This document shows, one piece after another, positions 1-64,000 of a DNA stretch of 64,000 bases. The position numbers and the translations under genes are program-made. Location of the stretch: contig NZ_CP013979.1 in the NCBI RefSeq assembly GCF_001660485.1, forward strand, positions 2,294,001 to 2,358,000. Reading direction: 5' to 3'. How positions within the stretch are numbered: the stretch's first letter is position 1; every line of letters starts with the position of its first letter. The DNA comes from Agromyces aureus. Its GTDB lineage: Bacteria > Actinomycetota > Actinomycetes > Actinomycetales > Microbacteriaceae. Below the pieces are notes generated by a model, which saw nothing but the letters and a program-made list of their open reading frames with translations, had not been told where the DNA came from and did not search any database.

Positions 1-1
1 G

Positions 2-172
2 GGCGGCCAGGTGATCCCCGGCTTCTCGAAGGCGCTCGTCGGCCAGAAGGTCGGCTCCCAGATCGGCGTCATCATCCCGCCGGCAGACGGCTACGGCGAG
101 CAGGGCAACAGCGGCGGGGTCCCCGCCAACGCGACGCTCTTCTTCGTCATCGACATCCTGGGCGTGATCTGA
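2..172 (+). CDS. FKBP-type peptidyl-prolyl cis-trans isomerase, C-terminal fragment
   Basis: Only the last 56 codons are in the window; the gene starts before base 1. The reading frame gives GGQVIPGFSKALVGQKVGS, then IPPADGYGEQGN, ending FVIDILGVI. This is the C-terminal half of an FKBP fold: the VIPGF strand, the PP-x-x-GYG loop and the final hydrophobic strand. The family catalyses cis-trans isomerisation of X-Pro bonds and in actinobacteria is often a secreted or lipoprotein foldase. The N-terminus is not visible, so location cannot be judged. The stop is followed by a 58 nt gap to pafB. Confidence 0.85.
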   Translation, partial: GGQVIPGFSKALVGQKVGSQIGVIIPPADGYGEQGNSGGVPANATLFFVIDILGVI

Positions 173-230
173 GATCACGGCGAACTCGGTTCCGGCCGCG
201 GGTCGCTTCGGCGTGGGTAAGATCGCTCCT

Positions 231-1256
231 GTGACCGGCGGCGAGCGAAGCAACGTGAAGATCCCGGTCGAGGACCGCTTGTTCAGCCTCGTCCTCGCGC
301 TGCTCGCGACCGAGACCGGCCTGCTCAAGGCCGAGATCCTCTCGACCGTGCGCGGATATGCCGAGAAGTACGACCCGCACGGTTCCAACGCCAACCTCGA
401 GCGGCAGTTCGAGCGCGACAAGGACGAGGTGCGCGAGCTCGGCATCCCGCTCGAGACCGTGGAGTCGCCCGATCGCCCCGGTGACAACCAGGCGCTGCGC
501 TACCGAATCCCCAAGGGAAAGTACGACCTGCCCGACGAGGTGCGCTTCACGCCCGACGAGCTCGCCCTGCTCGCCCTCGCCGGCGAGGTGTGGCGCGGAG
601 CGTCGCTCTCGGAGGACTCCCGACGCGCGCTCACGAAGATCCGCGGACTCGGCATCGAGCCGCGCGAACCCGTCATCGGCTACGCGCCGAGACTCCGAGT
701 GCGTGAAGCGGCGTTCGAGCCGCTGCGCTCGGCGCTCGATCGCCGGCAGCGCGTCCGGTTCGCGTACCTCAAGCCCGGTGAGACCGCCCCGCGCGAGCGT
801 CGGGTCGACCCGTACGCCGTCGTGCTGCACGAGGGCCGCTGGCATCTGCACGGCCGCGACGTCGACGCCGACGGCCTCCGCACGTTCCTCCTCTCGCGCA
901 TCGTCGGCAAGGTCGACGTCATCGCGGGCGCCACGTTCGCCCCGCCGGTCGAGGGCGTCCAGGACCGCATCCTCGCCGAGCTCGACGAGCTGCGCCTCAG
1001 CAACGTCGCCGACCTCGCCGTCACGGCGGGCAGCGACGCCGAGGTGCGCCTCGGCAAGCGCGCGGTGCTCGGCGATGAAGACGCCGGTGTGATCCGATTG
1101 CACTACACGGACGTCGCGGTCTTCGCCGACGAGCTCGCGGCCTACGGCCCCGAGGTGCGCGTGCTGAATCCCGCCGATCTCCGCGACGCGGTGCGCGATC
1201 GGCTGCGGCTCGTGGCCGAGACGCATGCCGCACGCGAACCCCGAGGAGCGCGATGA
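231..1256 (+). CDS. pafB: PafB-type WYL-domain transcriptional regulator
   Basis: A 341-residue protein with an N-terminal winged-helix-like segment (VEDRLFSLVLALLATETGLL) and a central WYL domain around residues 170-220, where the signature reads RWHL followed by GRDVD and RTFLLSRI. PafB and PafC form the heterodimeric activator of the RecA-independent DNA-damage response in mycobacteria; WYL domains sense ligands or nucleic acid. The stop overlaps the next WYL gene by 4 nt (ATGA), the classic pafB-pafC arrangement. The GTG at 231 is chosen because a TAAGAT -10 hexamer at 218-223 ends 7 nt before it, as expected for a leaderless mRNA. A GTG at 213 in the same frame would put that hexamer inside the gene. 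No proteasome or Pup-ligase gene is seen here. Confidence 0.85.
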   Translation: MTGGERSNVKIPVEDRLFSLVLALLATETGLLKAEILSTVRGYAEKYDPHGSNANLERQFERDKDEVRELGIPLETVESPDRPGDNQALRYRIPKGKYDLPDEVRFTPDELALLALAGEVWRGASLSEDSRRALTKIRGLGIEPREPVIGYAPRLRVREAAFEPLRSALDRRQRVRFAYLKPGETAPRERRVDPYAVVLHEGRWHLHGRDVDADGLRTFLLSRIVGKVDVIAGATFAPPVEGVQDRILAELDELRLSNVADLAVTAGSDAEVRLGKRAVLGDEDAGVIRLHYTDVAVFADELAAYGPEVRVLNPADLRDAVRDRLRLVAETHAAREPRGAR

Positions 1257-2236
1257 CCCAGCGACGCGTGGCACTGCGCGCACCCGACAAGCTCGTCTTC
1301 CTGCTCTCCCTCGTGCCGTACCTCATCGAGCAGCAGGTGGTCACGGTGGCCGAGGCGGCCGCGCACTTCGGGTCGACCGACGAGCAGATCCGCGACGCGG
1401 TGCGCCTGATCGCGATGTCCGGACTCCCGGGCGACACCGGCACCTACCAGTCGAACGACCTGTTCGACATCGACTGGGACGCCTTCGAGGAGCACGACGA
1501 GATCGTGATCGTGCACCACGTCGCGATCGACGAGGCGCCGCGCCTGGCCGCCCGCGAGGCGGCCGCGCTCATCGCCGGCCTGCAGTACCTCGCCGCACTG
1601 CCCGAGAACGCCGACAGCAGCGCCCTCGCCTCGCTCACGGCGAAGCTCCGGGCCGGTGCTTCGGCGACGCCGTCCGGCCTGGCGATCGCCGAGCCCGCGG
1701 CGGATGCCTCGCTCACGAGCATCCGCGAGGCCATCACGAGCGGCAGGCAGCTCGAGTTCGACTACCTCAACGCGCGCGGCGAGGGCGGCCGACGCCGCAC
1801 CGATCCGATCCGGATGCTCTCGCAGGATGCCGACTGGTACCTGCAGGCCTACTGCCACACGCGCGAGGACGTCCGCAACTTCCGGGTCGACCGCATGAGC
1901 GAGCTCGTGGTCCTCGACGTCCCGGTCGCAGACCACGGCGACCTCGACGTGCCCGAGACCCTGTTCCAGGGGTCGTCGTCCGATCTCGACGTGGTCGTCG
2001 ACGTCGCGGCCGAGGCACTGCCGCTCCTCGCCGACTACCTGGCCGACTCCTCGACCCAGGAGGTCGACGGACGGCTCCGCGTGACCCTGCGCCTCGCGCA
2101 CGTGCACGGACTCAAGCGACTCGTGGCCGGGCTGCCCGGACTGGTCACGGTGGTGGCGCCCGCCGACGCGCGACAGGTCGTGGCCGAGTGGGCCTCGGCC
2201 GGATTGCAGGGCTACGACGAGGCATCCGTCCGCTGA
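1253..2236 (+). CDS. pafC: PafC-type WYL-domain transcriptional regulator
   Basis: A 327-residue WYL protein translationally coupled to pafB through an ATGA overlap. The N-terminus carries a helix-turn-helix-like segment (residues about 10-60, VVTVAEAAAHFGSTDEQIRDAV). The central WYL domain has the motif itself in DADWYLQAYC, followed by RNFRVDRM, and a C-terminal WCX-like region follows. It is expected to pair with PafB as the asymmetric activator of DNA-damage genes. The order pafB-pafC-tatA-tatC-helicase is the conserved actinobacterial neighbourhood, which supports the assignment over other WYL regulators. Confidence 0.85.
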   Translation: MTQRRVALRAPDKLVFLLSLVPYLIEQQVVTVAEAAAHFGSTDEQIRDAVRLIAMSGLPGDTGTYQSNDLFDIDWDAFEEHDEIVIVHHVAIDEAPRLAAREAAALIAGLQYLAALPENADSSALASLTAKLRAGASATPSGLAIAEPAADASLTSIREAITSGRQLEFDYLNARGEGGRRRTDPIRMLSQDADWYLQAYCHTREDVRNFRVDRMSELVVLDVPVADHGDLDVPETLFQGSSSDLDVVVDVAAEALPLLADYLADSSTQEVDGRLRVTLRLAHVHGLKRLVAGLPGLVTVVAPADARQVVAEWASAGLQGYDEASVR

Positions 2237-2301
2237 GGGCGGCCGGCGTGCACCCGAGCAGTTAGACTGACCTCCACATCCCCGTCAGAATTGGACGCCG
2301 C

Positions 2302-2565
2302 ATGTTCGCAAACCTCACCGGATGGCACTTCCTGATCATCCTGGTCATCATCCTGCTGCTCTTCGGCGCGCCCAAGCTTCCGGCGCTCGCGCGGAGCCTC
2401 GGGCAGTCGATGAAGATCCTCAAGTCCGAGGTGCGCGACCCCGCCGCCGACGGCAAGGCCGACTCCACGGGAGACGTCCCGCCCGCGGGCGACAGCTCCG
2501 CGAGCACCGGCACGAACTCGGCCGACGGCACCGCGAAGAAGCCCGATTCCGCTTCGGGCGCCTGA
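2302..2565 (+). CDS. tatA: Sec-independent protein translocase TatA
   Basis: An 87-residue protein with one N-terminal membrane helix (WHFLIILVIILLLFGAPKLP), the conserved FG before an amphipathic helix (LPALARSLGQSMKILKSEV), and a polar Ser/Gly/Ala-rich tail. This is the standard TatA layout. TatA oligomerises to form the pore that moves folded twin-arginine substrates across the membrane with TatC. A TAGACT -10 hexamer at 2263-2268 suggests transcription from just upstream with a short leader. tatC begins 3 nt after the stop. Confidence 0.92.
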   Translation: MFANLTGWHFLIILVIILLLFGAPKLPALARSLGQSMKILKSEVRDPAADGKADSTGDVPPAGDSSASTGTNSADGTAKKPDSASGA

Positions 2566-2568
2566 CGC

Positions 2569-3405
2569 ATGACCGCGACGACGGCGCGCGGTGAGAAGAA
2601 CCGCGAGCGGCGGATGTCGCTCGGGGCGCACCTGATCGAACTGCGCAAGCGCCTCTTCATCGCCGCGATCGCGATCGTGGCCGGTGCCATCGCGGGATGG
2701 CTGCTCACCGAGCTCTTCGTCTGGGACGCGATCCAGCAGCCCGTGGTGAACGTGGCCAGGGTGCAGGCCGAGGCGTACGCCGCCGCACACCCCGGCGAAG
2801 AGGTGCCCCAGGTCGCGACGATCGTCTTCCCCACGATCTCGAGCGCGTTCGACCTGCGGCTGCAGTTGGCGATCACGATCGGCATCGTCATCTCGAGCCC
2901 GGTCTGGCTCTACCAGATCTTCGCGTTCCTCGTGCCGGGCCTGAACACGCGCGAACGCCGGTTCACGCTCGGCTTCTTCCTCTCGGCGATCCCGCTGTTC
3001 CTCGCCGGGTGCGCCGCCGGATGGTTCGTGCTTCCGAACATCGTGAAGCTCATGACGAGCTTCGTGCCCGAGGGCGGCGAGAGCCTGCTGACGGCCAAGG
3101 AGTACCTCGACTTCGTGCAGAAGCTGGTGCTCGCGATCGGCGTCGCATTCGTGCTTCCGGTGTTCATCGTGCTCCTGAACTTCGCGGGCGTCATCAGCGC
3201 CGCGTCGATCATCAAGTCGTGGCGCATCGCGATCCTCGTGATCGTGCTGTTCACCGCGATCGCCACGCCGTCGGCCGACGTCGTCTCGATGTTCATGCTG
3301 GCGATCCCGATGATCGGCCTCTACTTCCTCGCCTGGTTCATCGCTCACCTGCACGACCGCCGTGTCGAGCGCCGAAACGCCGAGGTGTTCGCCGAGGCTG
3401 TCTAG
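2569..3405 (+). CDS. tatC: Sec-independent protein translocase TatC
   Basis: A 278-residue polytopic membrane protein of usual TatC length. The cytosolic N-terminal motif MSLGAHLIELRKRLF, which helps bind twin-arginine signals, is near residue 12, and about six hydrophobic segments follow. The PxxWLYQIFAFLVPGL loop and the region near ATPSADVVSM are characteristic. It works with TatA encoded 3 nt upstream. The stop codon TAG lies inside the TAGGCT -10 hexamer of the following helicase gene, so the two genes are packed end to end but the helicase probably has its own promoter. Confidence 0.95.
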   Translation: MTATTARGEKNRERRMSLGAHLIELRKRLFIAAIAIVAGAIAGWLLTELFVWDAIQQPVVNVARVQAEAYAAAHPGEEVPQVATIVFPTISSAFDLRLQLAITIGIVISSPVWLYQIFAFLVPGLNTRERRFTLGFFLSAIPLFLAGCAAGWFVLPNIVKLMTSFVPEGGESLLTAKEYLDFVQKLVLAIGVAFVLPVFIVLLNFAGVISAASIIKSWRIAILVIVLFTAIATPSADVVSMFMLAIPMIGLYFLAWFIAHLHDRRVERRNAEVFAEAV

Positions 3406-3414
3406 GCTGAAGGG

Positions 3415-5850
3415 GTGATGAGCCTCTCGCCGGCCGAACGGTACGCCCAGTCGCGCGAGCAGCGTCGACGCCCCAGACTGCAGGATTTCGCGGCATCCCA
3501 GCGCTTCGACCTCGACCCGTTCCAGCGGGCGGCCTGCGGCGCGCTCGACGAGGGGCGGAGCGTGCTCGTGGCCGCACCGACCGGTGCGGGCAAGACCGTG
3601 GTGGCCGAGTTCTCGATCTACCTCGCGATGCAGCAGGTCGGTGCGAAGGTGTTCTACACGACGCCGATCAAGGCGCTGTCGAACCAGAAGTATCAGGAGT
3701 TCGTCGAGGCATGGGGGCCAGACGACGTCGGGCTCCTCACGGGCGACACGAACATCAACTCGAACGCGCGCATCGTGGTCATGACGACCGAGGTGCTCCG
3801 CAACATGCTCTACGCGGGTTCGTCGACGCTCGACCGTCTCGCGTACGTCGTGATGGACGAGGTGCACTACCTCGCCGACCGGTTCCGAGGTGCGGTGTGG
3901 GAGGAGGTCATCATCCACCTCCCCGAAGACGTGCGGCTCGTCGCGCTGAGCGCCACGGTCTCCAACGCCGAGGAGTTCGGCGACTGGTTGCAGGCCGTTC
4001 GCGGCGACACCGACGTCGTCGTCTCCGAGGACCGCCCGGTGCCCCTCGAGCAGCACGTGCTCGTCAAGGGCAAGCTCGTCGACCTCTTCGACTCGTCGGG
4101 CAAGGGTGCCACCAACCGGGTCAACCCCGAGCTGCTGCAGCTCGCGCGAGCCGGCGGTCGATCGATCTCGTCGAGATCGGCCCGCGGGCGGCGCGGTGGC
4201 GATCGGGGTCGCTACCACCAGGGCGGCGGTCAGGGCACCGGCCGCATCGATCGCCCCGAGGTGGTCGACCTGCTGCACGGCAAGCACCTGCTGCCCGCGA
4301 TCTTCTTCATCTTCTCGCGTGTCGGATGCGATCAGGCGGTGCGTCAGGTGCTGCGATCGGGCATCCGCCTCACCGACTCGTCCGAACGCGACGAGATCCG
4401 CGCCATCGTCGAGTCGCGCGTGCAGATGCTGCGCGACGAGGACCTGGCCGTGCTCGGCTACTGGGACTGGCTCGAGGGCCTGCAGCGCGGCGTCGCGGCG
4501 CACCATGCTGGCATGTTGCCCGCGTTCAAGGAGGTCGTCGAGGAGCTCTTCCAGCGCAAGCTCCTGAAGGCCGTCTTCGCGACCGAGACGCTCGCGCTCG
4601 GCGTGAACATGCCGGCCAGGTCGGTCGTGCTCGAGAAGCTCGAGAAGTTCAACGGCGAGGCCAGGGTGCCGATCACGCCGGGGGAGTATACGCAGCTCAC
4701 CGGGCGCGCGGGCCGTCGCGGCATCGACGTCGAGGGCCACTCGGTGATCCAGTGGGCCGACGGGCTCGATCCCGAGGCCGTCGCCGCGCTCGCCTCCCGT
4801 CGCAGCTACCCGATGAACTCGAGCTTCAAGCCCACGTACAACATGGCCGTGAACCTCGTCGACCAGTTCGGGCGCGAGCGCACCAGGCAGATCCTCGAAC
4901 TCTCGTTCGCCCAGTTCCAGGCCGACCGAGCGGTGGGCGACCTGGCGCGCACCCTGCGCAAGCAGGAGGAGTCGATGGCGGGCTTCGAGCAGGCCATGGC
5001 GTGCCATCTGGGCGACTTCGCCCAGTACGCGGCGATCCGGCGACGCATCAGCGACCTCGAGCGCCAGAACTCCAAGGGCAACGCGACCCACGCCCAGCGG
5101 GAGCGCATGCAGCGCGACCTGGCCGACGCGCGCAAGCAGATGCGCGCGCATCCGTGCCACGGGTGCGCAGAGCGCGAGCAGCACGCGCGGTGGGCGGAGC
5201 GGTGGTGGCGGCTGCACCGCGACCACGAGCAGCTCTCGCGCCAGATCCATACGCGCACGGGGCAGATCGCGAAGCGGTTCGACCGCGTCGCCGAGGTGCT
5301 CGAACAGCTCGGCTACCTCGAGCGCACCGCCGACGGCGGCATGGTCTCGACGCCGGCCGGTCGCATCCTGAAACGCATCTACGGTGAACGCGACCTGCTC
5401 GTGGCGGAGTGCCTGCGTCAGGGTCTGTGGAACAGCCTCGACGTCCCGTCGGTCGCGGCGATGGCGGTCTCGCTCGTGTACGAACCGCGGCGCGACGATC
5501 ACGGCGAGCAGTTCCGACTGCCGCGGGGCCGGTTCCGCGAGGCCTTCGAGCGCACCACCGATGTCTGGAGCGAACTCGACGATCTCGAGCGCGACCACCG
5601 TCTCGACGGCAGCGAGGTGCCGTCTCCGGCTCTGGCCATGGCGATGCACGCGTGGGCGAGCGGAGCCGGCCTCGGCGCCGTGCTCTCCGACACCGACCTC
5701 GCCGCCGGCGACTTCGTGCGCGTCGCGAAGCAGGTCGTCGACGTGCTCGACCAGATCTCGATCGTGGCGGACGCCGAGCTCGGCGTCACGGCTCGTGCGG
5801 CGATCGACGCGGTGCGCCGCGGCGTCGTCGCCTACGGATCCGCCGGATGA
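3415..5850 (+). CDS. helY: Ski2-like DEVH-box RNA helicase (HelY type)
   Basis: An 811-residue superfamily 2 helicase related to Ski2/Mtr4. Visible motifs in order are Walker A APTGAGKTVVAEF (about residue 60), TTPIKALSNQK, the DEVH box VMDEVHYLADRFRG, SATVSNAEEF, then motif V in TETLALGVNMPAR and motif VI QLTGRAGRRGID. A basic Arg/Gly/Ser-rich stretch near residues 248-280 (SISSRSARGRRGGDRGR) separates the RecA-like domains and may bind RNA. The C-terminal part contains a CHGC and C-x-E spacing. The start GTG at 3415 follows TAGGCT (3403-3408) by 6 nt and so looks leaderless; an ATG follows immediately at 3418. Its position after tatC is the common actinobacterial one. Confidence 0.9.
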   Translation: MMSLSPAERYAQSREQRRRPRLQDFAASQRFDLDPFQRAACGALDEGRSVLVAAPTGAGKTVVAEFSIYLAMQQVGAKVFYTTPIKALSNQKYQEFVEAWGPDDVGLLTGDTNINSNARIVVMTTEVLRNMLYAGSSTLDRLAYVVMDEVHYLADRFRGAVWEEVIIHLPEDVRLVALSATVSNAEEFGDWLQAVRGDTDVVVSEDRPVPLEQHVLVKGKLVDLFDSSGKGATNRVNPELLQLARAGGRSISSRSARGRRGGDRGRYHQGGGQGTGRIDRPEVVDLLHGKHLLPAIFFIFSRVGCDQAVRQVLRSGIRLTDSSERDEIRAIVESRVQMLRDEDLAVLGYWDWLEGLQRGVAAHHAGMLPAFKEVVEELFQRKLLKAVFATETLALGVNMPARSVVLEKLEKFNGEARVPITPGEYTQLTGRAGRRGIDVEGHSVIQWADGLDPEAVAALASRRSYPMNSSFKPTYNMAVNLVDQFGRERTRQILELSFAQFQADRAVGDLARTLRKQEESMAGFEQAMACHLGDFAQYAAIRRRISDLERQNSKGNATHAQRERMQRDLADARKQMRAHPCHGCAEREQHARWAERWWRLHRDHEQLSRQIHTRTGQIAKRFDRVAEVLEQLGYLERTADGGMVSTPAGRILKRIYGERDLLVAECLRQGLWNSLDVPSVAAMAVSLVYEPRRDDHGEQFRLPRGRFREAFERTTDVWSELDDLERDHRLDGSEVPSPALAMAMHAWASGAGLGAVLSDTDLAAGDFVRVAKQVVDVLDQISIVADAELGVTARAAIDAVRRGVVAYGSAG

Positions 5851-5925
5851 CACGGCGGAACATCCGAACGGCCGGCAGCGCGGCGAACGGCCGTTCACTC
5901 GGGGTCGTTCGCCTAGGCTGATCTG

Positions 5926-7482
5926 GTGCCCGTCCCGAGACCGCTGATGCCCCTGTGGGCGGCCCTGATCGTCGCGATCGCCGGCGGCCTGGTCTACGAC
6001 CTCGGGTTCCCCGGCGTCTCGTGGTGGCCACTCGCGTTCGTCGGCATCGCGTTCGCCCTGCTGAGCCTGATCGGCCGTTCCGCGTGGGCCGCCCTGCTCG
6101 TGGGCTTCGCGTTCGGCATGGCGTTCTACCTGCAGCAGGTCTCGTGGACCGCGCTGTACCTCGGTCCTGTTCCGTGGCTCGCGCTCTCGGTGCTGGAGTC
6201 CGCATTCGTCGCGGGCGGCGCCGTGCTCATCACGCTCGCCTATCGCTGGATTCCCCGTGCGAGCGATGCTCGCTGGGCGCGCCTGATCGTGCTGCCGGCG
6301 CTCGTCGCGGGCCTCTGGTGCCTCCGGGAGGCCGCCACCGGCTCGATCCCGTACGGAGGGTTCCCCTGGGGCCGCGCGGCCCTCAGCCAGTCGGAGAGCC
6401 CGTTCGCCGACGTCGTCTCGTGGGTCGGCAGCACGGGGCTCGGGTTCGTCATGGTGTTTGTCGTCGCCGCGACGATCGAGTGGGTGCGCACGCGCGGGTG
6501 GCGCGACCTCCGCACGGCGATTCCGGTCGTCGCGGTCGCGCTCGTCGCGATGCTCGTACCCCAATGGCAGACGACGGATGCCGGCACGCTCCGCGTGGCC
6601 AGCGTGCAGGGCAACGGTCCGGCCGGCTACTTCGACGAACGCGCCCAGGGCGACATCCTCGCCTCGCAGCTCGAGGCGACCGAACCCGTGCTCGACGAGC
6701 CCGACCTCGACGTGCTGCTCTGGCCGGAGGGCGGGTCAGACCTCGATCCGCTGCGCTCCGATCGCGTCGCCGACATCTTCGACCGCCTGAGCGAGCAGAT
6801 CGATGCGCCCGTGCTGCTGAACACCGTCACGGTCGAGGGCGACGACGAGGCGAGCGCCCGGTACTTCAACACGTCGATGCTGTGGCGTGCGGGGGAGGGG
6901 GCCGTCGCGACGTACGACAAGCGGCACCCGGTGCCGTTCGGAGAGTACATTCCCGACCGGGACTTCTGGTACGCCCTCGCACCCGACCTCATCGGACTCG
7001 TCCAGCGCGGCTACACGCCCGGAACGAATCCGCCCGTCTTCGATCTCGGCTCCGCGATCACGGGACTGGCCATCTGCTTCGACGTGATCTACGACGACCT
7101 CATCTGGGAGGGCGTCGACGACGGCGCCCAGGTCTTCATGTTCCAGACCAACAACGCCGACTTCGTCGGAACCGACGAGAACGAGCAGCAGCTCGCGATC
7201 GCCCGGCTTCGCGCGATCGAGACCGGCCGATCGGTCGTGAACATCTCGACCGTGGGCACGAGCCAGGTGATCGATCCGACCGGACGCACGATCGACGCGC
7301 TGCCCGCCGACGAGCCTGGCGCCATGGTGACGGATGTCGCGCTCCGCGACGGACGCACACCGTCCGTCGTGCTCGGGGCGGCCGTGCCGTGGATCCTCGT
7401 CGGCGGCGCCGCGCTCGGACTCGTCGCCGCGGGCCTGCTGGCCCGCCGCCGCGGGCGCGCTCGCCCCGGGCATCCCGCCTGA
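5926..7482 (+). CDS. lnt: Apolipoprotein N-acyltransferase
   Basis: A 518-residue membrane enzyme with about six N-terminal hydrophobic segments, a carbon-nitrogen hydrolase domain from about residue 220, and a last membrane helix near residue 490. The catalytic triad is present: Glu268 in LLWPEGG, Lys332 in YDKRHPVPFGEY and Cys384 in LAICFDVIYDD. Lnt N-acylates the diacylglyceryl-cysteine of lipoproteins as the third step of lipoprotein maturation on the outer face of the membrane. In many actinobacteria it is fused or adjacent to the mannosyltransferase Ppm1, which is not seen here. A TAGGCT hexamer at 5914-5919 sits 6 nt before the GTG start, supporting a leaderless start. A hairpin follows at 7513-7537. 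Confidence 0.92.
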   Translation: MPVPRPLMPLWAALIVAIAGGLVYDLGFPGVSWWPLAFVGIAFALLSLIGRSAWAALLVGFAFGMAFYLQQVSWTALYLGPVPWLALSVLESAFVAGGAVLITLAYRWIPRASDARWARLIVLPALVAGLWCLREAATGSIPYGGFPWGRAALSQSESPFADVVSWVGSTGLGFVMVFVVAATIEWVRTRGWRDLRTAIPVVAVALVAMLVPQWQTTDAGTLRVASVQGNGPAGYFDERAQGDILASQLEATEPVLDEPDLDVLLWPEGGSDLDPLRSDRVADIFDRLSEQIDAPVLLNTVTVEGDDEASARYFNTSMLWRAGEGAVATYDKRHPVPFGEYIPDRDFWYALAPDLIGLVQRGYTPGTNPPVFDLGSAITGLAICFDVIYDDLIWEGVDDGAQVFMFQTNNADFVGTDENEQQLAIARLRAIETGRSVVNISTVGTSQVIDPTGRTIDALPADEPGAMVTDVALRDGRTPSVVLGAAVPWILVGGAALGLVAAGLLARRRGRARPGHPA

Positions 7483-7512
7483 GGTCGCCGAGAACGCTCC
7501 CGGAAACCACGA

Positions 7513-7537
7513 ACGCCGCCTCCAGTGGAGACGGCGT
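7513..7537. terminator. Hairpin between convergent lnt and rbpA
   Basis: A nearly perfect inverted repeat (ACGCCGCCTCCA / TGGAGACGGCGT, one mismatch) lies between the ends of lnt and rbpA, which face each other. There is no clear T tract, as is usual in GC-rich actinobacteria. It probably terminates both transcripts. Confidence 0.6.
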
Positions 7538-7557
7538 CGATGGATGAAGCGGTGCGA

Positions 7558-7920
7558 CTATGCGCTCTGCTTCTGCCCGCGGCGTGCGCGCAGGAACGCG
7601 AGACGCTCCTCGAGCAGCTCTTCGAGCTCGGCGCGCGTACGGCGCTCGAGCAGCATGTCCCAGTGGGTTCGGGCCACCTTCTCGCCCGAACGATCGATCT
7701 CGACCGGCTTGGAGTCGACGAGGAGCACTGCCGAAGCACCGCAGTTGCGGCACTCCCACTCCTCGGGGGTCTCGGCTTCGGTCGAGAAGATCATGACCGT
7801 CTCGTGGTTGCATGCCTCGCAGCGGTACCTGTACTCCGCGCGGTCGGCGAAGATCACACCGTCTTCAGTCTGCAGGCTCTGAGCGCCGATGCGCATGCCT
7901 CGTAGGCTCCGGTCCGCCAT
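7558..7920 (-). CDS. rbpA: RNA polymerase-binding protein RbpA
   Basis: A 120-residue protein matching actinobacterial RbpA. The N-terminal tail is MADRSLRGMRIGAQSLQTED, the core zinc-binding domain has two CxxC pairs (YRCEACNHE and WECRNCGAS), and a helical sigma-interaction segment contains THWDMLLERR. RbpA binds the housekeeping sigma factor and RNA polymerase and stabilises open complexes; the partner sigA is also in this window at 50.5 kb. The upstream leader has a GAGAGGAG ribosome-binding site and an AT-rich stretch at about 7944-7957 suitable for a -10 element. Length and motifs are complete. Confidence 0.95.
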   Translation of the reverse strand: MADRSLRGMRIGAQSLQTEDGVIFADRAEYRYRCEACNHETVMIFSTEAETPEEWECRNCGASAVLLVDSKPVEIDRSGEKVARTHWDMLLERRTRAELEELLEERLAFLRARRGQKQSA

Positions 7921-8006
7921 GGCGTACTCCTCTCGATCCGTCTATAGGTATAAACGATCAAGCTGTGCGTTCCCCTTCCGGAGGCTGGGTGAATCCCGGG
8001 GAATTC

Positions 8007-8762
8007 TCAGTTTCGCTCCGCGACCAGCGCCACCGCGAGGTCGGCGCGGTCGCTCACCAGGCCGTCGACTCCCACGTCGAGCAGGCGTTCCATGTCGGTC
8101 GGGTCGTTCACCGTCCACACGTGCACCTCGGCGCCCGCGGCGTGCACGACGCGCACGAAACGGCGGGAGACGACGCGCACCGGCCCGAAGCGCTCGGGCA
8201 CCTGCAGCGCGACCGCGCCGCGCAGCGCGCGTCGCACGAGCCCGGGGGAGCCGACCCACGTCGCGAGCAGCACGCCGATGACGCCAGCCTGACCGGTCGA
8301 CGTCGCGACGCCGGGCAGCAGTTCGGCCAGACGTCGACGTCGGGCGTCGGAGAAGCTCGTCAGCAGCACGCGTTCGACGGACCCGGATGCGCGGATCACC
8401 TCGACGACCGGATCGACCGCCTCGGCGACCTTCACGTCGATGTTGAACCGGGCGTCGGGTAAGGCCTCGAGCGCCGCGGCGAGCGTGCAGAAGCGCTGCC
8501 CGGCGCCGAGCTCGATCTGCTCGAGGTCGGCGAGCGAGAGGTCGGCGACGACGGCCGAACGGCCCGCGACGCGATCGATGGTGTCGTCGTGGGCGATCAC
8601 GACCACGCCGTCGCGCGTCAGCCGCACGTCGGTCTCGAGGTAGCCCGCGCCGACCGCGAGTGCGTGCTCGAACGCGAGCAGCGTGTTCTCGGGCGCCTCG
8701 ACCGCGAGCCCTCGGTGTGCGAGGACGCGCGGTCGAGGCGGATCGAGGTAGCGGGAGGCCAC
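8007..8762 (-). CDS. Glycerophosphodiester phosphodiesterase family protein
   Basis: A 251-residue GDPD-fold enzyme. Diagnostic motifs are LAHRGLAVEAPENT near the N-terminus (the HR and EN pair), YLETDVRLTRDG (metal-binding E and D) and AHDDTIDR (catalytic second His), and the barrel closes with VHVWTVNDPTDMERLL. It hydrolyses glycerophosphodiesters to glycerol-3-phosphate and an alcohol. There is no signal peptide, so it is probably cytosolic. The start is taken as the GTG at 8762, 5 nt after the upstream SPFH gene's stop. A longer frame runs on but would overlap the SPFH coding sequence with non-homologous residues. It is the last gene of the nfeD-SPFH-GDPD operon. Confidence 0.85.
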   Translation of the reverse strand: MASRYLDPPRPRVLAHRGLAVEAPENTLLAFEHALAVGAGYLETDVRLTRDGVVVIAHDDTIDRVAGRSAVVADLSLADLEQIELGAGQRFCTLAAALEALPDARFNIDVKVAEAVDPVVEVIRASGSVERVLLTSFSDARRRRLAELLPGVATSTGQAGVIGVLLATWVGSPGLVRRALRGAVALQVPERFGPVRVVSRRFVRVVHAAGAEVHVWTVNDPTDMERLLDVGVDGLVSDRADLAVALVAERN

Positions 8763-8767
8763 CGCGG

Positions 8768-9757
8768 TCAGCTGCGGCCGAACGGCGCCGTTCCGGCGTC
8801 GCCGACGACCCCGGGGGTGCCGGCCGACGACGACCGGGCGCCCGCCGCGTCCGGAGCCGTGGGAGCAGGCGCCCCGGTCGGGGGCGTGAACGCCTTGCCG
8901 ATGCCCTTCAGGGCCTCGGTGAGCTCGCTCGGGATGATCCACAGCTTGTTCGCCTGACCCTCGGCCAGCTGGGGCAGCATCTGCAGGTACTGGTAGCCGA
9001 GCAGCTTGGGGTCGGGGTCACCCTTGTGGATGGCGTCGAACACCGTGAGGATCGCCTCGGCCTCGCCCTGGGCGCGGAGCACCGCGGCCTTGGCATCGCC
9101 CTCGGCCTGGAGGATCGCGGCCTGCCGCTGCCCCTCGGCCGTGAGGATGGCGGACTGCTTGGTGCCCTCGGCGGTGAGGATCAGCGCGCGGCGGTCGCGC
9201 TCGGCCCTCATCTGCTTCTCCATCGAGTCCTGGATGGAGAGGGGCGGGTCGATGGCCTTGAGCTCGACGCGGGAGACGCGGATGCCCCACTTGCCCGTCG
9301 CCTCGTCGAGCACGACACGGAGCTGGCCGTTGATGTTGTCGCGGGAGGTGAGCGCCTCTTCGAGGTTCAGCCCGCCGACGACGTTTCGGAGCGTCGTGGT
9401 CGTGAGCTGCTCGACCGCGCCGAGGTAGTTCGCGATCTCGTAGGTCGCGGCGCGCGCATCGGTCACCTGGAAGTACACGACCGTGTCGATCGACACGACC
9501 AGGTTGTCTTCGGTGATCACCGGCTGCGGGGGGAAGGACACCACGGTCTCGCGCATGTCGACGAGCGGCCGCAGCCGGTCGATGAACGGGATGAGGAGGT
9601 TCAGACCCGGCATGAGCGTCTTGTGGTAGCGGCCGAGCCGCTCCACCACGCCCGCATACGCCTGCGGGATGATCCGGATCGATCGTGCGATCACGACGAT
9701 CACGAAGATGACGATCGCGACGACGATGACCGTCGTGATCACCGATACGACATTCAC
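8768..9757 (-). CDS. SPFH/Band 7 (stomatin-like) membrane protein
   Basis: A 329-residue protein with an N-terminal membrane helix (TTVIVVAIVIFVIVVIARS) followed at once by an SPFH domain: IPQAYAGVVERLGRYHKTL, PGLNLLIPFIDRL and VDMRETVVSFPPQPVITEDN. After it comes a helical region rich in Glu/Ala (LTAEGQRQAAILQAEGDAKA), and then a Gly/Pro-rich C-terminus. This is the QmcA/HflK-like stomatin layout. Such proteins form large oligomeric membrane assemblies, often together with NfeD partners. The GTG start overlaps the NfeD-like gene's TGA, so the two are translationally coupled. The exact role is unknown. Confidence 0.88.
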   Translation of the reverse strand: MNVVSVITTVIVVAIVIFVIVVIARSIRIIPQAYAGVVERLGRYHKTLMPGLNLLIPFIDRLRPLVDMRETVVSFPPQPVITEDNLVVSIDTVVYFQVTDARAATYEIANYLGAVEQLTTTTLRNVVGGLNLEEALTSRDNINGQLRVVLDEATGKWGIRVSRVELKAIDPPLSIQDSMEKQMRAERDRRALILTAEGTKQSAILTAEGQRQAAILQAEGDAKAAVLRAQGEAEAILTVFDAIHKGDPDPKLLGYQYLQMLPQLAEGQANKLWIIPSELTEALKGIGKAFTPPTGAPAPTAPDAAGARSSSAGTPGVVGDAGTAPFGRS

Positions 9758-10227
9758 TGGGGGGTGCTCCTCTCGAGCGGCACGACGACGGCCGTCGCAC
9801 CGTCGATGCCCGTGACGAGCACACGCTCGCCGACCGCGACGTCGACCTGTTCGGTGATGGGGGAGAGGCGCGCCGTCCACACCTCGCCGTTCTGCAGGCG
9901 CACCTGGCCGCCGGCGGGGCTGACCGTGCGCACGACATTGCCGTCGACGCCGATGAGCGCGTCGATGTTGCTGCGGGCCGGGTCGGCGCCGCGTTGCAGG
10001 GCCCGCAGCAGCGACGGCCGCAGGGTCAGGATCAGCCCGACGGCGACGACCGCGGCGATCACGAACTGCGCCCACCACGGGATGCCGAAGAGCCCGGAGA
10101 GCAGGCCCGCGACGCTGCCGAGCGCGAGCATCAGGAACGTCATCTCGAGGGTGAACACCTCGATCGTGGCGAAGACGAGGATAAGCACCAACCAGGCGAT
10201 CCACGCGTACTGGGTGAGCACATCCAC
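9754..10227 (-). CDS. NfeD-like membrane protein
   Basis: A 157-residue protein with two or three membrane helices (YAWIAWLVLILVFATIEV, then MLALGSVAGLLSGLFG and a third helix near residue 55-70) and a C-terminal OB-fold domain. The OB domain is recognised by IDALIGVDGNVVRTVSP and GEVWTARL, ending with VGERVLVTGIDGATAVV. This is the short NfeD form that partners stomatin-like SPFH proteins, encoded directly downstream with a 4 nt overlap. A ribosome-binding site AAGGAGAA lies about 9 nt before the ATG. It is the first gene of the three-gene operon. Confidence 0.85.
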   Translation of the reverse strand: MDVLTQYAWIAWLVLILVFATIEVFTLEMTFLMLALGSVAGLLSGLFGIPWWAQFVIAAVVAVGLILTLRPSLLRALQRGADPARSNIDALIGVDGNVVRTVSPAGGQVRLQNGEVWTARLSPITEQVDVAVGERVLVTGIDGATAVVVPLERSTPQ

Positions 10228-10360
10228 TTCGTTCTCCTTCGCACGGGCCCCACTTCGAAACTAGCAGGGCGAGGGATGCCGCGGGGGAGTTGATATCCTC
10301 GGTGGGGCGCCACGCCGAGGACCGTCCGGTCCGATCCGACCTGCACGAGGAGTCCCGAAC

Positions 10361-11128
10361 GTGACCAACCCACTCGCCCCTGGATCCCTGACCGGCAAGG
10401 TCGCCCTCGTGACGGGCTCGTCGCGCGGAATCGGCGCCGACACCGCTCGCTACCTCGCCGAGGCCGGCGCGGCCGTCGTCGTGAACTACCGCAGCAAGGC
10501 GCCTCGCGCCGACAAGGTCGTCGCCGAGATCGAGGCGGCCGGCGGTCGAGCGATCGCCGTCGGAGCAGACCTCACCGACGCGGCATCCGTCACCGGGATG
10601 TTCGAGCGGGCCGTCGCCGCCTTCGGGCCCGTCGACGTGCTGGTGCTGAATGCCTCCGGCGGCATGGAGACCGGCATGGGCGAGGACTACGCCATGCGAC
10701 TGAACCGCGACGCGCAGGTCAACGTCGTCGACAACGCCCTGCCGCACCTCGCCGAGGGCGCCCGCATCGTGTTCGTCACGAGCCACCAGGCGCACTTCAT
10801 CCGCACGACGCCGACCATGCCCGAGTACGTGCCCGTCGCGCTGTCCAAGCGCGCCGGCGAAGACGCGCTCCGCGCCAAGCTGCCCGAACTCTCGGCCGCG
10901 GGCGTCGAGTTCGTCGTCGTGTCGGGCGACATGATCGAGGGCACCATCACGGCGACCCTGCTGGAGCGTGCGAACCCGGGTGCGATCGCCGCACGCAAGT
11001 CCGACGCCGGCCGGCTGTACAACGTGTCCGAGTTCGCCGCCGAGGTCGCGGCCGCCGCGGTCGACCCGGTGCCGGCCGACAACACGCGCTACGTCGGCGA
11101 CACGTCGGGCTTCGCACCCGAGGCGTGA
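10361..11128 (+). CDS. SDR-family oxidoreductase lacking the YxxxK motif
   Basis: A 255-residue Rossmann protein of classical SDR length. The cofactor motif is intact: VALVTGSSRGIGADT (TGxxxGIG), and Arg43-Ser44-Lys after the second strand suggests NADP(H). LVLNASGG replaces NNAG. A Ser at residue 141 (VTSHQA) matches the catalytic Ser. Where YxxxK is expected the protein reads PEYVPVALSKRAGED: Lys163 is present but position 159 is Val, and the only nearby Tyr is Tyr156, seven residues before Lys. Either Tyr156 takes over through a local insertion or the enzyme is not a normal dehydrogenase. It is a single gene with a strong terminator downstream. The substrate is unknown. Confidence 0.8.
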   Translation: MTNPLAPGSLTGKVALVTGSSRGIGADTARYLAEAGAAVVVNYRSKAPRADKVVAEIEAAGGRAIAVGADLTDAASVTGMFERAVAAFGPVDVLVLNASGGMETGMGEDYAMRLNRDAQVNVVDNALPHLAEGARIVFVTSHQAHFIRTTPTMPEYVPVALSKRAGEDALRAKLPELSAAGVEFVVVSGDMIEGTITATLLERANPGAIAARKSDAGRLYNVSEFAAEVAAAAVDPVPADNTRYVGDTSGFAPEA

Positions 11129-11170
11129 GCTGCGCGGCCCGGGCACCTGCCTCGACGCCGCACGAACCAA

Positions 11171-11211
11171 CGGCTGAGGGCCGGTCGGATGCTCCGACCG
11201 GCCCTCAGCCG
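11171..11211. terminator. Perfect 19-bp hairpin terminator
   Basis: Two exact 19-nt arms at 11171-11189 and 11193-11211, separated by TGC, lie between the convergent SDR gene and the DUF308 gene, with TTCCGTT following. This is a strong terminator for the plus strand and probably works in both directions. Confidence 0.8.
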
Positions 11212-11257
11212 TTCCGTTGCCGGATGCGCGCGGTCGCGGCATCCGTTCACCGATGGG

Positions 11258-11860
11258 TCAGACCTTCGCGCCCTTGCCGAACGTGAACGCGCGCACGATC
11301 TGCACGATGCCGAGGATGATCAGGCTGATGCCGGTGATCACGAAGAGGATGACCGTGCCCCAGATCGGCGAGAAGAGCAGCACGATGCCGGCGATGAGGC
11401 TCAGGATGCCGAAGAAGACCGCCCAGCCACGCGACGGCGCATCGCCCGACTGCACGAGCGCGACGACGCCCTCGACGATCCACACGACGCCGACGATGAC
11501 GCCGAGGAGCACGGCGAGCACGGTCGCGGTCGCGGCGATGTTCGCGAACGCGATGATCGCACCGACCACGAACACGAGGCCGAGGATGATGTCGAGTGCT
11601 CTCGCACCGCCCGAGATGCCCTTCGAGAAGATGCCGAGGCCGACGTAGGCGAGGCCGGCGATGATGAGGTAGATCGCCAGCAGCACCGTGAGCACGGCAA
11701 CGGCGTCCTTCGGCCAGAAGGTGATGAACACGCCGATGATGAGGGCGATCGCGCCCGAGACGCCGAGCGTCGTGCGCACCGTGTTGATGGCCGACTTCGA
11801 CAGGTTCTCGGAGTTGAGGGAGAATGCCGCGAAGACCGCGGGCTGCTGTGGCGACGACAT
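11258..11860 (-). CDS. HdeD-family (DUF308) membrane protein
   Basis: A 200-residue protein with six regularly spaced hydrophobic segments, starting GVSGAIALIIGVFITFWP and ending FVITGISLIILGIVQIV. This is the DUF308 repeat pattern: pairs of helices joined by short Gly-rich turns. The family includes E. coli HdeD, linked to acid resistance at high cell density, but its biochemical role is not known. The gene is monocistronic, with a terminator shared with the SDR gene. The ATG at 11860 has a purine-rich site (GGACACC) upstream. Confidence 0.8.
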   Translation of the reverse strand: MSSPQQPAVFAAFSLNSENLSKSAINTVRTTLGVSGAIALIIGVFITFWPKDAVAVLTVLLAIYLIIAGLAYVGLGIFSKGISGGARALDIILGLVFVVGAIIAFANIAATATVLAVLLGVIVGVVWIVEGVVALVQSGDAPSRGWAVFFGILSLIAGIVLLFSPIWGTVILFVITGISLIILGIVQIVRAFTFGKGAKV

Positions 11861-12026
11861 GAGGGTGTCCTTTCGTGGACGACAGTTGAGGCACGCTCAG
11901 CGTATTCCCAGACGCACCGACGGCGGCGGAAGTGACGGCGAGTCTCGTCGATTGACGCCCGGTGACGGTTCGGAACCGGGTCGCCGCGACCTCCGCAGCC
12001 CCCGCGCGCTGTGACAGGATCGACCC

Positions 12027-12470
12027 GTGACCGTCGACCCCGGGGGAGACCAGCGACTGCGCGACCTCGCACTGCTGCGACGCGCGCGCGATCGCATCGA
12101 CCGCGAGTACGCGAAGCCGCTGAACGTCGAGGAGCTCGCCCAGGGCGTCAACATGTCGGCCGGGCACTTCAGCCGCCAGTTCAAGGCCGCCTATGGCGAA
12201 TCCGTCTACAGCTACCTCATGACGCGTCGCATCGAGCGCGCGATGGCCCTGCTGCGACGTGGCGACCTGAGCGTCACCGAGGTGTGCTTCGAGGTCGGCT
12301 GCTCGTCGCTCGGCACCTTCAGCACCCGGTTCACCGAACTCGTCGGAGTGCCGCCGAGCGTCTACCGCCAGCAGCCCGACGGCATCTTCGAGGGTGTGCC
12401 CTCGGTGCTCGCGAAGCGCGTCGCGAGACCGGTCAGGAATCGAGAAGCCCGCACCGAGCACCGCAAGTAG
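12027..12470 (+). CDS. AraC-family transcriptional regulator (stand-alone DNA-binding domain)
   Basis: A 147-residue protein that consists of little more than the AraC/XylS double helix-turn-helix (residues about 15-115). Helix one is in LNVEELAQGVNMSAGHFSRQFKAAYG. The second motif is LSVTEVCFEVGCSSLGTFSTRFTELVG, followed by the conserved VPPSVYRQ. There is no ligand-binding domain, so a partner or redox signal is possible. It is followed 9 nt later by a VOC-family gene in the same direction; AraC-VOC pairs of this kind are common in actinobacteria and are probably one transcript. Confidence 0.85.
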   Translation: MTVDPGGDQRLRDLALLRRARDRIDREYAKPLNVEELAQGVNMSAGHFSRQFKAAYGESVYSYLMTRRIERAMALLRRGDLSVTEVCFEVGCSSLGTFSTRFTELVGVPPSVYRQQPDGIFEGVPSVLAKRVARPVRNREARTEHRK

Positions 12471-12479
12471 CGTGGCGTC

Positions 12480-12890
12480 ATGGACATCACGATTCAGTAC
12501 ACCTTCCTCCCGCACACGGATGCCGAGGAGTCGCTCGCGTTCTACCGCGACACCCTCGGCTTCGAGGTTCGCAAGGACGTCGGCTACGAGCAGATGCGGT
12601 GGATCACCGTCGGGCCGGTCGGCCAGCCCGAGACCTCCATCGTGCTCACTCCGCCGACGCCCGACCCCGGGACGACCGACGAGGAGCGGCGGACCGTCGC
12701 CGAGATGATGGCGAAGGGCACCTACGCGAGCATCGTGCTGTCGACGACCGATGTCGACGGCGCGTTCGAGCAGGTCGCCGCGAGCGGCGCCGAGGTCGCG
12801 CAGGAGCCGATCGACCAGCCCTACGGCGTGCGTGACTGCGCGTTCCGCGACCCCGCGGGCAACATGGTGCGCATCCAGCAGCCCGACTGA
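12480..12890 (+). CDS. VOC-family (glyoxalase/bleomycin-resistance-like) protein
   Basis: A 136-residue vicinal-oxygen-chelate protein made of two beta-alpha-beta-beta-beta modules. It reads DITIQYTFLPHTDAEESLAFYRDTLGFEVRKDV in the first module and ends with DCAFRDPAGNMVRIQQP, the typical closing strand. The family binds a metal or small molecule; members act as dioxygenases, isomerases or antibiotic-binding proteins. The substrate cannot be predicted. It lies 9 nt after the AraC gene and is likely co-transcribed with it. Confidence 0.85.
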   Translation: MDITIQYTFLPHTDAEESLAFYRDTLGFEVRKDVGYEQMRWITVGPVGQPETSIVLTPPTPDPGTTDEERRTVAEMMAKGTYASIVLSTTDVDGAFEQVAASGAEVAQEPIDQPYGVRDCAFRDPAGNMVRIQQPD

Positions 12891-12926
12891 GCTGCCGTCA
12901 GCGCCGCTGCGGGCCGGCCTGGCGCC

Positions 12927-12948
12927 GCCGTCGCCGTCGCCGTCGCCG
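12927..12948 (+). repeat. GCCGTC hexanucleotide run
   Basis: Three exact copies of GCCGTC plus a partial copy lie between the convergent VOC and XRE-cupin genes. It is probably simple sequence drift in GC-rich DNA; the same hexamer also encodes the Gly-Asp run in dhaM. Confidence 0.5.
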
Positions 12949-12958
12949 CAGATTCTGC

Positions 12959-13612
12959 TCAGGCCAGTGGCGCGCGACGTCGGCCCGTGCTGAGCTTGAG
13001 CAAGGCGACGACGTATCGGCACGATGCCTGAGTCGGGTTGGAGAACATGCAATCGACCGGCGCGCCGAGCTGGACGCAGTCGCCGGCGTCGAGTTCGTGG
13101 TTCTCCGCACCCTCGGCGAGGCGGAGGCGCCCGTCGAGCACCCAGACCTGCGGTTCGACGAAGAGGAACGCCTCCGCGGGGTAGCGGAGCTCTGCGCCCG
13201 GCGGCAGTTCGATCTCGACGAGTTCGAGGTTACGACTGCCCGCCGGGGAGAGGGCACGGCGCACGCTGCCCGTCTCAGGGTCGACCCATGCGGGCTGATC
13301 AGCTCTGCGCACGAGGCGCCCGCCGTCCTCGGCCCTGGCGATGAGCCCCGACAGTGTCAGGCCGAGCGCGGTTGCGATCCTGCCGAGAAGCGCCGCCGTC
13401 GGCTGCGCGTCTCCGCGCTCGACCTTGGCGATCATCGCGCGCGAGACGCCCGACGCCTCGGCGAGAGCTGCGACGCTGAACCCGAGTTCGGACCGCGCGG
13501 CCTGGACGGTCGAGGCGAGCGCCCCGCCCAGGTCGTCGTCGGGCCTGGCCCGATCGTCCGTCGGCTCGTCCTGCGCATCGGGATCGGAATTATGTGTGAA
13601 CATAATGTGCAT
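12959..13612 (-). CDS. XRE-family regulator with C-terminal cupin domain
   Basis: A 217-residue protein with an N-terminal helix-turn-helix (about residues 30-90: ELGFSVAALAEASGVSRAMIAKVERG) and a cupin-2 sensor domain (about residues 120-205: LVEIELPPGAELRYP, then LDAGDCVQLGAP). Such regulators sense a small ligand and usually repress a neighbouring transporter or catabolic gene. The start ATG at 13612, and a second ATG at 13603, lie inside a perfect palindrome ATAATG-TG-CATTAT (13602-13615), so self-repression is likely. No obvious target gene stands beside it: the next 770 bp hold no convincing gene. Confidence 0.85.
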   Translation of the reverse strand: MHIMFTHNSDPDAQDEPTDDRARPDDDLGGALASTVQAARSELGFSVAALAEASGVSRAMIAKVERGDAQPTAALLGRIATALGLTLSGLIARAEDGGRLVRRADQPAWVDPETGSVRRALSPAGSRNLELVEIELPPGAELRYPAEAFLFVEPQVWVLDGRLRLAEGAENHELDAGDCVQLGAPVDCMFSNPTQASCRYVVALLKLSTGRRRAPLA

Positions 13613-13615
13613 TAT
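13602..13615. promoter_or_regulatory. Palindrome ATAATG-TG-CATTAT over the XRE-cupin start
   Basis: An exact dyad (arms ATAATG and CATTAT, 2 nt centre) covers the start codon of the XRE-cupin gene. A second full copy is at 14203-14216 and half copies (CATTAT) are at 13857-13862 and 13963-13968. A repeated AT-rich palindrome beside an HTH gene in GC-rich DNA is best read as its operator. Confidence 0.65.
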
Positions 13616-14384
13616 ATGCCACTATATTAGCTGCTCATGTAAAAGAATCACGGCGGCACCGCGCGTCGAACGGCCACCAGCTCGTCGAAGACGGCTCTCG
13701 ATCGCGGGGGAGTGGGGAGGCGCCGGATCCGCTCGGATTCACCCCCGAGCATGCTGCCGCGCCCTGATGCGACGCGGTGCGGGTGCGGGATCTCGCCAGG
13801 ATCGTCGAACTGAGCACGGGAGTCCGCTGCATTGTGGCCACGACGACGCAGAGAAGCATTATGGAACTGAACGTGTTCATCGTCGGATTGCAGCGATCCG
13901 ATCGCGGCGGCACATACGGCGAATGTCGGCCGTCGTTTCTGAACTTCTCGGCTCGGGGTGCACATTATGTCCGCGACGGAAGATCACTCAGGGGCACGCG
14001 CGAAGCGGGGTTGCGCCGCAGTGCACGTCCTGAATCCAGGCCTGACTCCTGATCACCCAACGCAGACGCTTGCCCTGCATCAGTTGACACCGGGATGGTC
14101 GAACACGTGTGAGCATCGGCGGACATCAACGACAAGCTCGAGACGGAAAGTACCGCAGATCAGCATGGAATGCGTCCGCGGCCCGCTGGGCCTATCGCGC
14201 CGATAATGCACATTATGTCGGTTTGATTGGCGGGGGCACTCTCCCATACTTCTCCATGCACCCTCCTCTCTAGTGGCCGCAGAACCCGAGCCGGCAACGC
14301 ACGTCACCCGAGATACGAGGGCTCAGGCGTGGATCACCACGGCGCATCCCCGAGCCGGCTTCCACAGTGCATAGACTTCGATCT
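13613..14384. other. Gene-poor, lower-GC stretch with operator-like sites
   Basis: About 770 bp between the XRE-cupin gene and the ArsR-ArsC fusion. Short open frames exist on both strands (for example 13648-13965 minus and 13777-14052 plus), but none shows a recognisable domain, good start signal or convincing composition. The first 40 bases are AT-rich. The stretch holds one full ATAATG-N2-CATTAT palindrome (14203-14216) and two half sites. It may be the remains of a lost target gene of the XRE regulator, or a boundary of the transferred arsenic island. Confidence 0.5.
14203..14216. promoter_or_regulatory. Second copy of the ATAATG-CA-CATTAT palindrome
   Basis: This is the same 14-bp dyad as at the XRE-cupin start, here with a CA centre and followed by the shared GTC. 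It lies about 170 nt upstream of the ArsR-ArsC fusion gene and 590 nt from the XRE gene. It is probably a second XRE-cupin binding site. Confidence 0.6.
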
Positions 14385-14387
14385 ATG
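14370..14387. promoter_or_regulatory. ArsR-type operator CATAGA-N6-TCTATG over the fusion gene start
   Basis: An 18-bp dyad (CATAGA and TCTATG arms) overlaps the -10 hexamer TAGACT (14372-14377) and the ATG at 14385. A sister site (TATAGATC-GT-GATCTATA) precedes the next gene. The placement on the core promoter implies repression. Confidence 0.7.
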
Positions 14388-15293
14388 AATCAGCCGGACG
14401 CGCTCATCGCCGATCCGACCTCGACGACGGCGCTCATCACCGAACCCACGCGCGCTCGGCTTCTGAGGTTGCTCCTGACGAACCCGGACGGACGCTCGAC
14501 CGTGACGGTGCTGGCCGGCGAGCTCGCCCTGCGCCAGCCGACCGTCACGCACCACGCGAAGCTGCTGACCGAGGCGGGCGTGCTCGCCCGACGACCCGAG
14601 GGCCGTCGGGTCTGGTACTCGATCGTGTCGGATCAACGCGATCGAGTCGCCGACCTGCTCGACACCGATGCGGTCATTCCCCCGAGCGACGCCGTGTTCG
14701 ACCGGATCGCCGACGACCTCTCCGTGCGCTTCGCGGGACGGTTCGGGCGGGAGACCATCGAGCGCACGATGGTCGAGAGTCGCGAACTGCTCGAGCGCGC
14801 CGGCACGTCGACGCACCTCGCGTCGCGCACCGCCGAGTTCACCGCCCAGCGCCTCGCGGCGGTCGCAGCGGGGCGATCGGATGCAGCGGGCGTGCCCGAA
14901 GTGCTCTTCGTCTGCGTGCGCAACGCCGGAAGATCGCAGATGGCTGCAGCACTGCTCCGGCGACTCGCCGGCGATCGGCTCCGCGTGCGCTCGGCCGGAT
15001 CCGCGCCCTCCGACCACATCTCCCCCGTCATCGCGAACGCCCTCGACGAACTCGGCGCGTCGATCGGAGACGAGTTCCCGAAGGCGCTCACCGACGACGT
15101 CGTGCGCGCCGCCGACGTCGTCGTCACGATGGGCTGCGGCGACGCCTGCCCGGTCTATGCCGATACGCGATACCTGGACTGGGATCTCGCAGACCCGGCG
15201 GATCTCCCCCTCGAGCGCGTGCGGGTGATCCGCGACGACATCGATCGTCGCGTGCACGAACTGCTCGAGAGTCTCGTCGCGCGCGTGGGGTGA
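14385..15293 (+). CDS. ArsR regulator fused to thioredoxin-type arsenate reductase ArsC
   Basis: A 302-residue fusion. Residues 1-90 form an ArsR winged helix (ALITEPTRARLLRLLL, then LRQPTVTHHAKLLTEAGVL). Residues about 100-160 form the helical domain that precedes ArsC in some actinobacterial proteins (FDRIADDLSVRFAGRFG). Residues 170-302 form an ArsC/low-molecular-weight phosphatase domain with the P-loop Cys177-x5-Arg183 (VCVRNAGRS) and the redox pair Cys251/Cys255 (MGCGDACP). ArsC reduces arsenate to arsenite. The sensor half contains no cysteine at all, so the usual arsenite site is missing and sensing may use the ArsC cysteines. The ATG at 14385 is chosen because TAGACT ends 7 nt before it and the operator covers it. 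Confidence 0.88.
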   Translation: MNQPDALIADPTSTTALITEPTRARLLRLLLTNPDGRSTVTVLAGELALRQPTVTHHAKLLTEAGVLARRPEGRRVWYSIVSDQRDRVADLLDTDAVIPPSDAVFDRIADDLSVRFAGRFGRETIERTMVESRELLERAGTSTHLASRTAEFTAQRLAAVAAGRSDAAGVPEVLFVCVRNAGRSQMAAALLRRLAGDRLRVRSAGSAPSDHISPVIANALDELGASIGDEFPKALTDDVVRAADVVVTMGCGDACPVYADTRYLDWDLADPADLPLERVRVIRDDIDRRVHELLESLVARVG

Positions 15294-15326
15294 GTGTCAG
15301 CACGCGTCGGGCGCGGCATCCATTCA

Positions 15327-15344
15327 TATAGATCGTGATCTATA
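15327..15344. promoter_or_regulatory. ArsR-type operator TATAGATC-GT-GATCTATA
   Basis: A perfect dyad with 8-nt arms and a 2-nt centre in the gap between the fusion gene and arsC. It shares the TATAGA-N6-TCTATA core with the site over the fusion start, so one regulator, probably the fused ArsR, is likely to control both. Confidence 0.75.
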
Positions 15345-15377
15345 CTTCGAGGACTCCCCCGGACGAAAGGCCCCGAA

Positions 15378-15794
15378 ATGCCCGAGAAGCCCACCGTCCT
15401 GTTCGTGTGCGTGCACAACGCCGGCCGGTCCCAGATGGCCGCCGGATACCTCCGGGCGCTCGGCGGCGACCGCATCGAGGTGCGATCGGCCGGATCCGAG
15501 CCGAAAGACGAGATCAACCCCGTCGCCGTCGCTGCGATGGCCGAGCAGGGCATCGACATCACGAACCACACGCCGAAGATCCTCACCACCGAGGCGGTTC
15601 GCGACTCCGACGTCGTGATCACGATGGGCTGCGGCGACGCGTGCCCGATCTTCCCCGGCAAGCGCTACGAGGACTGGCAGCTCGACGACCCCGCCGGCCT
15701 CGGCCTCGCGGCGGTGCGCCCGATCCGCGACGAGATCCGCGCGCGCGTCGAGTCGCTCCTCGCCGAACTGCTCCCCCAAGGGCCGCTCGGCTGA
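15378..15794 (+). CDS. arsC: Arsenate reductase ArsC (thioredoxin/LMW-phosphatase family)
   Basis: A 138-residue protein of normal stand-alone ArsC length. The catalytic P-loop is Cys11-x5-Arg (FVCVHNAGRSQM) and the second redox pair is Cys85/Cys89 (MGCGDACPIFPG). It reduces arsenate to arsenite using thioredoxin or mycothiol/mycoredoxin. It is clearly similar to the C-terminal half of the fusion gene 84 nt upstream, so the locus carries two ArsC domains. An exact TATAGATC-GT-GATCTATA operator lies 33 nt before the ATG. It ends 9 nt from the convergent transporter gene. Confidence 0.92.
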   Translation: MPEKPTVLFVCVHNAGRSQMAAGYLRALGGDRIEVRSAGSEPKDEINPVAVAAMAEQGIDITNHTPKILTTEAVRDSDVVITMGCGDACPIFPGKRYEDWQLDDPAGLGLAAVRPIRDEIRARVESLLAELLPQGPLG

Positions 15795-15803
15795 CGGATT
15801 GCG

Positions 15804-16505
15804 TCACGCCGACGCGTCGCCCGCATCGCGGCTCCCGGAGGCCTCGTGTTCGTCTTCGTCTTCGTCTTCGTCGAGGAGCATCCCGATCGGCGTCGCGCAT
15901 GTGTCGCCGCGCCAGGCTTCGACGCCCTCCCGCACGGCGAACACGGCGATCACGAGCGCGGCGAGCGAGTCCGCCCACGCCCAGCCGAGCAGCGAGTTCA
16001 GCACGAGTCCGATGAGCACCGCGGCCGAGAGGTAGGTGCAGATCAAGGTCTGCCTGCTGTCGGCGACGGCTGTGGCGGATCCGAGTTCTCGACCGGTTCG
16101 ACGTTCGATCCACGACAGGACGGGCATCACGACCACGCTCAGCGCCGTGATCGCGAGTCCTACCGCGGTGTGCTCCGCTTCGGGCATCGCTCCGGCGATC
16201 GTCAGCACGGCCGTGATGCCCACGTACGCGGCGAGGGCGAAGAACGAGAACGCGATGACCCGCAGGGTCGGCTTCTCGTATCGCTCAGGATCGGCGCGCG
16301 TGAACTGCCACGCGACCGCCGCCGCGGAAAGCACCTCGACGAGCGAATCGAGGCCGAAACCGAGCAGTGCGGCCGACGAGGCGACGGCACCCGCCGCGAT
16401 CGCGACCGCAGCCTCGATCAGGTTGTAGACGATCGTGAAGCCGACGATCCATCGGATGCGCTGCTGCAGGACGGCCCGACGCTCGCCGGACAGGCGGAGG
16501 CTCAT
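15804..16505 (-). CDS. CDF-type cation transporter, membrane domain only
   Basis: A 233-residue protein with about six membrane helices (IVGFTIVYNLIEAAVAIAAG, LGFGLDSLVEVLSAAAVAW and so on). It resembles the membrane part of cation diffusion facilitators but lacks the cytosolic metal-binding domain. Asp residues sit in helix 2 (GLDSLVEV) and helix 5 (WADSLAALVIAVF), where CDF proteins bind metal. The tail is acidic (DEDEDEDEHE), coded by a GAC/GAG run. The start at 16505 overlaps the flavoprotein stop (ATGA). Its place in the locus suggests a role in metal or metalloid stress, but CDF proteins carry divalent cations, not arsenite, so the substrate is open. Confidence 0.8.
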   Translation of the reverse strand: MSLRLSGERRAVLQQRIRWIVGFTIVYNLIEAAVAIAAGAVASSAALLGFGLDSLVEVLSAAAVAWQFTRADPERYEKPTLRVIAFSFFALAAYVGITAVLTIAGAMPEAEHTAVGLAITALSVVVMPVLSWIERRTGRELGSATAVADSRQTLICTYLSAAVLIGLVLNSLLGWAWADSLAALVIAVFAVREGVEAWRGDTCATPIGMLLDEDEDEDEHEASGSRDAGDASA

Positions 16506-17824
16506 GCCGGGGAGCCGCAGCAGCTCGACTCGGCGACGAGGTCGGTCGAGCACACGCCGGTGGACGGCAGCCTGAGTTCGACCCGCGTCGCCGCGGCGAG
16601 GTCCCCGGCGAGCCACGCCACGACGGAGCGCACCTGCTCGTACCCCGTCGCGAGCAGGAACGTCGGCGCACGCCCGTACGATTTCATGCCGACGATGAAG
16701 AATCCGTGCTCCGGATGCCGCAGTTCGGCGATGCCGTGCGGCTCGACGGTGCCGCAGGAGTGCAGGTTGGGGTCGATGAGCGGGGCGAGTCGTCTCGGCG
16801 CCTCGACGACCTCGTCCAGGTCGAGGCGCACCTCGCGCAGGAGTGCGAGATTCGGCCGGAATCCCGTCGCATTCACGACCAGGTCGGTCGTATGGATCGC
16901 GACCTCTCCCCCGCGCCGGCCGAGGAGCTCGACGTGATCGCCCGCTCGCCGCGCCCGCAGGATCTCGAAGCCGTCGACGAACTCGATGTCGCCGTGGTGA
17001 ACGGCCGTTTCGACGCGACCGCCGAGCCTCGCCCGGTCGGCGAGTTCGTCCCCGTCGGAGGACGAGACGCGCGCCGCCCGCGCGTTGCGGATCAGCCAGG
17101 CGACCCGCGTGCCGGGAGCCTCCGGGGCGAGCTGCACCAACCCCAGGAGGGTGTTCGCTGCGGAGTGCCCCGCGCCGACGACCGTCGTGCGCCGCCCGGC
17201 GAACGTCGCCCGGTCGCGGCCGAGTACATCCGGGAGCGCGGCGTGAACGTGTTCGGCGATCTCCTCGATGCCGAGCAGTCCGAGGCCGTTCGAACCGATC
17301 GGGTTCGGCGTACGGTAGGTGCCGGAGGCGTCGAGCACGGCACGCGCGTGCATCTCGTCGATCCCGTCGGCCGTCTTCATCCGCACGAGGAACGGCGTCG
17401 ACGCACGGTTCGTCGTGCGCGTGCGATCCATGCCGTCGCGGCTGACCGCGAGCACCTCGACGCCGGTGCGGATCCTCGGAGCGATGACGCCGAGCTCGCT
17501 GAGCGGCACGAGGTACGTCGTGACGAGTTCCGACCCAGTCGGCGCTCGCTCCGGGTCGGGTTGCGCCCACCCGGTCGCCTCCAGCAGCCGTTGCGATGTG
17601 GGGTCGACGAGGTGCCTCCACGGCGAGAACAGGCGCGTGTGCCCCCATTCGCGAACGCTGTCGCCGACCCGCTCCCCCGCTTCCAGCACCACGAAGTCGA
17701 TGCCGCGCTCGGCCAGGTTCGCGGCGGCGGCGAGCCCGATCGGGCCGGCGCCGATGACGACGACCGGCAACGACTCGAGGAGCTCGTTCGTCACCTGCCT
17801 GGTGGTCAGGTCGAGCAGGGTCAC
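16502..17824 (-). CDS. FAD/NAD(P)-dependent oxidoreductase with CC tail (arsenic-locus flavoprotein)
   Basis: A 440-residue flavoprotein of the flavin-containing monooxygenase/thioredoxin-reductase-like group. The first Rossmann motif is VVVIGAGPIGLAAAANLA (FAD, about residue 22), the second is RTTVVGAGHSAANTLLG (NADPH), and NATGF closes the fold. The C-terminus ends ESSCCGSPA, a vicinal cysteine pair that could bind arsenite or another soft metal. Similar flavoproteins occur in actinobacterial ars operons, but their reaction is not established. It lies in a two-gene operon with the transporter and faces away from the ArsR gene across two ATCGA-N6-TCGAT sites. Confidence 0.82.
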   Translation of the reverse strand: MTLLDLTTRQVTNELLESLPVVVIGAGPIGLAAAANLAERGIDFVVLEAGERVGDSVREWGHTRLFSPWRHLVDPTSQRLLEATGWAQPDPERAPTGSELVTTYLVPLSELGVIAPRIRTGVEVLAVSRDGMDRTRTTNRASTPFLVRMKTADGIDEMHARAVLDASGTYRTPNPIGSNGLGLLGIEEIAEHVHAALPDVLGRDRATFAGRRTTVVGAGHSAANTLLGLVQLAPEAPGTRVAWLIRNARAARVSSSDGDELADRARLGGRVETAVHHGDIEFVDGFEILRARRAGDHVELLGRRGGEVAIHTTDLVVNATGFRPNLALLREVRLDLDEVVEAPRRLAPLIDPNLHSCGTVEPHGIAELRHPEHGFFIVGMKSYGRAPTFLLATGYEQVRSVVAWLAGDLAAATRVELRLPSTGVCSTDLVAESSCCGSPA

Positions 17825-17839
17825 GGCGAACTCCTTGAT

Positions 17840-17855
17840 ATCGATGAACTTCGAT
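17840..17855. promoter_or_regulatory. ATCGA-N6-TCGAT operator next to the flavoprotein gene
   Basis: An exact 16-bp dyad located 15 nt upstream of the flavoprotein start (17824, minus strand). An identical arm pattern is at 17897-17912 next to the divergent arsR gene, so one regulator probably controls both directions. Confidence 0.7.
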
Positions 17856-17896
17856 GAACATGCTCAGTATTCGCCCATGCATTGAAGTCTGTCAAT

Positions 17897-17912
17897 ATCG
17901 ACTACCATCGAT
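17897..17912. promoter_or_regulatory. ATCGA-N6-TCGAT operator over the arsR promoter
   Basis: The second exact copy of the ATCGA-N6-TCGAT dyad. It overlaps the TACCAT -10 hexamer (17903-17908) of the ArsR gene, which fits self-repression by that ArsR. Confidence 0.7.
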
Positions 17913-17914
17913 GC

Positions 17915-18295
17915 ATGGTCACCATGCTCGAGATCACCGATGTCAGCGCCGGCCGGAACGGCGACGCCAACGTGGGCGCCGTCGCCTGTTGCGCACCCCT
18001 CGTGCGGGAGCCCCTCGATGCCGATGCGGCCGAGCTGCTGGCCCGCAATATCAAGGCGCTCGCCGACCCGACCCGCCTGCGTCTGCTGTCGATCGTCGCG
18101 GCATCCGACGGAGGCGAAGCGTGCGTCTGCGATCTCACCGCCCCGGTCGGCCTCAGCCAGCCGACCGTGTCCCACCACCTGAAGATCCTGGCCGACGCCG
18201 GATTCCTCACCCGCTCGAAACGCGGCACCTGGGCGTACTACCGCCTCGTTCCCACCGCGCTCGACGACGTCGCGCGCGTGCTCGGCTCGGTCTGA
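17915..18295 (+). CDS. ArsR-family arsenite-responsive repressor
   Basis: A 126-residue ArsR/SmtB winged-helix protein. The metalloid site is visible as Cys70-Val-Cys72-Asp (EACVCDLTAPVG), and a vicinal pair Cys25-Cys26 (VACCAPL) lies near the N-terminus, as in Corynebacterium ArsR proteins. The recognition helix is LSQPTVSHHLKILADAGFL. It should leave DNA when arsenite or antimonite binds. The ATG at 17915 follows TACCAT by 6 nt (leaderless pattern); TTG at 17882 would run through the operator. It is divergent from the flavoprotein-transporter operon, which it probably controls. Confidence 0.9.
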   Translation: MVTMLEITDVSAGRNGDANVGAVACCAPLVREPLDADAAELLARNIKALADPTRLRLLSIVAASDGGEACVCDLTAPVGLSQPTVSHHLKILADAGFLTRSKRGTWAYYRLVPTALDDVARVLGSV

Positions 18296-18359
18296 GCCGA
18301 ACACACGCTCCGCGCCGGGCTCTCACCAGGACGACCGGCCGGCGTCGAACCGTCGCCGC

Positions 18360-19883
18360 TCACGCGACCGGCGTGAACCCCCGCGCGACCTCGATCAGGA
18401 TGCGCGTGCCGTAGCCCGTCGCGCCCTTCGAGCGCCATGCGTCGTCGGCGTCGCTCTGCATGGTTCCGGCGATGTCGAGATGCGCCCACGGCGTGTCCTC
18501 GACGAACTCCGCGAGGAACAGGGCCGCCGTGGCCGCCCCCGCCGAGGCGCCGCCGAGATTCGCGATGTCCGCGACATCCGAATCGAGCTGTTTGCGGTAC
18601 TTGCGTTCGAGGGGCAGCTGCCAGGCGGGCTCGTCGGTCGCGTCGGCTGCGGCCTTGATTCGATCGACGAGTGGCTGGCTGGTGCCGAGCAGCGCTGCCG
18701 TCGACGGTCCGAGCGCCATGAGCGCCGCGCCGGTGAGCGTCGCGATGTCGATGATCGCGTCGACGCCGGCCTCGGTGGCGAGCACGAGCCCGTCCATCAT
18801 CACGAGGCGGCCCTCGGCGTCGGTGTTCTTCACCTCGACGGTCTTGCCGCCCCGCGCAGTGAGTACGTCGCCGAGCTTGTACGCCGAGCCCGACGGCATG
18901 TTGTCGGTGCAGAGCAGCCACCCGGAGACGGCCGCGGTCGCGCCGAGGTCCCGCAGCGCGGTGAACGCCGCGAGCACGGATGCCGCCCCGCCCATGTCCA
19001 TCTTCATCAGCAGGTGCATCGGATCGGACGGCTTCAGGCTGATGCCGCCGGAGTCGTACATGATGCCCTTGCCGACGAGGCCGAGATGCCCGGTCGGCTC
19101 GTCCGATGGCGTATAGCGAAGCACGACGAGCCGGGGTTCCTCGGCACTGCCGGCGTTGACGCCGAGCAGGCCGCCGCAGCCGAGGTCGATGAGCTCCTGC
19201 TTGTCGAACGCTTCGACGTCGAATCCGAACCGGCCGCCGAGGATCGTGGCGACCTCGGCGAGGTCGGTTGCGGTGAGGTGGCTCGGCGGCGTGTTCGCGA
19301 GGTCGCGCGCGATCGCGGTGGCCCGTGCGGTCACGAGCCCCTGCGCGATGCCCTCGGATGCCGCAGCCACCTCGACCCCGTCGAGTCGCAGGTCGACGGT
19401 CGCGAGCTTCGGCTCGCGCGCGGTGGCCTTCAGCGCGTCGTATCGGTAGCGCGCGAGGAGCGCGCCCTCGGTGAGCGCACGGGCCGCGGATGCCGCGTCG
19501 ACCGTGCCGATCGTCGTGACGCGCAGTCCGAGATGCGTGGCCTTGGGCACGGCTCGCACGAATGCGGCGGCCGCGTCGCGCAACCCCGCCTCGGACAGCT
19601 CGTCGACCGGCCCCGCGCCGACGACGACCAGCAGCGTCGGCTCGGCGCCCGCGAGCACGAGCGTGGTTCCGGGCTTGGCCTCGAAGCCGGCACGCTCGAG
19701 CGCCTCCCGGTCGAGCGGGACGCCCTCCGGCAGGTCTCCGTCGGCGTGCACGAGCACGCCGATCGCCTCGAGCGAACCGGCGCCGAGTTCGTCGACGGCG
19801 GTCACGACGACCGCATCCGAAGCTGCGAGCGACGGGATCGCCGAGAAGTCCGCCGGGATGAGCTTGTTCGGGCTCCTGGTCAT
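18360..19883 (-). CDS. pepA: Leucyl aminopeptidase (M17 family), copy 1
   Basis: A 507-residue M17 metallopeptidase of standard length. The C-terminal catalytic domain shows the metal and active-site motifs VGKGIMYDSGGISLKPSD, MKMDMGGAASV and NTDAEGRLVMMDG, with IDIATLTGAALMALG. It removes N-terminal residues from peptides in the cytosol and needs two metal ions. The start ATG overlaps the stop of the upstream MFS gene (ATGA), so the pair is one operon. A second M17 enzyme is encoded at 53.1-54.6 kb. In this copy MYDSGG stands where the other has the more usual TFDSGG. Confidence 0.93.
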   Translation of the reverse strand: MTRSPNKLIPADFSAIPSLAASDAVVVTAVDELGAGSLEAIGVLVHADGDLPEGVPLDREALERAGFEAKPGTTLVLAGAEPTLLVVVGAGPVDELSEAGLRDAAAAFVRAVPKATHLGLRVTTIGTVDAASAARALTEGALLARYRYDALKATAREPKLATVDLRLDGVEVAAASEGIAQGLVTARATAIARDLANTPPSHLTATDLAEVATILGGRFGFDVEAFDKQELIDLGCGGLLGVNAGSAEEPRLVVLRYTPSDEPTGHLGLVGKGIMYDSGGISLKPSDPMHLLMKMDMGGAASVLAAFTALRDLGATAAVSGWLLCTDNMPSGSAYKLGDVLTARGGKTVEVKNTDAEGRLVMMDGLVLATEAGVDAIIDIATLTGAALMALGPSTAALLGTSQPLVDRIKAAADATDEPAWQLPLERKYRKQLDSDVADIANLGGASAGAATAALFLAEFVEDTPWAHLDIAGTMQSDADDAWRSKGATGYGTRILIEVARGFTPVA

Positions 19884-21598
19884 CGTGCCGCCTCCACTGC
19901 GTCGGGGTCTTCGACCTCATCGATCGGGTCGTCGTCGTCGGGCTCGAGCTTCTCGGGCAGGTCGCCCTTGCGCACCCCGGGCATCCTGAGCGCCGGGATG
20001 ATCGCGAGCAGGGCGAGCAGGGCCAGGCCGAGCAGCGAGATCTTCAGCGACTGGAGTCGTGCGTCCTCGTTGATCTCGACGGCCGCTGCGATCTCCGCCT
20101 CGCTCGCCGAGGTCGCCTGCAGGGCGGCCTCGAGCTGGCTGTTCGTCATGAAGTCCGCCTCGTTGATGTTGACCGAGGCGATGAGTTCGTCGCCGATCTC
20201 GGGATGCTCCGCAGCCGAGATGGCCAGCGTCGACGAGAGGATGCCGACCGCGAACGCGGTGGCCACAGCGATGCCGACCGAACCCGAGAGGTTGTGCACG
20301 AGACCGCGCCACGCGCCGACGTCACCGGCGAGCTGTCTCGGCGCCGACGAGAGCAGCGTGTTGAAGACGAGCGCCACGATCGACCCCTGCCCGAGACCCA
20401 GCAGGATGAGTCCGACGACGACGAACGCCTGGCCCCACTCCCCCCGAACGGTGAACGCGAGCAGGGTGAGCGCCAGCGCGACGACGACGAAGCCGGCCGC
20501 GCCGAGGATGCGCGGCGTGAACCTGCCGTAAAGGTACGCGATGAACGTCGACGCGAGGAAGATCGAGAGGGTGTACGGGATGATCGAGAACGACGTCTCG
20601 ATGCCGCTGAGGCCCTGCACCACCTGCATGTAGAGCGGGATCAGGAAGTTCGCGGCCGTGCCGACGAACAGCATGATCGCCATGCAGGCCGTGACCGCCC
20701 GTTCCGATCCGGTCGCGAGCACGCGCAGGTCGAAGATCCGAGGCCGATGCTCACGACCCCGTCGCCGCAGCCACAGGAAGAACACCTGCCCGACGACGAC
20801 GCCGAACACGATGAGCACGGGCGCCGGTGAGATGCCGAGGATGTCGAACGGCGCCTGCGTCGTGGCATCCCACACACCCCAGCTGTTGAGGCCCGAGAAC
20901 CCGAAGCTCAGGAGCACGATCGCGATGGCGGCGAGCAGCGCGCCGATCCAGTCGATCGTGAGCCCGGGCTGGTTCGGCACCTTCTTCAGGCCGAAGCTCA
21001 GCAGCAGGTTGATCGCACCGAGTGCGACCATCAGCGCGAAGGACCAGCGCCAGCCGATGGTCGTCGCGAACGACCCCGCGACGAGCAGCGCGAGCACGCC
21101 GGCGGCGGGGATCGCGGCGGCGAGCAGTCCGATCGCCTTCGCCTGCTGGTCGCCGTGGTAGTTCGTGGCGATGAAGACCGTGAGCGCGGGCGCGATGAGC
21201 GCGATGACCGCTCCCGACGAGGCCTGGGCGATGAAGAGCATGGCCGGACTCTGCGAGAGCGCGACGCCCGCCATTGCGAGCGCGTGCACGCCGACTGCGA
21301 TCTGGAACACGCCGCGAGTGCCGAACCTGGCCCCGATCTTGGCGCCGAGCAGGATGAACGCCGCCATCGCGAAGGTGCCGGCCGTGATCGCGGTGCCCAC
21401 CGACGACGCCGCGGTGTCGAGGTCGGTCGTGATGCCCGCCATCGACACGGTGAGCGCATTCACGGCGAACGAGGCCTGGATCTGCGTCAGCACGACCACG
21501 ATGAGCGGCAGCCACGGAGCCTTCGCCTTCACCGCCGCGCCTCCCGCCCCGACTGCTCCGACTGCTCCGACCTCGTCCGTACGTCCGCTCGACGCCAT
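19880..21598 (-). CDS. MFS transporter of the DHA2 (14-helix) type
   Basis: A 572-residue membrane protein with about 14 hydrophobic segments. It begins with a short Gly/Ala-rich cytosolic tail and helix 1 LPLIVVVLTQIQASFAVNAL. The loop LGAKIGARFGTRG matches the MFS motif A region. A long loop near residues 460-515 is rich in Glu/Ala, and the C-terminus is acidic (EPDDDDPIDEVEDPD). DHA2 family members usually export drugs or toxic compounds with protons. The substrate is unknown. It is the first gene of an operon with leucyl aminopeptidase, which raises the possibility of peptide or amino-acid export. Confidence 0.82.
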   Translation of the reverse strand: MASSGRTDEVGAVGAVGAGGAAVKAKAPWLPLIVVVLTQIQASFAVNALTVSMAGITTDLDTAASSVGTAITAGTFAMAAFILLGAKIGARFGTRGVFQIAVGVHALAMAGVALSQSPAMLFIAQASSGAVIALIAPALTVFIATNYHGDQQAKAIGLLAAAIPAAGVLALLVAGSFATTIGWRWSFALMVALGAINLLLSFGLKKVPNQPGLTIDWIGALLAAIAIVLLSFGFSGLNSWGVWDATTQAPFDILGISPAPVLIVFGVVVGQVFFLWLRRRGREHRPRIFDLRVLATGSERAVTACMAIMLFVGTAANFLIPLYMQVVQGLSGIETSFSIIPYTLSIFLASTFIAYLYGRFTPRILGAAGFVVVALALTLLAFTVRGEWGQAFVVVGLILLGLGQGSIVALVFNTLLSSAPRQLAGDVGAWRGLVHNLSGSVGIAVATAFAVGILSSTLAISAAEHPEIGDELIASVNINEADFMTNSQLEAALQATSASEAEIAAAVEINEDARLQSLKISLLGLALLALLAIIPALRMPGVRKGDLPEKLEPDDDDPIDEVEDPDAVEAAR

Positions 21599-21734
21599 CG
21601 AACACCTCTCCCCCGAAACGTGTGGCCCGAACCGTACGCGGCACGGGCGCTCACCGCTGACAGTACTGCCACGATTGCGCGAGCGGAACCATGCAACACC
21701 TCGATCGACGGATGCCGCGCACTAGGGTTGCCGC

Positions 21735-23294
21735 ATGGATCCCGTCGCCCTCACGCTGGGCATCCTCGCGCTGGCCATCGTGGCGTTCCTCTCGAACCGC
21801 GTGCCGCTCGGCATCGTCGCGATCGGCGTCTCCGTGGCGCTCTGGGCGACGGGGGTGCTCGATCTCGGGCAGGCGCTCGCCGGGTTCGGCGATCCCACCG
21901 TGATCTTCATCGCGAGCCTGTTCGTCGTGAGCGAGGCGCTGGACTCGACGGGCGTCACGGCATGGGCCGGTCAGGTCGTGATCGGCAGAGCCGGTACCCG
22001 GCGTACGCCGCTCCTGCTCGTCATCTGCGTGCTCGTCGCCGTGATCACGGCGCTGATCAGCGTGAACGGCGCGGTCGCTGCGCTCATCCCGGTCGTCGTG
22101 GTGGTCGCGACCCGCGCCGGCATCCCGCCGTCGCAGATGCTCATGCCGCTCGCCTTCTCGGCGCATGCCGGGTCGATGCTCGCACTCACGGGCACGCCCG
22201 TGAACATCATCGTGAGCGAGACGGCGGCGGATGCCGGTGCTCGCCCGTTCGGCTTCTTCGAGTTCGGGCTAGTCGGCCTTCCCCTGCTCGTCGGAACGCT
22301 CGCCATCATCGCCGTCTTCGGACGATGGCTGCTGCCGTCGCGCACCCCGACCACGCTCCCCCGGGATCTGGGGGCGCTCTCGGACACCCTCCGACGGCAG
22401 TATGCGATCCCCGACGGCACCGAGCTCATCGGCGTGCGCAACGGCGTCACCGAGGTGGTGGTCGCACCGCGCTCCAAGCTCATCGGACTGCGGCTCTTCG
22501 CGGGCATGACCACGCCGAGCGGCGACCTCGTCGTCGTCGCGGTCCAGCGCGCCGGCGAGGAGCTCGTCGGCCCCGACGCGACGCTGCAGCCCGGCGACAC
22601 CCTGCTGCTCTCCGGCGCGTGGGACGACCTCGAGCGGCGCACCGCCGGCCCCGACGTGCTCGTCGTCGATCGCCCGTCGGGGCTGCGGCGATCGGTTCCA
22701 CTCGGAGTCGGCGCGAAGCGCGCGATCGTCGTGCTCGGGCTCATGGTCGTGCTGCTCGCCACGGGCATCGTGCCTCCCGCGATCGCGGGCCTGCTCGCGG
22801 CATCCGCCCTCGTGCTGCTGAGGGTGCTCACGCCGATGCAGTCGTACCGGAGCATCTCGTGGACCACGGTCGTGCTCGTGGCGGGCATGATCCCGCTCTC
22901 GACGGCGTTCGTGCAGACCGGCGCGGCCGATCTCGTCGCGCGCACCCTGCTCGACGTCGTCGGCGACGCGTCGCCCACGGTCGCCCTGCTCGCCGTGTGC
23001 GTGCTCACGATGGTGCTGGGTCAGTTGATCTCGAACACGGCGACGGTGCTCATCGTCGCCCCGATCGCGGTCGTCGTCGCGGGTGAGCTCGGCGTGTCGG
23101 TGCTGCCATTCATGATGGCGCTGTCGGTCGCCGGCGCCGCGGCGTTCCTCACCCCGGTCGCCACACCTGTGAACACGATGGTGCTCGAGCCGGGCGGCTA
23201 CCGGTTCGGCGACTACTGGAAGCTCGGGCTGCCGCTCCTGCTGCTGTTCCTTGCGGTCGCCGTGCTCTACGTGCCGTTGATCTGGCCGTTCTGA
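21735..23294 (+). CDS. SLC13-family anion permease with TrkA-C domain
   Basis: A 519-residue membrane protein with two blocks of helices around a soluble domain. The central part (about residues 200-295: AIPDGTELIGVRNGVTEVVV, then GDTLLLSGAWDDLER) is a RCK/TrkA-C-like domain. The hallmark motifs of the divalent anion/sodium symporter fold are seen in GTPVNIIVSE and TPVATPVNTMVLEPGGY. Substrates in the family include sulfate, dicarboxylates and phosphate; which one applies here cannot be told. A TAGGGT hexamer at 21723-21728 ends 6 nt before the ATG, supporting a leaderless mRNA. It is divergent from the MFS gene. Confidence 0.83.
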   Translation: MDPVALTLGILALAIVAFLSNRVPLGIVAIGVSVALWATGVLDLGQALAGFGDPTVIFIASLFVVSEALDSTGVTAWAGQVVIGRAGTRRTPLLLVICVLVAVITALISVNGAVAALIPVVVVVATRAGIPPSQMLMPLAFSAHAGSMLALTGTPVNIIVSETAADAGARPFGFFEFGLVGLPLLVGTLAIIAVFGRWLLPSRTPTTLPRDLGALSDTLRRQYAIPDGTELIGVRNGVTEVVVAPRSKLIGLRLFAGMTTPSGDLVVVAVQRAGEELVGPDATLQPGDTLLLSGAWDDLERRTAGPDVLVVDRPSGLRRSVPLGVGAKRAIVVLGLMVVLLATGIVPPAIAGLLAASALVLLRVLTPMQSYRSISWTTVVLVAGMIPLSTAFVQTGAADLVARTLLDVVGDASPTVALLAVCVLTMVLGQLISNTATVLIVAPIAVVVAGELGVSVLPFMMALSVAGAAAFLTPVATPVNTMVLEPGGYRFGDYWKLGLPLLLLFLAVAVLYVPLIWPF

Positions 23295-23314
23295 TCGCTC
23301 GCCGGCGACCCGCG

Positions 23315-23332
23315 ATCGATCGAACGATCGAT
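23315..23332. repeat. ATCGATCG-AA-CGATCGAT inverted repeat
   Basis: An exact dyad with 8-nt arms, 20 nt after the SLC13 stop, in a 130-bp stretch unusually rich in ATCGAT and GATC words. It could be a weak terminator or a protein-binding site. No gene is seen between 23295 and 23424. Confidence 0.45.
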
Positions 23333-23424
23333 GCCCGCATCGCATCGATGAAGGCAGATCGATTCCGCAAATGAATGGATGCCATGGCCGACCGCATCCA
23401 CGATGCGGGCGTCGACGCCGCGAC

Positions 23425-23727
23425 TCATCGATCGATGGGCATCCCCAGTTCGTTCAGCGGCGTGTCGATCGCACGCTCCGGCAGCCGATCGGTCGTCGGG
23501 CACTCGAGCATCGAATTGGGCGTCGAGTGGTCGATCCGGTGCTCCCCCATCGCGTGTCCGCAGAGCGGGCACGGCCGCTCTGCGAGCGGACGCGGGTCTT
23601 CGGGATTCGCATCGACGGCCTGACTGCCGCCGAGCGTCGACGACATCGAGTGTCCGACCCGGTCGACGAGTCGTGAGAAGGAGTTTCCGGTCTTGCCCTC
23701 AGGCGGGCTCGCCACTTCGCGCACCAT
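23425..23727 (-). CDS. Small hypothetical protein with a CPLCG zinc-ribbon-like motif
   Basis: A 100-residue protein without known function. The middle has ERPCPLCGHAMGEHRIDHS and a later Cys in NSMLECPTT, giving a Cys-x2-Cys ... Cys spacing plus several His residues, enough for a zinc site. The N-terminal part is polar (EGKTGNSFSRLVDRVGHSM). A TAGCAT hexamer (23734-23739 on the minus strand) ends 6 nt before the ATG, so the start has the same leaderless mark as well-known genes nearby, which argues that the gene is real. It may be found only in related genera. Confidence 0.6.
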   Translation of the reverse strand: MVREVASPPEGKTGNSFSRLVDRVGHSMSSTLGGSQAVDANPEDPRPLAERPCPLCGHAMGEHRIDHSTPNSMLECPTTDRLPERAIDTPLNELGMPIDR

Positions 23728-23794
23728 GCGCGGATGCTACGCCTGCCCGCCGATCGCCGCCAGCACCCCGAGACATCCGTTCTACGCTGGCATC

Positions 23795-24559
23795 ATGGCC
23801 CGACCGACTTCACACCATCCCGTCACGATCGTCACCGGTGCGAGCCGAGGCATCGGCGCGGCGATCGCCGTTCGGCTCGCGGCAGCCGGGCACGACCTGG
23901 TCCTCACGTATCGCGAGCGCGCCGCCGAGGCCGAGGCGGTTCGAGTCGACTGCGAGGCCGCCGGCGTGCAGGTGCTCGTCCTCCAGGTCGACATGGCCGA
24001 TCTGGATGCGGCGGCGACCGTCGTGCCCGCCGCGATCGCCCGCTTCGGCACCGTCACCGGCCTCGTGAACAACGCGGGCATCACGGCCCGCATCGGTCCC
24101 TTCCTCGATGCGCCCATCGAGGAGACCGAGATGGTGTTCCGCATCAACGTGCTCGCTCCGACCCTCATCACGCAGGGTGCCATCGCGCACATGGCGACCG
24201 ACCGCGGCGGCGCGGGCGGCGCCGTCGTGAACATCTCCTCGGGTGCGGCGACCAGCGGTTCGCCCAACACCTACGTGACGTACGCGATGAGCAAGGCGGC
24301 GCTGAACGCGCTCACGATCGGCGCCTCGAAGGAGTTCGGCCCGGTGGGCGTGCGCGTCAACACGGTCTCGCCCGGCACCACCCGCACCGAGATCCACGCG
24401 GCGGCCGGGCGACCGGATGCACCCGACGAGCGCGCGCCCGGCATCCCCATGCGGAGGCCGGGCGAGGTGCACGAGATCGCGGGAGCCGTCGCCTACCTGC
24501 TCTCCGAGGACGCCTCGTACACCTCGGGCGCCGACATCCGCATCACCGGCGGCAACTGA
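23795..24559 (+). CDS. SDR-family oxidoreductase (3-oxoacyl reductase/glucose dehydrogenase-like)
   Basis: A 254-residue classical SDR. The cofactor motif is TGASRGIGAAIAV, followed by VNNAGITAR, catalytic Ser in NISSGAATSGSP, and the intact YxxxK in TYAMSKAALN. The PGTTRTEIH and SGADIRITGGN regions are typical of the C-terminus. The Arg after strand 2 (YRERAAE) suggests NADP(H). The ATG at 23795 is chosen because TACGCT (23783-23788) ends 6 nt before it; a frame extending upstream to 23693 has no similarity to SDRs. The substrate is unknown. It ends facing dhaM across a hairpin. Confidence 0.88.
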   Translation: MARPTSHHPVTIVTGASRGIGAAIAVRLAAAGHDLVLTYRERAAEAEAVRVDCEAAGVQVLVLQVDMADLDAAATVVPAAIARFGTVTGLVNNAGITARIGPFLDAPIEETEMVFRINVLAPTLITQGAIAHMATDRGGAGGAVVNISSGAATSGSPNTYVTYAMSKAALNALTIGASKEFGPVGVRVNTVSPGTTRTEIHAAAGRPDAPDERAPGIPMRRPGEVHEIAGAVAYLLSEDASYTSGADIRITGGN

Positions 24560-24566
24560 CGGCTCG

Positions 24567-24610
24567 CACGACGTCGCGACGTCGCAGTGCCGCGACATCG
24601 TGACGTCGTG
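24567..24610. terminator. Hairpin between SDR and dhaM
   Basis: Two 18-nt arms (24567-24584 and 24593-24610) built from repeated ACGTCG words pair with two wobble or mismatch positions and an 8-nt loop. It lies between convergent genes and is a probable bidirectional terminator. Confidence 0.6.
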
Positions 24611-24617
24611 GCGTCGT

Positions 24618-25388
24618 TCAGTGCTCGCCGAACCCGCTCTGCACGAGGTCGGCGAGGGCATCCACTGCGGCGGCGCCCTCAGGGTCGACGCTCGCGATCT
24701 CGATCGAGGCGCCCTTCGTGAGCCCGAGGGACATGATCGCGAGCAGGCTCCTCGCATCGATGCCGTTCACGGTCACCCGTTGCGCGAACGTGCTGGCGAG
24801 CTTCACGAACTCGGCTGCGGGGCGCGCGTGCAGTCCGTCGTCGTTCGTGATGGTCTCGCGTCGCGCATAGCCGGCTGCTGCACTCGCCTCGGCGCTCGCG
24901 CCCGTCGCCTCGGCCGGTGCGTCGGATGCCGGTACGCCGGCCTCGATCGGCCCGCCAGCGGCATCCGCACCGCCGTCGCCGTCGCCGTCGCCGGCCGTCG
25001 CGTTCGCCGAACGCGCCGCCGCGACCACCGCGTCGATGGGCTCGCCGGCCTCTGCGGCGACCGCCGCCGCGACTCCGCCCTCGACGAGCGGGGCGTCGGC
25101 GATGACCACGCGGGTGCGGGTCTCGTCGTCGAGGAAGTCGAGCGCGGTCTCGGTCGTGAGGATCGCCGAACCCAGGTCGCACAGCACGACGGCGCCTGCG
25201 CCCGAATCCGCTTCGCCGATGGCCGCGGTGACGCGGTCGAAGCTCGTGCCGATGCGGCCGTCGTCCGTGCCGCCCGCGGCGACGAGGGAGATCGTCGGCG
25301 CCATCTGCGCGGCCAGGTCGACGAGCCCTTCGGCGATCTTCGACGAGTGCGAGACGAACACGAGCCCGACGCGCGGCGAGTCGCCCAC
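24618..25388 (-). CDS. dhaM: Dihydroxyacetone kinase phosphotransfer subunit DhaM (EIIA-HPr)
   Basis: A 256-residue two-domain protein. Residues 1-125 are an EIIA-mannose-like domain with the phospho-His in VSHSSKIAEGL (His14). A Gly/Asp/Ala linker (about 132-175, including GDGDGDGG) leads to an HPr domain with His187 in GLHARPAAEF. DhaM carries phosphate from PEP through the PTS to ADP bound on DhaL. E. coli DhaM has an additional EI-like domain that is absent here, as in other actinobacteria, so a general EI encoded elsewhere is needed. The GTG at 25388 begins 1 nt after the DhaL stop. It is the last gene of the dhaKLM operon. Confidence 0.9.
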   Translation of the reverse strand: MGDSPRVGLVFVSHSSKIAEGLVDLAAQMAPTISLVAAGGTDDGRIGTSFDRVTAAIGEADSGAGAVVLCDLGSAILTTETALDFLDDETRTRVVIADAPLVEGGVAAAVAAEAGEPIDAVVAAARSANATAGDGDGDGGADAAGGPIEAGVPASDAPAEATGASAEASAAAGYARRETITNDDGLHARPAAEFVKLASTFAQRVTVNGIDARSLLAIMSLGLTKGASIEIASVDPEGAAAVDALADLVQSGFGEH

Positions 25389-25389
25389 G

Positions 25390-26037
25390 TCAGGCACCCG
25401 TCGACTCGGAGGCGGCATCCGCCGCCGCACGCAGCAGGAGCGCCGTCGACTGCGCGCCCGGATCTCGGTGGCCCACCGAACGCTCGCCGAGGTAGCTCGC
25501 GCGGCCCTTGCGGGCGATGAGCGGCTCGGTCGCCTCCGCACCGGCTTCAGCCGCATCCGCCGCGGCGGCGAGCACCGCGGTGGCGTCGGCACCGGATGCC
25601 GCTGCCGCGGCCGCCGCATCGACCGCCGGCGTCCACGCATCGATCATGGTCTTGTCGCCGGATTCGGCCTTGCCCCGGGACACGATGCCGTCGCGCGCCG
25701 CGGCGAGGATCTTCGCGATCGCCTCGCCGTCCAGCGAGGACTCGGAACCCGCGGCAGCGGCCGCCTTCAGGTAGGCGGTGCCGTAGAGCGGCCCCGCGGC
25801 TCCGCCGACCGTGGAGATCAGGGTCATCGCCACGAGTTTCAGCACGTCGCCGGGCGTCGAGCCCGCCGCGAGGTCGTCGAGCTTCGGCACCACGGCGGTG
25901 AACCCCCGATCGAGGTTCTCGCCGTGGTCGCCGTCTCCGATGTCGCGGTCGAGCCTGATCAGCTCGACGCGGTGCTCGGCGATGACGTCGGCACTGCGCC
26001 TGACCCAGTCGACCGCCCAGGTGATGTCCAGTCCCAC
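25390..26037 (-). CDS. dhaL: Dihydroxyacetone kinase ADP-binding subunit DhaL
   Basis: A 215-residue DhaL protein. The conserved Asp cluster that holds two magnesium ions and ADP is in LDRDIGDGDHGENLDRGF. The Gly-rich region TVGGAAGPLYGTAYLKA, the segment SGDKTMIDAW and the end GRASYLGERSVGHRDPGAQS are all typical. It transfers phosphate from DhaM to dihydroxyacetone held by DhaK. The gene starts 4 nt after dhaK ends and runs into dhaM, so the three are one transcript. Confidence 0.95.
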   Translation of the reverse strand: MGLDITWAVDWVRRSADVIAEHRVELIRLDRDIGDGDHGENLDRGFTAVVPKLDDLAAGSTPGDVLKLVAMTLISTVGGAAGPLYGTAYLKAAAAAGSESSLDGEAIAKILAAARDGIVSRGKAESGDKTMIDAWTPAVDAAAAAAASGADATAVLAAAADAAEAGAEATEPLIARKGRASYLGERSVGHRDPGAQSTALLLRAAADAASESTGA

Positions 26038-26041
26038 GCGC

Positions 26042-27049
26042 CTATCGCCCCCATCTCAGCGCCGCCGTCTGGACGGGCGCATCCCAGAGTTCGATCATCT
26101 CGTCGTCGAGCTTCAGCAGTGTGATCGACATGCCCTGCATCTCGAGCGCCGTGATGTAGTTGCCCACGAGCGAGCGCTCGACGGAGATGCCACGCTCGCG
26201 GAGCACCTCGTCGGCACGACGATAGGCGAGGTACAGCTCGACTTGCGGGGTGCCGCCCATGCCGTTGACGAAGAGCAGCACGCGGTCGCCCTCGCCGAAC
26301 GGCAGGTCCTCGAGGATGGGTTCGAGGAGCCGATCCACCAGTCGGTCGGCGGGCTCGAGGCCCACGCGCTCACGACCCGGTTCACCGTGGATGCCGATGC
26401 CGATCTCGATCTCGTCTTCGGCGAGGTCGAAGCTCGGCTCCCCCGCATGCGGCACGACGCAGGCCGTCAGCGCGAGCCCCATGGATCTCGCGTTCGCGTT
26501 CACGCGCTCGGCGAGGTCGGCGACCTCGTCGAGCGAGTCGCCTCGCTCGGCGGCCGCGCCCGCGATCTTCTCGACCAGCACGGTGCCCGCGACGCCGCGT
26601 CGACCGGCGGTGTAGAGCGAGTCCTTGACGGCGACGTCGTCGTCGGTCACCACCGCTCGCACGGTGATGCCGTCCATGGCGGCGAGCTCGGCCGCGGTCT
26701 CGAAGTTCAGCACGTCGCCCGTGTAGTTCTTCACGATGTGGAGCACCCCGGCCCCACCGTCGACGGCCTTGGTCGCTGCGAGGATCGGGTCGGGCGTGGG
26801 CGAGGTGAACACGGCACCGGGCACCGCGGCATCGAGCATGCCGAAGCCGACGTAGCCGGCGTGCAGCGGCTCGTGGCCGCTGCCACCGCCGCTCACGAGG
26901 CCGACCTTGCCGGCGATCGGCGCATCGGCCCGCACGACGTGCACGGGCTCGAGTTCGACGCGGACGAGATCCGCATGGGCTCTGCCGAATCCGGCGACCG
27001 ATTCCTCGACCACTCGCTTCGGGTCGTTGATGATCTTCTTCACGCTCAT
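26042..27049 (-). CDS. dhaK: Dihydroxyacetone kinase substrate-binding subunit DhaK
   Basis: A 335-residue DhaK protein. The N-terminal domain has [19 protein letters not shown], and the His that forms a covalent hemiaminal with dihydroxyacetone is His221 in GIGIHGEPG. It binds the substrate for phosphorylation to dihydroxyacetone phosphate, which enters glycolysis. The ATG at 27049 is preceded by a GGGGGAAGGATG-type purine stretch. It is the first gene of dhaKLM and is divergent from the glycerol channel gene, with 195 bp between them that hold the promoters but no other gene. Confidence 0.95.
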
Positions 27050-27244
27050 CCTTCCCCCGGGCTGCAGGATGCCGAGCGACCGTGCATCGGCTCCGACGCA
27101 GCACTCCCGTCGCCAACCTACGCCAGCAGGCGACCGACGTGGAAGGGGTACGCCAACTCCCGCGCGGCCATTCCCTGCGAACCGGCCACGGGGATATGGT
27201 GACCATGCGACCGCAACGATGCGGCGCACGCGAAGGGGGTTGCA

Positions 27245-28003
27245 ATGAATCTCGGGATCATCTTCCTTTCGGAGATGGTGGGCACGGCGATGTTGGTCCT
27301 GCTCGGTTGCGGTGTCGTGGCGAATGTCGCGCTCGTGAAGAACAAGGGCTACAACGGCGGGTTCCTGATGGTGAACATCGGCTGGGGCCTCGCGGTCTTC
27401 TCCGGCGTCATCGTCTCGTACGCGTCGGGCGCCCACTTGAACCCGGCCGTAACGCTCGGCCTCACGGCGAACTTCCTCGGCAAGGGCGAGACGGAGTTCG
27501 TTCCTGGTATCCCGATCGACGGTGCGTCGATCTTCACCTACATCGGCGCGCAGTTCGTCGGAGCCTTCATCGGCGCGGTCTGCTGCTGGCTCGCCTACAA
27601 GCAGCACTTCGACGAGGAGCCGCTGCCCGCCAACAAGCTCGGCGTGTTCTCGACCGGCCCGGCGATCCGCTCGTACGGCTGGAACCTCGTGACCGAGATC
27701 TTCGGCACGTTCGTGCTCGTCTTCGTCATCCTCGGATTCTCGTACGGCGGAACTCCCGCCGAGCTCGGCGCGATCCCGGTGGCGTTCCTCGTGATCGCGA
27801 TCGGCGCCTCCCTCGGTGGCCCGACCGGCTATGCGATCAACCCCGCGCGCGACCTCGGTCCGCGCATCGCCCACGCGCTGCTGCCGATCAAGGGCAAGGG
27901 CGGCAGCGACTGGAGCTACTCGTGGGTCCCGGTGGTCGGTCCGATCATCGGTGGTCTCCTCGCAGGTTGGGCCGCGCTCGCCCTCCTGCCCGTACTCGGC
28001 TGA
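27245..28003 (+). CDS. glpF: Glycerol facilitator (MIP/aquaglyceroporin family)
   Basis: A 252-residue channel with six helices and two half-helices carrying the NPA motifs: [12 protein letters not shown] and [13 protein letters not shown]. The Asp after the second NPA (NPARD) marks a glycerol-conducting aquaglyceroporin, not a water channel. It lets glycerol, and probably dihydroxyacetone, diffuse into the cell. A purine-rich AAGGGGG site precedes the ATG. glpK follows 120 nt later in the same direction, with a short hairpin at 28045-28067 between them. The dhaKLM operon is divergent. Confidence 0.95.
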
Positions 28004-28044
28004 GCGGACGTGCCCGCGCTCGACTGAGCGGGCATCGACGGCGG

Positions 28045-28067
28045 GCCCGCGCCCCATCGGCGCGGGC
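28045..28067 (+). terminator. Short hairpin between glpF and glpK
   Basis: Exact 9-nt arms (GCCCGCGCC and GGCGCGGGC) with a 5-nt loop in the 120-bp gap. It could reduce transcription into glpK or protect the glpF mRNA end. No T tract is present. Confidence 0.45.
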
Positions 28068-28123
28068 TGGCGATCAATGATTGGCGCGCCTCGCGCTGCG
28101 AGGCCGCAGACAGAGAGGAAGTC

Positions 28124-29638
28124 ATGGCCGACTACATCCTGGCGATCGACCAGGGAACGACGAGCACCCGCTCGATCATCTTCGACAAGAAGGGATCGGT
28201 CATTTCGACGGGTCAGCTCGAGCACGAGCAGATCTTCCCGAAGGCGGGTTGGGTCGAGCACGACGCCAACGAGATCTGGCGCAACACGGGCGAGGTGATC
28301 GGCCAGGCGCTCGGCAAGGCGAAGCTGACCAGGCACGACATCGCCGCGGTGGGCATCACGAACCAGCGCGAGACCGCCGTCGTGTGGGATAAGAACACGG
28401 GCGAGCCCGTGTACAACGCGATCGTCTGGCAGGACACCCGTACCCAGCCGATCGTCGACCGGCTCGCGGCCGACGGCGGCGTCGAGCGCTTCAAGCAGGA
28501 CGTCGGGCTGCCGCTCGCGACCTACTTCTCGGGCACGAAGATCGTCTGGATCCTCGAGAACGTCGAGGGTGCGCGCGAGAAGGCCGAGGCGGGCGACCTG
28601 CTCTTCGGCACGACCGACACGTGGGTCCTCTGGAATCTCACGGGCGGCGTCGACGGCGGCGTGCATGCGACCGACGTCACCAACGCCAGCCGCACGCTGT
28701 TCATGGACCTCGAAACGCTCTCGTGGCGCGACGACATCCTCGAGGCGTTCGGTGTTCCGAAGTCGATGCTGCCCGAGATCCGCTCGTCTTCCGAGGTCTA
28801 CGGCACGGCGTCGTCGTCCAGCCTGCTCCGCGAGACGCCCGTCGCCGGCATCTTGGGCGACCAGCAGGCCGCGACGTTCGGCCAGGCCGCGTTCGGCCCT
28901 GGCGAATCCAAGAACACCTATGGCACGGGCAACTTCCTGATCTTCAACACCGACACCGAGATCGTCCACTCGAAGAACGGGCTGCTGACGACGCTGGGCT
29001 ACAAGCTCGGCGACCAGCCGGCCCACTACGCGCTCGAGGGATCGATCGCCGTCACGGGGTCGCTGATCCAGTGGCTCCGCGACAACCTGGGGCTCATCTC
29101 GAGCGCACCGGAGGTCGAAGAGCTCGCCAAGACGGTCGACGACAACGGCGGCGCGTACTTCGTGCCGGCGTTCTCGGGCCTGTTCGCGCCGTACTGGCGT
29201 TCGGACGCCCGCGGCGCGCTCGTCGGTCTCACGAGGTACGTGAACAAGGGCCACATCGCCCGTGCCGCCCTCGAGGCGACGGCGTTCCAGACCCGCGAGG
29301 TGCTCGACGCCGTGAACGCCGACTCTGGCGTGGATCTCACCGAGCTCAAGGTCGACGGCGGCATGATCGCGAACAACACGCTCATGCAGTTCCAGGCCGA
29401 CATCCTGGGTGTGCCGGTCGTGCGTCCCGTGGTCGCGGAGACCACCGCGCTCGGTGCGGCCTACGCGGCCGGCCTCGCGGTCGGATTCTGGAGCGACCTC
29501 GACGAACTCCGCGCCAACTGGCAGGAGGACTCGCGCTGGGAGCCGAAGATGGAAGCCGAGGAGCGCGACCGTCAGATCCGCCTCTGGAAGAAGGCCGTCA
29601 CGAAGACGTTCGACTGGGTCGACGACGACGTGACGTGA
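28124..29638 (+). CDS. glpK: Glycerol kinase
   Basis: A 504-residue FGGY-family kinase of typical length. The N-terminal phosphate-binding motif is [15 protein letters not shown]. The FGGY signatures are visible in [17 protein letters not shown] and [18 protein letters not shown] regions, and [17 protein letters not shown] precedes the [13 protein letters not shown] segment. It phosphorylates glycerol with ATP to glycerol-3-phosphate. A GAGAGGAAGT site precedes the ATG. It works with GlpF upstream. No glycerol-3-phosphate dehydrogenase is in the window. It ends at a 21-bp hairpin. Confidence 0.96.
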
Positions 29639-29652
29639 CCCTCGTCCACTGA

Positions 29653-29699
29653 ACGACGAGCACGGGCCCCGCGGATGTCGCGGGGCCCGTGCTCGTCGT
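29653..29699. terminator. Perfect 21-bp hairpin between glpK and trpD
   Basis: Exact 21-nt arms at 29653-29673 and 29679-29699 with a 5-nt loop separate the convergent glpK and trpD genes. It is the strongest hairpin in the window and very likely a bidirectional terminator. Confidence 0.85.
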
Positions 29700-29746
29700 C
29701 GTCGGGCGTCGCGGCCGGCATATCGCGTGCACCGTCGTCCGGCGGC

Positions 29747-30799
29747 TCACCGCTCGGTCGCGGCGACCCACTGCTCGAGCTTGCGGGCGGCGGCGCCCGA
29801 GTCGATCGTCTCGGCGGCGATGGCCATCTGCTCGGCGAAGCGGTCGAGGATCGAACGCTGCACCTGCGAGGGGTCCTGCGCGAGCGCGTACGAGACGAGC
29901 CCCGCTGCGGCGTTCAGCACCACGATGTCGCGCACCGGACCCTGCTCGCCCGCGAAGACCCGGTGGACGACCTCGGCGTTGAACGCCGCGTCGCCGCCCT
30001 TGAGCTGGTCGATCTTCGCACGGGCGATGCCGAGATCGCGCGGATCCAGATCGTGCTCCTTGACCGTGCCGCGCGAGACTTCCCAGACGTGGCTGTGCCC
30101 GGTCGTCGTGAGCTCGTCGAGCCCGTCGTCGCCGCGGAACACGAGGGCCGTCGCTCCACGCGTCTGGAACACGCCGACGATGAGGGGAACCCGGTCGAGG
30201 TGGGCGACGCCGACGGCCGACGCCTCCGGCCTGGCCGGGTTGCAGAGCGGGCCGAGGAAGTTGAAAACGGTCGGCACGCCGAGCTGGGCGCGCACGGCAC
30301 CCGCGTGTCGGAAGCCCGGGTGGAACGCCGACGCGAATGCGAACGTGATGCCGGCCTCGTCGAGCACCTCGCCCACCCGCTCGGCCGGCAGCGCGAGATC
30401 GATGCCGAGGGCGGCGAGCACGTCGGAGGAGCCTGAGGCCGAGCTGGCAGCACGGTTGCCGTGCTTGATCACGGGAACGCCGGATGCCGCGGCGACCACG
30501 GACGCCATGGTCGACACGTTCACCGTGCCGAACCGGTCTCCCCCGGTGCCGACGATGTCCAGCGCCATGGGATCCACGTCGAGCGGCACGGCGTGCTCGA
30601 GCACCGCATCCCGGAAGCCGACGACCTCGTCGACGGTCTCGCCCTTGGCGCGGAGCGCCACGAGGAACGCTGCGAGCTGCGCCTCGGTCGCCGAACCCGT
30701 CATGACCTGCTCCATGCACCACGCGGCATCGGACACGCTCAGGTCCTCTCGTGCGAGAAGAGCGGTCAGGATCGCGGGCCAGGTCTGTTCGGCGGACAT
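29747..30799 (-). CDS. trpD: Anthranilate phosphoribosyltransferase
   Basis: A 350-residue enzyme of the type III phosphoribosyltransferase fold. The PRPP-binding motif is [17 protein letters not shown], followed by [17 protein letters not shown] and [14 protein letters not shown]. It joins anthranilate to PRPP in tryptophan synthesis. No other trp gene is nearby; in relatives trpD commonly stands beside ctaE, as here. The ATG at 30799 is chosen because TAGGAT (30807-30812, minus strand) ends 7 nt before it; the 17 extra residues of the longer frame are unlike the family. Confidence 0.94.
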
Positions 30800-30856
30800 G
30801 ACCTCGATCCTAGCCACGGGATTCAGGGGCGATTCACGGGTCTCTCCCACCGCGAG

Positions 30857-30875
30857 TTAGGGTTGCCTTACCGAG
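30857..30875. promoter_or_regulatory. Possible DtxR/IdeR-like iron box upstream of ctaE
   Basis: TTAGGGTTGCCTTACCGAG matches the known IdeR/DtxR 19-bp consensus at about 13 of 19 positions, including both the TTAGG start and the ACC near the end. It lies between divergent trpD and ctaE. The match is moderate and could be chance. Confidence 0.3.
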
Positions 30876-30940
30876 ATCCGAACGACACGTCTGCCGAGGA
30901 TGACGAAAACTCAGTGCTGATTTCAGCCATAATGGACTTC

Positions 30941-31570
30941 GTGACGAGCACTTCATTGACTTTCCAGGCGAGCGCGCCGGTGATCAAACGACCGAACACC
31001 GTTGCGGTGGGCACGATCGTCTGGCTCGGCAGCGAGGTCATGTTCTTCGCGGGCCTCTTCGCCATCTACTTCACGCTCCGGTCGATGTCGCCCGAGCTGT
31101 GGGCGGCGCAGTCCGGCATGCTGAACTTCCCGTTCTCGCTGACGAACACGATCATCCTCGTGCTCTCGTCGGTGACCTGCCAGTTCGGCGTGTTCGCTGC
31201 CGAGCGCATGCAGCCCTACGCCACCGGCTGGAAGCCGACGCAGTGGGGCATGGTCGAGTGGTTCTTCCTCACCTTCGCCATGGGCGCGGTCTTCGTCTCG
31301 GGCCAGGTCTGGGAGTACGCGATGCTCGTCTCCGAGGGCGTCTCCCTCTCGTCCGACTCCTACGGGTCGGCCTTCTACCTCACCACCGGATTCCACGGCC
31401 TCCACGTGACCGGCGGTCTCATCGCGTTCCTCCTCGTCATCGGCCGCGTCTTCGCCGTGAAGAACTTCGGCCACAAGGAGGCCACGAGCGCGATCGTCGT
31501 GTCCTACTACTGGCACTTCGTCGACGTCGTCTGGATCGGCCTGTTCCTGGTCATCTACGTCCTCAAATAA
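30941..31570 (+). CDS. ctaE: Cytochrome c oxidase subunit III
   Basis: A 209-residue membrane protein with five helices, the actinobacterial form of subunit III. Recognisable segments are [48 protein letters not shown] and [20 protein letters not shown]. It is the core helper subunit of the aa3 oxidase and stabilises proton uptake. GTG at 30941 is preferred because CATAAT at 30928-30933 would be its -10 hexamer 7 nt upstream; an in-frame ATG at 30932 lies inside that hexamer and has no ribosome-binding site. It leads the ctaE-qcrC-qcrA-qcrB operon. Confidence 0.93.
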
Positions 31571-31619
31571 TCGCAAGCAGGAGCGCCCACCCAGCATGCA
31601 CGCGAACAGGAAGAACCCC

Positions 31620-32414
31620 ATGAACCGCCAGAAGCGACGTACCGGCCGCAGGCACCCGCTCGCCACGGTCGCATTGCTCGCGATCGGTCTCATCTTCACG
31701 GGCGGCGCCTACGCGGCCCTGAGCGCGGGCACGACCGCGCAGGCCGAGACCGACCTGACCTCGCAGCAGACGATCGACGAGGGCAAGAAGCTCTTCCAGG
31801 CGAACTGCGCGACCTGCCACGGTCTCTCGGCCCAGGGCACCGAGACCGGCCCGAGCCTCGTCGGCGTGGGTGCCGCCTCGGTCGACTTCCAGGTCGGCAC
31901 CGGCCGCATGCCCATGCAGATGCAGGGGCCGCAGGCGCAGGTCAAGCCCGTGCAGTTCACCGACGAGCAGATCCTGCAGCTCGCGGCGTACGTCGCCTCG
32001 CTCGGCCCCGGCCCGTCGATCCCGCCCGCGCACCTCGTCGACGGCGGCGGCGACGCCGCGAACGGCGCTGAGCTCTTCCGCATCAACTGCGCGATGTGCC
32101 ACAACGTGGCCGGCGCCGGTGGCGCGCTCACCGAGGGCAAGTTCGCTCCCGCCCTCACCGAGACCAGCGGCGTGCACATCTACGAGGCGATGGTCACCGG
32201 CCCGCAGAACATGCCCGTCTTCAGCGATATGAACATCTCGCCCGAAGACAAGCGCGACATCATCACGTACCTCAAGTACGTCCAGGACAACCGGTCTCCC
32301 GGCGGATTCGAGCTCGGCTCGCTCGGCCCCGTTGCCGAGGGTCTGTTCATCTGGATCTTCGGTCTCGGCGCGATCGTCGCGATCACCGTGTGGATCACGG
32401 CGAAGTCCAACTAA
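31620..32414 (+). CDS. qcrC: Cytochrome bc1 complex diheme cytochrome c subunit QcrC
   Basis: A 264-residue exported diheme cytochrome c. A basic N-terminus and signal-anchor helix (HPLATVALLAIGLIFTGGAY) are followed by two cytochrome c domains with heme motifs ANCATCHGL and INCAMCHNV. A C-terminal membrane helix (LFIWIFGLGAIVAITVWI) anchors it. In actinobacteria QcrC replaces free cytochrome c and passes electrons from the bc1 complex to the aa3 oxidase inside a supercomplex. The ATG at 31620 has AGGAAG 6 nt upstream; an in-frame ATG at 31596 with AGGAG 12 nt upstream is a possible alternative. Confidence 0.94.
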   Translation: MNRQKRRTGRRHPLATVALLAIGLIFTGGAYAALSAGTTAQAETDLTSQQTIDEGKKLFQANCATCHGLSAQGTETGPSLVGVGAASVDFQVGTGRMPMQMQGPQAQVKPVQFTDEQILQLAAYVASLGPGPSIPPAHLVDGGGDAANGAELFRINCAMCHNVAGAGGALTEGKFAPALTETSGVHIYEAMVTGPQNMPVFSDMNISPEDKRDIITYLKYVQDNRSPGGFELGSLGPVAEGLFIWIFGLGAIVAITVWITAKSN

Positions 32415-32452
32415 GCGCACGTCGGTACCGAAGTACCTGAAGAAGGAGAACC

Positions 32453-33529
32453 ATGGCCCAGGACGACCACAGCGGAGCTGAGCTCGCCGCTGCCGACTCG
32501 TCGCATGCCGCGCACGAATCCGATGCCTCGCCCGGCACCGCGCTGATCGTTCAGGACGCATTCGCGAACCCCGGATTCCCGCCGCATCGCCCTCGCGTCA
32601 CCGACGAAGACCCCAAGCGGGAGAAGCGTGCACAGCGAACCGTCTACACGCTGTTCTACCTGTCGGCGCTCGGAAGCCTGTGGGCGGTCGCCGCGTACAT
32701 GCTCTTCCCGATGGAGTCCAACAACGTCGGCGACGTCCGCCTGAACAACCTCTTCATCGGACTCGGAGCGACGCTCGCGCTCCTCGCGCTCGGCATCGGC
32801 ATCGTGCACTGGGGCAAGGCCGTCATGGTCGACGTCGAACTCATCGACGAGCGTCACGAGGCCGGGGGCTCCCCCGAGACGCAGGCTGCGGCAGCGAAGG
32901 TGTTCGCCGACGCCGACCGCGAGTCCGGGTTCACTCGTCGTGCGGTCATCCGCAACAGCCTCATCGGCGCGATCGTCGTCTTCCCGCTGCCCGCCGTCGT
33001 GCTCTTCCGCGGCTTCGCTCCGCAGGACCAGCTTCCCGTGCCGCTCCTCAGCCACACGATGTGGCGCAAGGGCACTCGACTCGCCCTCGACCCGAGCGGT
33101 GTCCCGATCAAGGCCTCCGACGTCACGATCGGCAGCGCATTCCACGTCATCCCCGAGGGCCTGACCGAACTCGAGCACGGCAAGCTCGAGGAGAAGGCCA
33201 AGGCGGCCGTCCTCCTCATGCGCCTCGACCCGGCGGACCTGAACCAGCTCCCCGAGCGCGAGAACTGGTCGTACGACGGCATCGTCGCCTACTCGAAGAT
33301 CTGCACGCACGTCGGATGCCCCGTGGCGCTCTACGAGCAGCACACGCACCACCTGCTCTGCCCGTGCCACCAGTCCCAGTTCGACGTCGCGAACCACTGC
33401 GAGGTCATCTTCGGACCGGCCAAGCGGCCGCTGCCCCAGCTGCCGATCGCCATCGACGACGAGGGTTACCTCATCGCGCAGAGCGACTTCACCGAACCCG
33501 TCGGCCCGAGCTTCTGGGAGCGTCATTGA
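32453..33529 (+). CDS. qcrA: Cytochrome bc1 complex Rieske iron-sulfur subunit QcrA
   Basis: A 358-residue Rieske protein of the actinobacterial type with three N-terminal membrane helices (TLFYLSALGSLWAVAAYMLF, LFIGLGATLALLALGIGIV and LIGAIVVFPLPAVVLF). The 2Fe-2S ligands are Cys284/His286 in CTHVGC and Cys303/His306 in CPCHQSQFD. It takes electrons from menaquinol to cytochrome c1-like QcrC. AAGGAGAA lies before the ATG. The stop overlaps the TTG start of qcrB by the sequence TTGA. Confidence 0.96.
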   Translation: MAQDDHSGAELAAADSSHAAHESDASPGTALIVQDAFANPGFPPHRPRVTDEDPKREKRAQRTVYTLFYLSALGSLWAVAAYMLFPMESNNVGDVRLNNLFIGLGATLALLALGIGIVHWGKAVMVDVELIDERHEAGGSPETQAAAAKVFADADRESGFTRRAVIRNSLIGAIVVFPLPAVVLFRGFAPQDQLPVPLLSHTMWRKGTRLALDPSGVPIKASDVTIGSAFHVIPEGLTELEHGKLEEKAKAAVLLMRLDPADLNQLPERENWSYDGIVAYSKICTHVGCPVALYEQHTHHLLCPCHQSQFDVANHCEVIFGPAKRPLPQLPIAIDDEGYLIAQSDFTEPVGPSFWERH

Positions 33530-35133
33530 GCACCGCATCGCCCACCACCGGCACGCAGAAGCGGTCGTTCACGACCGCTGCCGCGGTCTACGTGAACGAA
33601 CGCACGAGCGTCGCCGGCTTCATCAAGGAACTCGGCCGCAAGGCCTTCCCAGACCACTGGTCGTTCCTCCTCGGTGAAGTCGCGCTCTTCTCGTTCGTCG
33701 TCATCCTGATCTCGGGCACGTTCCTGACGTTCTTCTTCCAGGCATCGATGGCCGAGGTGCACTACGACGGCTCGTACGTCCCGCTGAAGGGCGTCGAGAT
33801 GTCGGTCGCCATGGCGTCGACCCTCGATATCTCGTTCGACATCCGCGGCGGCCTGTTCGTGCGCCAGATGCACCACTGGGCTGCACTGCTCTTCGTGGCG
33901 GCGATCGGCCTGCACATGCTGCGCATCTACTTCACGGGTGCGTTCCGCAAGCCGCGCGAGTTCAACTGGGTGATCGGCTTCACGCTGTTCATCCTCGCCA
34001 TGGCCGAGGGCTTCACGGGGTACTCGCTCCCCGACGACCTGCTCTCGGGCAACGGCCTCCGCATCATCGACGGCCTGGTCAAGGGCATCCCGCTGGTCGG
34101 CACCTGGATCTCCTTCCTCCTCTTCGGCGGCGAGTTCCCGGGCACGCAGATCGTCGGACGCCTGTACTCGTTGCACATCATGATCCTGCCCGCGCTGGTC
34201 ATCGCATTCATCGCGCTGCACCTGGTGTTCGTCGTCGTGCACAAGCACACCCAGTACGCTGGCCCCGGCAAGACGCAGCAGAACGCCGTCGGCCCGCCCG
34301 TGCTCCCGGTGTACGCCGCGAAGGCCGGTGGATTCTTCTTCATCATCTTCGGTGTCATCGCACTCATCGCGTCGCTGTTCACGATCAACCCGATCTGGAA
34401 CTACGGCCCCTACGACCCCTCACCGGTGTCGGCGGGTACCCAGCCCGACTGGTACATCGGCTTCGCCGACGGTGCGCTCCGACTCATCCCGCCGGGGTGG
34501 GAGTTCGTCTGGCTGGACCGCACGTGGTCGTTCAACATCCTCGTGCCGCTCATCGCCATCGGCATATTCATCGTCCTCGTGCTCCTCTACCCCTTCATCG
34601 AGGCGTGGATCACCGGCGACAAGCGCGAGCACCACATCGCGGACCGTCCCCGCAACGCTCCGACCCGCACGGCCATCGGCGCTGCCGGCGTCACGTTCTA
34701 CGCGGGCCTCTGGGCCGCGGCGAGCTCGGACATCCTCGCGACGCACTTCTCGCTGACGATGGAGGGCGTGATCCACGCACTCCAGGCCGTCGTGATCCTC
34801 GGTCCGTTCGTCGCCTTCTTCATCGCGAAGCGCGTCTGCATCGCACTGCAGAAGAAGGACCGCGAGATCGTCCTGCATGGCTTCGAGTCCGGCCGCATCG
34901 TGCGGCTGCCCGGCGGCGAGTTCATCGAGGTGCACGAGCAGCTCGACGAGTACGACCGCTGGCGCCTCGTGAGCTTCGAGACCTACGAGCCGCTCATGAT
35001 CCGCCCGAATGCTCGCGGCAAGATCACGGTCGGCCAGCGCTTCCGCGCATCGCTCTCGCGCTGGTTCTTCGAGGACCGCATCGCCCCCGTCACCAAGGGC
35101 GAGATCGAGTCCGGCCACGGCGGCCACCACTGA
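33526..35133 (+). CDS. qcrB: Cytochrome bc1 complex cytochrome b subunit QcrB
   Basis: A 535-residue cytochrome b with at least eight membrane helices and a long C-terminal cytosolic extension, as usual in actinobacteria. Heme-ligand His residues appear in RQMHHWAALLFVAAIGLHMLR and LYSLHIMILPALVIAFIALH, and the quinol-site PDWY motif is in GTQPDWYIGF. It oxidises menaquinol and pumps protons by the Q cycle. The start is the unusual TTG at 33526, which overlaps the qcrA TGA and is the only suitable start before the conserved region, implying coupled translation. Confidence 0.95.
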   Translation: MSTASPTTGTQKRSFTTAAAVYVNERTSVAGFIKELGRKAFPDHWSFLLGEVALFSFVVILISGTFLTFFFQASMAEVHYDGSYVPLKGVEMSVAMASTLDISFDIRGGLFVRQMHHWAALLFVAAIGLHMLRIYFTGAFRKPREFNWVIGFTLFILAMAEGFTGYSLPDDLLSGNGLRIIDGLVKGIPLVGTWISFLLFGGEFPGTQIVGRLYSLHIMILPALVIAFIALHLVFVVVHKHTQYAGPGKTQQNAVGPPVLPVYAAKAGGFFFIIFGVIALIASLFTINPIWNYGPYDPSPVSAGTQPDWYIGFADGALRLIPPGWEFVWLDRTWSFNILVPLIAIGIFIVLVLLYPFIEAWITGDKREHHIADRPRNAPTRTAIGAAGVTFYAGLWAAASSDILATHFSLTMEGVIHALQAVVILGPFVAFFIAKRVCIALQKKDREIVLHGFESGRIVRLPGGEFIEVHEQLDEYDRWRLVSFETYEPLMIRPNARGKITVGQRFRASLSRWFFEDRIAPVTKGEIESGHGGHH

Positions 35134-35165
35134 TCCACCGACCCATCAGTTCGGGCACCGTGACC

Positions 35166-36035
35166 ATGTCGTTCGACACGACCTGGTTCCGGTGCCCGAA
35201 CTGCTTCTCCGTACTGTCCCCGACCGGCGACCTCGTGATCGGATGCGCGAACGGCCATCGGTTCGACGTGGCACGTCAGGGCACGGTCACCCTCCTCCCC
35301 CCGCGGGCCCCGCGCACAGTGGGCGACGACCACGCGATGCTGACGGCTCGAGCAGCCTTGCTCGATTCGGCGCTGTACGTTCCGATCGCCGATGCGATCG
35401 TCGAGCTCGCCGAGCTGAATCTCGCGCCGCTCGCCGCTGACGACACCGGACCTCGTCTCGTGGACTTCGGATGCGGCACCGGCTACTACGCAGCGCGCGT
35501 GGAGGAGCGAGTGAGAGCGAGTGCGGTGCTCCTCGCTGATCGCTCGCCCGTTGCCGTGCGACTGGCCACCCGAGGGATCTCCGGCGCCACTGGTGTCGTG
35601 CTCGACATCTGGCGTCCACTCCCCCTGCGCGACGCCTCCGCCGATCTTGCCCTCAACGTCTTCGCGCCGCGCAATCCCGAGGAGTACGCGCGCGTGATCA
35701 AGCCCGGAGGCATCCTCGTGGTCGTCGTGCCCCGCGAGAACCACCTGGCGGAGCTCAGGTGCGACGGCTCCGTCCTCACGGTACCCGCAGACAAGGAGCG
35801 ACTCGTCACCGAGACGCTCGGCGCGGCCGGCTTCGGTCTTGCCGATCGGAGGCATGTCGAGTACTCGGAGCCCGTCAGCTCCGAGCAGCGCGCGCACCTC
35901 GTCGCCATGGGCCCATCTGCCCACCATGCGGGCGAACCAGCCCTGACGGACGCCGGCGGGCTCGAGGGCGCAACCGCAGCGCCGGTCGGTTCGCCGGTGA
36001 CGATCTCCGTCGACGTGCTCGCCTTCCGACGCTAG
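35166..36035 (+). CDS. RlmA-type 23S rRNA guanine-N1 methyltransferase
   Basis: A 289-residue methyltransferase. The N-terminal zinc site is FRCPNCFSVL plus IGCANGHRFD (Cys-x2-Cys ... Cys-x3-His), the hallmark of RlmA. A class I SAM-binding motif is VDFGCGTGYYA, followed by NVFAPRNPEEYARVIKPGG, the usual motif in this family. RlmA enzymes methylate G745 or G748 in helix 35 of 23S rRNA; the Gram-positive type (TlrB/RlmAII) can give tylosin resistance together with another methylation. Which base is modified here is not predictable. It starts about 30 nt after qcrB; GTG at 35160 is an alternative start. Confidence 0.85.
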   Translation: MSFDTTWFRCPNCFSVLSPTGDLVIGCANGHRFDVARQGTVTLLPPRAPRTVGDDHAMLTARAALLDSALYVPIADAIVELAELNLAPLAADDTGPRLVDFGCGTGYYAARVEERVRASAVLLADRSPVAVRLATRGISGATGVVLDIWRPLPLRDASADLALNVFAPRNPEEYARVIKPGGILVVVVPRENHLAELRCDGSVLTVPADKERLVTETLGAAGFGLADRRHVEYSEPVSSEQRAHLVAMGPSAHHAGEPALTDAGGLEGATAAPVGSPVTISVDVLAFRR

Positions 36036-36040
36036 GCTCC

Positions 36041-36068
36041 CGCCAACGGTCGCCAACGGTCGCCAACG
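36041..36068 (+). repeat. CGCCAACGGT direct repeat, 2.8 copies
   Basis: The 10-nt unit CGCCAACGGT occurs twice followed by a partial third copy directly after the RlmA-type gene. It is a short tandem repeat of unknown role. Confidence 0.6.
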
Positions 36069-36166
36069 CATCGAACGAGCGCCGAGCGATCACGAGCGAC
36101 CTGCGCCCGCGGTCGCTTCGACCAACCGGCGCCTCCTGCCTCCCGACGATGCCGTCGCGCATGCAC

Positions 36167-36203
36167 GAAGCGGCCCCCGACACGATGTGTCGGGGGCCGC
36201 TTC
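36167..36203. terminator. Perfect 16-bp hairpin between the rRNA methyltransferase and ctaF
   Basis: Exact arms at 36167-36182 and 36188-36203 with a 5-nt loop separate two converging operons (ctaE-qcrCAB-methyltransferase and ctaC-ctaD-ctaF). A probable bidirectional terminator. Confidence 0.8.
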
Positions 36204-36215
36204 AGGCTGTGCAGC

Positions 36216-36644
36216 TCAGCGGGCGAAGTTGCCGCGGTAGTACTCGTAGACCCAGCCGACGAGGCTGATGACGCCGATGCCGACCGCGATGAACGAGATC
36301 CAGAAGCCGATGGCGAGACCGAGGAACAGCAGCGCAGCAGAACCCGCGAGCATGATCGGCCACCAGCTCCAGGGGCTGAAGAAGCCGAGCTCGGGGTCGC
36401 CGTCGTCGATGTTCGCGTCGAGGCGGTCTTCGGGCAGTTCAGCGCCCTGCGCCGCGTGCACCCGACCGAGGTAGAACGCGATGAACGCTGCGAGAACGGC
36501 GCTCAGCGAGATGGCGACTAGGCCGACCCACTCAGGGCCGCCGTTCGCCTCGATGCCGCTGAGGGCCGACCACACGCCGTAGACCGCGGCCGCGGCAGCG
36601 AAGAACGCGGCGAGGATCCAGAAGAGAACGACATTCGCGCGCAT
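36216..36644 (-). CDS. ctaF: Cytochrome c oxidase subunit IV (actinobacterial type)
   Basis: A 142-residue membrane protein with four helices in two hairpins: LFWILAAFFAAAAAVYGVWS, VGLVAISLSAVLAAFIAFYLG, then SWWPIMLAGSAALLFLGLAIG and a last helix before VYEYYRGNFAR. This pattern and the YYRG end are typical of the actinobacterial subunit IV found only in aa3 oxidases of this phylum. Its start codon directly abuts the ctaD stop with no gap, so it is translated from the same mRNA. Confidence 0.92.
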   Translation of the reverse strand: MRANVVLFWILAAFFAAAAAVYGVWSALSGIEANGGPEWVGLVAISLSAVLAAFIAFYLGRVHAAQGAELPEDRLDANIDDGDPELGFFSPWSWWPIMLAGSAALLFLGLAIGFWISFIAVGIGVISLVGWVYEYYRGNFAR

Positions 36645-38377
<1,733 letters not shown>

Positions 38378-38381
<4 letters not shown>

Positions 38382-39280
38382 TCGCCTTCGTGCTCCTCTT
38401 TCAGTTCGGGCGCGCCCGTTCCGGGCAGGTTCTGGTTGCGGTCGTACTCGTTGGAGAGCTGACCCTCCTGGCCGAGATCGCGCAAGGACTCGATGTAGGT
38501 CTCGTACTCCGCCTCGGAGACGACCTTGACGTTGAAGAGCATCAGCGAGTGGTACTCGCCGCAGAGTTCGGCGCACTTGCCCTCGTACGTGCCCTCACGC
38601 TCGGGGATGAACGACATGTAGTTGGTCTTGCCGGGGAACATGTCCTTCTTGTAGAGGAAGTCCACGACCCAGAACGAGTGGATGACGTCGCGCGACTCGA
38701 GTTCGATCTCGACGTTCGCACCGACGGGCAGGTAGAGCGTGGGGATCTCGGACTCGACGAGCGAGCCGCTGGGGCCCTCGTCGTCGAGCTGTCCCTGGAT
38801 GCCGGGCGAATACACGTCTTCGTTGACGTAGTTGAAGTCCCAGGCCCACTGCTTCGCGATGACCTCGACCTGGACGTCGACGTCGTCGGCGGCGAAGCGC
38901 TGCTCGATGGCCTCCTGGTCGCGAGCGGTGAAGGCGAAGAAGCCCAGCACGAGGATCAGGGGCACGATCGTGTAGAAGACCTCGATCGGCATGTTGTAGC
39001 GGAGCTGGACGGGCAGACCCGTCTGGCCCTTGCGACGACGGTAGGCGATGACCGCCCAGATCGTCAGGCCCCAGGTGATGACACCGACGACGAGCAGCAC
39101 GATCCACGACGTGACCCACAGGCCCGAGACGCGCTCGGTGTGGTTCGTGACGGGAGGCTGCCCCTCCTCGAAGCCCGGCAGGAACCCGTTGAGCTGTGCC
39201 TGCGTGCACCCCGCGAGAACGAGGCTGAGTGACACTGCGATCGGGATTGCAGCCCATCGGAGACGGCGATTGTGGCGCAC
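38378..39280 (-). CDS. ctaC: Cytochrome c oxidase subunit II
   Basis: A 300-residue lipoprotein. The signal peptide has a lipobox VLAGC with Cys25 as the lipidation site, so it should be processed by Lgt, LspA and Lnt (lnt is in this window). Two membrane helices follow ([18 protein letters not shown] and [17 protein letters not shown]), then a cupredoxin domain with the CuA site [12 protein letters not shown]. It receives electrons from QcrC. The start is a GTG with AAAGG 6 nt upstream. It is the first gene of ctaC-ctaD-ctaF. Confidence 0.95.
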
Positions 39281-39419
39281 CGGTGACCTTTCGGGAGACT
39301 CGAAGGCGCTTCACAGCGAAGCGCATGATCGTTGAACAGCCTACTCCGACTCAGCCCCACCAGTGTGCATCCCTGGCCCGTTTCGACGCGGAATTCCGCC
39401 ATCATCGGCGCAAAGAAAG

Positions 39420-39450
39420 AAAGGGAGGCTGCCAGTGGCAGCCTCCCTTT
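39420..39450 (-). terminator. Rho-independent terminator of the Fe-S insertion gene
   Basis: Exact 14-nt arms (39420-39433 and 39437-39450) with an AGT loop. On the minus strand the hairpin is followed by a T-rich run TTTCTTTCTTT, so it is a canonical terminator for the gene ending at 39470. Confidence 0.88.
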
Positions 39451-39469
39451 GCTCGGTCGTGAATGATCC

Positions 39470-39820
39470 TCAGTGGAACGAGTCTCCACAGGCGCAGCTG
39501 CCCTCGGCGTTGGGGTTGTCGATCGTGAAGCCCTGCTTCTGGATCGTGTCCTCGAAGTCGATCGAGGCGCCGTCGAGGTACGGGACGCTCATCTTGTCGA
39601 CGATGACCTCGACGCCGTCGAAGTCGACGACCGCGTCACCGTCGAGCAGGCGCTCGTCGAAGTAGAGCTGGTAGATGAGGCCGGAGCAGCCGCCGGGCTG
39701 CACCGCGACGCGGAGTCGCAGGTCGTCGCGGCCCTCCTGCGTGAGGAGGCTCCGCACCTTGTCGGCCGCGGGGTCGCTCAGCTTCACGCCGTGCGTCGTA
39801 TCGGTGATCGTGTCGCTCAT
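39470..39820 (-). CDS. erpA: Iron-sulfur cluster insertion protein (A-type, ErpA/IscA family)
   Basis: A 116-residue HesB/IscA-fold protein. The three conserved cysteines are visible in VQPGGCSGLIYQL and GSCACGDSFH. A-type carriers deliver Fe-S clusters to target enzymes; LipA, aconitase-like enzymes and respiratory proteins are typical clients. It is monocistronic with its own terminator, and a GGAGAGACATG-type site gives a good ribosome-binding sequence. ErpA and IscA cannot be told apart for certain by sequence. Confidence 0.92.
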   Translation of the reverse strand: MSDTITDTTHGVKLSDPAADKVRSLLTQEGRDDLRLRVAVQPGGCSGLIYQLYFDERLLDGDAVVDFDGVEVIVDKMSVPYLDGASIDFEDTIQKQGFTIDNPNAEGSCACGDSFH

Positions 39821-39896
39821 GTCTCTCCTCGGTGCGTCGAAGAACGCCTCATGTCCAATGGAAGTCTAACCCGGTGTGCTGCGAGATGGCCCGGAA

Positions 39897-41327
39897 TCAG
39901 GATGTCCCGCTCCCCCGCGCGTCGAGGCGCGCGAGCAGCAGCGCCTCGCTGAGCAGTGCGCGCTTGAACACGCCGAGGTGCAGCGATTCGTTGGGGCTGT
40001 GGGCGCGGGAGTCGGGGTCCTCCACGCCGGTCACGAGGATCTGCGCGCCGGGGAACTCCTCGACGAGCTCGGCGATGAACGGGATCGAGCCACCGACGCC
40101 GATGTCCACCGGGGGCCGGCCCCAGGCATCCGTCATCGCGGCCCGCGTGTCCTCGACGGCCCAGCCGCTCGTGTCGACCAGGAACGCCTGGCCGAGGTCG
40201 ACGCCCTCGAACCCGAGCTGCACGCCGAACGGGGCGTGCGCCTCGAGGTGGGCGCGGATGGCGTCGAACGCCGCCGACGCGTCCTGCCCTGGCGCGATGC
40301 GGGCGCTCACCCGCACGAGCACCTCCGGTACGAGCGTGTTCGAGGCGTTCGCGACGTCCGGCGCGTCGATTCCGGTGATCGTGACGGACGGCTTGGCCCA
40401 GATGCGCGAGAGGATCGGGCCGTCGCCGATCGGCGTGACGCCGTCGAGCAGGCCGGTCTCGGAGCGGAGCTGCGCCTCGTCGTAGGCCGGCGGTTCGAGG
40501 TCGGCGCTCGTGAGTCCCTCGACGGCCACCGAACCGTCGGCGGTCCAGAGGGTGTCGAGCAGTCGGATCGCGGCGAGCATGGCGTCGGGCACCGCTCCCC
40601 CATACATGCCGGAGTGCGACGCGTGCGCGAGCGTGCGGATGCGCACGTTGAAGGCGACGGCGCCGCGCAGGGCGACAGTGATCGCCGGCGTCTCGAGGTC
40701 CCAGTTGCCCGAATCGGCGACGACGATCGCGTCGGCCGCGAGCAGCTCGCGGTTGTCTCGGAGGAAGTTCGCGAACGAGCGCGAGGCCCACTCCTCTTCT
40801 CCCTCGATGAAGACGGCGATGCCGAGGTCGAAGTCGCCTGCGGCCTCGGCGAACGCGCGGATCGCGCCCACGTGGGCCATGACGCCCGCCTTGTCGTCGG
40901 CCGCACCGCGACCGTACAGGCGGTCGCCGCGCTGCGTGGGCTCGAACGGCGAGGTCTCCCAGTCCGACTCCTTGCCGGGGGGCTGCACGTCGTGGTGCGC
41001 GTAGAGCAGCACCGTCGGCTTGCCGTTCCTGGCGGGTCGGCTGGCGACCACCGCAGGCTGGCCGAGCTCGGAGCCGTCCTCGACGGAGGAGCGGCGGATG
41101 TCGACCAGGTCGAAGACGCCGGTGCCGCGGAGCAGCTCCGCGACGGCGTCGGCGCTGCGGGCCACGTGCGCGGCGTCGAACGCCGGCCACGAGACGGATG
41201 GGATGCGGACGAGGTTCGCGAGATCCGCGACGGTCGAGGGGAATCCGACGTCGACGGCATCGCGGATCGCGGCCGTGAGGTCGGGTGCGCCGATGGATTC
41301 GTGATCGGTGGGCTGGTGCTCGGTCAT
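39897..41327 (-). CDS. M20-family dipeptidase/metallopeptidase
   Basis: A 476-residue zinc peptidase. The catalytic motifs are LLYAHHDVQPPG (metal His and Asp), GRGAADDKAGV (bridging Asp), FIEGEEEWASRSF (general-base Glu and metal Glu), and a dimerisation domain with LAHASHSGMYGGAVPD. The last metal His is in RAHSPNESLHLG. It resembles CNDP/DapE-like dipeptidases of the cytosol. The ATG at 41327 is chosen because TAAGAT (41335-41340, minus strand) ends 7 nt before it. It is divergent from the DUF3043 gene. Confidence 0.92.
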   Translation of the reverse strand: MTEHQPTDHESIGAPDLTAAIRDAVDVGFPSTVADLANLVRIPSVSWPAFDAAHVARSADAVAELLRGTGVFDLVDIRRSSVEDGSELGQPAVVASRPARNGKPTVLLYAHHDVQPPGKESDWETSPFEPTQRGDRLYGRGAADDKAGVMAHVGAIRAFAEAAGDFDLGIAVFIEGEEEWASRSFANFLRDNRELLAADAIVVADSGNWDLETPAITVALRGAVAFNVRIRTLAHASHSGMYGGAVPDAMLAAIRLLDTLWTADGSVAVEGLTSADLEPPAYDEAQLRSETGLLDGVTPIGDGPILSRIWAKPSVTITGIDAPDVANASNTLVPEVLVRVSARIAPGQDASAAFDAIRAHLEAHAPFGVQLGFEGVDLGQAFLVDTSGWAVEDTRAAMTDAWGRPPVDIGVGGSIPFIAELVEEFPGAQILVTGVEDPDSRAHSPNESLHLGVFKRALLSEALLLARLDARGSGTS

Positions 41328-41365
41328 GCCGGTAATCTTAAGGGGAACCGATTCGAGGGATCCCC

Positions 41366-41950
41366 GTGGCAAACAACCCCACCAACAGCGACCAGCCGAG
41401 CGCCGAGACGCTCGAGGAGACGCAGGCACGACTGAAGTCCGGCGGCAAGGGCGCACCCACGCCCAGCCGCGCCCAGCAGGAGGCCGCCCGCAAGCGACCG
41501 CTCGTGCCCGACGACCGCAAGGAAGCGAAGAAGGCGGCGCGCACGAAGGAGGCCGAGGCGCGCGAGCGCGCCCGCGTCGGCATGGCCGCCGGCGACGAGC
41601 GCTACCTGCCGCTCCGCGACCGGGGCCCTCAGAAGAAGTTCGTGCGCGACTACGTCGACGCGCGCTTCAGCATCGGCGAGATCCTGATCCCGGTGATGTT
41701 CGCCGTCATCATCCTGACGTTCATTCCAAGCCCCGAGGTGCAGGCCATCGGCATCATCGCGCTCTGGTCGTTCTTCCTCGTCTCGGTGATCGACGTGATC
41801 ATCCTGGGCGCCGTCCTCACGCGCAAGCTCGGACAGCGCTACGGCGACAAGGCCGAGCGCGTGCGCTGGTACGCCGCGATGCGTGCACTGCAGCTGCGCA
41901 TGCTCCGCCTCCCGAAGCCCCAGGTCAAGCGCGGGCAGTACCCGAGCTGA
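41366..41950 (+). CDS. DUF3043 membrane protein
   Basis: A 194-residue actinobacterial protein. The N-terminal half is charged and disordered-looking (KKAARTKEAEARERARVG). It is followed by LPLRDRGPQKKFVRDYVDAR, the strongly conserved core of DUF3043, then two membrane helices (LIPVMFAVIILTFIP and IGIIALWSFFLVSVIDVIIL). The C-terminus is basic. The function is unknown. The GTG start has GAGGGA upstream. A 12-bp hairpin follows. Confidence 0.85.
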   Translation: MANNPTNSDQPSAETLEETQARLKSGGKGAPTPSRAQQEAARKRPLVPDDRKEAKKAARTKEAEARERARVGMAAGDERYLPLRDRGPQKKFVRDYVDARFSIGEILIPVMFAVIILTFIPSPEVQAIGIIALWSFFLVSVIDVIILGAVLTRKLGQRYGDKAERVRWYAAMRALQLRMLRLPKPQVKRGQYPS

Positions 41951-41965
41951 CGCACGAGTGCGCAT

Positions 41966-42001
41966 GACGACGGCCGGTGGCGGATGCCCCCGGCCGTCGT
42001 C
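41966..42001. terminator. Hairpin between DUF3043 and the phosphodiesterase gene
   Basis: Exact 12-nt arms GACGACGGCCGG and CCGGCCGTCGTC with a 12-nt loop between convergent genes. A probable bidirectional terminator. Confidence 0.65.
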
Positions 42002-42004
42002 GTC

Positions 42005-43150
42005 TCACCGGCGGAACACGCCGCCCCTGATCAGCGGAATCCGCGTCTCCTCGTCGGTGAGCGACCCGTGCTGGCCGATCATCGACTCGGCCTGCCGGTT
42101 CGCCTCGCGAGCGTCGTAGTACGCGATGCCCGAACGAGCGGCCACGAGGATGTCGCCGATGCGCGGGCGCACCTCGTCGGCCACCGGGCCGTACAGCCCC
42201 GCCTCGATCGCCTCGTCGCGCGAGCGCACCCACGCGCGGTGCCCCTCGGAGACGCGCCAACGTTCAAGCAGCGCGGCGCGCTCCCCCTCGTCGAGGCCCG
42301 GCTCGAGGGAGAGGGAGAGGAACCTCGGCTCACCGCCGATGTGGCGGACGCCCTCGACGAGCTCGGGGCTCGCGTCGACAAGCACGTGCCGGTGGGCGGG
42401 GACGTCGACCACGCCGTGGTCGGCGGTGACGAGCAGTCCGGCCGTCCGCGGCATCCGCTGCTCGAAGCTCGCGATCTCGCCGTCGAGCTGCTCGAGCAGG
42501 CCCAGCCAGCGATTCGACTCCCAGCCGTGCGCGTGCGCCGCCTGATCGAGTTCGGGCACGTAGAGGTAGACGAGTCGCTCGCCGCCGCCCTGCAGCAGGG
42601 CGAGCGCCTCGTCGAAGCGCTCGGTCAGCGAGGCCGCGGCCCGGTACGACGCTCCCCGCAGTACGGCGCGCGTGAAGCCGGAGTCGGCATACCGGGCGGC
42701 ACCGATCGCGAACGACGGGATGCCGCGGTCTGCTGCGCGTTCGAAGACGGTCGCGCAGCGCTGCCAGGTCTCGGGCACCATCGCGGCGTCCCAGCCGCTC
42801 AACTGGTTGACGAGTCGGTCGTTCGCGGCGTCGAGCGCCCGGTAGCCGACGAGCCCGTGCTCGCCCGGCAGCGCGCCGGTGGTCAGGCTCGCGAGGGCGG
42901 CAGCCGTCGTCGAGGGCAGCACCGAGCGGATCACGTCGCGCTTGGCCATGCGGGAGGAGAGGAATCGGGCGTGCCCTGCGCGCGCCTGCAGGTTCGATGC
43001 GCCGAGCCCGTCGACGACCACCACGACGACGCCGGATGCCGCGGGCAGGCCGAACGCGTTCTCGGCACCCGTCAGGCTGGCGAGCGAACTGCCCATCACC
43101 TCGGTGAGGCGCGGAACGGCATCGGTGGGCACCGGTAGCATGGCAGGCAT
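42005..43150 (-). CDS. Alkaline-phosphatase-superfamily protein (nucleotide pyrophosphatase/phosphodiesterase type)
   Basis: A 381-residue enzyme of the NPP type. Motifs are VVVVVDGLGASNLQ (first metal Asp), VLPSTTAAALASLTTG (nucleophile Thr), VPELDQAAHAHGWES (metal Asp and His) and VTADHGVVDVPAHRH (metal Asp-His and His). There is no signal peptide, so it acts in the cytosol, on a phosphodiester or phosphonate that cannot be predicted. The ATG at 43150 is followed by an internal Met three codons on. It is divergent from parC. Confidence 0.85.
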   Translation of the reverse strand: MPAMLPVPTDAVPRLTEVMGSSLASLTGAENAFGLPAASGVVVVVVDGLGASNLQARAGHARFLSSRMAKRDVIRSVLPSTTAAALASLTTGALPGEHGLVGYRALDAANDRLVNQLSGWDAAMVPETWQRCATVFERAADRGIPSFAIGAARYADSGFTRAVLRGASYRAAASLTERFDEALALLQGGGERLVYLYVPELDQAAHAHGWESNRWLGLLEQLDGEIASFEQRMPRTAGLLVTADHGVVDVPAHRHVLVDASPELVEGVRHIGGEPRFLSLSLEPGLDEGERAALLERWRVSEGHRAWVRSRDEAIEAGLYGPVADEVRPRIGDILVAARSGIAYYDAREANRQAESMIGQHGSLTDEETRIPLIRGGVFRR

Positions 43151-43229
43151 CGCGCCCAGTCTCGCATAGGCAGGGCGCGCCCTTCGTTCCCCGACGTGCA
43201 CCACACGCCGCCAGCAGCAGAGAACACGG

Positions 43230-45704
43230 ATGACCCGAGCCAAGAACCCGCCCGCTGAAGAACCGATCGTCGAGCGCATCGAAGACGTCGACGTCGCCAC
43301 CGAGATGCAGGGCTCGTTCCTCGAATACGCCTACTCGGTGATCTACTCGCGCGCCCTCCCCGACGCACGCGACGGGCTGAAGCCCGTGCAGCGGCGCATC
43401 CTGTTCGGCATGAACGAGATGGGCCTCCGCCCCGACCGCGGCCACGTCAAGTCCTCGCGCGTCGTGGGCGAGGTCATGGGCAAGTACCACCCGCACGGCG
43501 ACACCGCGATCTACGACACCCTCGTGCGCATGGCGCAGGCGTTCACCCTCCGCGTGCCGCTCGTCGACGGGCACGGCAACTTCGGATCGCTCGACGACGG
43601 CCCCGCGGCATCCCGGTACACCGAGGCGCGCCTGACGGCGGCCGCGATCGCCATGAACGACGGTCTCGACGAAGACGTCGTCGACTTCGTGCCGAACTAC
43701 GACAACCAGTTCATGCAGCCCGCCGTGCTGCCCGCCGCCTACCCCAACCTGCTGGTCAACGGCGCGAGCGGCATCGCGGTCGGCATGGCGACGAACATGG
43801 CCCCGCACAACCTCATCGAGGTCGTCGCGGCCGCCCGCCACCTGATCGCGCACCCCGACGCCACGCTCGACGACCTGATGGAGTTCGTCCCCGCACCCGA
43901 CCTGCCCTCCGGCGGCACGATCGTGGGCCTCGCCGGCATCCGCGACGCCTACGCGACCGGGCGCGGCAGCTTCAAGACCCGCGCCAAGGTCAGCATCGAA
44001 TCGATCACGGCCCGCAAGACGGGTCTCGTCGTCACCGAGCTCCCCTACCTCGTCGGACCCGAGAAGGTCATCGAGAAGATCAAGGACGGCGTCAACTCCA
44101 AGAAGATCAGCGGCATCTCGGATGTCACCGACCTCACCGACCGCATGAACGGGCTGCGCCTCGTCATCGGCATCAAGACCGGGTTCAGCCCCGATGCGGT
44201 GCTCGAACAGCTGTACCGGCTCACGCCGCTCGAGGACTCGTTCAACATCAACAACGTCGCCCTCGTCAACGGCGGACCGCAGACGCTCGGCCTGCGCGAA
44301 CTGCTGCAGGTCTACGTCGAGCACCGGATCTCGGTCGTCACGCGCCGCTCGCAGTACCGCCTCGCCCGCCGCCAGGAGCGCCTGCACCTCGTCGAGGGCC
44401 TGCTCATCGCGATCCTCGACATCGACGAGGTCATCCAGGTGATCCGGTCGAGCGACGACACGGCCGCGGCCCGCACCCGCCTCATGGAGGTCTTCGACCT
44501 CAGCCTCGTGCAGACCGACTACATCCTCGAACTGCAACTGCGCCGCCTCACCAAGTTCTCGCGCATCGAGCTCGAGGCCGAGCGCGACAAGCTGCGCGCC
44601 GAGATCCACGAGCTCGAGACGCTCCTGGCCAGCCGGCACCGCATCGAGGCGCTCGTCTCCGACGAACTCGCCGAGATCGCCGAGAAGTACGGCACTCCGC
44701 GCCGCACGCTCCTGACCGACGCCCGCCCGATCGCGACCGGTGCGGCGGCCAAGCGCGCCGCGGCGATCCTCGAGCTCGCCGACGTGCCGTGCCGGGTGTT
44801 CCTCTCGGTCACCGGCCGCATCGCGCGCGTCGACCTCGCCGCGACCGAGAACGGCGCACCGACGATCACGGTGCCCACCCGGCGCAGCAAGCACGATGCG
44901 ATCCTCTCGACGCTCGAGACCTCGACCCGGTCCGAGATCGGCGCGGTCACGAACCTCGGACGACTCATCCGCTTCACGCCCGTCGATGTGCCGATGCTGC
45001 CGCCGACGTCGGTGCAGCTCGGTGCCGGGGTCAGGATCGGCGACTACCTGTCGCTTCCGAACCGCGACGAGAAGGTGCTCGCGATCGTCTCGCTCGACTC
45101 CGACCGTTCGATCGCGCTCGGTACCAAGCAGGGGGTCGTCAAGCGGGTCGCGACGGGTGCCTACCCGAACAAGCCCGAGTTCGAGGTCATCGGATTGAAG
45201 GCCGGCGACGAGGTGGTCGGCGCCGTGCAGGGCGACGAGGGCGACGAGCTCGTGTTCGTCGCGTCCGACGCGCAGCTGCTGCACTTCCCGGCGGCGAACG
45301 TTCGCCCGCAGGGGTGCCCGGCCGGCGGCATGGCCGGAGTGAAGCTCACCGCGGGTGCGCACGCGATCCACTTCACCAGCCTTCCGGCCGATCGCCTCGA
45401 GCAGACGGTCGTCGTCACGATCGCGGCCAGCAACGAGACGCTCCTCGGCGTCGACACCGGCAGCGCCAAGGTCAGCGAATTCTCGGAGTTCCCCGGCAAG
45501 GGCCGCGCCACGGGCGGCGTGCGCGCGCAGCGGTTCCTGAAGGGCGAAGACGCCCTGCACCTCGCCTGGGTGGGCCCCTCGCCCGCGCTCGCGGTCGGCG
45601 CCGACGGCACCGCCCGCCAGTTGCCCGATTCCGGTGCCAAGCGCGACGCCTCCGGCCAACCCCTCGAGGCCCACGTGGCCGCGATCGGCACGCGCATCGA
45701 GTAG
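43230..45704 (+). CDS. parC: DNA topoisomerase IV subunit A
   Basis: An 824-residue type IIA topoisomerase A subunit. The winged-helix region has [19 protein letters not shown], and the DNA-cleaving Tyr is Tyr130 in [14 protein letters not shown] coiled-coil gate and a C-terminal beta-pinwheel follow ([17 protein letters not shown]). The GyrA box QRRGGxG is not present; the nearest stretch is [14 protein letters not shown], so it is ParC-like rather than gyrase. ParC with ParE separates linked daughter chromosomes. parE converges on it across a terminator instead of being in the same operon. Confidence 0.9.
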
Positions 45705-45724
45705 TCGCTCGCTCCGAACATCGA

Positions 45725-45758
45725 CGAACGCGGCGACCCGATCGGGTCGCCGCGTTCG
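45725..45758. terminator. Perfect hairpin between parC and parE
   Basis: A 34-bp perfect palindrome (17-nt arms meeting at CCCGATCGGG) is followed by TTCGTT, between convergent genes. A probable bidirectional terminator. The remaining bases to 45877 hold several GTCAGGCGTC-like repeats and no gene. Confidence 0.8.
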
Positions 45759-45877
45759 TTCGTTGCCGGTGGCGTCGGCGCGCCCGAGGCCCCCTCAGCC
45801 GCAGGGCGAAGGCACGGGCAGTGTCGGGCGTCAGGTGTCAGGCGTCACAACGGTCGCGAGTCAGCCGACGCGATGCG

Positions 45878-47956
<2,079 letters not shown>

Positions 47957-48101
47957 GTCGCACAAGCCTACTGAGCACCGCCGACCTCGGCGTGCAGGCG
48001 CTACGCGGTGAGCGAAATGCCCGGCGGAACGGAAGGATGCCCGCCGAATACGTGTTTACATTGGTGAACGGATTTCGCGCAGTGAGCCAGGAGGAGGAGC
48101 C

Positions 48102-48332
48102 ATGACGCAGTACACCGAAACCAACGGTGCGGTCGAGGAACTCGAGACCCCGTACGAGCTCACCGCTCTCGACCGCTGCGACGCCTGCGGCGCGCAGGCC
48201 TACATCCGCGTGGTCGTGGGCACCGGCGAGCTGCTGTTCTGCGCCCACCACGGTCGCAAGCACCAGGAGAAGCTCTCGCAGATCGCGCACAGCTGGCACG
48301 ACGAGTCGTCGCGCCTCAACGATCGCCCGTAG
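48102..48332 (+). CDS. DUF7455 small zinc-binding-like protein
   Basis: A 76-residue protein with the motif LDRCDACGAQAYIRVV and then LLFCAHHGRKHQEKL, giving Cys-x2-Cys ... Cys-x-His-His, a likely single zinc site. It is widespread in actinobacteria beside sigA or parE and has no known function. A very strong AGGAGGAGG ribosome-binding site lies just before the ATG, suggesting high expression. A 15-bp terminator follows. Confidence 0.85.
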   Translation: MTQYTETNGAVEELETPYELTALDRCDACGAQAYIRVVVGTGELLFCAHHGRKHQEKLSQIAHSWHDESSRLNDRP

Positions 48333-48363
48333 CGCGGTCGCCCGCACCAGACGCGAACACGAG

Positions 48364-48397
48364 CAGAACGCCCCGGGAGGATTCCCGGGGCGTTCTG
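48364..48397. terminator. Perfect 15-bp hairpin after the DUF7455 gene
   Basis: Exact arms at 48364-48378 and 48383-48397 with a GGAT loop, placed between DUF7455 and the convergent gatD-like gene. A bidirectional terminator. Confidence 0.82.
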
Positions 48398-48448
48398 TCG
48401 TTGCGGCGTGCACCGCTGCCGTGGTGCGGCATGCCGAAGCGGACCGCG

Positions 48449-49213
48449 TCAGTTGCCGGTCGACGCCGTTGCGGCCGACGCCGACTCGACGCCGGCGGCG
48501 GCGAGGTGCGCGAGGCGGGCGGACTCCGCGTAGGCGTCGACGATGCGGGTCTGCTCCCCTGGCGTGTAGCGCGCACCGGCGCGCTCGGCCATGGTCGTGA
48601 GCAGGCGGTCGGCGAGGTGCGGGTTCTTCGCGAGCACCGGACCGTGCAGGTGCGTGCCGATCACCTCGCCCATGACGACGCCCTCCTGACCGGAGCCGAG
48701 CGCATTGCCCTCGCCGGCGCGGACCCGCCCGAGCGGCGAGCCCTCGGCGCCGACGTAGGCGCGGGCATGGTTCTCGAACCCGACGAGCAGCTGCTTCGAC
48801 CTTCGCTCGGCGACGACGAGGTCACCGGTGATGCGGCCGGCGGGGTGCGGCACCGCACGACCGGGCAGGATGCCGAGGCCCTCGATGCCGGTGCCGTCGG
48901 GCAGTTCGATGCCCCAGGAGAGCAGCTCCCATCCGGTGCCGACCGCCAGGATCGGCACGCCTTCGGTGCCCCATCGCCGAAGATCGTCGTGCAGATCGAG
49001 CAGTCGCGTGCGCGCGACGTCGAGCGCGGCATCCGTGCCGGAGCCGATCACGATCGCATCGACGTGCCCCGGCAGGTCGTCGCGGGACTCGACGGCGACC
49101 ACGCGCGCGTCGAGACCGGCCCACCCCGCGCGCTTCGCCAGGACGGCCGCGTTCTCGGCGTCGCCGTTGGTGTTCTGCAGCGACGGCAGCAGCGTGATGA
49201 TCGTGAGGGTCAT
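48449..49213 (-). CDS. gatD: GatD-like glutamine amidotransferase without the catalytic cysteine
   Basis: A 254-residue protein clearly of the GatD/CobB-CobQ glutaminase family: VIGSGTDAALD, PDGTGIEGLGIL, RITGDLVV, VGFENHARAY and GTHLHGPVLAKN (His188 retained). In active GatD the nucleophile is in a motif like ICGGYQ; here it reads PILAVGTGWELL, with Gly92 at the Cys position (codon GGC at 48938-48940). The whole protein has no cysteine, so glutamine hydrolysis by the usual route is impossible. GatD normally supplies ammonia to MurT to amidate D-Glu of lipid II. The start overlaps the murT stop (ATGA). It may be a structural partner only. Confidence 0.82.
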   Translation of the reverse strand: MTLTIITLLPSLQNTNGDAENAAVLAKRAGWAGLDARVVAVESRDDLPGHVDAIVIGSGTDAALDVARTRLLDLHDDLRRWGTEGVPILAVGTGWELLSWGIELPDGTGIEGLGILPGRAVPHPAGRITGDLVVAERRSKQLLVGFENHARAYVGAEGSPLGRVRAGEGNALGSGQEGVVMGEVIGTHLHGPVLAKNPHLADRLLTTMAERAGARYTPGEQTRIVDAYAESARLAHLAAAGVESASAATASTGN

Positions 49214-50481
49214 TCCGCTCCCGTGAGTCCGAGGTGGGCACGCGTGCGTCGCATCGAGTCGGCCGAGAAGACGATCGTCTTCGTGCCGGATGCCGGCGCG
49301 GGCGCCGCGAGGAAGTCGTCGACGGCCGTGGCGAGGTCGGGCTCGACCCGGTCGATGGCGACGCCGTCGTACGAGAGCATGAGCGCGGCCTCGGCCGACT
49401 TCGACCCGCTCACGATCGACACGCGGCCGAGCGACGAGGCGTCGGCCGGCCAGAAGTACGAGGGGTCGCGCACGTCGGAGCCGATGGCGAACAGGATGTC
49501 GCTCGTCCCCGCTTCGATGCTGTCGACGTTGAGCTGGTAGCTCGCGGTGTTCTGCACGAGCACGAAGTCGACCTCTTGTCCGCGGACGGTCACGCGCTCG
49601 CCCCGACCGAAGACGGCGGGGATCGCGCTCAGCGCCGCGGCGGCCGTCGTCGGGTCGAAACGATCGCCGAGCACCGCCCGGGCGGTCGCATACGCCGCGG
49701 TCGCGTCGATCCCGTAGTGGGTGCCTCGCGCCGGCAGCGTGACCGCGACGGCCGAGCCCTGATCGTCGAGGACGGCCTCGCGTCCGTCGACGGACTCGAG
49801 GCGCACACCGTCACCGGAGCCGAGGCGCGTCTCGACGGTCTTCGCGTAGCCGAGACCACGCGGCGACGCCACGACGACGGCCTCCGACACGCCGAAGCGG
49901 CGCACCGCGACATCCGCCCCGACGCGACCCGCGATCTGCTCGAGGTACGCATCGTCGGCGTTCACGACGACCGACTCACGGGCGCGCGCGGCGATCCGGG
50001 CGAGCATGCCAGCCACCATCTCGGAGTCGTGGAACCGGTCGACCTGATCGACCATGACATTCATGAGCGTGACCGTGCGGGCGTCGACGCCCTGCATGAC
50101 GAGGGCGCCGTGCCCCTCGTCCATCTCGAGCACGGCCATCTCGCCGGGTACGCGACCGCGCCAGTCGGCGCGCTCGAGCAGCGCCGAGGTCAGGCCCTGG
50201 CTGATGTTCGCGGTCGACGGGTTGGTGAACACGTCGACGCCGTGGGCTCGTAGCACCGCGACGAGCATCTTCGTCGTCGTGGACTTGCCGCTCGAACCGG
50301 TCACCACGACCAGCCCCTGCGGGAACCCGGAGAGGGTCCGCTTCAGGTAGCCGGGCGCGATGCGGTTGACGACGAGTCCCGGAACGGCCGATCCGCCGCC
50401 GGGCTTGCGCAGCCGGGCGGCGAATCGGGTGAGTCTGCCGACGAGGATCGCCGGTCCGTAACGCAGGGATCCCGCGTGCAC
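49210..50481 (-). CDS. murT: MurT-like Mur ligase without the zinc ribbon
   Basis: A 423-residue Mur-ligase-family protein with DUF1727 C-terminus. The ATP loop is VTGSSGKSTTTKML (Lys66), followed by TNPSTANISQGLTSAL, LEMDEGHG and NVMVDQVDRFHD. Canonical MurT has a four-Cys zinc ribbon inserted in the central domain; this protein contains no Cys, and residues 197-250 hold ordinary sequence there. The KNPAGFN-like motif is replaced by QNTASYQLN (310-318), while the RDxSxxW region is kept (Asp339 in RDPSYFWPAD). With GatD it normally activates and amidates the D-Glu alpha-carboxyl. It starts (GTG) 7 nt after sigA ends, so it is probably co-transcribed. Confidence 0.82.
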   Translation of the reverse strand: MHAGSLRYGPAILVGRLTRFAARLRKPGGGSAVPGLVVNRIAPGYLKRTLSGFPQGLVVVTGSSGKSTTTKMLVAVLRAHGVDVFTNPSTANISQGLTSALLERADWRGRVPGEMAVLEMDEGHGALVMQGVDARTVTLMNVMVDQVDRFHDSEMVAGMLARIAARARESVVVNADDAYLEQIAGRVGADVAVRRFGVSEAVVVASPRGLGYAKTVETRLGSGDGVRLESVDGREAVLDDQGSAVAVTLPARGTHYGIDATAAYATARAVLGDRFDPTTAAAALSAIPAVFGRGERVTVRGQEVDFVLVQNTASYQLNVDSIEAGTSDILFAIGSDVRDPSYFWPADASSLGRVSIVSGSKSAEAALMLSYDGVAIDRVEPDLATAVDDFLAAPAPASGTKTIVFSADSMRRTRAHLGLTGAE

Positions 50482-50488
50482 CGTCGGC

Positions 50489-51784
<1,296 letters not shown>

Positions 51785-52113
51785 TGGTTGAACCTCTCCT
51801 ACATCGCACGGCGCATGCCCAGTGAGGGTCGCGGGTCGTGGTGGGTCCGATCGTTTTCGGACACTATGAGGACCCATGTCAAGTCCGCGACGTCGGCACG
51901 CGATCGTGCCCGCGGACCAGAACGGGTCCTTCCACCATTATACAGCCGTCGAGCCCGCCTCACGTCCACGGAGGCCGCGCGCCGTTCACGTGCCGTACCG
52001 GGTGTCCGTCTCTTCCCTGATGTCAACGTCGGCCGCGGCATCCGCATTCCCGAGGATCGCTCGCGATCCGCGGTGATCGCCGGAGGTGCCGTGCCGCGGG
52101 TCGACGCGACCGG
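51785..52113. other. Non-coding stretch upstream of sigA
   Basis: About 330 bp between sigA and the PAC2 gene, both on the minus strand. It contains the sigA leader and promoter region and the tail of the PAC2 transcription unit. No open frame with a recognisable protein is seen. AT-rich spots at 51853-51868 and 51935-51944 stand out. Confidence 0.55.
51937..51942 (-). promoter_or_regulatory. Candidate sigA -10 element TATAAT
   Basis: On the minus strand this is an exact TATAAT, rare in this GC-rich DNA, about 150 nt before the sigA start. No good -35 sequence is found 17-18 nt upstream (ACGTGA is the closest), so the call is tentative. Confidence 0.35.
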
Positions 52114-53040
52114 TCAGCCGCCGAGCGGCGACTCGTCGTCGTGCCGACGCCGCACCGCGAGGAACTTCTCGAGCTCGGCCGCGATCTCGTCGGCGGAGGG
52201 CAGCTCGCCCTCCTCGTCGGTGAGCGGCGAGCGGAAGGACGTCTCCTGCATGTAGGTGTCGTGGCGCTCCTCGAGCGTGCCCACGAGCTTGCCGAGCTCG
52301 CCGTTGCCGGCGACCTGCTCGTCGATGCGCGCGACGAAGTCGCGGTTGGCCTCGCGCAGGGTGTCGGTCGGCAGGATGCGACCCGTCGCCTTCGAGACCG
52401 CCTCGATCGCCGCGACGGCCGCCGCGGGGTACTCGGTGTCGCCCAGGTAGTGCGGGATGAGCAGCACGAACGCGGTCACGGGGTGACCGAGCTCCTGCAG
52501 TCGGTACTCGACGAGGTGCAGCGCGTTCGCGGGCGCCTCGGTCGTCGGCCGCCAGACCGACATCGCCTCGACGAACTCGGGGCGGTTGCCGCTCACCGTC
52601 ATGCTGATCGGGCGCGTGTGCGGAACGGGCATCGGGATCGCGTTGATCCAGGTCGTCGACGACACCTGGAACCGCTCGATCAGCTCGAGCATTGCGGCGC
52701 CGAACCGCTCCCACTGGAAGTCGGGCTCGTACCCCGTGAGCAGCAGGAACTGCTGACCGATCTCGTCGCGTGCGAGCGAGAGCAGCAGGCGAGGCGGACG
52801 GTACTCGGTGATGTGGTCCTCTTCGAAGAGGATGATCGGACGCCGGGCCCGGTAGTCGAGCAACTCGTCGGCATCGAACTGCGCGACCTCGACGTTGTCG
52901 AGCGTCGCGAGCAGGAACTCCATCGTCTGCGCGACGGCTGCTCCGGCATCGGCGAACCCCGTGAGTCCGGCGACGAGCGGAAGCCCTGCCGGCACTTCGA
53001 CGCCGGGGTTCAACTCGTAGAGGGAACGTGGATCGCGCAT
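52114..53040 (-). CDS. PAC2-family protein
   Basis: A 308-residue PAC2 (proteasome assembly chaperone 2-like) protein. Recognisable parts are LVAGLTGFADAGAAVAQTM, ARRPIILFEEDHITEY, PMPVPHTRPISMTVSG and LIPHYLGDTEYPAAAVAAIEA. The family is common in actinobacteria and archaea; no proteasome genes are seen here and its bacterial function is unknown. The ATG at 53040 is chosen because TAGGCT (53048-53053, minus strand) ends 7 nt before it. Confidence 0.88.
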   Translation of the reverse strand: MRDPRSLYELNPGVEVPAGLPLVAGLTGFADAGAAVAQTMEFLLATLDNVEVAQFDADELLDYRARRPIILFEEDHITEYRPPRLLLSLARDEIGQQFLLLTGYEPDFQWERFGAAMLELIERFQVSSTTWINAIPMPVPHTRPISMTVSGNRPEFVEAMSVWRPTTEAPANALHLVEYRLQELGHPVTAFVLLIPHYLGDTEYPAAAVAAIEAVSKATGRILPTDTLREANRDFVARIDEQVAGNGELGKLVGTLEERHDTYMQETSFRSPLTDEEGELPSADEIAAELEKFLAVRRRHDDESPLGG

Positions 53041-53127
53041 ACCCCCAAGCCTACCGGCGTGCTCCGACGGCCCGCCCTGAACGGACATCCCACGCCATGC
53101 TCAGAGCGAACACGTACGATTCCCAGC

Positions 53128-54609
53128 ATGAGCGTCACCGATCTCCGCACCTCCGAACTCCCCGCCGCATCCTCCGAAGCCGACGTCGTGCTGCTCACCG
53201 CGGTGAGCACCGCGGACGGCCCGCGGTTGCTCGAGGTCGACGGATACGCCTGGGTCGCACCGCTGCTCGCCGGCCTCGGCGCGACCGGTGCGGCCGACGA
53301 ACTCGTGCGCATCCCCTCGTCGGGCGGCGGCCCGGCGGTCGTGGCGGTCGCCGGAGCAGGCGAGCGAGCGGATGCCGCGTCGCTGCGTCTCGCCGCGGGC
53401 AGCGCGTTGCGCCAGCTCACCGGGGTCGAGCACGTCGCGATCGGCGTCCCCCTGGAGTTCGCCGACGACGTCGAGGCCGCCGAGGCGCTCCTCGAGGGAG
53501 CCGCGCTCGGCGCCTACGCCTTCACGGCCTACCGTTCGGAGCCGAGGACGCCGGTCGCGGTCGTCACCGTGCACGCCGCGGCATCCGCAGCCCGGGTGCG
53601 CCTCGACCGGGTTCGCGTCATCGCCGACGCCGTGCACCGCACGAAGGACCTCGTGAACACGCCGCCCGTCGACCTCTCCCCCGCGCGACTCGCCGAGATC
53701 GCGGTGAACGCGGCGGATGCGGTCGGCGTGACCTCGACCGTCTGGGACGAGGAGGCCCTGCAGGCCGACGGCTTCGGCGGCATCCTCGGCGTCGGACAGG
53801 GCTCGTCGCGCGGACCGCGGCTCGTGCGCCTCGAGTACGCGCCCGCAGCCGCGTCCCGCCACTTCGCGCTCGTCGGCAAGGGCATCACCTTCGATTCGGG
53901 CGGCCTCTCGCTGAAGCCCGGAAACTCGATGGTCGGCATGAAGTCGGACATGGCCGGGGCGGCGACCGTCCTCTCGGCGATCCTCGCGCTCGCTTCGCTC
54001 GAGACTCCGATCCGCGTGACGGCCTGGCTCTGCCTCGCCGAGAACATGCCGTCTGGCACCGCGATCCGCCCGAACGACGTGCTCCGCATCCGCGGTGGCA
54101 AGACCGTCGAAGTCCTGAACACGGATGCCGAGGGGCGGCTCGTGCTCGCCGACGGACTCGTCGCCGCGAGCGAGGAGCAGCCCGACGCGATCGTCGACAT
54201 CGCGACACCCACCGGTGCGCAGGTCGTCGCGCTCGGCCACCGCATGGGCGGAATCATGGGCGACGACGGCCTCGTGGCGCGCGTCCGCGGCGCGGCCGAC
54301 TCGGTCGACGAGTCGTTCTGGCCGATGCCCCTGCCCGGCTACCTCAAGTCCAACCTGAAGTCGGATGTCGCCGACCTCGCCAACACCCGGCTCGGGACCA
54401 CGATCCCCGGGATGCTCGTGGCCGGCGTGTTCCTCCGGGAGTTCGTCGGGCGCCGGGAGGACTCCGACGAGCGGATCCCGTGGGCGCACCTGGACATCGC
54501 CGGCCCGTCGTTCAACCAGGCCGGAGCATGGGGTCACACCGGATCCGGCGGCACCGCGATCGGCGTCCGCACGCTCGTGGCCCTGGGCGAGGACCTCTCC
54601 ACCGAGTAG
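53128..54609 (+). CDS. pepA: Leucyl aminopeptidase (M17 family), copy 2
   Basis: A 493-residue M17 peptidase. Catalytic-domain motifs are VGKGITFDSGGLSLKPGN, MKSDMAGAATV and NTDAEGRLVLADGL, with DIATPTGAQVVALG where the more common text is DIATLTGA. It removes N-terminal amino acids from peptides with two metal ions. It is a paralogue of the gene at 18.4-19.9 kb; the N-terminal domains are quite different. TACGAT at 53115-53120 ends 7 nt before the ATG (leaderless pattern). It precedes lpdA by about 100 nt. Confidence 0.93.
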   Translation: MSVTDLRTSELPAASSEADVVLLTAVSTADGPRLLEVDGYAWVAPLLAGLGATGAADELVRIPSSGGGPAVVAVAGAGERADAASLRLAAGSALRQLTGVEHVAIGVPLEFADDVEAAEALLEGAALGAYAFTAYRSEPRTPVAVVTVHAAASAARVRLDRVRVIADAVHRTKDLVNTPPVDLSPARLAEIAVNAADAVGVTSTVWDEEALQADGFGGILGVGQGSSRGPRLVRLEYAPAAASRHFALVGKGITFDSGGLSLKPGNSMVGMKSDMAGAATVLSAILALASLETPIRVTAWLCLAENMPSGTAIRPNDVLRIRGGKTVEVLNTDAEGRLVLADGLVAASEEQPDAIVDIATPTGAQVVALGHRMGGIMGDDGLVARVRGAADSVDESFWPMPLPGYLKSNLKSDVADLANTRLGTTIPGMLVAGVFLREFVGRREDSDERIPWAHLDIAGPSFNQAGAWGHTGSGGTAIGVRTLVALGEDLSTE

Positions 54610-54707
54610 TAAGGTCGTATGGGCGAGATCTTCGCCCTTCACTCTGCCGCCGGTCACGCATCCGGGGCAGTCCGTGTCGCAGTACAGGTGCGCAAGGGAG
54701 ATTCCGG

Positions 54708-56081
54708 TTGTCCGAGCAGAACTTTGACATTGTCATCCTCGGTGGCGGCAGCGGAGGGTACGCAGCAGCACTGCGCGCCGTCCAGCTCGGCTTCACCGTC
54801 GGCCTCATCGAGAAGGACAAGCTCGGCGGCACGTGTCTCCACCGCGGCTGCATCCCCACCAAGGCGCTGCTGCACGCGGCCGAGATCGCCGAGCACGCTC
54901 GCGACTCCGCCAAGTTCGGCGTGCGCGCGACCTTCGAGGGCATCGACGTCGCCGGGGTCACCGCGTACCGCGAGGGCATCATCTCGAGCAAGTTCAAGGG
55001 GCTTCAGGGCCTCATCAAGGCTCGCGGCATCACCGTCATCGAGGGCGAGGGCCGACTCGTCGCGCCGAACGCCGTGCAGGTCGGCGACCAGCGCATCGTC
55101 GGCAAGAACGTCATCCTCGCGACCGGCTCCTACTCGCGATCGCTGCCCGGCCTCGAGATCGGCGGCCGCGTCATCACGAGCGAGCAGGCCCTCGAACTCG
55201 ACTTCGTGCCCGGCAAGGTCGCCATCCTCGGCGGCGGCGTGATCGGCGTCGAGTTCGCCAGCGTCTGGAAGTCCTTCGGCGCAGAGGTGACGATCATCGA
55301 AGCGCTCCCCCACCTCGTGCCCAACGAGGAGGAGTCGATCTCGAAGCAGCTCGAGCGCGCGTTCCGCAAGCGCGGCATCGACTACAAGATCGGCGTCCGC
55401 TTCCAGTCGGTCACCCAGCACGAGAACGGCGTCGTCGTAACGCTCGAGAACGGCGAGACCGTCGAGGCCGAGCTTCTGCTCGTCGCCGTCGGCCGCGGCC
55501 CCGTCACCGCCGGACTCGGCTACGACGAGGTCGGCGTCGCCATGGACCGCGGCTTCGTGCTCACCGACGAGCGCCTCGCGACCAACGTCCCGGGCGTCTA
55601 CGCCGTCGGCGACATCGTCCCCGGGCTCCAGCTCGCGCACCGCGGCTTCCAGCAGGGCATCTTCGCCGCCGAGGAGATCGCAGGACTGAACCCGATCGTC
55701 ATCGAAGACGTCAACATCCCGAAGATCACCTACTGCGAGCCCGAGATCGCCTCGATCGGCTACACCGAGGCGAAGGCCGGCGAGAAGTTCGGCGCAGACC
55801 AGGTCTCCTCCTACGAGTACAACCTCGCCGGCAACGGCAAGAGCCACATCCTCGAGACGAGCGGCTCGATCAAGGTGGTGCGGGTGAACGACGGCCCGAT
55901 CGTCGGCGTGCACATGATCGGCGGCCGCGTCGGCGAGCTCATCGGCGAGGCCCAGCTCGCGGTGAACTGGGAGGCGTACCCCGAGGACATCGCCCCGTTC
56001 CTCCACGCGCACCCCACGCAGAACGAGGCCCTCGGCGAGGCGTTCCTCAAGCTCGCGGGCAAGCCGCTGCACGCGCTCTGA
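54708..56081 (+). CDS. lpdA: Dihydrolipoyl dehydrogenase (E3)
   Basis: A 457-residue FAD disulfide reductase. The FAD motif is [16 protein letters not shown], the redox-active disulfide is in [13 protein letters not shown], the NAD motif is [15 protein letters not shown], and the active-site His-Glu pair is in [14 protein letters not shown]. It reoxidises the lipoyl arms of 2-oxo acid dehydrogenase E2 proteins such as SucB encoded 65 nt downstream. The start is TTG at 54708, with GGGAG 8 nt upstream, followed by [11 protein letters not shown], which fits the family start. Confidence 0.96.
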
Positions 56082-56146
56082 CCTGTATCACCCCCTACGA
56101 CTGCAATAAGCTACAAGCGTCCCAACGCTGTGAAGGAGACAAGCGC

Positions 56147-57667
56147 ATGAGCGAATCCGTCAGCCTCCCGGCACTCGGTGAGAGTGTCACAGAGGGCACG
56201 GTCACCCGCTGGCTGAAGAACGTCGGCGACCGTGTCGAGGTCGACGAGCCGCTGCTCGAGGTCTCGACCGACAAGGTCGACACCGAGATCCCGTCGCCCG
56301 TCGCGGGGGTCATCGAGGCGATCCTCGTCCAGGAGGACGAGACCGTCGAGGTCGGCACCGCACTCGTGACGATCGGCGACGGCAGCGCCGCTGCGGCACC
56401 CGCCGAAGCGGCTCCGGCCGAAGCGGCACCTGCTGAAGCGGCTCCCGCCGAAGCGGCCGCCGAGCCTGCGCCCGAGCCCGTCGCGGCACCGGTCGCCGAG
56501 GCTCCGGCGGCCGAGGCTCCGGCGGCCCCCACCGCGCCCGCCGAGGCACCTGCTGCTCCGGCTCCGGTCGAGGCACCCGCGGCTGCTCCGGCGGCTCCCG
56601 CTCCGGTCGAGGCACCCGCCGCGCCGGCTCCGGCGGAAGCGCCGGCGGCTGCACCCGCTGCTCCGGCGGAAGCGCCGGCGGCTGCACCCGCTGCTCCGGC
56701 CCCCGCCGCTGCACCGGCCGCTCCCGCGGCACCTGCTGCCCCGGCCGCCCCCGCGGCGTCCGGCTCGCACGCCGGCGCTCCCGGCTACGTCACGCCGATC
56801 GTGCGCAAGCTCGCGAACGAGCAGGGCGTCGACCTCGCCAGCGTCACCGGCACCGGTGTAGGCGGTCGCATCCGCAAGCAGGACGTCATCTCGGCGCATT
56901 CGGCTCCGGCTGCCGAGGCCGCCCCGGCACGCACCCCGCTCGAGGCGTCGCCGCTGCGCGGCACCACCGTTCCGATGACGCGCCTGCGCAAGGTCGTCGC
57001 GGAGCGTGCGGTCGTGTCGATGACCTCGACCGCTCAGCTCACCTCGGTCGTCGAGGTCGACGTGACGAAGGTCGCGCGCCTGCGCGACAAGGTCAAGGGC
57101 GACTTCCTCGCCAAGACCGGCAACAAGCTCAGCTTCCTGCCCTTCTTCGCGCTGGCGACCGCCGAGGCGCTGCAAGCGTTCCCGATCATCAACTCGACGG
57201 TCGACGGCGACGCCATCGTCTACCCGGCCCAGGAGAACCTCAGCATCGCGGTCGACACCGAGCGCGGCCTGCTCACACCGGTCATCCGCAACGCGGGCGA
57301 ACTGGACATCGCGGGCCTCGCCGCTCAGATCGCAGATCTGGCCGACCGGACGCGCAACAACCAGCTGAAGCCCGACGAGCTCTCGGGTGGTACGTTCACC
57401 CTGACGAACACCGGCTCGCGCGGCGCACTGTTCGACACGCCCGTCGTGTTCCTGCCGCAGTCGGCGATCCTCGGCACCGGCATCGTCGTGAAGCGCCCGG
57501 TGGTCGTGACCACCGACGGTTCCGAGGCGATCGCGATCCGTTCGATGGTCTACCTGGCCCTGTCGTACGACCACCGCATCATCGACGGCGCCGACGCCGC
57601 ACGCTTCCTGACGGCCGTCAAGGACCGTCTCGAATCGGGCGACTTCGAGGCCGACCTCGGCATCTAG
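56147..57667 (+). CDS. sucB: Dihydrolipoyllysine acyltransferase (E2), 2-oxoglutarate dehydrogenase type
   Basis: A 506-residue E2. Residues 1-78 are a lipoyl domain with Lys43 (STDKVDTE). Residues about 80-215 are an unusually long Ala/Pro/Glu swinging linker coded by imperfect tandem repeats. The E3-binding domain is [15 protein letters not shown]. The catalytic domain ends with [19 protein letters not shown], which holds the His-x3-Asp active site. It transfers succinyl (or another acyl) groups to CoA. AAGGAG lies before the ATG. Its lipoyl group is made by LipB/LipA encoded 2-4 kb downstream. The stop shares CTAG with the convergent pseudokinase gene. Confidence 0.92.
56628..56693 (+). 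repeat. Exact 33-bp tandem repeat (two copies) in the sucB linker
   Basis: Two identical 33-nt units (56628-56660 and 56661-56693) encode part of the Ala/Pro linker of the E2 protein. Shorter 15-nt EAAPA-coding units are repeated around 56402-56460. Length variation here would change linker length without breaking the frame. Confidence 0.85.
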
Positions 57668-59355
57668 TCGAAGATCTCGCGCAATCGCCAACCGGCCTCG
57701 CTCCTCACCATGAGGAGCGAGGCCGGTTCGTCGTTGCCGACGCCGACCACCCGGACGAGCACGGCCGCGCCCATCTCGGTGACGACCTCGATCCGCGTCG
57801 GGTCGAGCGACCGGATGCCCGGCCCGCCATCGCGGGCTGCGAGCATCCGGCTCCAGTCGGCTTCCTCGAGCGGCGAACCGGCCTGCACGTACGATGCGAG
57901 GCACGCGGGATCCAGCTCGTCGAAGCATGATCCCCGCACCTGCAGCAGCTCCTGCGCAGCCGCGATCGGGTCCTCCGGCACGAGTTTCGCGTTGCCGGCC
58001 CCACCTTCACCGGCCGCAGCTTCGGCGGACGCATCGTCGCCCGGAGTATTTTCACCGGCCGTCTCGGCGGCCTCGGTCTTCGCACGGTCGGTACCATCAC
58101 TCCCGAACTCCGCACCCGCAGCCGCGCCGGCGGCACCGGCACCCTCGGCCGACGCGACCGACGGACGATCGGCCGTGCCCCGCTCCCCCGCGCCGGCCGA
58201 GGGAACGGCCGTCAGCAGCAGGACGAGCGCGGCGGCCCCGACGAGCGCACCGACCATGACCGGTCGGCGTCGCGTCGAGACCCAGTCGGAGAGCCGATGG
58301 CGGATCGTCGCCAGCCGATCCGAGTCCGCGGCCGCAGCCAGGCGTTCGAGCACTGGCGGAGGGAGTTCGGCGAGTTCGAGCACGCCGGCGGCGAGACCGC
58401 TTCGTGAATGCTTCCGGCCGCTCCGCGACGGCTGGGCCATGGGATCCATCGGGGTCTCAGCTGGTCGCGGCGCCAGGGCTCGCGCCGGAATGCGCACCTC
58501 GCGCGCGGGCGGGAGCCCGGCGATCGGCGCCGGTGACGCCGCGGCGAACATCGCGCGCTCGAGGTCGGCCTCGAAGGCTCGAAACGGTCTGGCATCGAGG
58601 CCGGCCCTGGCGAGACGGATCGGACCGTCGAAGACGCCGGCGGGGCGCACCGCGCCGACGACCTGCTCGAGGTATTCGATGAGCGCTGCGGACCCCTCGC
58701 GGCGGACAGCCGTGGCCTCGGCCGCTCCGATCGGAACCCGCTCGAGTCCGCCCAGGCCGAGCAGGCGCGGTCGACCGCTCGAGTCGAGCTTGACATCGCT
58801 CGTCGTGAGCCCGGCGTGCACGAAGCCGGCATCGGCGAGGCATGCGAGCCCGGCCGCGATCGGCGCGACCAGCGTCACGGCTTCGCCGGGTTCCAGGCTC
58901 CGCTCGTGGAGCAGCTGCGCGACCGTGGCTCCGCCGACGCGTTCGACGACCGCGACCCTGCTGCCGTTCACGGCGGCCGAGACATCGAGCAGTGCGGGCA
59001 TCCCGGCGTCCGGCACGACGTGCATGGCTTCGATCTCGCAGGCCACCGACGCGTCGTCGACCTCGTCGCGGTAGATCCGGACGGCGACGAGCGGTGGCGC
59101 CTCGCTCTCCTCCACATGCACCCCGTCGACGCCGTGAGGCACGAAGACCGGCGCTTCGTCGGCGCCGTATCGATCGGCGACCGCGAGAAACACCTCGGCC
59201 CGTCGTCCGGATCCGATGCGACGCAGCATCCGGTAGCCGGCGATGCCCGACCCGGTCGTCGCAAGCGAGCCGTCATCTGCCGCGACCGCTGCCGCAGCAT
59301 CCGCCCGCCCTGCATCTCGCTGCGAACGCCTGCTGCGCTTCCATCCACCGCTCAT
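57664..59355 (-). CDS. Membrane-anchored protein pseudokinase
   Basis: A 563-residue protein shaped like a receptor Ser/Thr kinase but without its active site. The glycine loop region reads [16 protein letters not shown] (about 41-56). The VAIK Lys is Arg93 (VAVRIYRDE). The HRD loop is [13 protein letters not shown] (His180-Ala-Gly), and DFG is replaced by LLGLGG (198-203). A single membrane helix follows at about 365-387 ([16 protein letters not shown]). The Ala/Glu-rich outer part contains Cys in [14 protein letters not shown], a possible disulfide, and a small C-terminal domain. It is probably a scaffold or ligand sensor. The 3' end holds the terminator of convergent sucB. Confidence 0.78.
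57690..57728 (+). terminator. Perfect 18-bp hairpin inside the pseudokinase 3' end, terminator for sucB
   Basis: Exact 18-nt arms (57690-57707 and 57711-57728) with a CCA loop lie 23 nt after the sucB stop but within the last 22 codons of the convergent gene, so the stem also encodes protein on the other strand. Confidence 0.75.
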
Positions 59356-59508
59356 CGTCCAACCGTGCCCCGGAACCCACCGTCAACCGCCTCGACCGGC
59401 ACCGCCGGTGCAGAACACTCCTCCGCCTCGGCTGGGGAGGACGGGTCGCCTCCACACACCGACCATGGGCGGACCGCACGGTGCGGCATCCGTGTCTAGA
59501 CTCGGTGC

Positions 59509-60150
59509 ATGCTCGACTTCGTCGTCGCGGGGCTAAGCGCCAACTCCGTGCCGTACATCGAGGGTCTCGACCTTCAGCGCGCCGTCCATCGCGCGGTCGT
59601 CGCGGGCTCACGCCCCGACACCGTCCTCCTCCTGGAGCACCCGTCCGTCTACACCGCCGGCAAGCGCACTGCGCCCGACGAGCGACCGACCGACGGAACC
59701 CCCGTCATCGACGTCGACCGCGGCGGCAAGATCACCTGGCACGGCCCGGGGCAGCTCGTCGGCTACCCGATCCTGCACCTCGACGAACCCGTCGACGTCG
59801 TCGGCTACGTTCGACGACTCGAAGCCATACTGATCCGCGTGCTCGCCGATCTCGGCGTCGACGGCCGACGCGTCGACGGGCGCTCAGGCGTCTGGGTCGG
59901 CCCGCCCGGCCTCGAGAACAAGATCGCCGCGATCGGCATCCGCGTGGCCGAGGGCGTCACCTCGCACGGGTTCGCCCTCAACTGCTCGAACTCGCTCGAG
60001 CCGTACGCGAGGATCGTCGCCTGCGGAATCCGCGACGCCGGCGTGACCACCGTGTCGCGCGAGCTCGGTCGCGAGGTCGCCCCGGCCCACCTCGTCGATG
60101 CTGTGACCACGGCGTTCCGCCTCGAGTTCGAGTCGGCGATCGCGGCATGA
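59509..60150 (+). CDS. lipB: Lipoyl(octanoyl) transferase
   Basis: A 213-residue LipB. Motifs are [35 protein letters not shown] and [23 protein letters not shown], where Lys and Cys form the catalytic dyad. It moves octanoate from acyl carrier protein to lipoyl domains such as that of SucB. TAGACT at 59497-59502 ends 6 nt before the ATG, a leaderless pattern. The stop overlaps the lipA start (ATGA), so the two are translated together. Confidence 0.96.
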
Positions 60151-61136
60151 GCGCCGCTCCAGACGGGCGCCGCATGCTGCGCCTCGAGGTCCGCAACGCC
60201 GAGACGCCGATCGAGCGCAAGCCCGAGTGGATCAAGACCAGGGCGAAGATGGGGCCCGAGTACCGCCAACTGCAGAGCCTCGTGAAGAGCGAGGACCTGC
60301 ACACGGTCTGCCAGGAGGCCGGCTGCCCGAACATCTACGAGTGCTGGGAGGACCGGGAGGCGACGTTCCTCATCGGCGGTTCGCAGTGCACGCGCCGCTG
60401 CGACTTCTGCCAGATCGACACGGGCAAACCGGCCGACTACGACGTCGACGAGCCGCGACGCGTCGCCGAGTCGGTCGAGCGCATGCAGTTGCGCTACTCG
60501 ACCGTCACCGGCGTCGCCCGCGACGACCTGCCCGATGGTGGCGCGTGGCTCTACGCGGAGACGATCCGCGAGATCCACCGCCAGTCGCCCGGCACCGGGG
60601 TCGAGATCCTCGTGCCCGACTTCAACGGCGAGCCCGAACTGCTGCAGCAGGTGTTCGACGCCCGACCCGAGGTCTTCGCGCACAACGTCGAGACCGTGCC
60701 GCGCATCTTCAAGCGCATCCGACCGGCATTCCGGTACGACCGGTCGCTCGACGTCATCACGCAGGGCCGTGACGCGGGGCTCATCACCAAGTCGAACCTC
60801 ATCCTCGGCATGGGCGAGGAGCGCGCCGAAGTGTCCCAGGCCCTTCGCGACCTGCACGCGGCGGGCACCGACATCATCACGATCACCCAGTACCTGCGTC
60901 CGAGCCCGCGGCACCTGCCGGTCGCCAGGTGGGTGCGGCCCGAGGAATTCATCGAGCTCAAGGCCGAGGCCGAGCAGATCGGCTACCTCGGCGTGCTCGC
61001 GGGGCCGCTCGTGCGCTCCTCGTACCGTGCGGGCCGTCTCTGGGCGCAGTCGATGCACGCGAAGGGACTGCCGCTGCCGGCCGAACTGGCGCATCTGGCC
61101 GACCCCTCGCTCGGCTTCGCGCAGGCGGTCGGCTGA
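60147..61136 (+). CDS. lipA: Lipoyl synthase
   Basis: A 329-residue radical-SAM enzyme with both clusters visible. The auxiliary 4Fe-4S site is in [13 protein letters not shown], the SAM cluster is CTRRCDFC, and the C-terminal RSSYRA Ser ligand is present. It inserts two sulfurs into octanoyl groups attached by LipB. The ATG at 60147 overlaps the lipB TGA; a second Met ten codons on is a possible start. It needs Fe-S supply, for which the A-type carrier at 39.5 kb is a candidate. Confidence 0.97.
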
Positions 61137-61209
61137 GACATCCGGATGCCGCCTCCGCCCTCGGTGAACGCGGTCGGAGGCGGCGCCTCGCGCCGGTATC
61201 CTTGTGCAC

Positions 61210-61920
61210 ATGGCACGCACCAAGGATCCGTCCGCTCCCAAGGAGCCAGGGCGTCTGAAGCAGATGTGGCAGGTCTTCCAGATGACCCGCCGCTACGACT
61301 CGAGCGCGCAGTGGCTCATGCTGCTCGTGTTCCTCGCTCCCGTCCTCGTGGGGCTCGGGCTCGCGCTCTGGCTGAGTGAGGGCAACGGCTTCACGATCGC
61401 ACTCTGGATCGTGGCCGGCGTGCTCGCGGGCCTGCTGCTCGCACTGATCGTGCTCGGCCGACGCGCCGAGCGTGCCGCGTACGCGCAGATCGACGGTCAG
61501 CCCGGTGCAGTCGGCGCAGTCCTGCGCAGCGGCCTCCGCGGCGGTTGGATCGGCAACGAGATGCCGGTCGCCGTCAACGGCAAGACCCAAGACGCGGTGT
61601 ACCGCTCCGTCGGCCGCGGCGGCGTCGCGCTCATCAGCGAGGGTCCGCAGACGCGCACGAAGCGCATGCTCGACGACGAGAAGCGCAAGGTCGCCCGCGT
61701 GCTGCCGAACGTGCCGATCACGCTCATCGCGGTGGGTCACGACGACGGTGCGATCGAACTGCACCGCCTGCCCGGAGCCCTGCGCAAGATCAAGCGCTCC
61801 CTGACCAAGCCCGAGGTGCTCGCGGTGTCGAACCGCCTGAACTCGCTCCAGTCCTCGCTGCCCATCCCGAAGGGCATCGACCCGATGAAGGCACGCCCGC
61901 AGCGCGGCAAGATGCGCTGA
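61210..61920 (+). CDS. DUF4191 membrane protein
   Basis: A 236-residue actinobacterial protein with a basic start (RLKQMWQVFQMTRRYD), two membrane helices (LMLLVFLAPVLVGLGLALWL and IALWIVAGVLAGLLLALIVLG), and a basic cytosolic domain (SEGPQTRTKRMLDDEKRKVARVLP). DUF4191 is a regular neighbour of lipA and glnA in actinobacteria; its function is unknown. ATG at 61210 is chosen because TATCCT (61197-61202) ends 7 nt before it; GTG at 61204 would be too close. Confidence 0.87.
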   Translation: MARTKDPSAPKEPGRLKQMWQVFQMTRRYDSSAQWLMLLVFLAPVLVGLGLALWLSEGNGFTIALWIVAGVLAGLLLALIVLGRRAERAAYAQIDGQPGAVGAVLRSGLRGGWIGNEMPVAVNGKTQDAVYRSVGRGGVALISEGPQTRTKRMLDDEKRKVARVLPNVPITLIAVGHDDGAIELHRLPGALRKIKRSLTKPEVLAVSNRLNSLQSSLPIPKGIDPMKARPQRGKMR

Positions 61921-61935
61921 TCCCCCACACGCCGA

Positions 61936-61968
61936 GAAGCGGCATCCGACTCGGTCGGGTGCCGCTTC
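61936..61968. terminator. Hairpin after the DUF4191 gene
   Basis: Arms of 15 nt (61936-61950 and 61954-61968) pair with a single G-T wobble and a 3-nt loop. It lies between convergent DUF4191 and RDD genes, with CGTCGTTTC after it. A probable terminator. Confidence 0.7.
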
Positions 61969-62054
61969 GTCGTTTCACGCGTTCCGGTCGATTCCGGATG
62001 CCGCGGGCCGGCGTCGTCGGGGCGCTGGAAGCCGGGCGGGCCGAGTCCGACGGG

Positions 62055-62489
62055 TCAGGCCCGCACGAGCACCGTGCCGGCGACCTTGTCGTGGAATCCG
62101 CGCTGGTCGGAGTCCCAGACGAGCGCGGGCACGACGATCGCGAGCAGCACGGTGCGCACGATCGGGCGCCAGAGACCCACCCATCCGCCCGAGATCGGCA
62201 GAATCCGCAGGCCCATGAGCCGGTGACCGACACTGCCGCCGATGGTCGGGATGAACACGATCTGCATGAGCACGAAGATGCCGAGCGTGACCCAGGAATG
62301 CAGCAGAGAACTGTAGGGAGCGAAGAGCAGCGCGATCAGGATCGCGACGCCCCAGTCGATCGCGATCGCCGCGATGCGCCGCCCGATGCGGCCGACGGAG
62401 TTCGGGCCATCGTCGGGCAGCCCGAGGCGCTCGCCGGGCCACTTGCTCGGCTCGAGTTGACCGAAGGTGGTGGGGGTCGCGTCAGGCAT
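62055..62489 (-). CDS. RDD-family membrane protein
   Basis: A 144-residue protein with the RDD domain. [20 protein letters not shown] carries the conserved Arg and Asp, followed by [25 protein letters not shown] and a third helix [14 protein letters not shown], ending [14 protein letters not shown] proteins are small membrane proteins of uncertain role, some linked to sodium or compatible-solute transport. It is divergent from glnA, and the shared upstream region holds the GlnR-like box. Confidence 0.87.
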
Positions 62490-62517
62490 CCGTCGATTCT
62501 ACCGAGATGGCCGCCGT

Positions 62518-62533
62518 GTAACACGTCTGAAAC
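62518..62533. promoter_or_regulatory. GlnR-type box GTAAC-N6-GAAAC upstream of glnA
   Basis: GTAAC (62518-62522), six bases, GAAAC (62529-62533) matches the known actinobacterial GlnR pattern gTnAC-n6-GaAAC exactly. A weaker half site GTAAC is at 62551-62555. It lies about 105 nt before the glnA start, between glnA and the divergent RDD gene, and should respond to nitrogen limitation. Confidence 0.72.
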
Positions 62534-62637
62534 AATGGCGTCACGGTCGGGTAACCACCACTCGGTACGGTCGACTACGGCTGTGCACGTCCGTCCGGCC
62601 TCGCCGGTTCAACTCGCCCCCTTGGAGATTCCACCCC

Positions 62638-64000
62638 ATGTTCAGTGATTCCTCTGAAGTGCTCAAGTTCATCAAGGAGACGGATGTCAAGTTCCTCGAC
62701 ATCCGCTTCACCGACCTCCCGGGTGTGCAGCAGCACTTCAACATCCCGGCGTCGACTGTCGACGAGGAGTTCTTCACGGTCGGCCAGCTCTTCGACGGCT
62801 CCTCGATTCGCGGCTTCGCGAACATCCACGAGTCCGACATGCAGCTCATCCCCGATGTGACGACTGCGTACGTCGACCAGTTCCGCACCGCGCGCACGCT
62901 GGTGATGATCTTCGACATCTACAACCCGCGCAACGGCGAGATCTACTCGAAGGACCCGCGTCAGGTCGCCAAGAAGGCCGAGAAGTACCTCGCCTCGACC
63001 GGCATCGCCGACACCGCGTTCTTCGCCCCCGAGGCCGAGTTCTACATCTTCGACGACGTGCGCTACGAGGTCAACCAGCACTCGAGCTTCTACTCGGTCG
63101 ACTCCGACGAGGGCGCCTGGAACTCGGGTCGCACCGAAGAGGGCGGCAACCTCGCCAACAAGACCCCGTACAAGGGCGGCTACTTCCCGGTCAGCCCCGT
63201 CGACAAGACGGCCGACCTGCGCGACGACATCACGCTGAACCTGATCGAGGCCGGCTTCATCCTCGAGCGCTCGCACCACGAGGTGGGCACCGGCGGCCAG
63301 CAGGAGATCAACTACCGCTTCGACACCATGGTGCACGCGGCCGACGACATCCTGAAGTTCAAGTACATCGTCAAGAACACGTCCGAGCAGTGGGGCAAGT
63401 CCGCCACGTTCATGCCGAAGCCGCTCTTCGGCGACAACGGTTCGGGCATGCACACGCACCAGTCGCTCTGGAGCGAGGGCAAGCCCCTGTTCTACGACGA
63501 GGCCGGCTACGGCGGTCTCTCCGACCTCGCCCGCTGGTACATCGGCGGCCTCCTCAAGCACGCTCCGGCCGTGCTCGCCTTCACGAACCCGACGGTGAAC
63601 TCGTACCACCGCCTGGTTCCGGGTTTCGAGGCTCCCGTCAACCTGGTCTACTCGGCGGGCAACCGCTCAGCGGCCATCCGCATCCCGATCACGGGCACGA
63701 ACCCCAAGGCCAAGCGCATCGAGTTCCGCGCTCCGGATGCCTCGGGCAACCCGTACCTCGCGTTCGCCGCGCAGCTCATGGCCGGCCTCGACGGCATCAA
63801 GAACCGCATCGAGCCGCACGAGCCCGTCGACAAGGACCTCTACGAGCTCCCGCCCGAGGAGGCCAAGACGATCCCGCAGGTTCCGGGTTCGCTCGACGCC
63901 GTGCTCGACGCGCTCGAGGCCGACCACGACTTCCTCCTCGAGGGCGGCGTGTTCACGAAGGAGCTCATCGAGACCTGGATCGACTACAAGCGCGAGAAGG
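62638..64000 (+). CDS. glnA: Glutamine synthetase type I, 3' end outside the window
   Basis: The first 454 codons of a GSI-beta glutamine synthetase (about 474 residues expected). Motifs are [34 protein letters not shown] and [14 protein letters not shown]. The ATP site is [16 protein letters not shown] and the glutamate site includes NRSAAIRIP. The adenylylation site is Tyr402 in [13 protein letters not shown], so activity is probably switched by GlnE. It makes glutamine from glutamate, ammonia and ATP. GGAG lies 10 nt before the ATG, and a GlnR-type box is upstream. The frame stays open to the last base. Confidence 0.97.

Follow-up and report, generated by a model that had tools for sequence, protein, structure and literature searches.

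The window, the whole analyzed stretch of 64,000 nucleotides from Agromyces aureus, contains a gatD-like and a murT-like open reading frame that lie side by side on the minus strand with a 4-nt overlap, together with a sigma factor gene (Table 1). The GatD-like protein matches the Pfam family GATase_3 with 65 bits and aligns over its own residues 3–224 with S. aureus GatD (3e-25), an alignment that places Gly92 opposite the catalytic Cys94. The replacement of the nucleophile by glycine, proposed in an earlier, sequence-only reading of this locus, is borne out by that alignment and by the wider clade described below, in which all 110 loci lack the cysteine. The same reading reported no cysteine in either protein; this is accurate for the window pair, but it is not a trait of every clade member.

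Table 1. Features of the dead MurT–GatD locus, in positions of the window
Feature	Position	Strand	Basis or remark
gatD-like gene, 254 aa	48449..49213	−	ORF; class I glutamine amidotransferase fold without catalytic Cys
murT-like Mur ligase gene, 423 aa, GTG start	49210..50481	−	ORF
sigA/rpoD-like sigma factor gene	50489..51877	−	ORF; upstream of the dead pair
GatD Gly92 codon	48938..48940	−	alignment; position of S. aureus Cys94
GatD His190 codon	48644..48646	−	position of catalytic His189; kept in the window
GatD Asn16 codon	49166..49168	−	alignment position of S. aureus Tyr17
GatD Arg127 codon	48833..48835	−	position of S. aureus Arg128, the presumed glutamine-capturing Arg
MurT P-loop G62–T70, GSSGKSTTT	50272..50298	−	conserved columns
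MurT rebuilt motif SDVRD, residues 335–339	49465..49479	−	Asp339 corresponds to S. aureus Asp349
MurT Asp259 codon	49705..49707	−	clade-specific; Asp in 107/110 clade rows

The MurT-like protein matches Mur_ligase_M with 45 bits. Its MurT_C score of 19.5 bits falls below the cut-off of 25, and the NCBIfam equivalog scores are likewise low (92.9 of 400 and 106 of 450 bits for GatD; 74.9 and 68.1 of 800 for MurT), all of these scores being those of the window pair. AlphaFold2 models reach a mean pLDDT of 94.0 for GatD and 90.1 for MurT. The GatD model superposes on S. aureus GatD, and its top nine Foldseek matches are GatD chains, with query TM scores of 0.76–0.85; the best PDB matches of the window MurT are MurT structures, by sequence and by fold.

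The A. aureus genome, a single contig rated 100% complete, contains one MurT_C match and one match to the window GatD. GATase_3 is found in four places, the other three being partial profile matches, and the six Mur-ligase middle domains belong to MurC, MurD, MurE, MurF, FolC, and the window MurT. The window pair is the only MurT–GatD found in this genome; the five other Mur ligases are assigned, and no further unassigned Mur ligase is present. A second, cysteine-bearing pair was likewise absent from A. aureus, but occurs in four Leifsonia genomes. The earlier picture of a single pair in A. aureus, with a glutaminase that looks dead beside a ligase that looks intact, is upheld.

Distribution within the Microbacteriaceae

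A survey of 120 genomes of the family, in which GatD and MurT searches were followed by fetching of the loci and inspection of the cysteine site, recovered a Cys-less pair alone in 72 genomes, a cysteine-bearing (Cys-type) pair alone in 12, and both in two. Another dead type (D type) occurs in nine genomes, two of which (G005 and G053) are odd long branches; 22 have no pair, and three are unclear, two being unreadable and one having a MurT whose GatD escaped the profile. A second search of the 22 pair-less genomes, which include Yonghaparkia sp. Root332, this time used a profile built on Cys-less GatDs and gave a single weak partial match (G051). Mur ligases were counted in 11 of these 22: nine genomes with no detected MurT–GatD have five (G001, G019, G058, G082, G084, G085, G089, G091, and G119), and two have six (G023 and G100).

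Named genomes were found through a ribosomal-gene DNA pattern (94 stretches), and a MurT search was made on 49 genomes among the matches listed; 44 of the 49 have a MurT match and 38 a Cys-less pair. The holders belong to Agromyces, Clavibacter (four genomes, each with one pair, Cys-less), Rathayibacter, Cryobacterium, Herbiconiux, Labedella, Planctomonas, Leifsonia, and Ruicaihuangia, and also include a Salinibacterium MAG, one Schumannella, Microbacterium lacus, two further Microbacterium records, and other family members. Rhodoluna lacicola has the Cys-less pair in a reduced genome of 1.43 Mb. The four Leifsonia genomes mentioned above carry their Cys-type pair besides a Cys-less one. All three Leucobacter genomes searched hold a single MurT, of the Cys type, and the GatDs of Leucobacter celer and L. 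chromiiresistens keep both Cys and His. The D or an odd type was found in Galbitalea (read via survey genome G029), Schumannella soli, and Gryllotalpicola; the MurT search found no pair in Microbacterium gorillae, M. mitrae, Yonghaparkia, and two Microcella MAGs. Within the genus of M. gorillae, Microbacterium (equated with survey group g85 on matching sizes and coordinates), where at most 17 (MurT) and 27 (GatD) candidate places were scored per genome, the pair was found in 15 of 99 genomes by MurT and in 15 of 99 by GatD, and 84 of 99 gave no match in the MurT or GatD search. All 15 holders have a GatD that lacks both Cys and His.

Two small variants of the locus were also observed. The 0.93-Mb genome G015 has a GatD with Ser in place of Cys that falls inside the same clade (L081), and in G081 (L090, 528–1061) the gene adjacent to murT encodes a protein of only 177 aa that resembles a shortened GatD, with sigA again adjoining.

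Occurrence outside the family

A search of 109 genomes of the order, a few of them from the family of the window, gave a GatD match (threshold 1e-10) in 38 genomes of other families, all 38 of which keep Cys and His. At the level of the class, 44 further genomes have a GatD match; the 27 that were read keep both residues, and 17 are unread, so that Cys and His are present in 65 of the 65 GatDs read outside the Microbacteriaceae. These holders have walls that we take to be of type A, and no A-type species without the GatD cysteine was seen among the pairs read.

The CxxC–CxxC zinc-ribbon pattern is absent from all 109 clade MurTs scored for it, so the loss noted in the sequence-only reading is real. 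It is also ordinary: only 7 of the 38 Cys-keeping MurTs of the order have the pattern, as do 16 of 26 in the class sample (counted by eye), and the ribbon is described in an extract of PMC6113224 as occurring in a subset of MurTs. Ribbon loss was accordingly rejected as part of the change, the pattern being missing from 31 of the 38 Cys-type MurTs of the order.

Phylogeny and gene order

In a MurT tree of 144 rows, out of 179 prepared, the 90 Cys-less rows form one clade with a support of 100 that contains no Cys rows, and a mixture-model tree of 49 rows recovers the same single clade. The D type groups apart from it (p-AU 0.028 against one clade, on a short-search tree). A single cysteine loss for all dead pairs would be disfavored by this value, yet 8 of 10 D-type loci share the sigA neighbor. 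A same-strand sigA lies upstream of 103 of 109 Cys-less loci, and in one further locus the sigA match overlaps the chosen murT start. None of the 59 Cys-type loci has this neighbor, a count to which 40 loci contribute at least 150 nt of upstream sequence; the other 19 could hardly reveal sigA, because less than 150 nt is available.

D-type GatDs (L075, L096–L101, and L273) have His in place of Cys within FTHNALEV and Ile or Leu in place of the catalytic His. Their MurT partners, from Schumannella, Galbitalea, and relatives, keep the zinc ribbon in 7 of 10 loci and are mostly behind sigA. Separately, the M. lacus MurT (L266 and L267; M. lacus and BR1) falls on the Agromyces side of the Cys-less clade, apart from the other Microbacterium-genus pair in the tree (L073), which suggests intergeneric transfer or misplaced names.

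Residues retained and changed

GatD was compared between 110 loci of the Cys-less clade and 59 Cys-type loci. Beyond the cysteine (0 of 110), the clade retains the catalytic His in 77 loci, having lost it in 33, and the tyrosine equivalent to S. aureus Tyr17, present in 59 of 59 Cys-type loci, occurs in 0 of 110. The Arg128 equivalent is present in 106 of 110, and residues of the MurT interface are nearly constant (Gly190 in 110, Leu193 in 109, Asn196 in 109, and Pro197 in 108 of 110). By position, Tyr17 and Arg128 would correspond to pneumococcal Tyr30 and Arg142, which the available part of PMC6085368 describes as the plug of the ammonia channel and an aid to glutamine capture, respectively.

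For MurT, 110 Cys-less rows were set against 44 and 15 Cys-type rows. The ATP-site and acid residues are common to both and nearly invariant: Gly62, Gly65, Lys66, and Thr68–70 are at least 98% conserved in the 110 clade rows, and the P-loop, Glu119, Asp121–Glu122, Asn141, Arg149, Asn311, and Asp339 at least 97%. Asn92, also invariant in the clade, probably corresponds to pneumococcal Asn85, judging from the alignment; the counterpart of Asn85 in MurF contacts the acceptor carboxylate, according to an extract of PMC6085368. Asp339 is invariant, and its S. aureus equivalent, Asp349, is proposed as a member of the glutaminase triad in the part of PMC6113224 available. Since this residue persists even in loci that have lost both Cys and His, its role is probably in the ligase. 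The motif KNPAGFN, which had been reported lost, is altered instead: Asn311 is present in 98% of the 110 clade rows, every row of an alignment of 18 other clade members has Lys-Asn, and the window reads QNTASYQLN.

Clade-specific residues are Gln95 (Arg in 43 of 44 Cys-type rows), Tyr256 (mostly Asn in Cys-type rows), Asp259 (Asn in 43 of 44 and 15 of 15), Ser314, Gln316, and Lys361 (Arg in 59 of 59). The changes of Asn to Tyr at 256 and of Asn to Asp at 259, within the GxHNxxN motif, possibly lie at the nucleotide base. In addition, the clade as a whole has a shorter, rebuilt version of the DNxADGRD segment found in other MurTs. This DNAAD motif lies between the two active sites according to the extract of PMC6113224, which suggests a contact with the lysine of the stem and names the motif alongside the lysine-recognition motif of MurE. 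Both states occur in one genome of Leifsonia aquatica, with NDHDADGKD in the Cys-type MurT and a rebuilt DEGTPD in the Cys-less one, and three MurTs of Leucobacter, a genus with Dab walls, have a normal DNxADGRD-type segment. A changed residue 3 of the stem does not by itself account for the rebuilt motif, given these two cases, and the idea that the motif was rebuilt only because that residue is Dab is disfavored.

Cell-wall records

The wall records and papers drawn on here are available as excerpts and are given in their terms. A. aureus AR33T is recorded as B2gamma, written D-Glu-L-Dab; in Clavibacter, D-Dab links D-Glu and D-Ala (PMC9603630), and a study of C. michiganensis muropeptides reports D-Glu that is amidated or hydroxylated. 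R. lacicola is recorded with D-Ala-D-Dab, L. celer and L. chromiiresistens with a type B cross-link (PMC4804768; for Leucobacter also PMC4511665), and the entry for Salinibacterium is type B, with Lys and Orn. Those few records that place D-Dab on D-Glu come from Clavibacter, Herbiconiux, Cryobacterium, and Rhodoluna, all of which hold the Cys-less pair. With n = 5, the wall records are too few to prove a correlation with pair type, and a Lys/Orn wall in Salinibacterium, represented among holders by a MAG, indicates that D-Dab is not general.

The suggestion that the change is shared by all B-type genera does not survive this comparison. Type B Leucobacter, two species of which keep the GatD cysteine as noted, has Cys pairs only, and 84 of 99 Microbacterium genomes have no match; a simple equation of Cys-less pairs with B-type walls is contradicted by both genera. 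Together with the D-Glu amidation or hydroxylation in Clavibacter, these cases mean that the pair cannot be a general B-type enzyme. It serves at most a subset, perhaps those walls in which D-Glu directly bears a D-diamino acid. Leucobacter, Microcella, Yonghaparkia, and most Microbacterium, being without a Cys-less pair, would need another route to the D-Glu substituent. In Microbacterium the bridge starts with glycine, and the lack of the pair in most of that genus would be consistent with this.

Discussion

The Cys-less pair resembles the MurT–GatD lipid II isoglutaminyl synthase of S. aureus, S. pneumoniae, and mycobacteria in its adjacent genes, its Mur-ligase and class I GATase folds, and its retention of the P-loop, the acid residues, the Asp349 and Arg128 equivalents, and the interface residues. 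Unlike that synthase, it has neither the catalytic Cys nor the channel-plug Tyr and, in 33 of 110 clade loci, no catalytic His, its MurT differs in substrate-site residues and in the DNxADGRD segment, and the window pair scores below the NCBIfam and MurT_C cut-offs. MurE and MurF, which add an amino acid or a dipeptide, share with it the chemistry of an amine and an activated carboxyl, and a fold that the window MurT matches; they differ in having no GATase partner. They also have a UDP-binding N-terminal domain (PMC6113224, in extract).

The nearest experimental parallel is the S. aureus GatD C94G mutant, which has glycine at the same position, although it is a laboratory mutant in an otherwise normal GatD and MurT. 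According to the portion of PMC3266927 available, MurT with C94G GatD loses the use of glutamine but amidates with NH3 at pH 8.5, with no amidation at pH 7.5; MurT or GatD alone is inactive, and C94G GatD is still required. A dead but needed GatD therefore has a precedent: a glycine-bearing GatD can be a required non-glutaminase partner, and MurT can take an amine from outside. In the open-access literature searched, no enzyme is named that substitutes the D-Glu α-carboxyl in B-type peptidoglycan, and no publication joining MurT, GatD, and Microbacteri- was found.

We favor, at close to even chances and with a slight lean toward doubt, a neofunctionalized MurT–GatD: an ATP-dependent D-Glu α-carboxyl ligase that would join a bridge amino acid rather than ammonia from glutamine. 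The MurT would use ATP to activate the D-Glu α-carboxyl of a peptidoglycan precursor, probably at the lipid-linked stage, while GatD, no longer hydrolyzing glutamine, would remain as a structural partner that the ligase cannot do without, perhaps retaining an Arg that binds an amino acid. The amine of the bridge amino acid, most likely a D-diamino acid (D-Dab in B2gamma), would then attack the activated carboxyl in place of ammonia, and the resulting branch on D-Glu is what such cross-links need. We infer the substrate, the amine, and the product, and with them that an amino acid and not ammonia is transferred; the grounds for this reading are that amino acids are what Mur ligases normally add, that the substrate site is changed, and that B-type walls need the bond. 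The presence of both pairs in four Leifsonia also suggests different jobs for the two. The more specific version, in which the sigA-linked pair would be the missing B2-type ligase that places a D-diamino acid directly onto the D-Glu α-carboxyl, with the glutaminase as a dead partner, is offered more tentatively, as a reading we rather doubt than accept. The DNAAD proposal, which concerns the stem lysine and not the incoming amine (PMC6113224, in extract), counts against transfer of an amino acid, whereas the comparison of the two L. aquatica copies counts in its favor; the A. aureus wall record, with L-Dab, speaks against D-Dab.

The main rival, unlikely in our judgment but deserving serious attention, is an ammonia-dependent isoglutamine synthase supplied with NH3 that is free or released by another glutaminase. 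The same substitution allows just this reaction in S. aureus at pH 8.5, the three further partial GATase_3 matches in A. aureus could feed NH3 to the pair, and the D-Glu amidation reported for C. michiganensis fits an amidase, and so speaks against the amino-acid reading, all four Clavibacter genomes carrying the Cys-less pair only. Yet the use of NH3 failed in vitro at pH 7.5, an ammonia-using MurT has no obvious need for clade-wide changes in its substrate site, a B-type bridge cannot sit on an amidated D-Glu, and in four Leifsonia a Cys pair is present besides the Cys-less one.

The strong differences in the substrate site, and a gene order that is uninformative about pathway, would also suit a ligase acting away from the stem D-Glu, on another carboxyl or precursor such as 3-hydroxyglutamate or a non-murein glycopeptide; we consider this improbable, given the invariance of Asn92. 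About the same credit, or if anything a little less, goes to a decaying relic or regulatory pseudo-enzyme without ligase activity. The fast divergence of GatD, down to 177 aa in G081, and the 22 of 120 family genomes without a match for the pair would accord with decay, but MurT catalytic columns that are at least 97% conserved over 110 rows and deep branches, and the persistence of the pair in reduced genomes such as that of Rhodoluna, argue otherwise. An artefact, whether a wrong frame, a sequencing error, or a misaligned catalytic site, has a negligible probability and was ruled out: the cysteine is missing from all 110 clade loci, which excludes sequencing error, and the GatD model superposes on the S. 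aureus structure.

The Cys-less pair is thus a specific and testable candidate for the D-Glu α-carboxyl step in part of one large family. Within it, an amidotransferase family has lost its glutaminase chemistry, apparently twice, with the subunit retained. If the amino-acid ligase reading is true, a glutamine amidotransferase would have been turned back into an amino-acid ligase.
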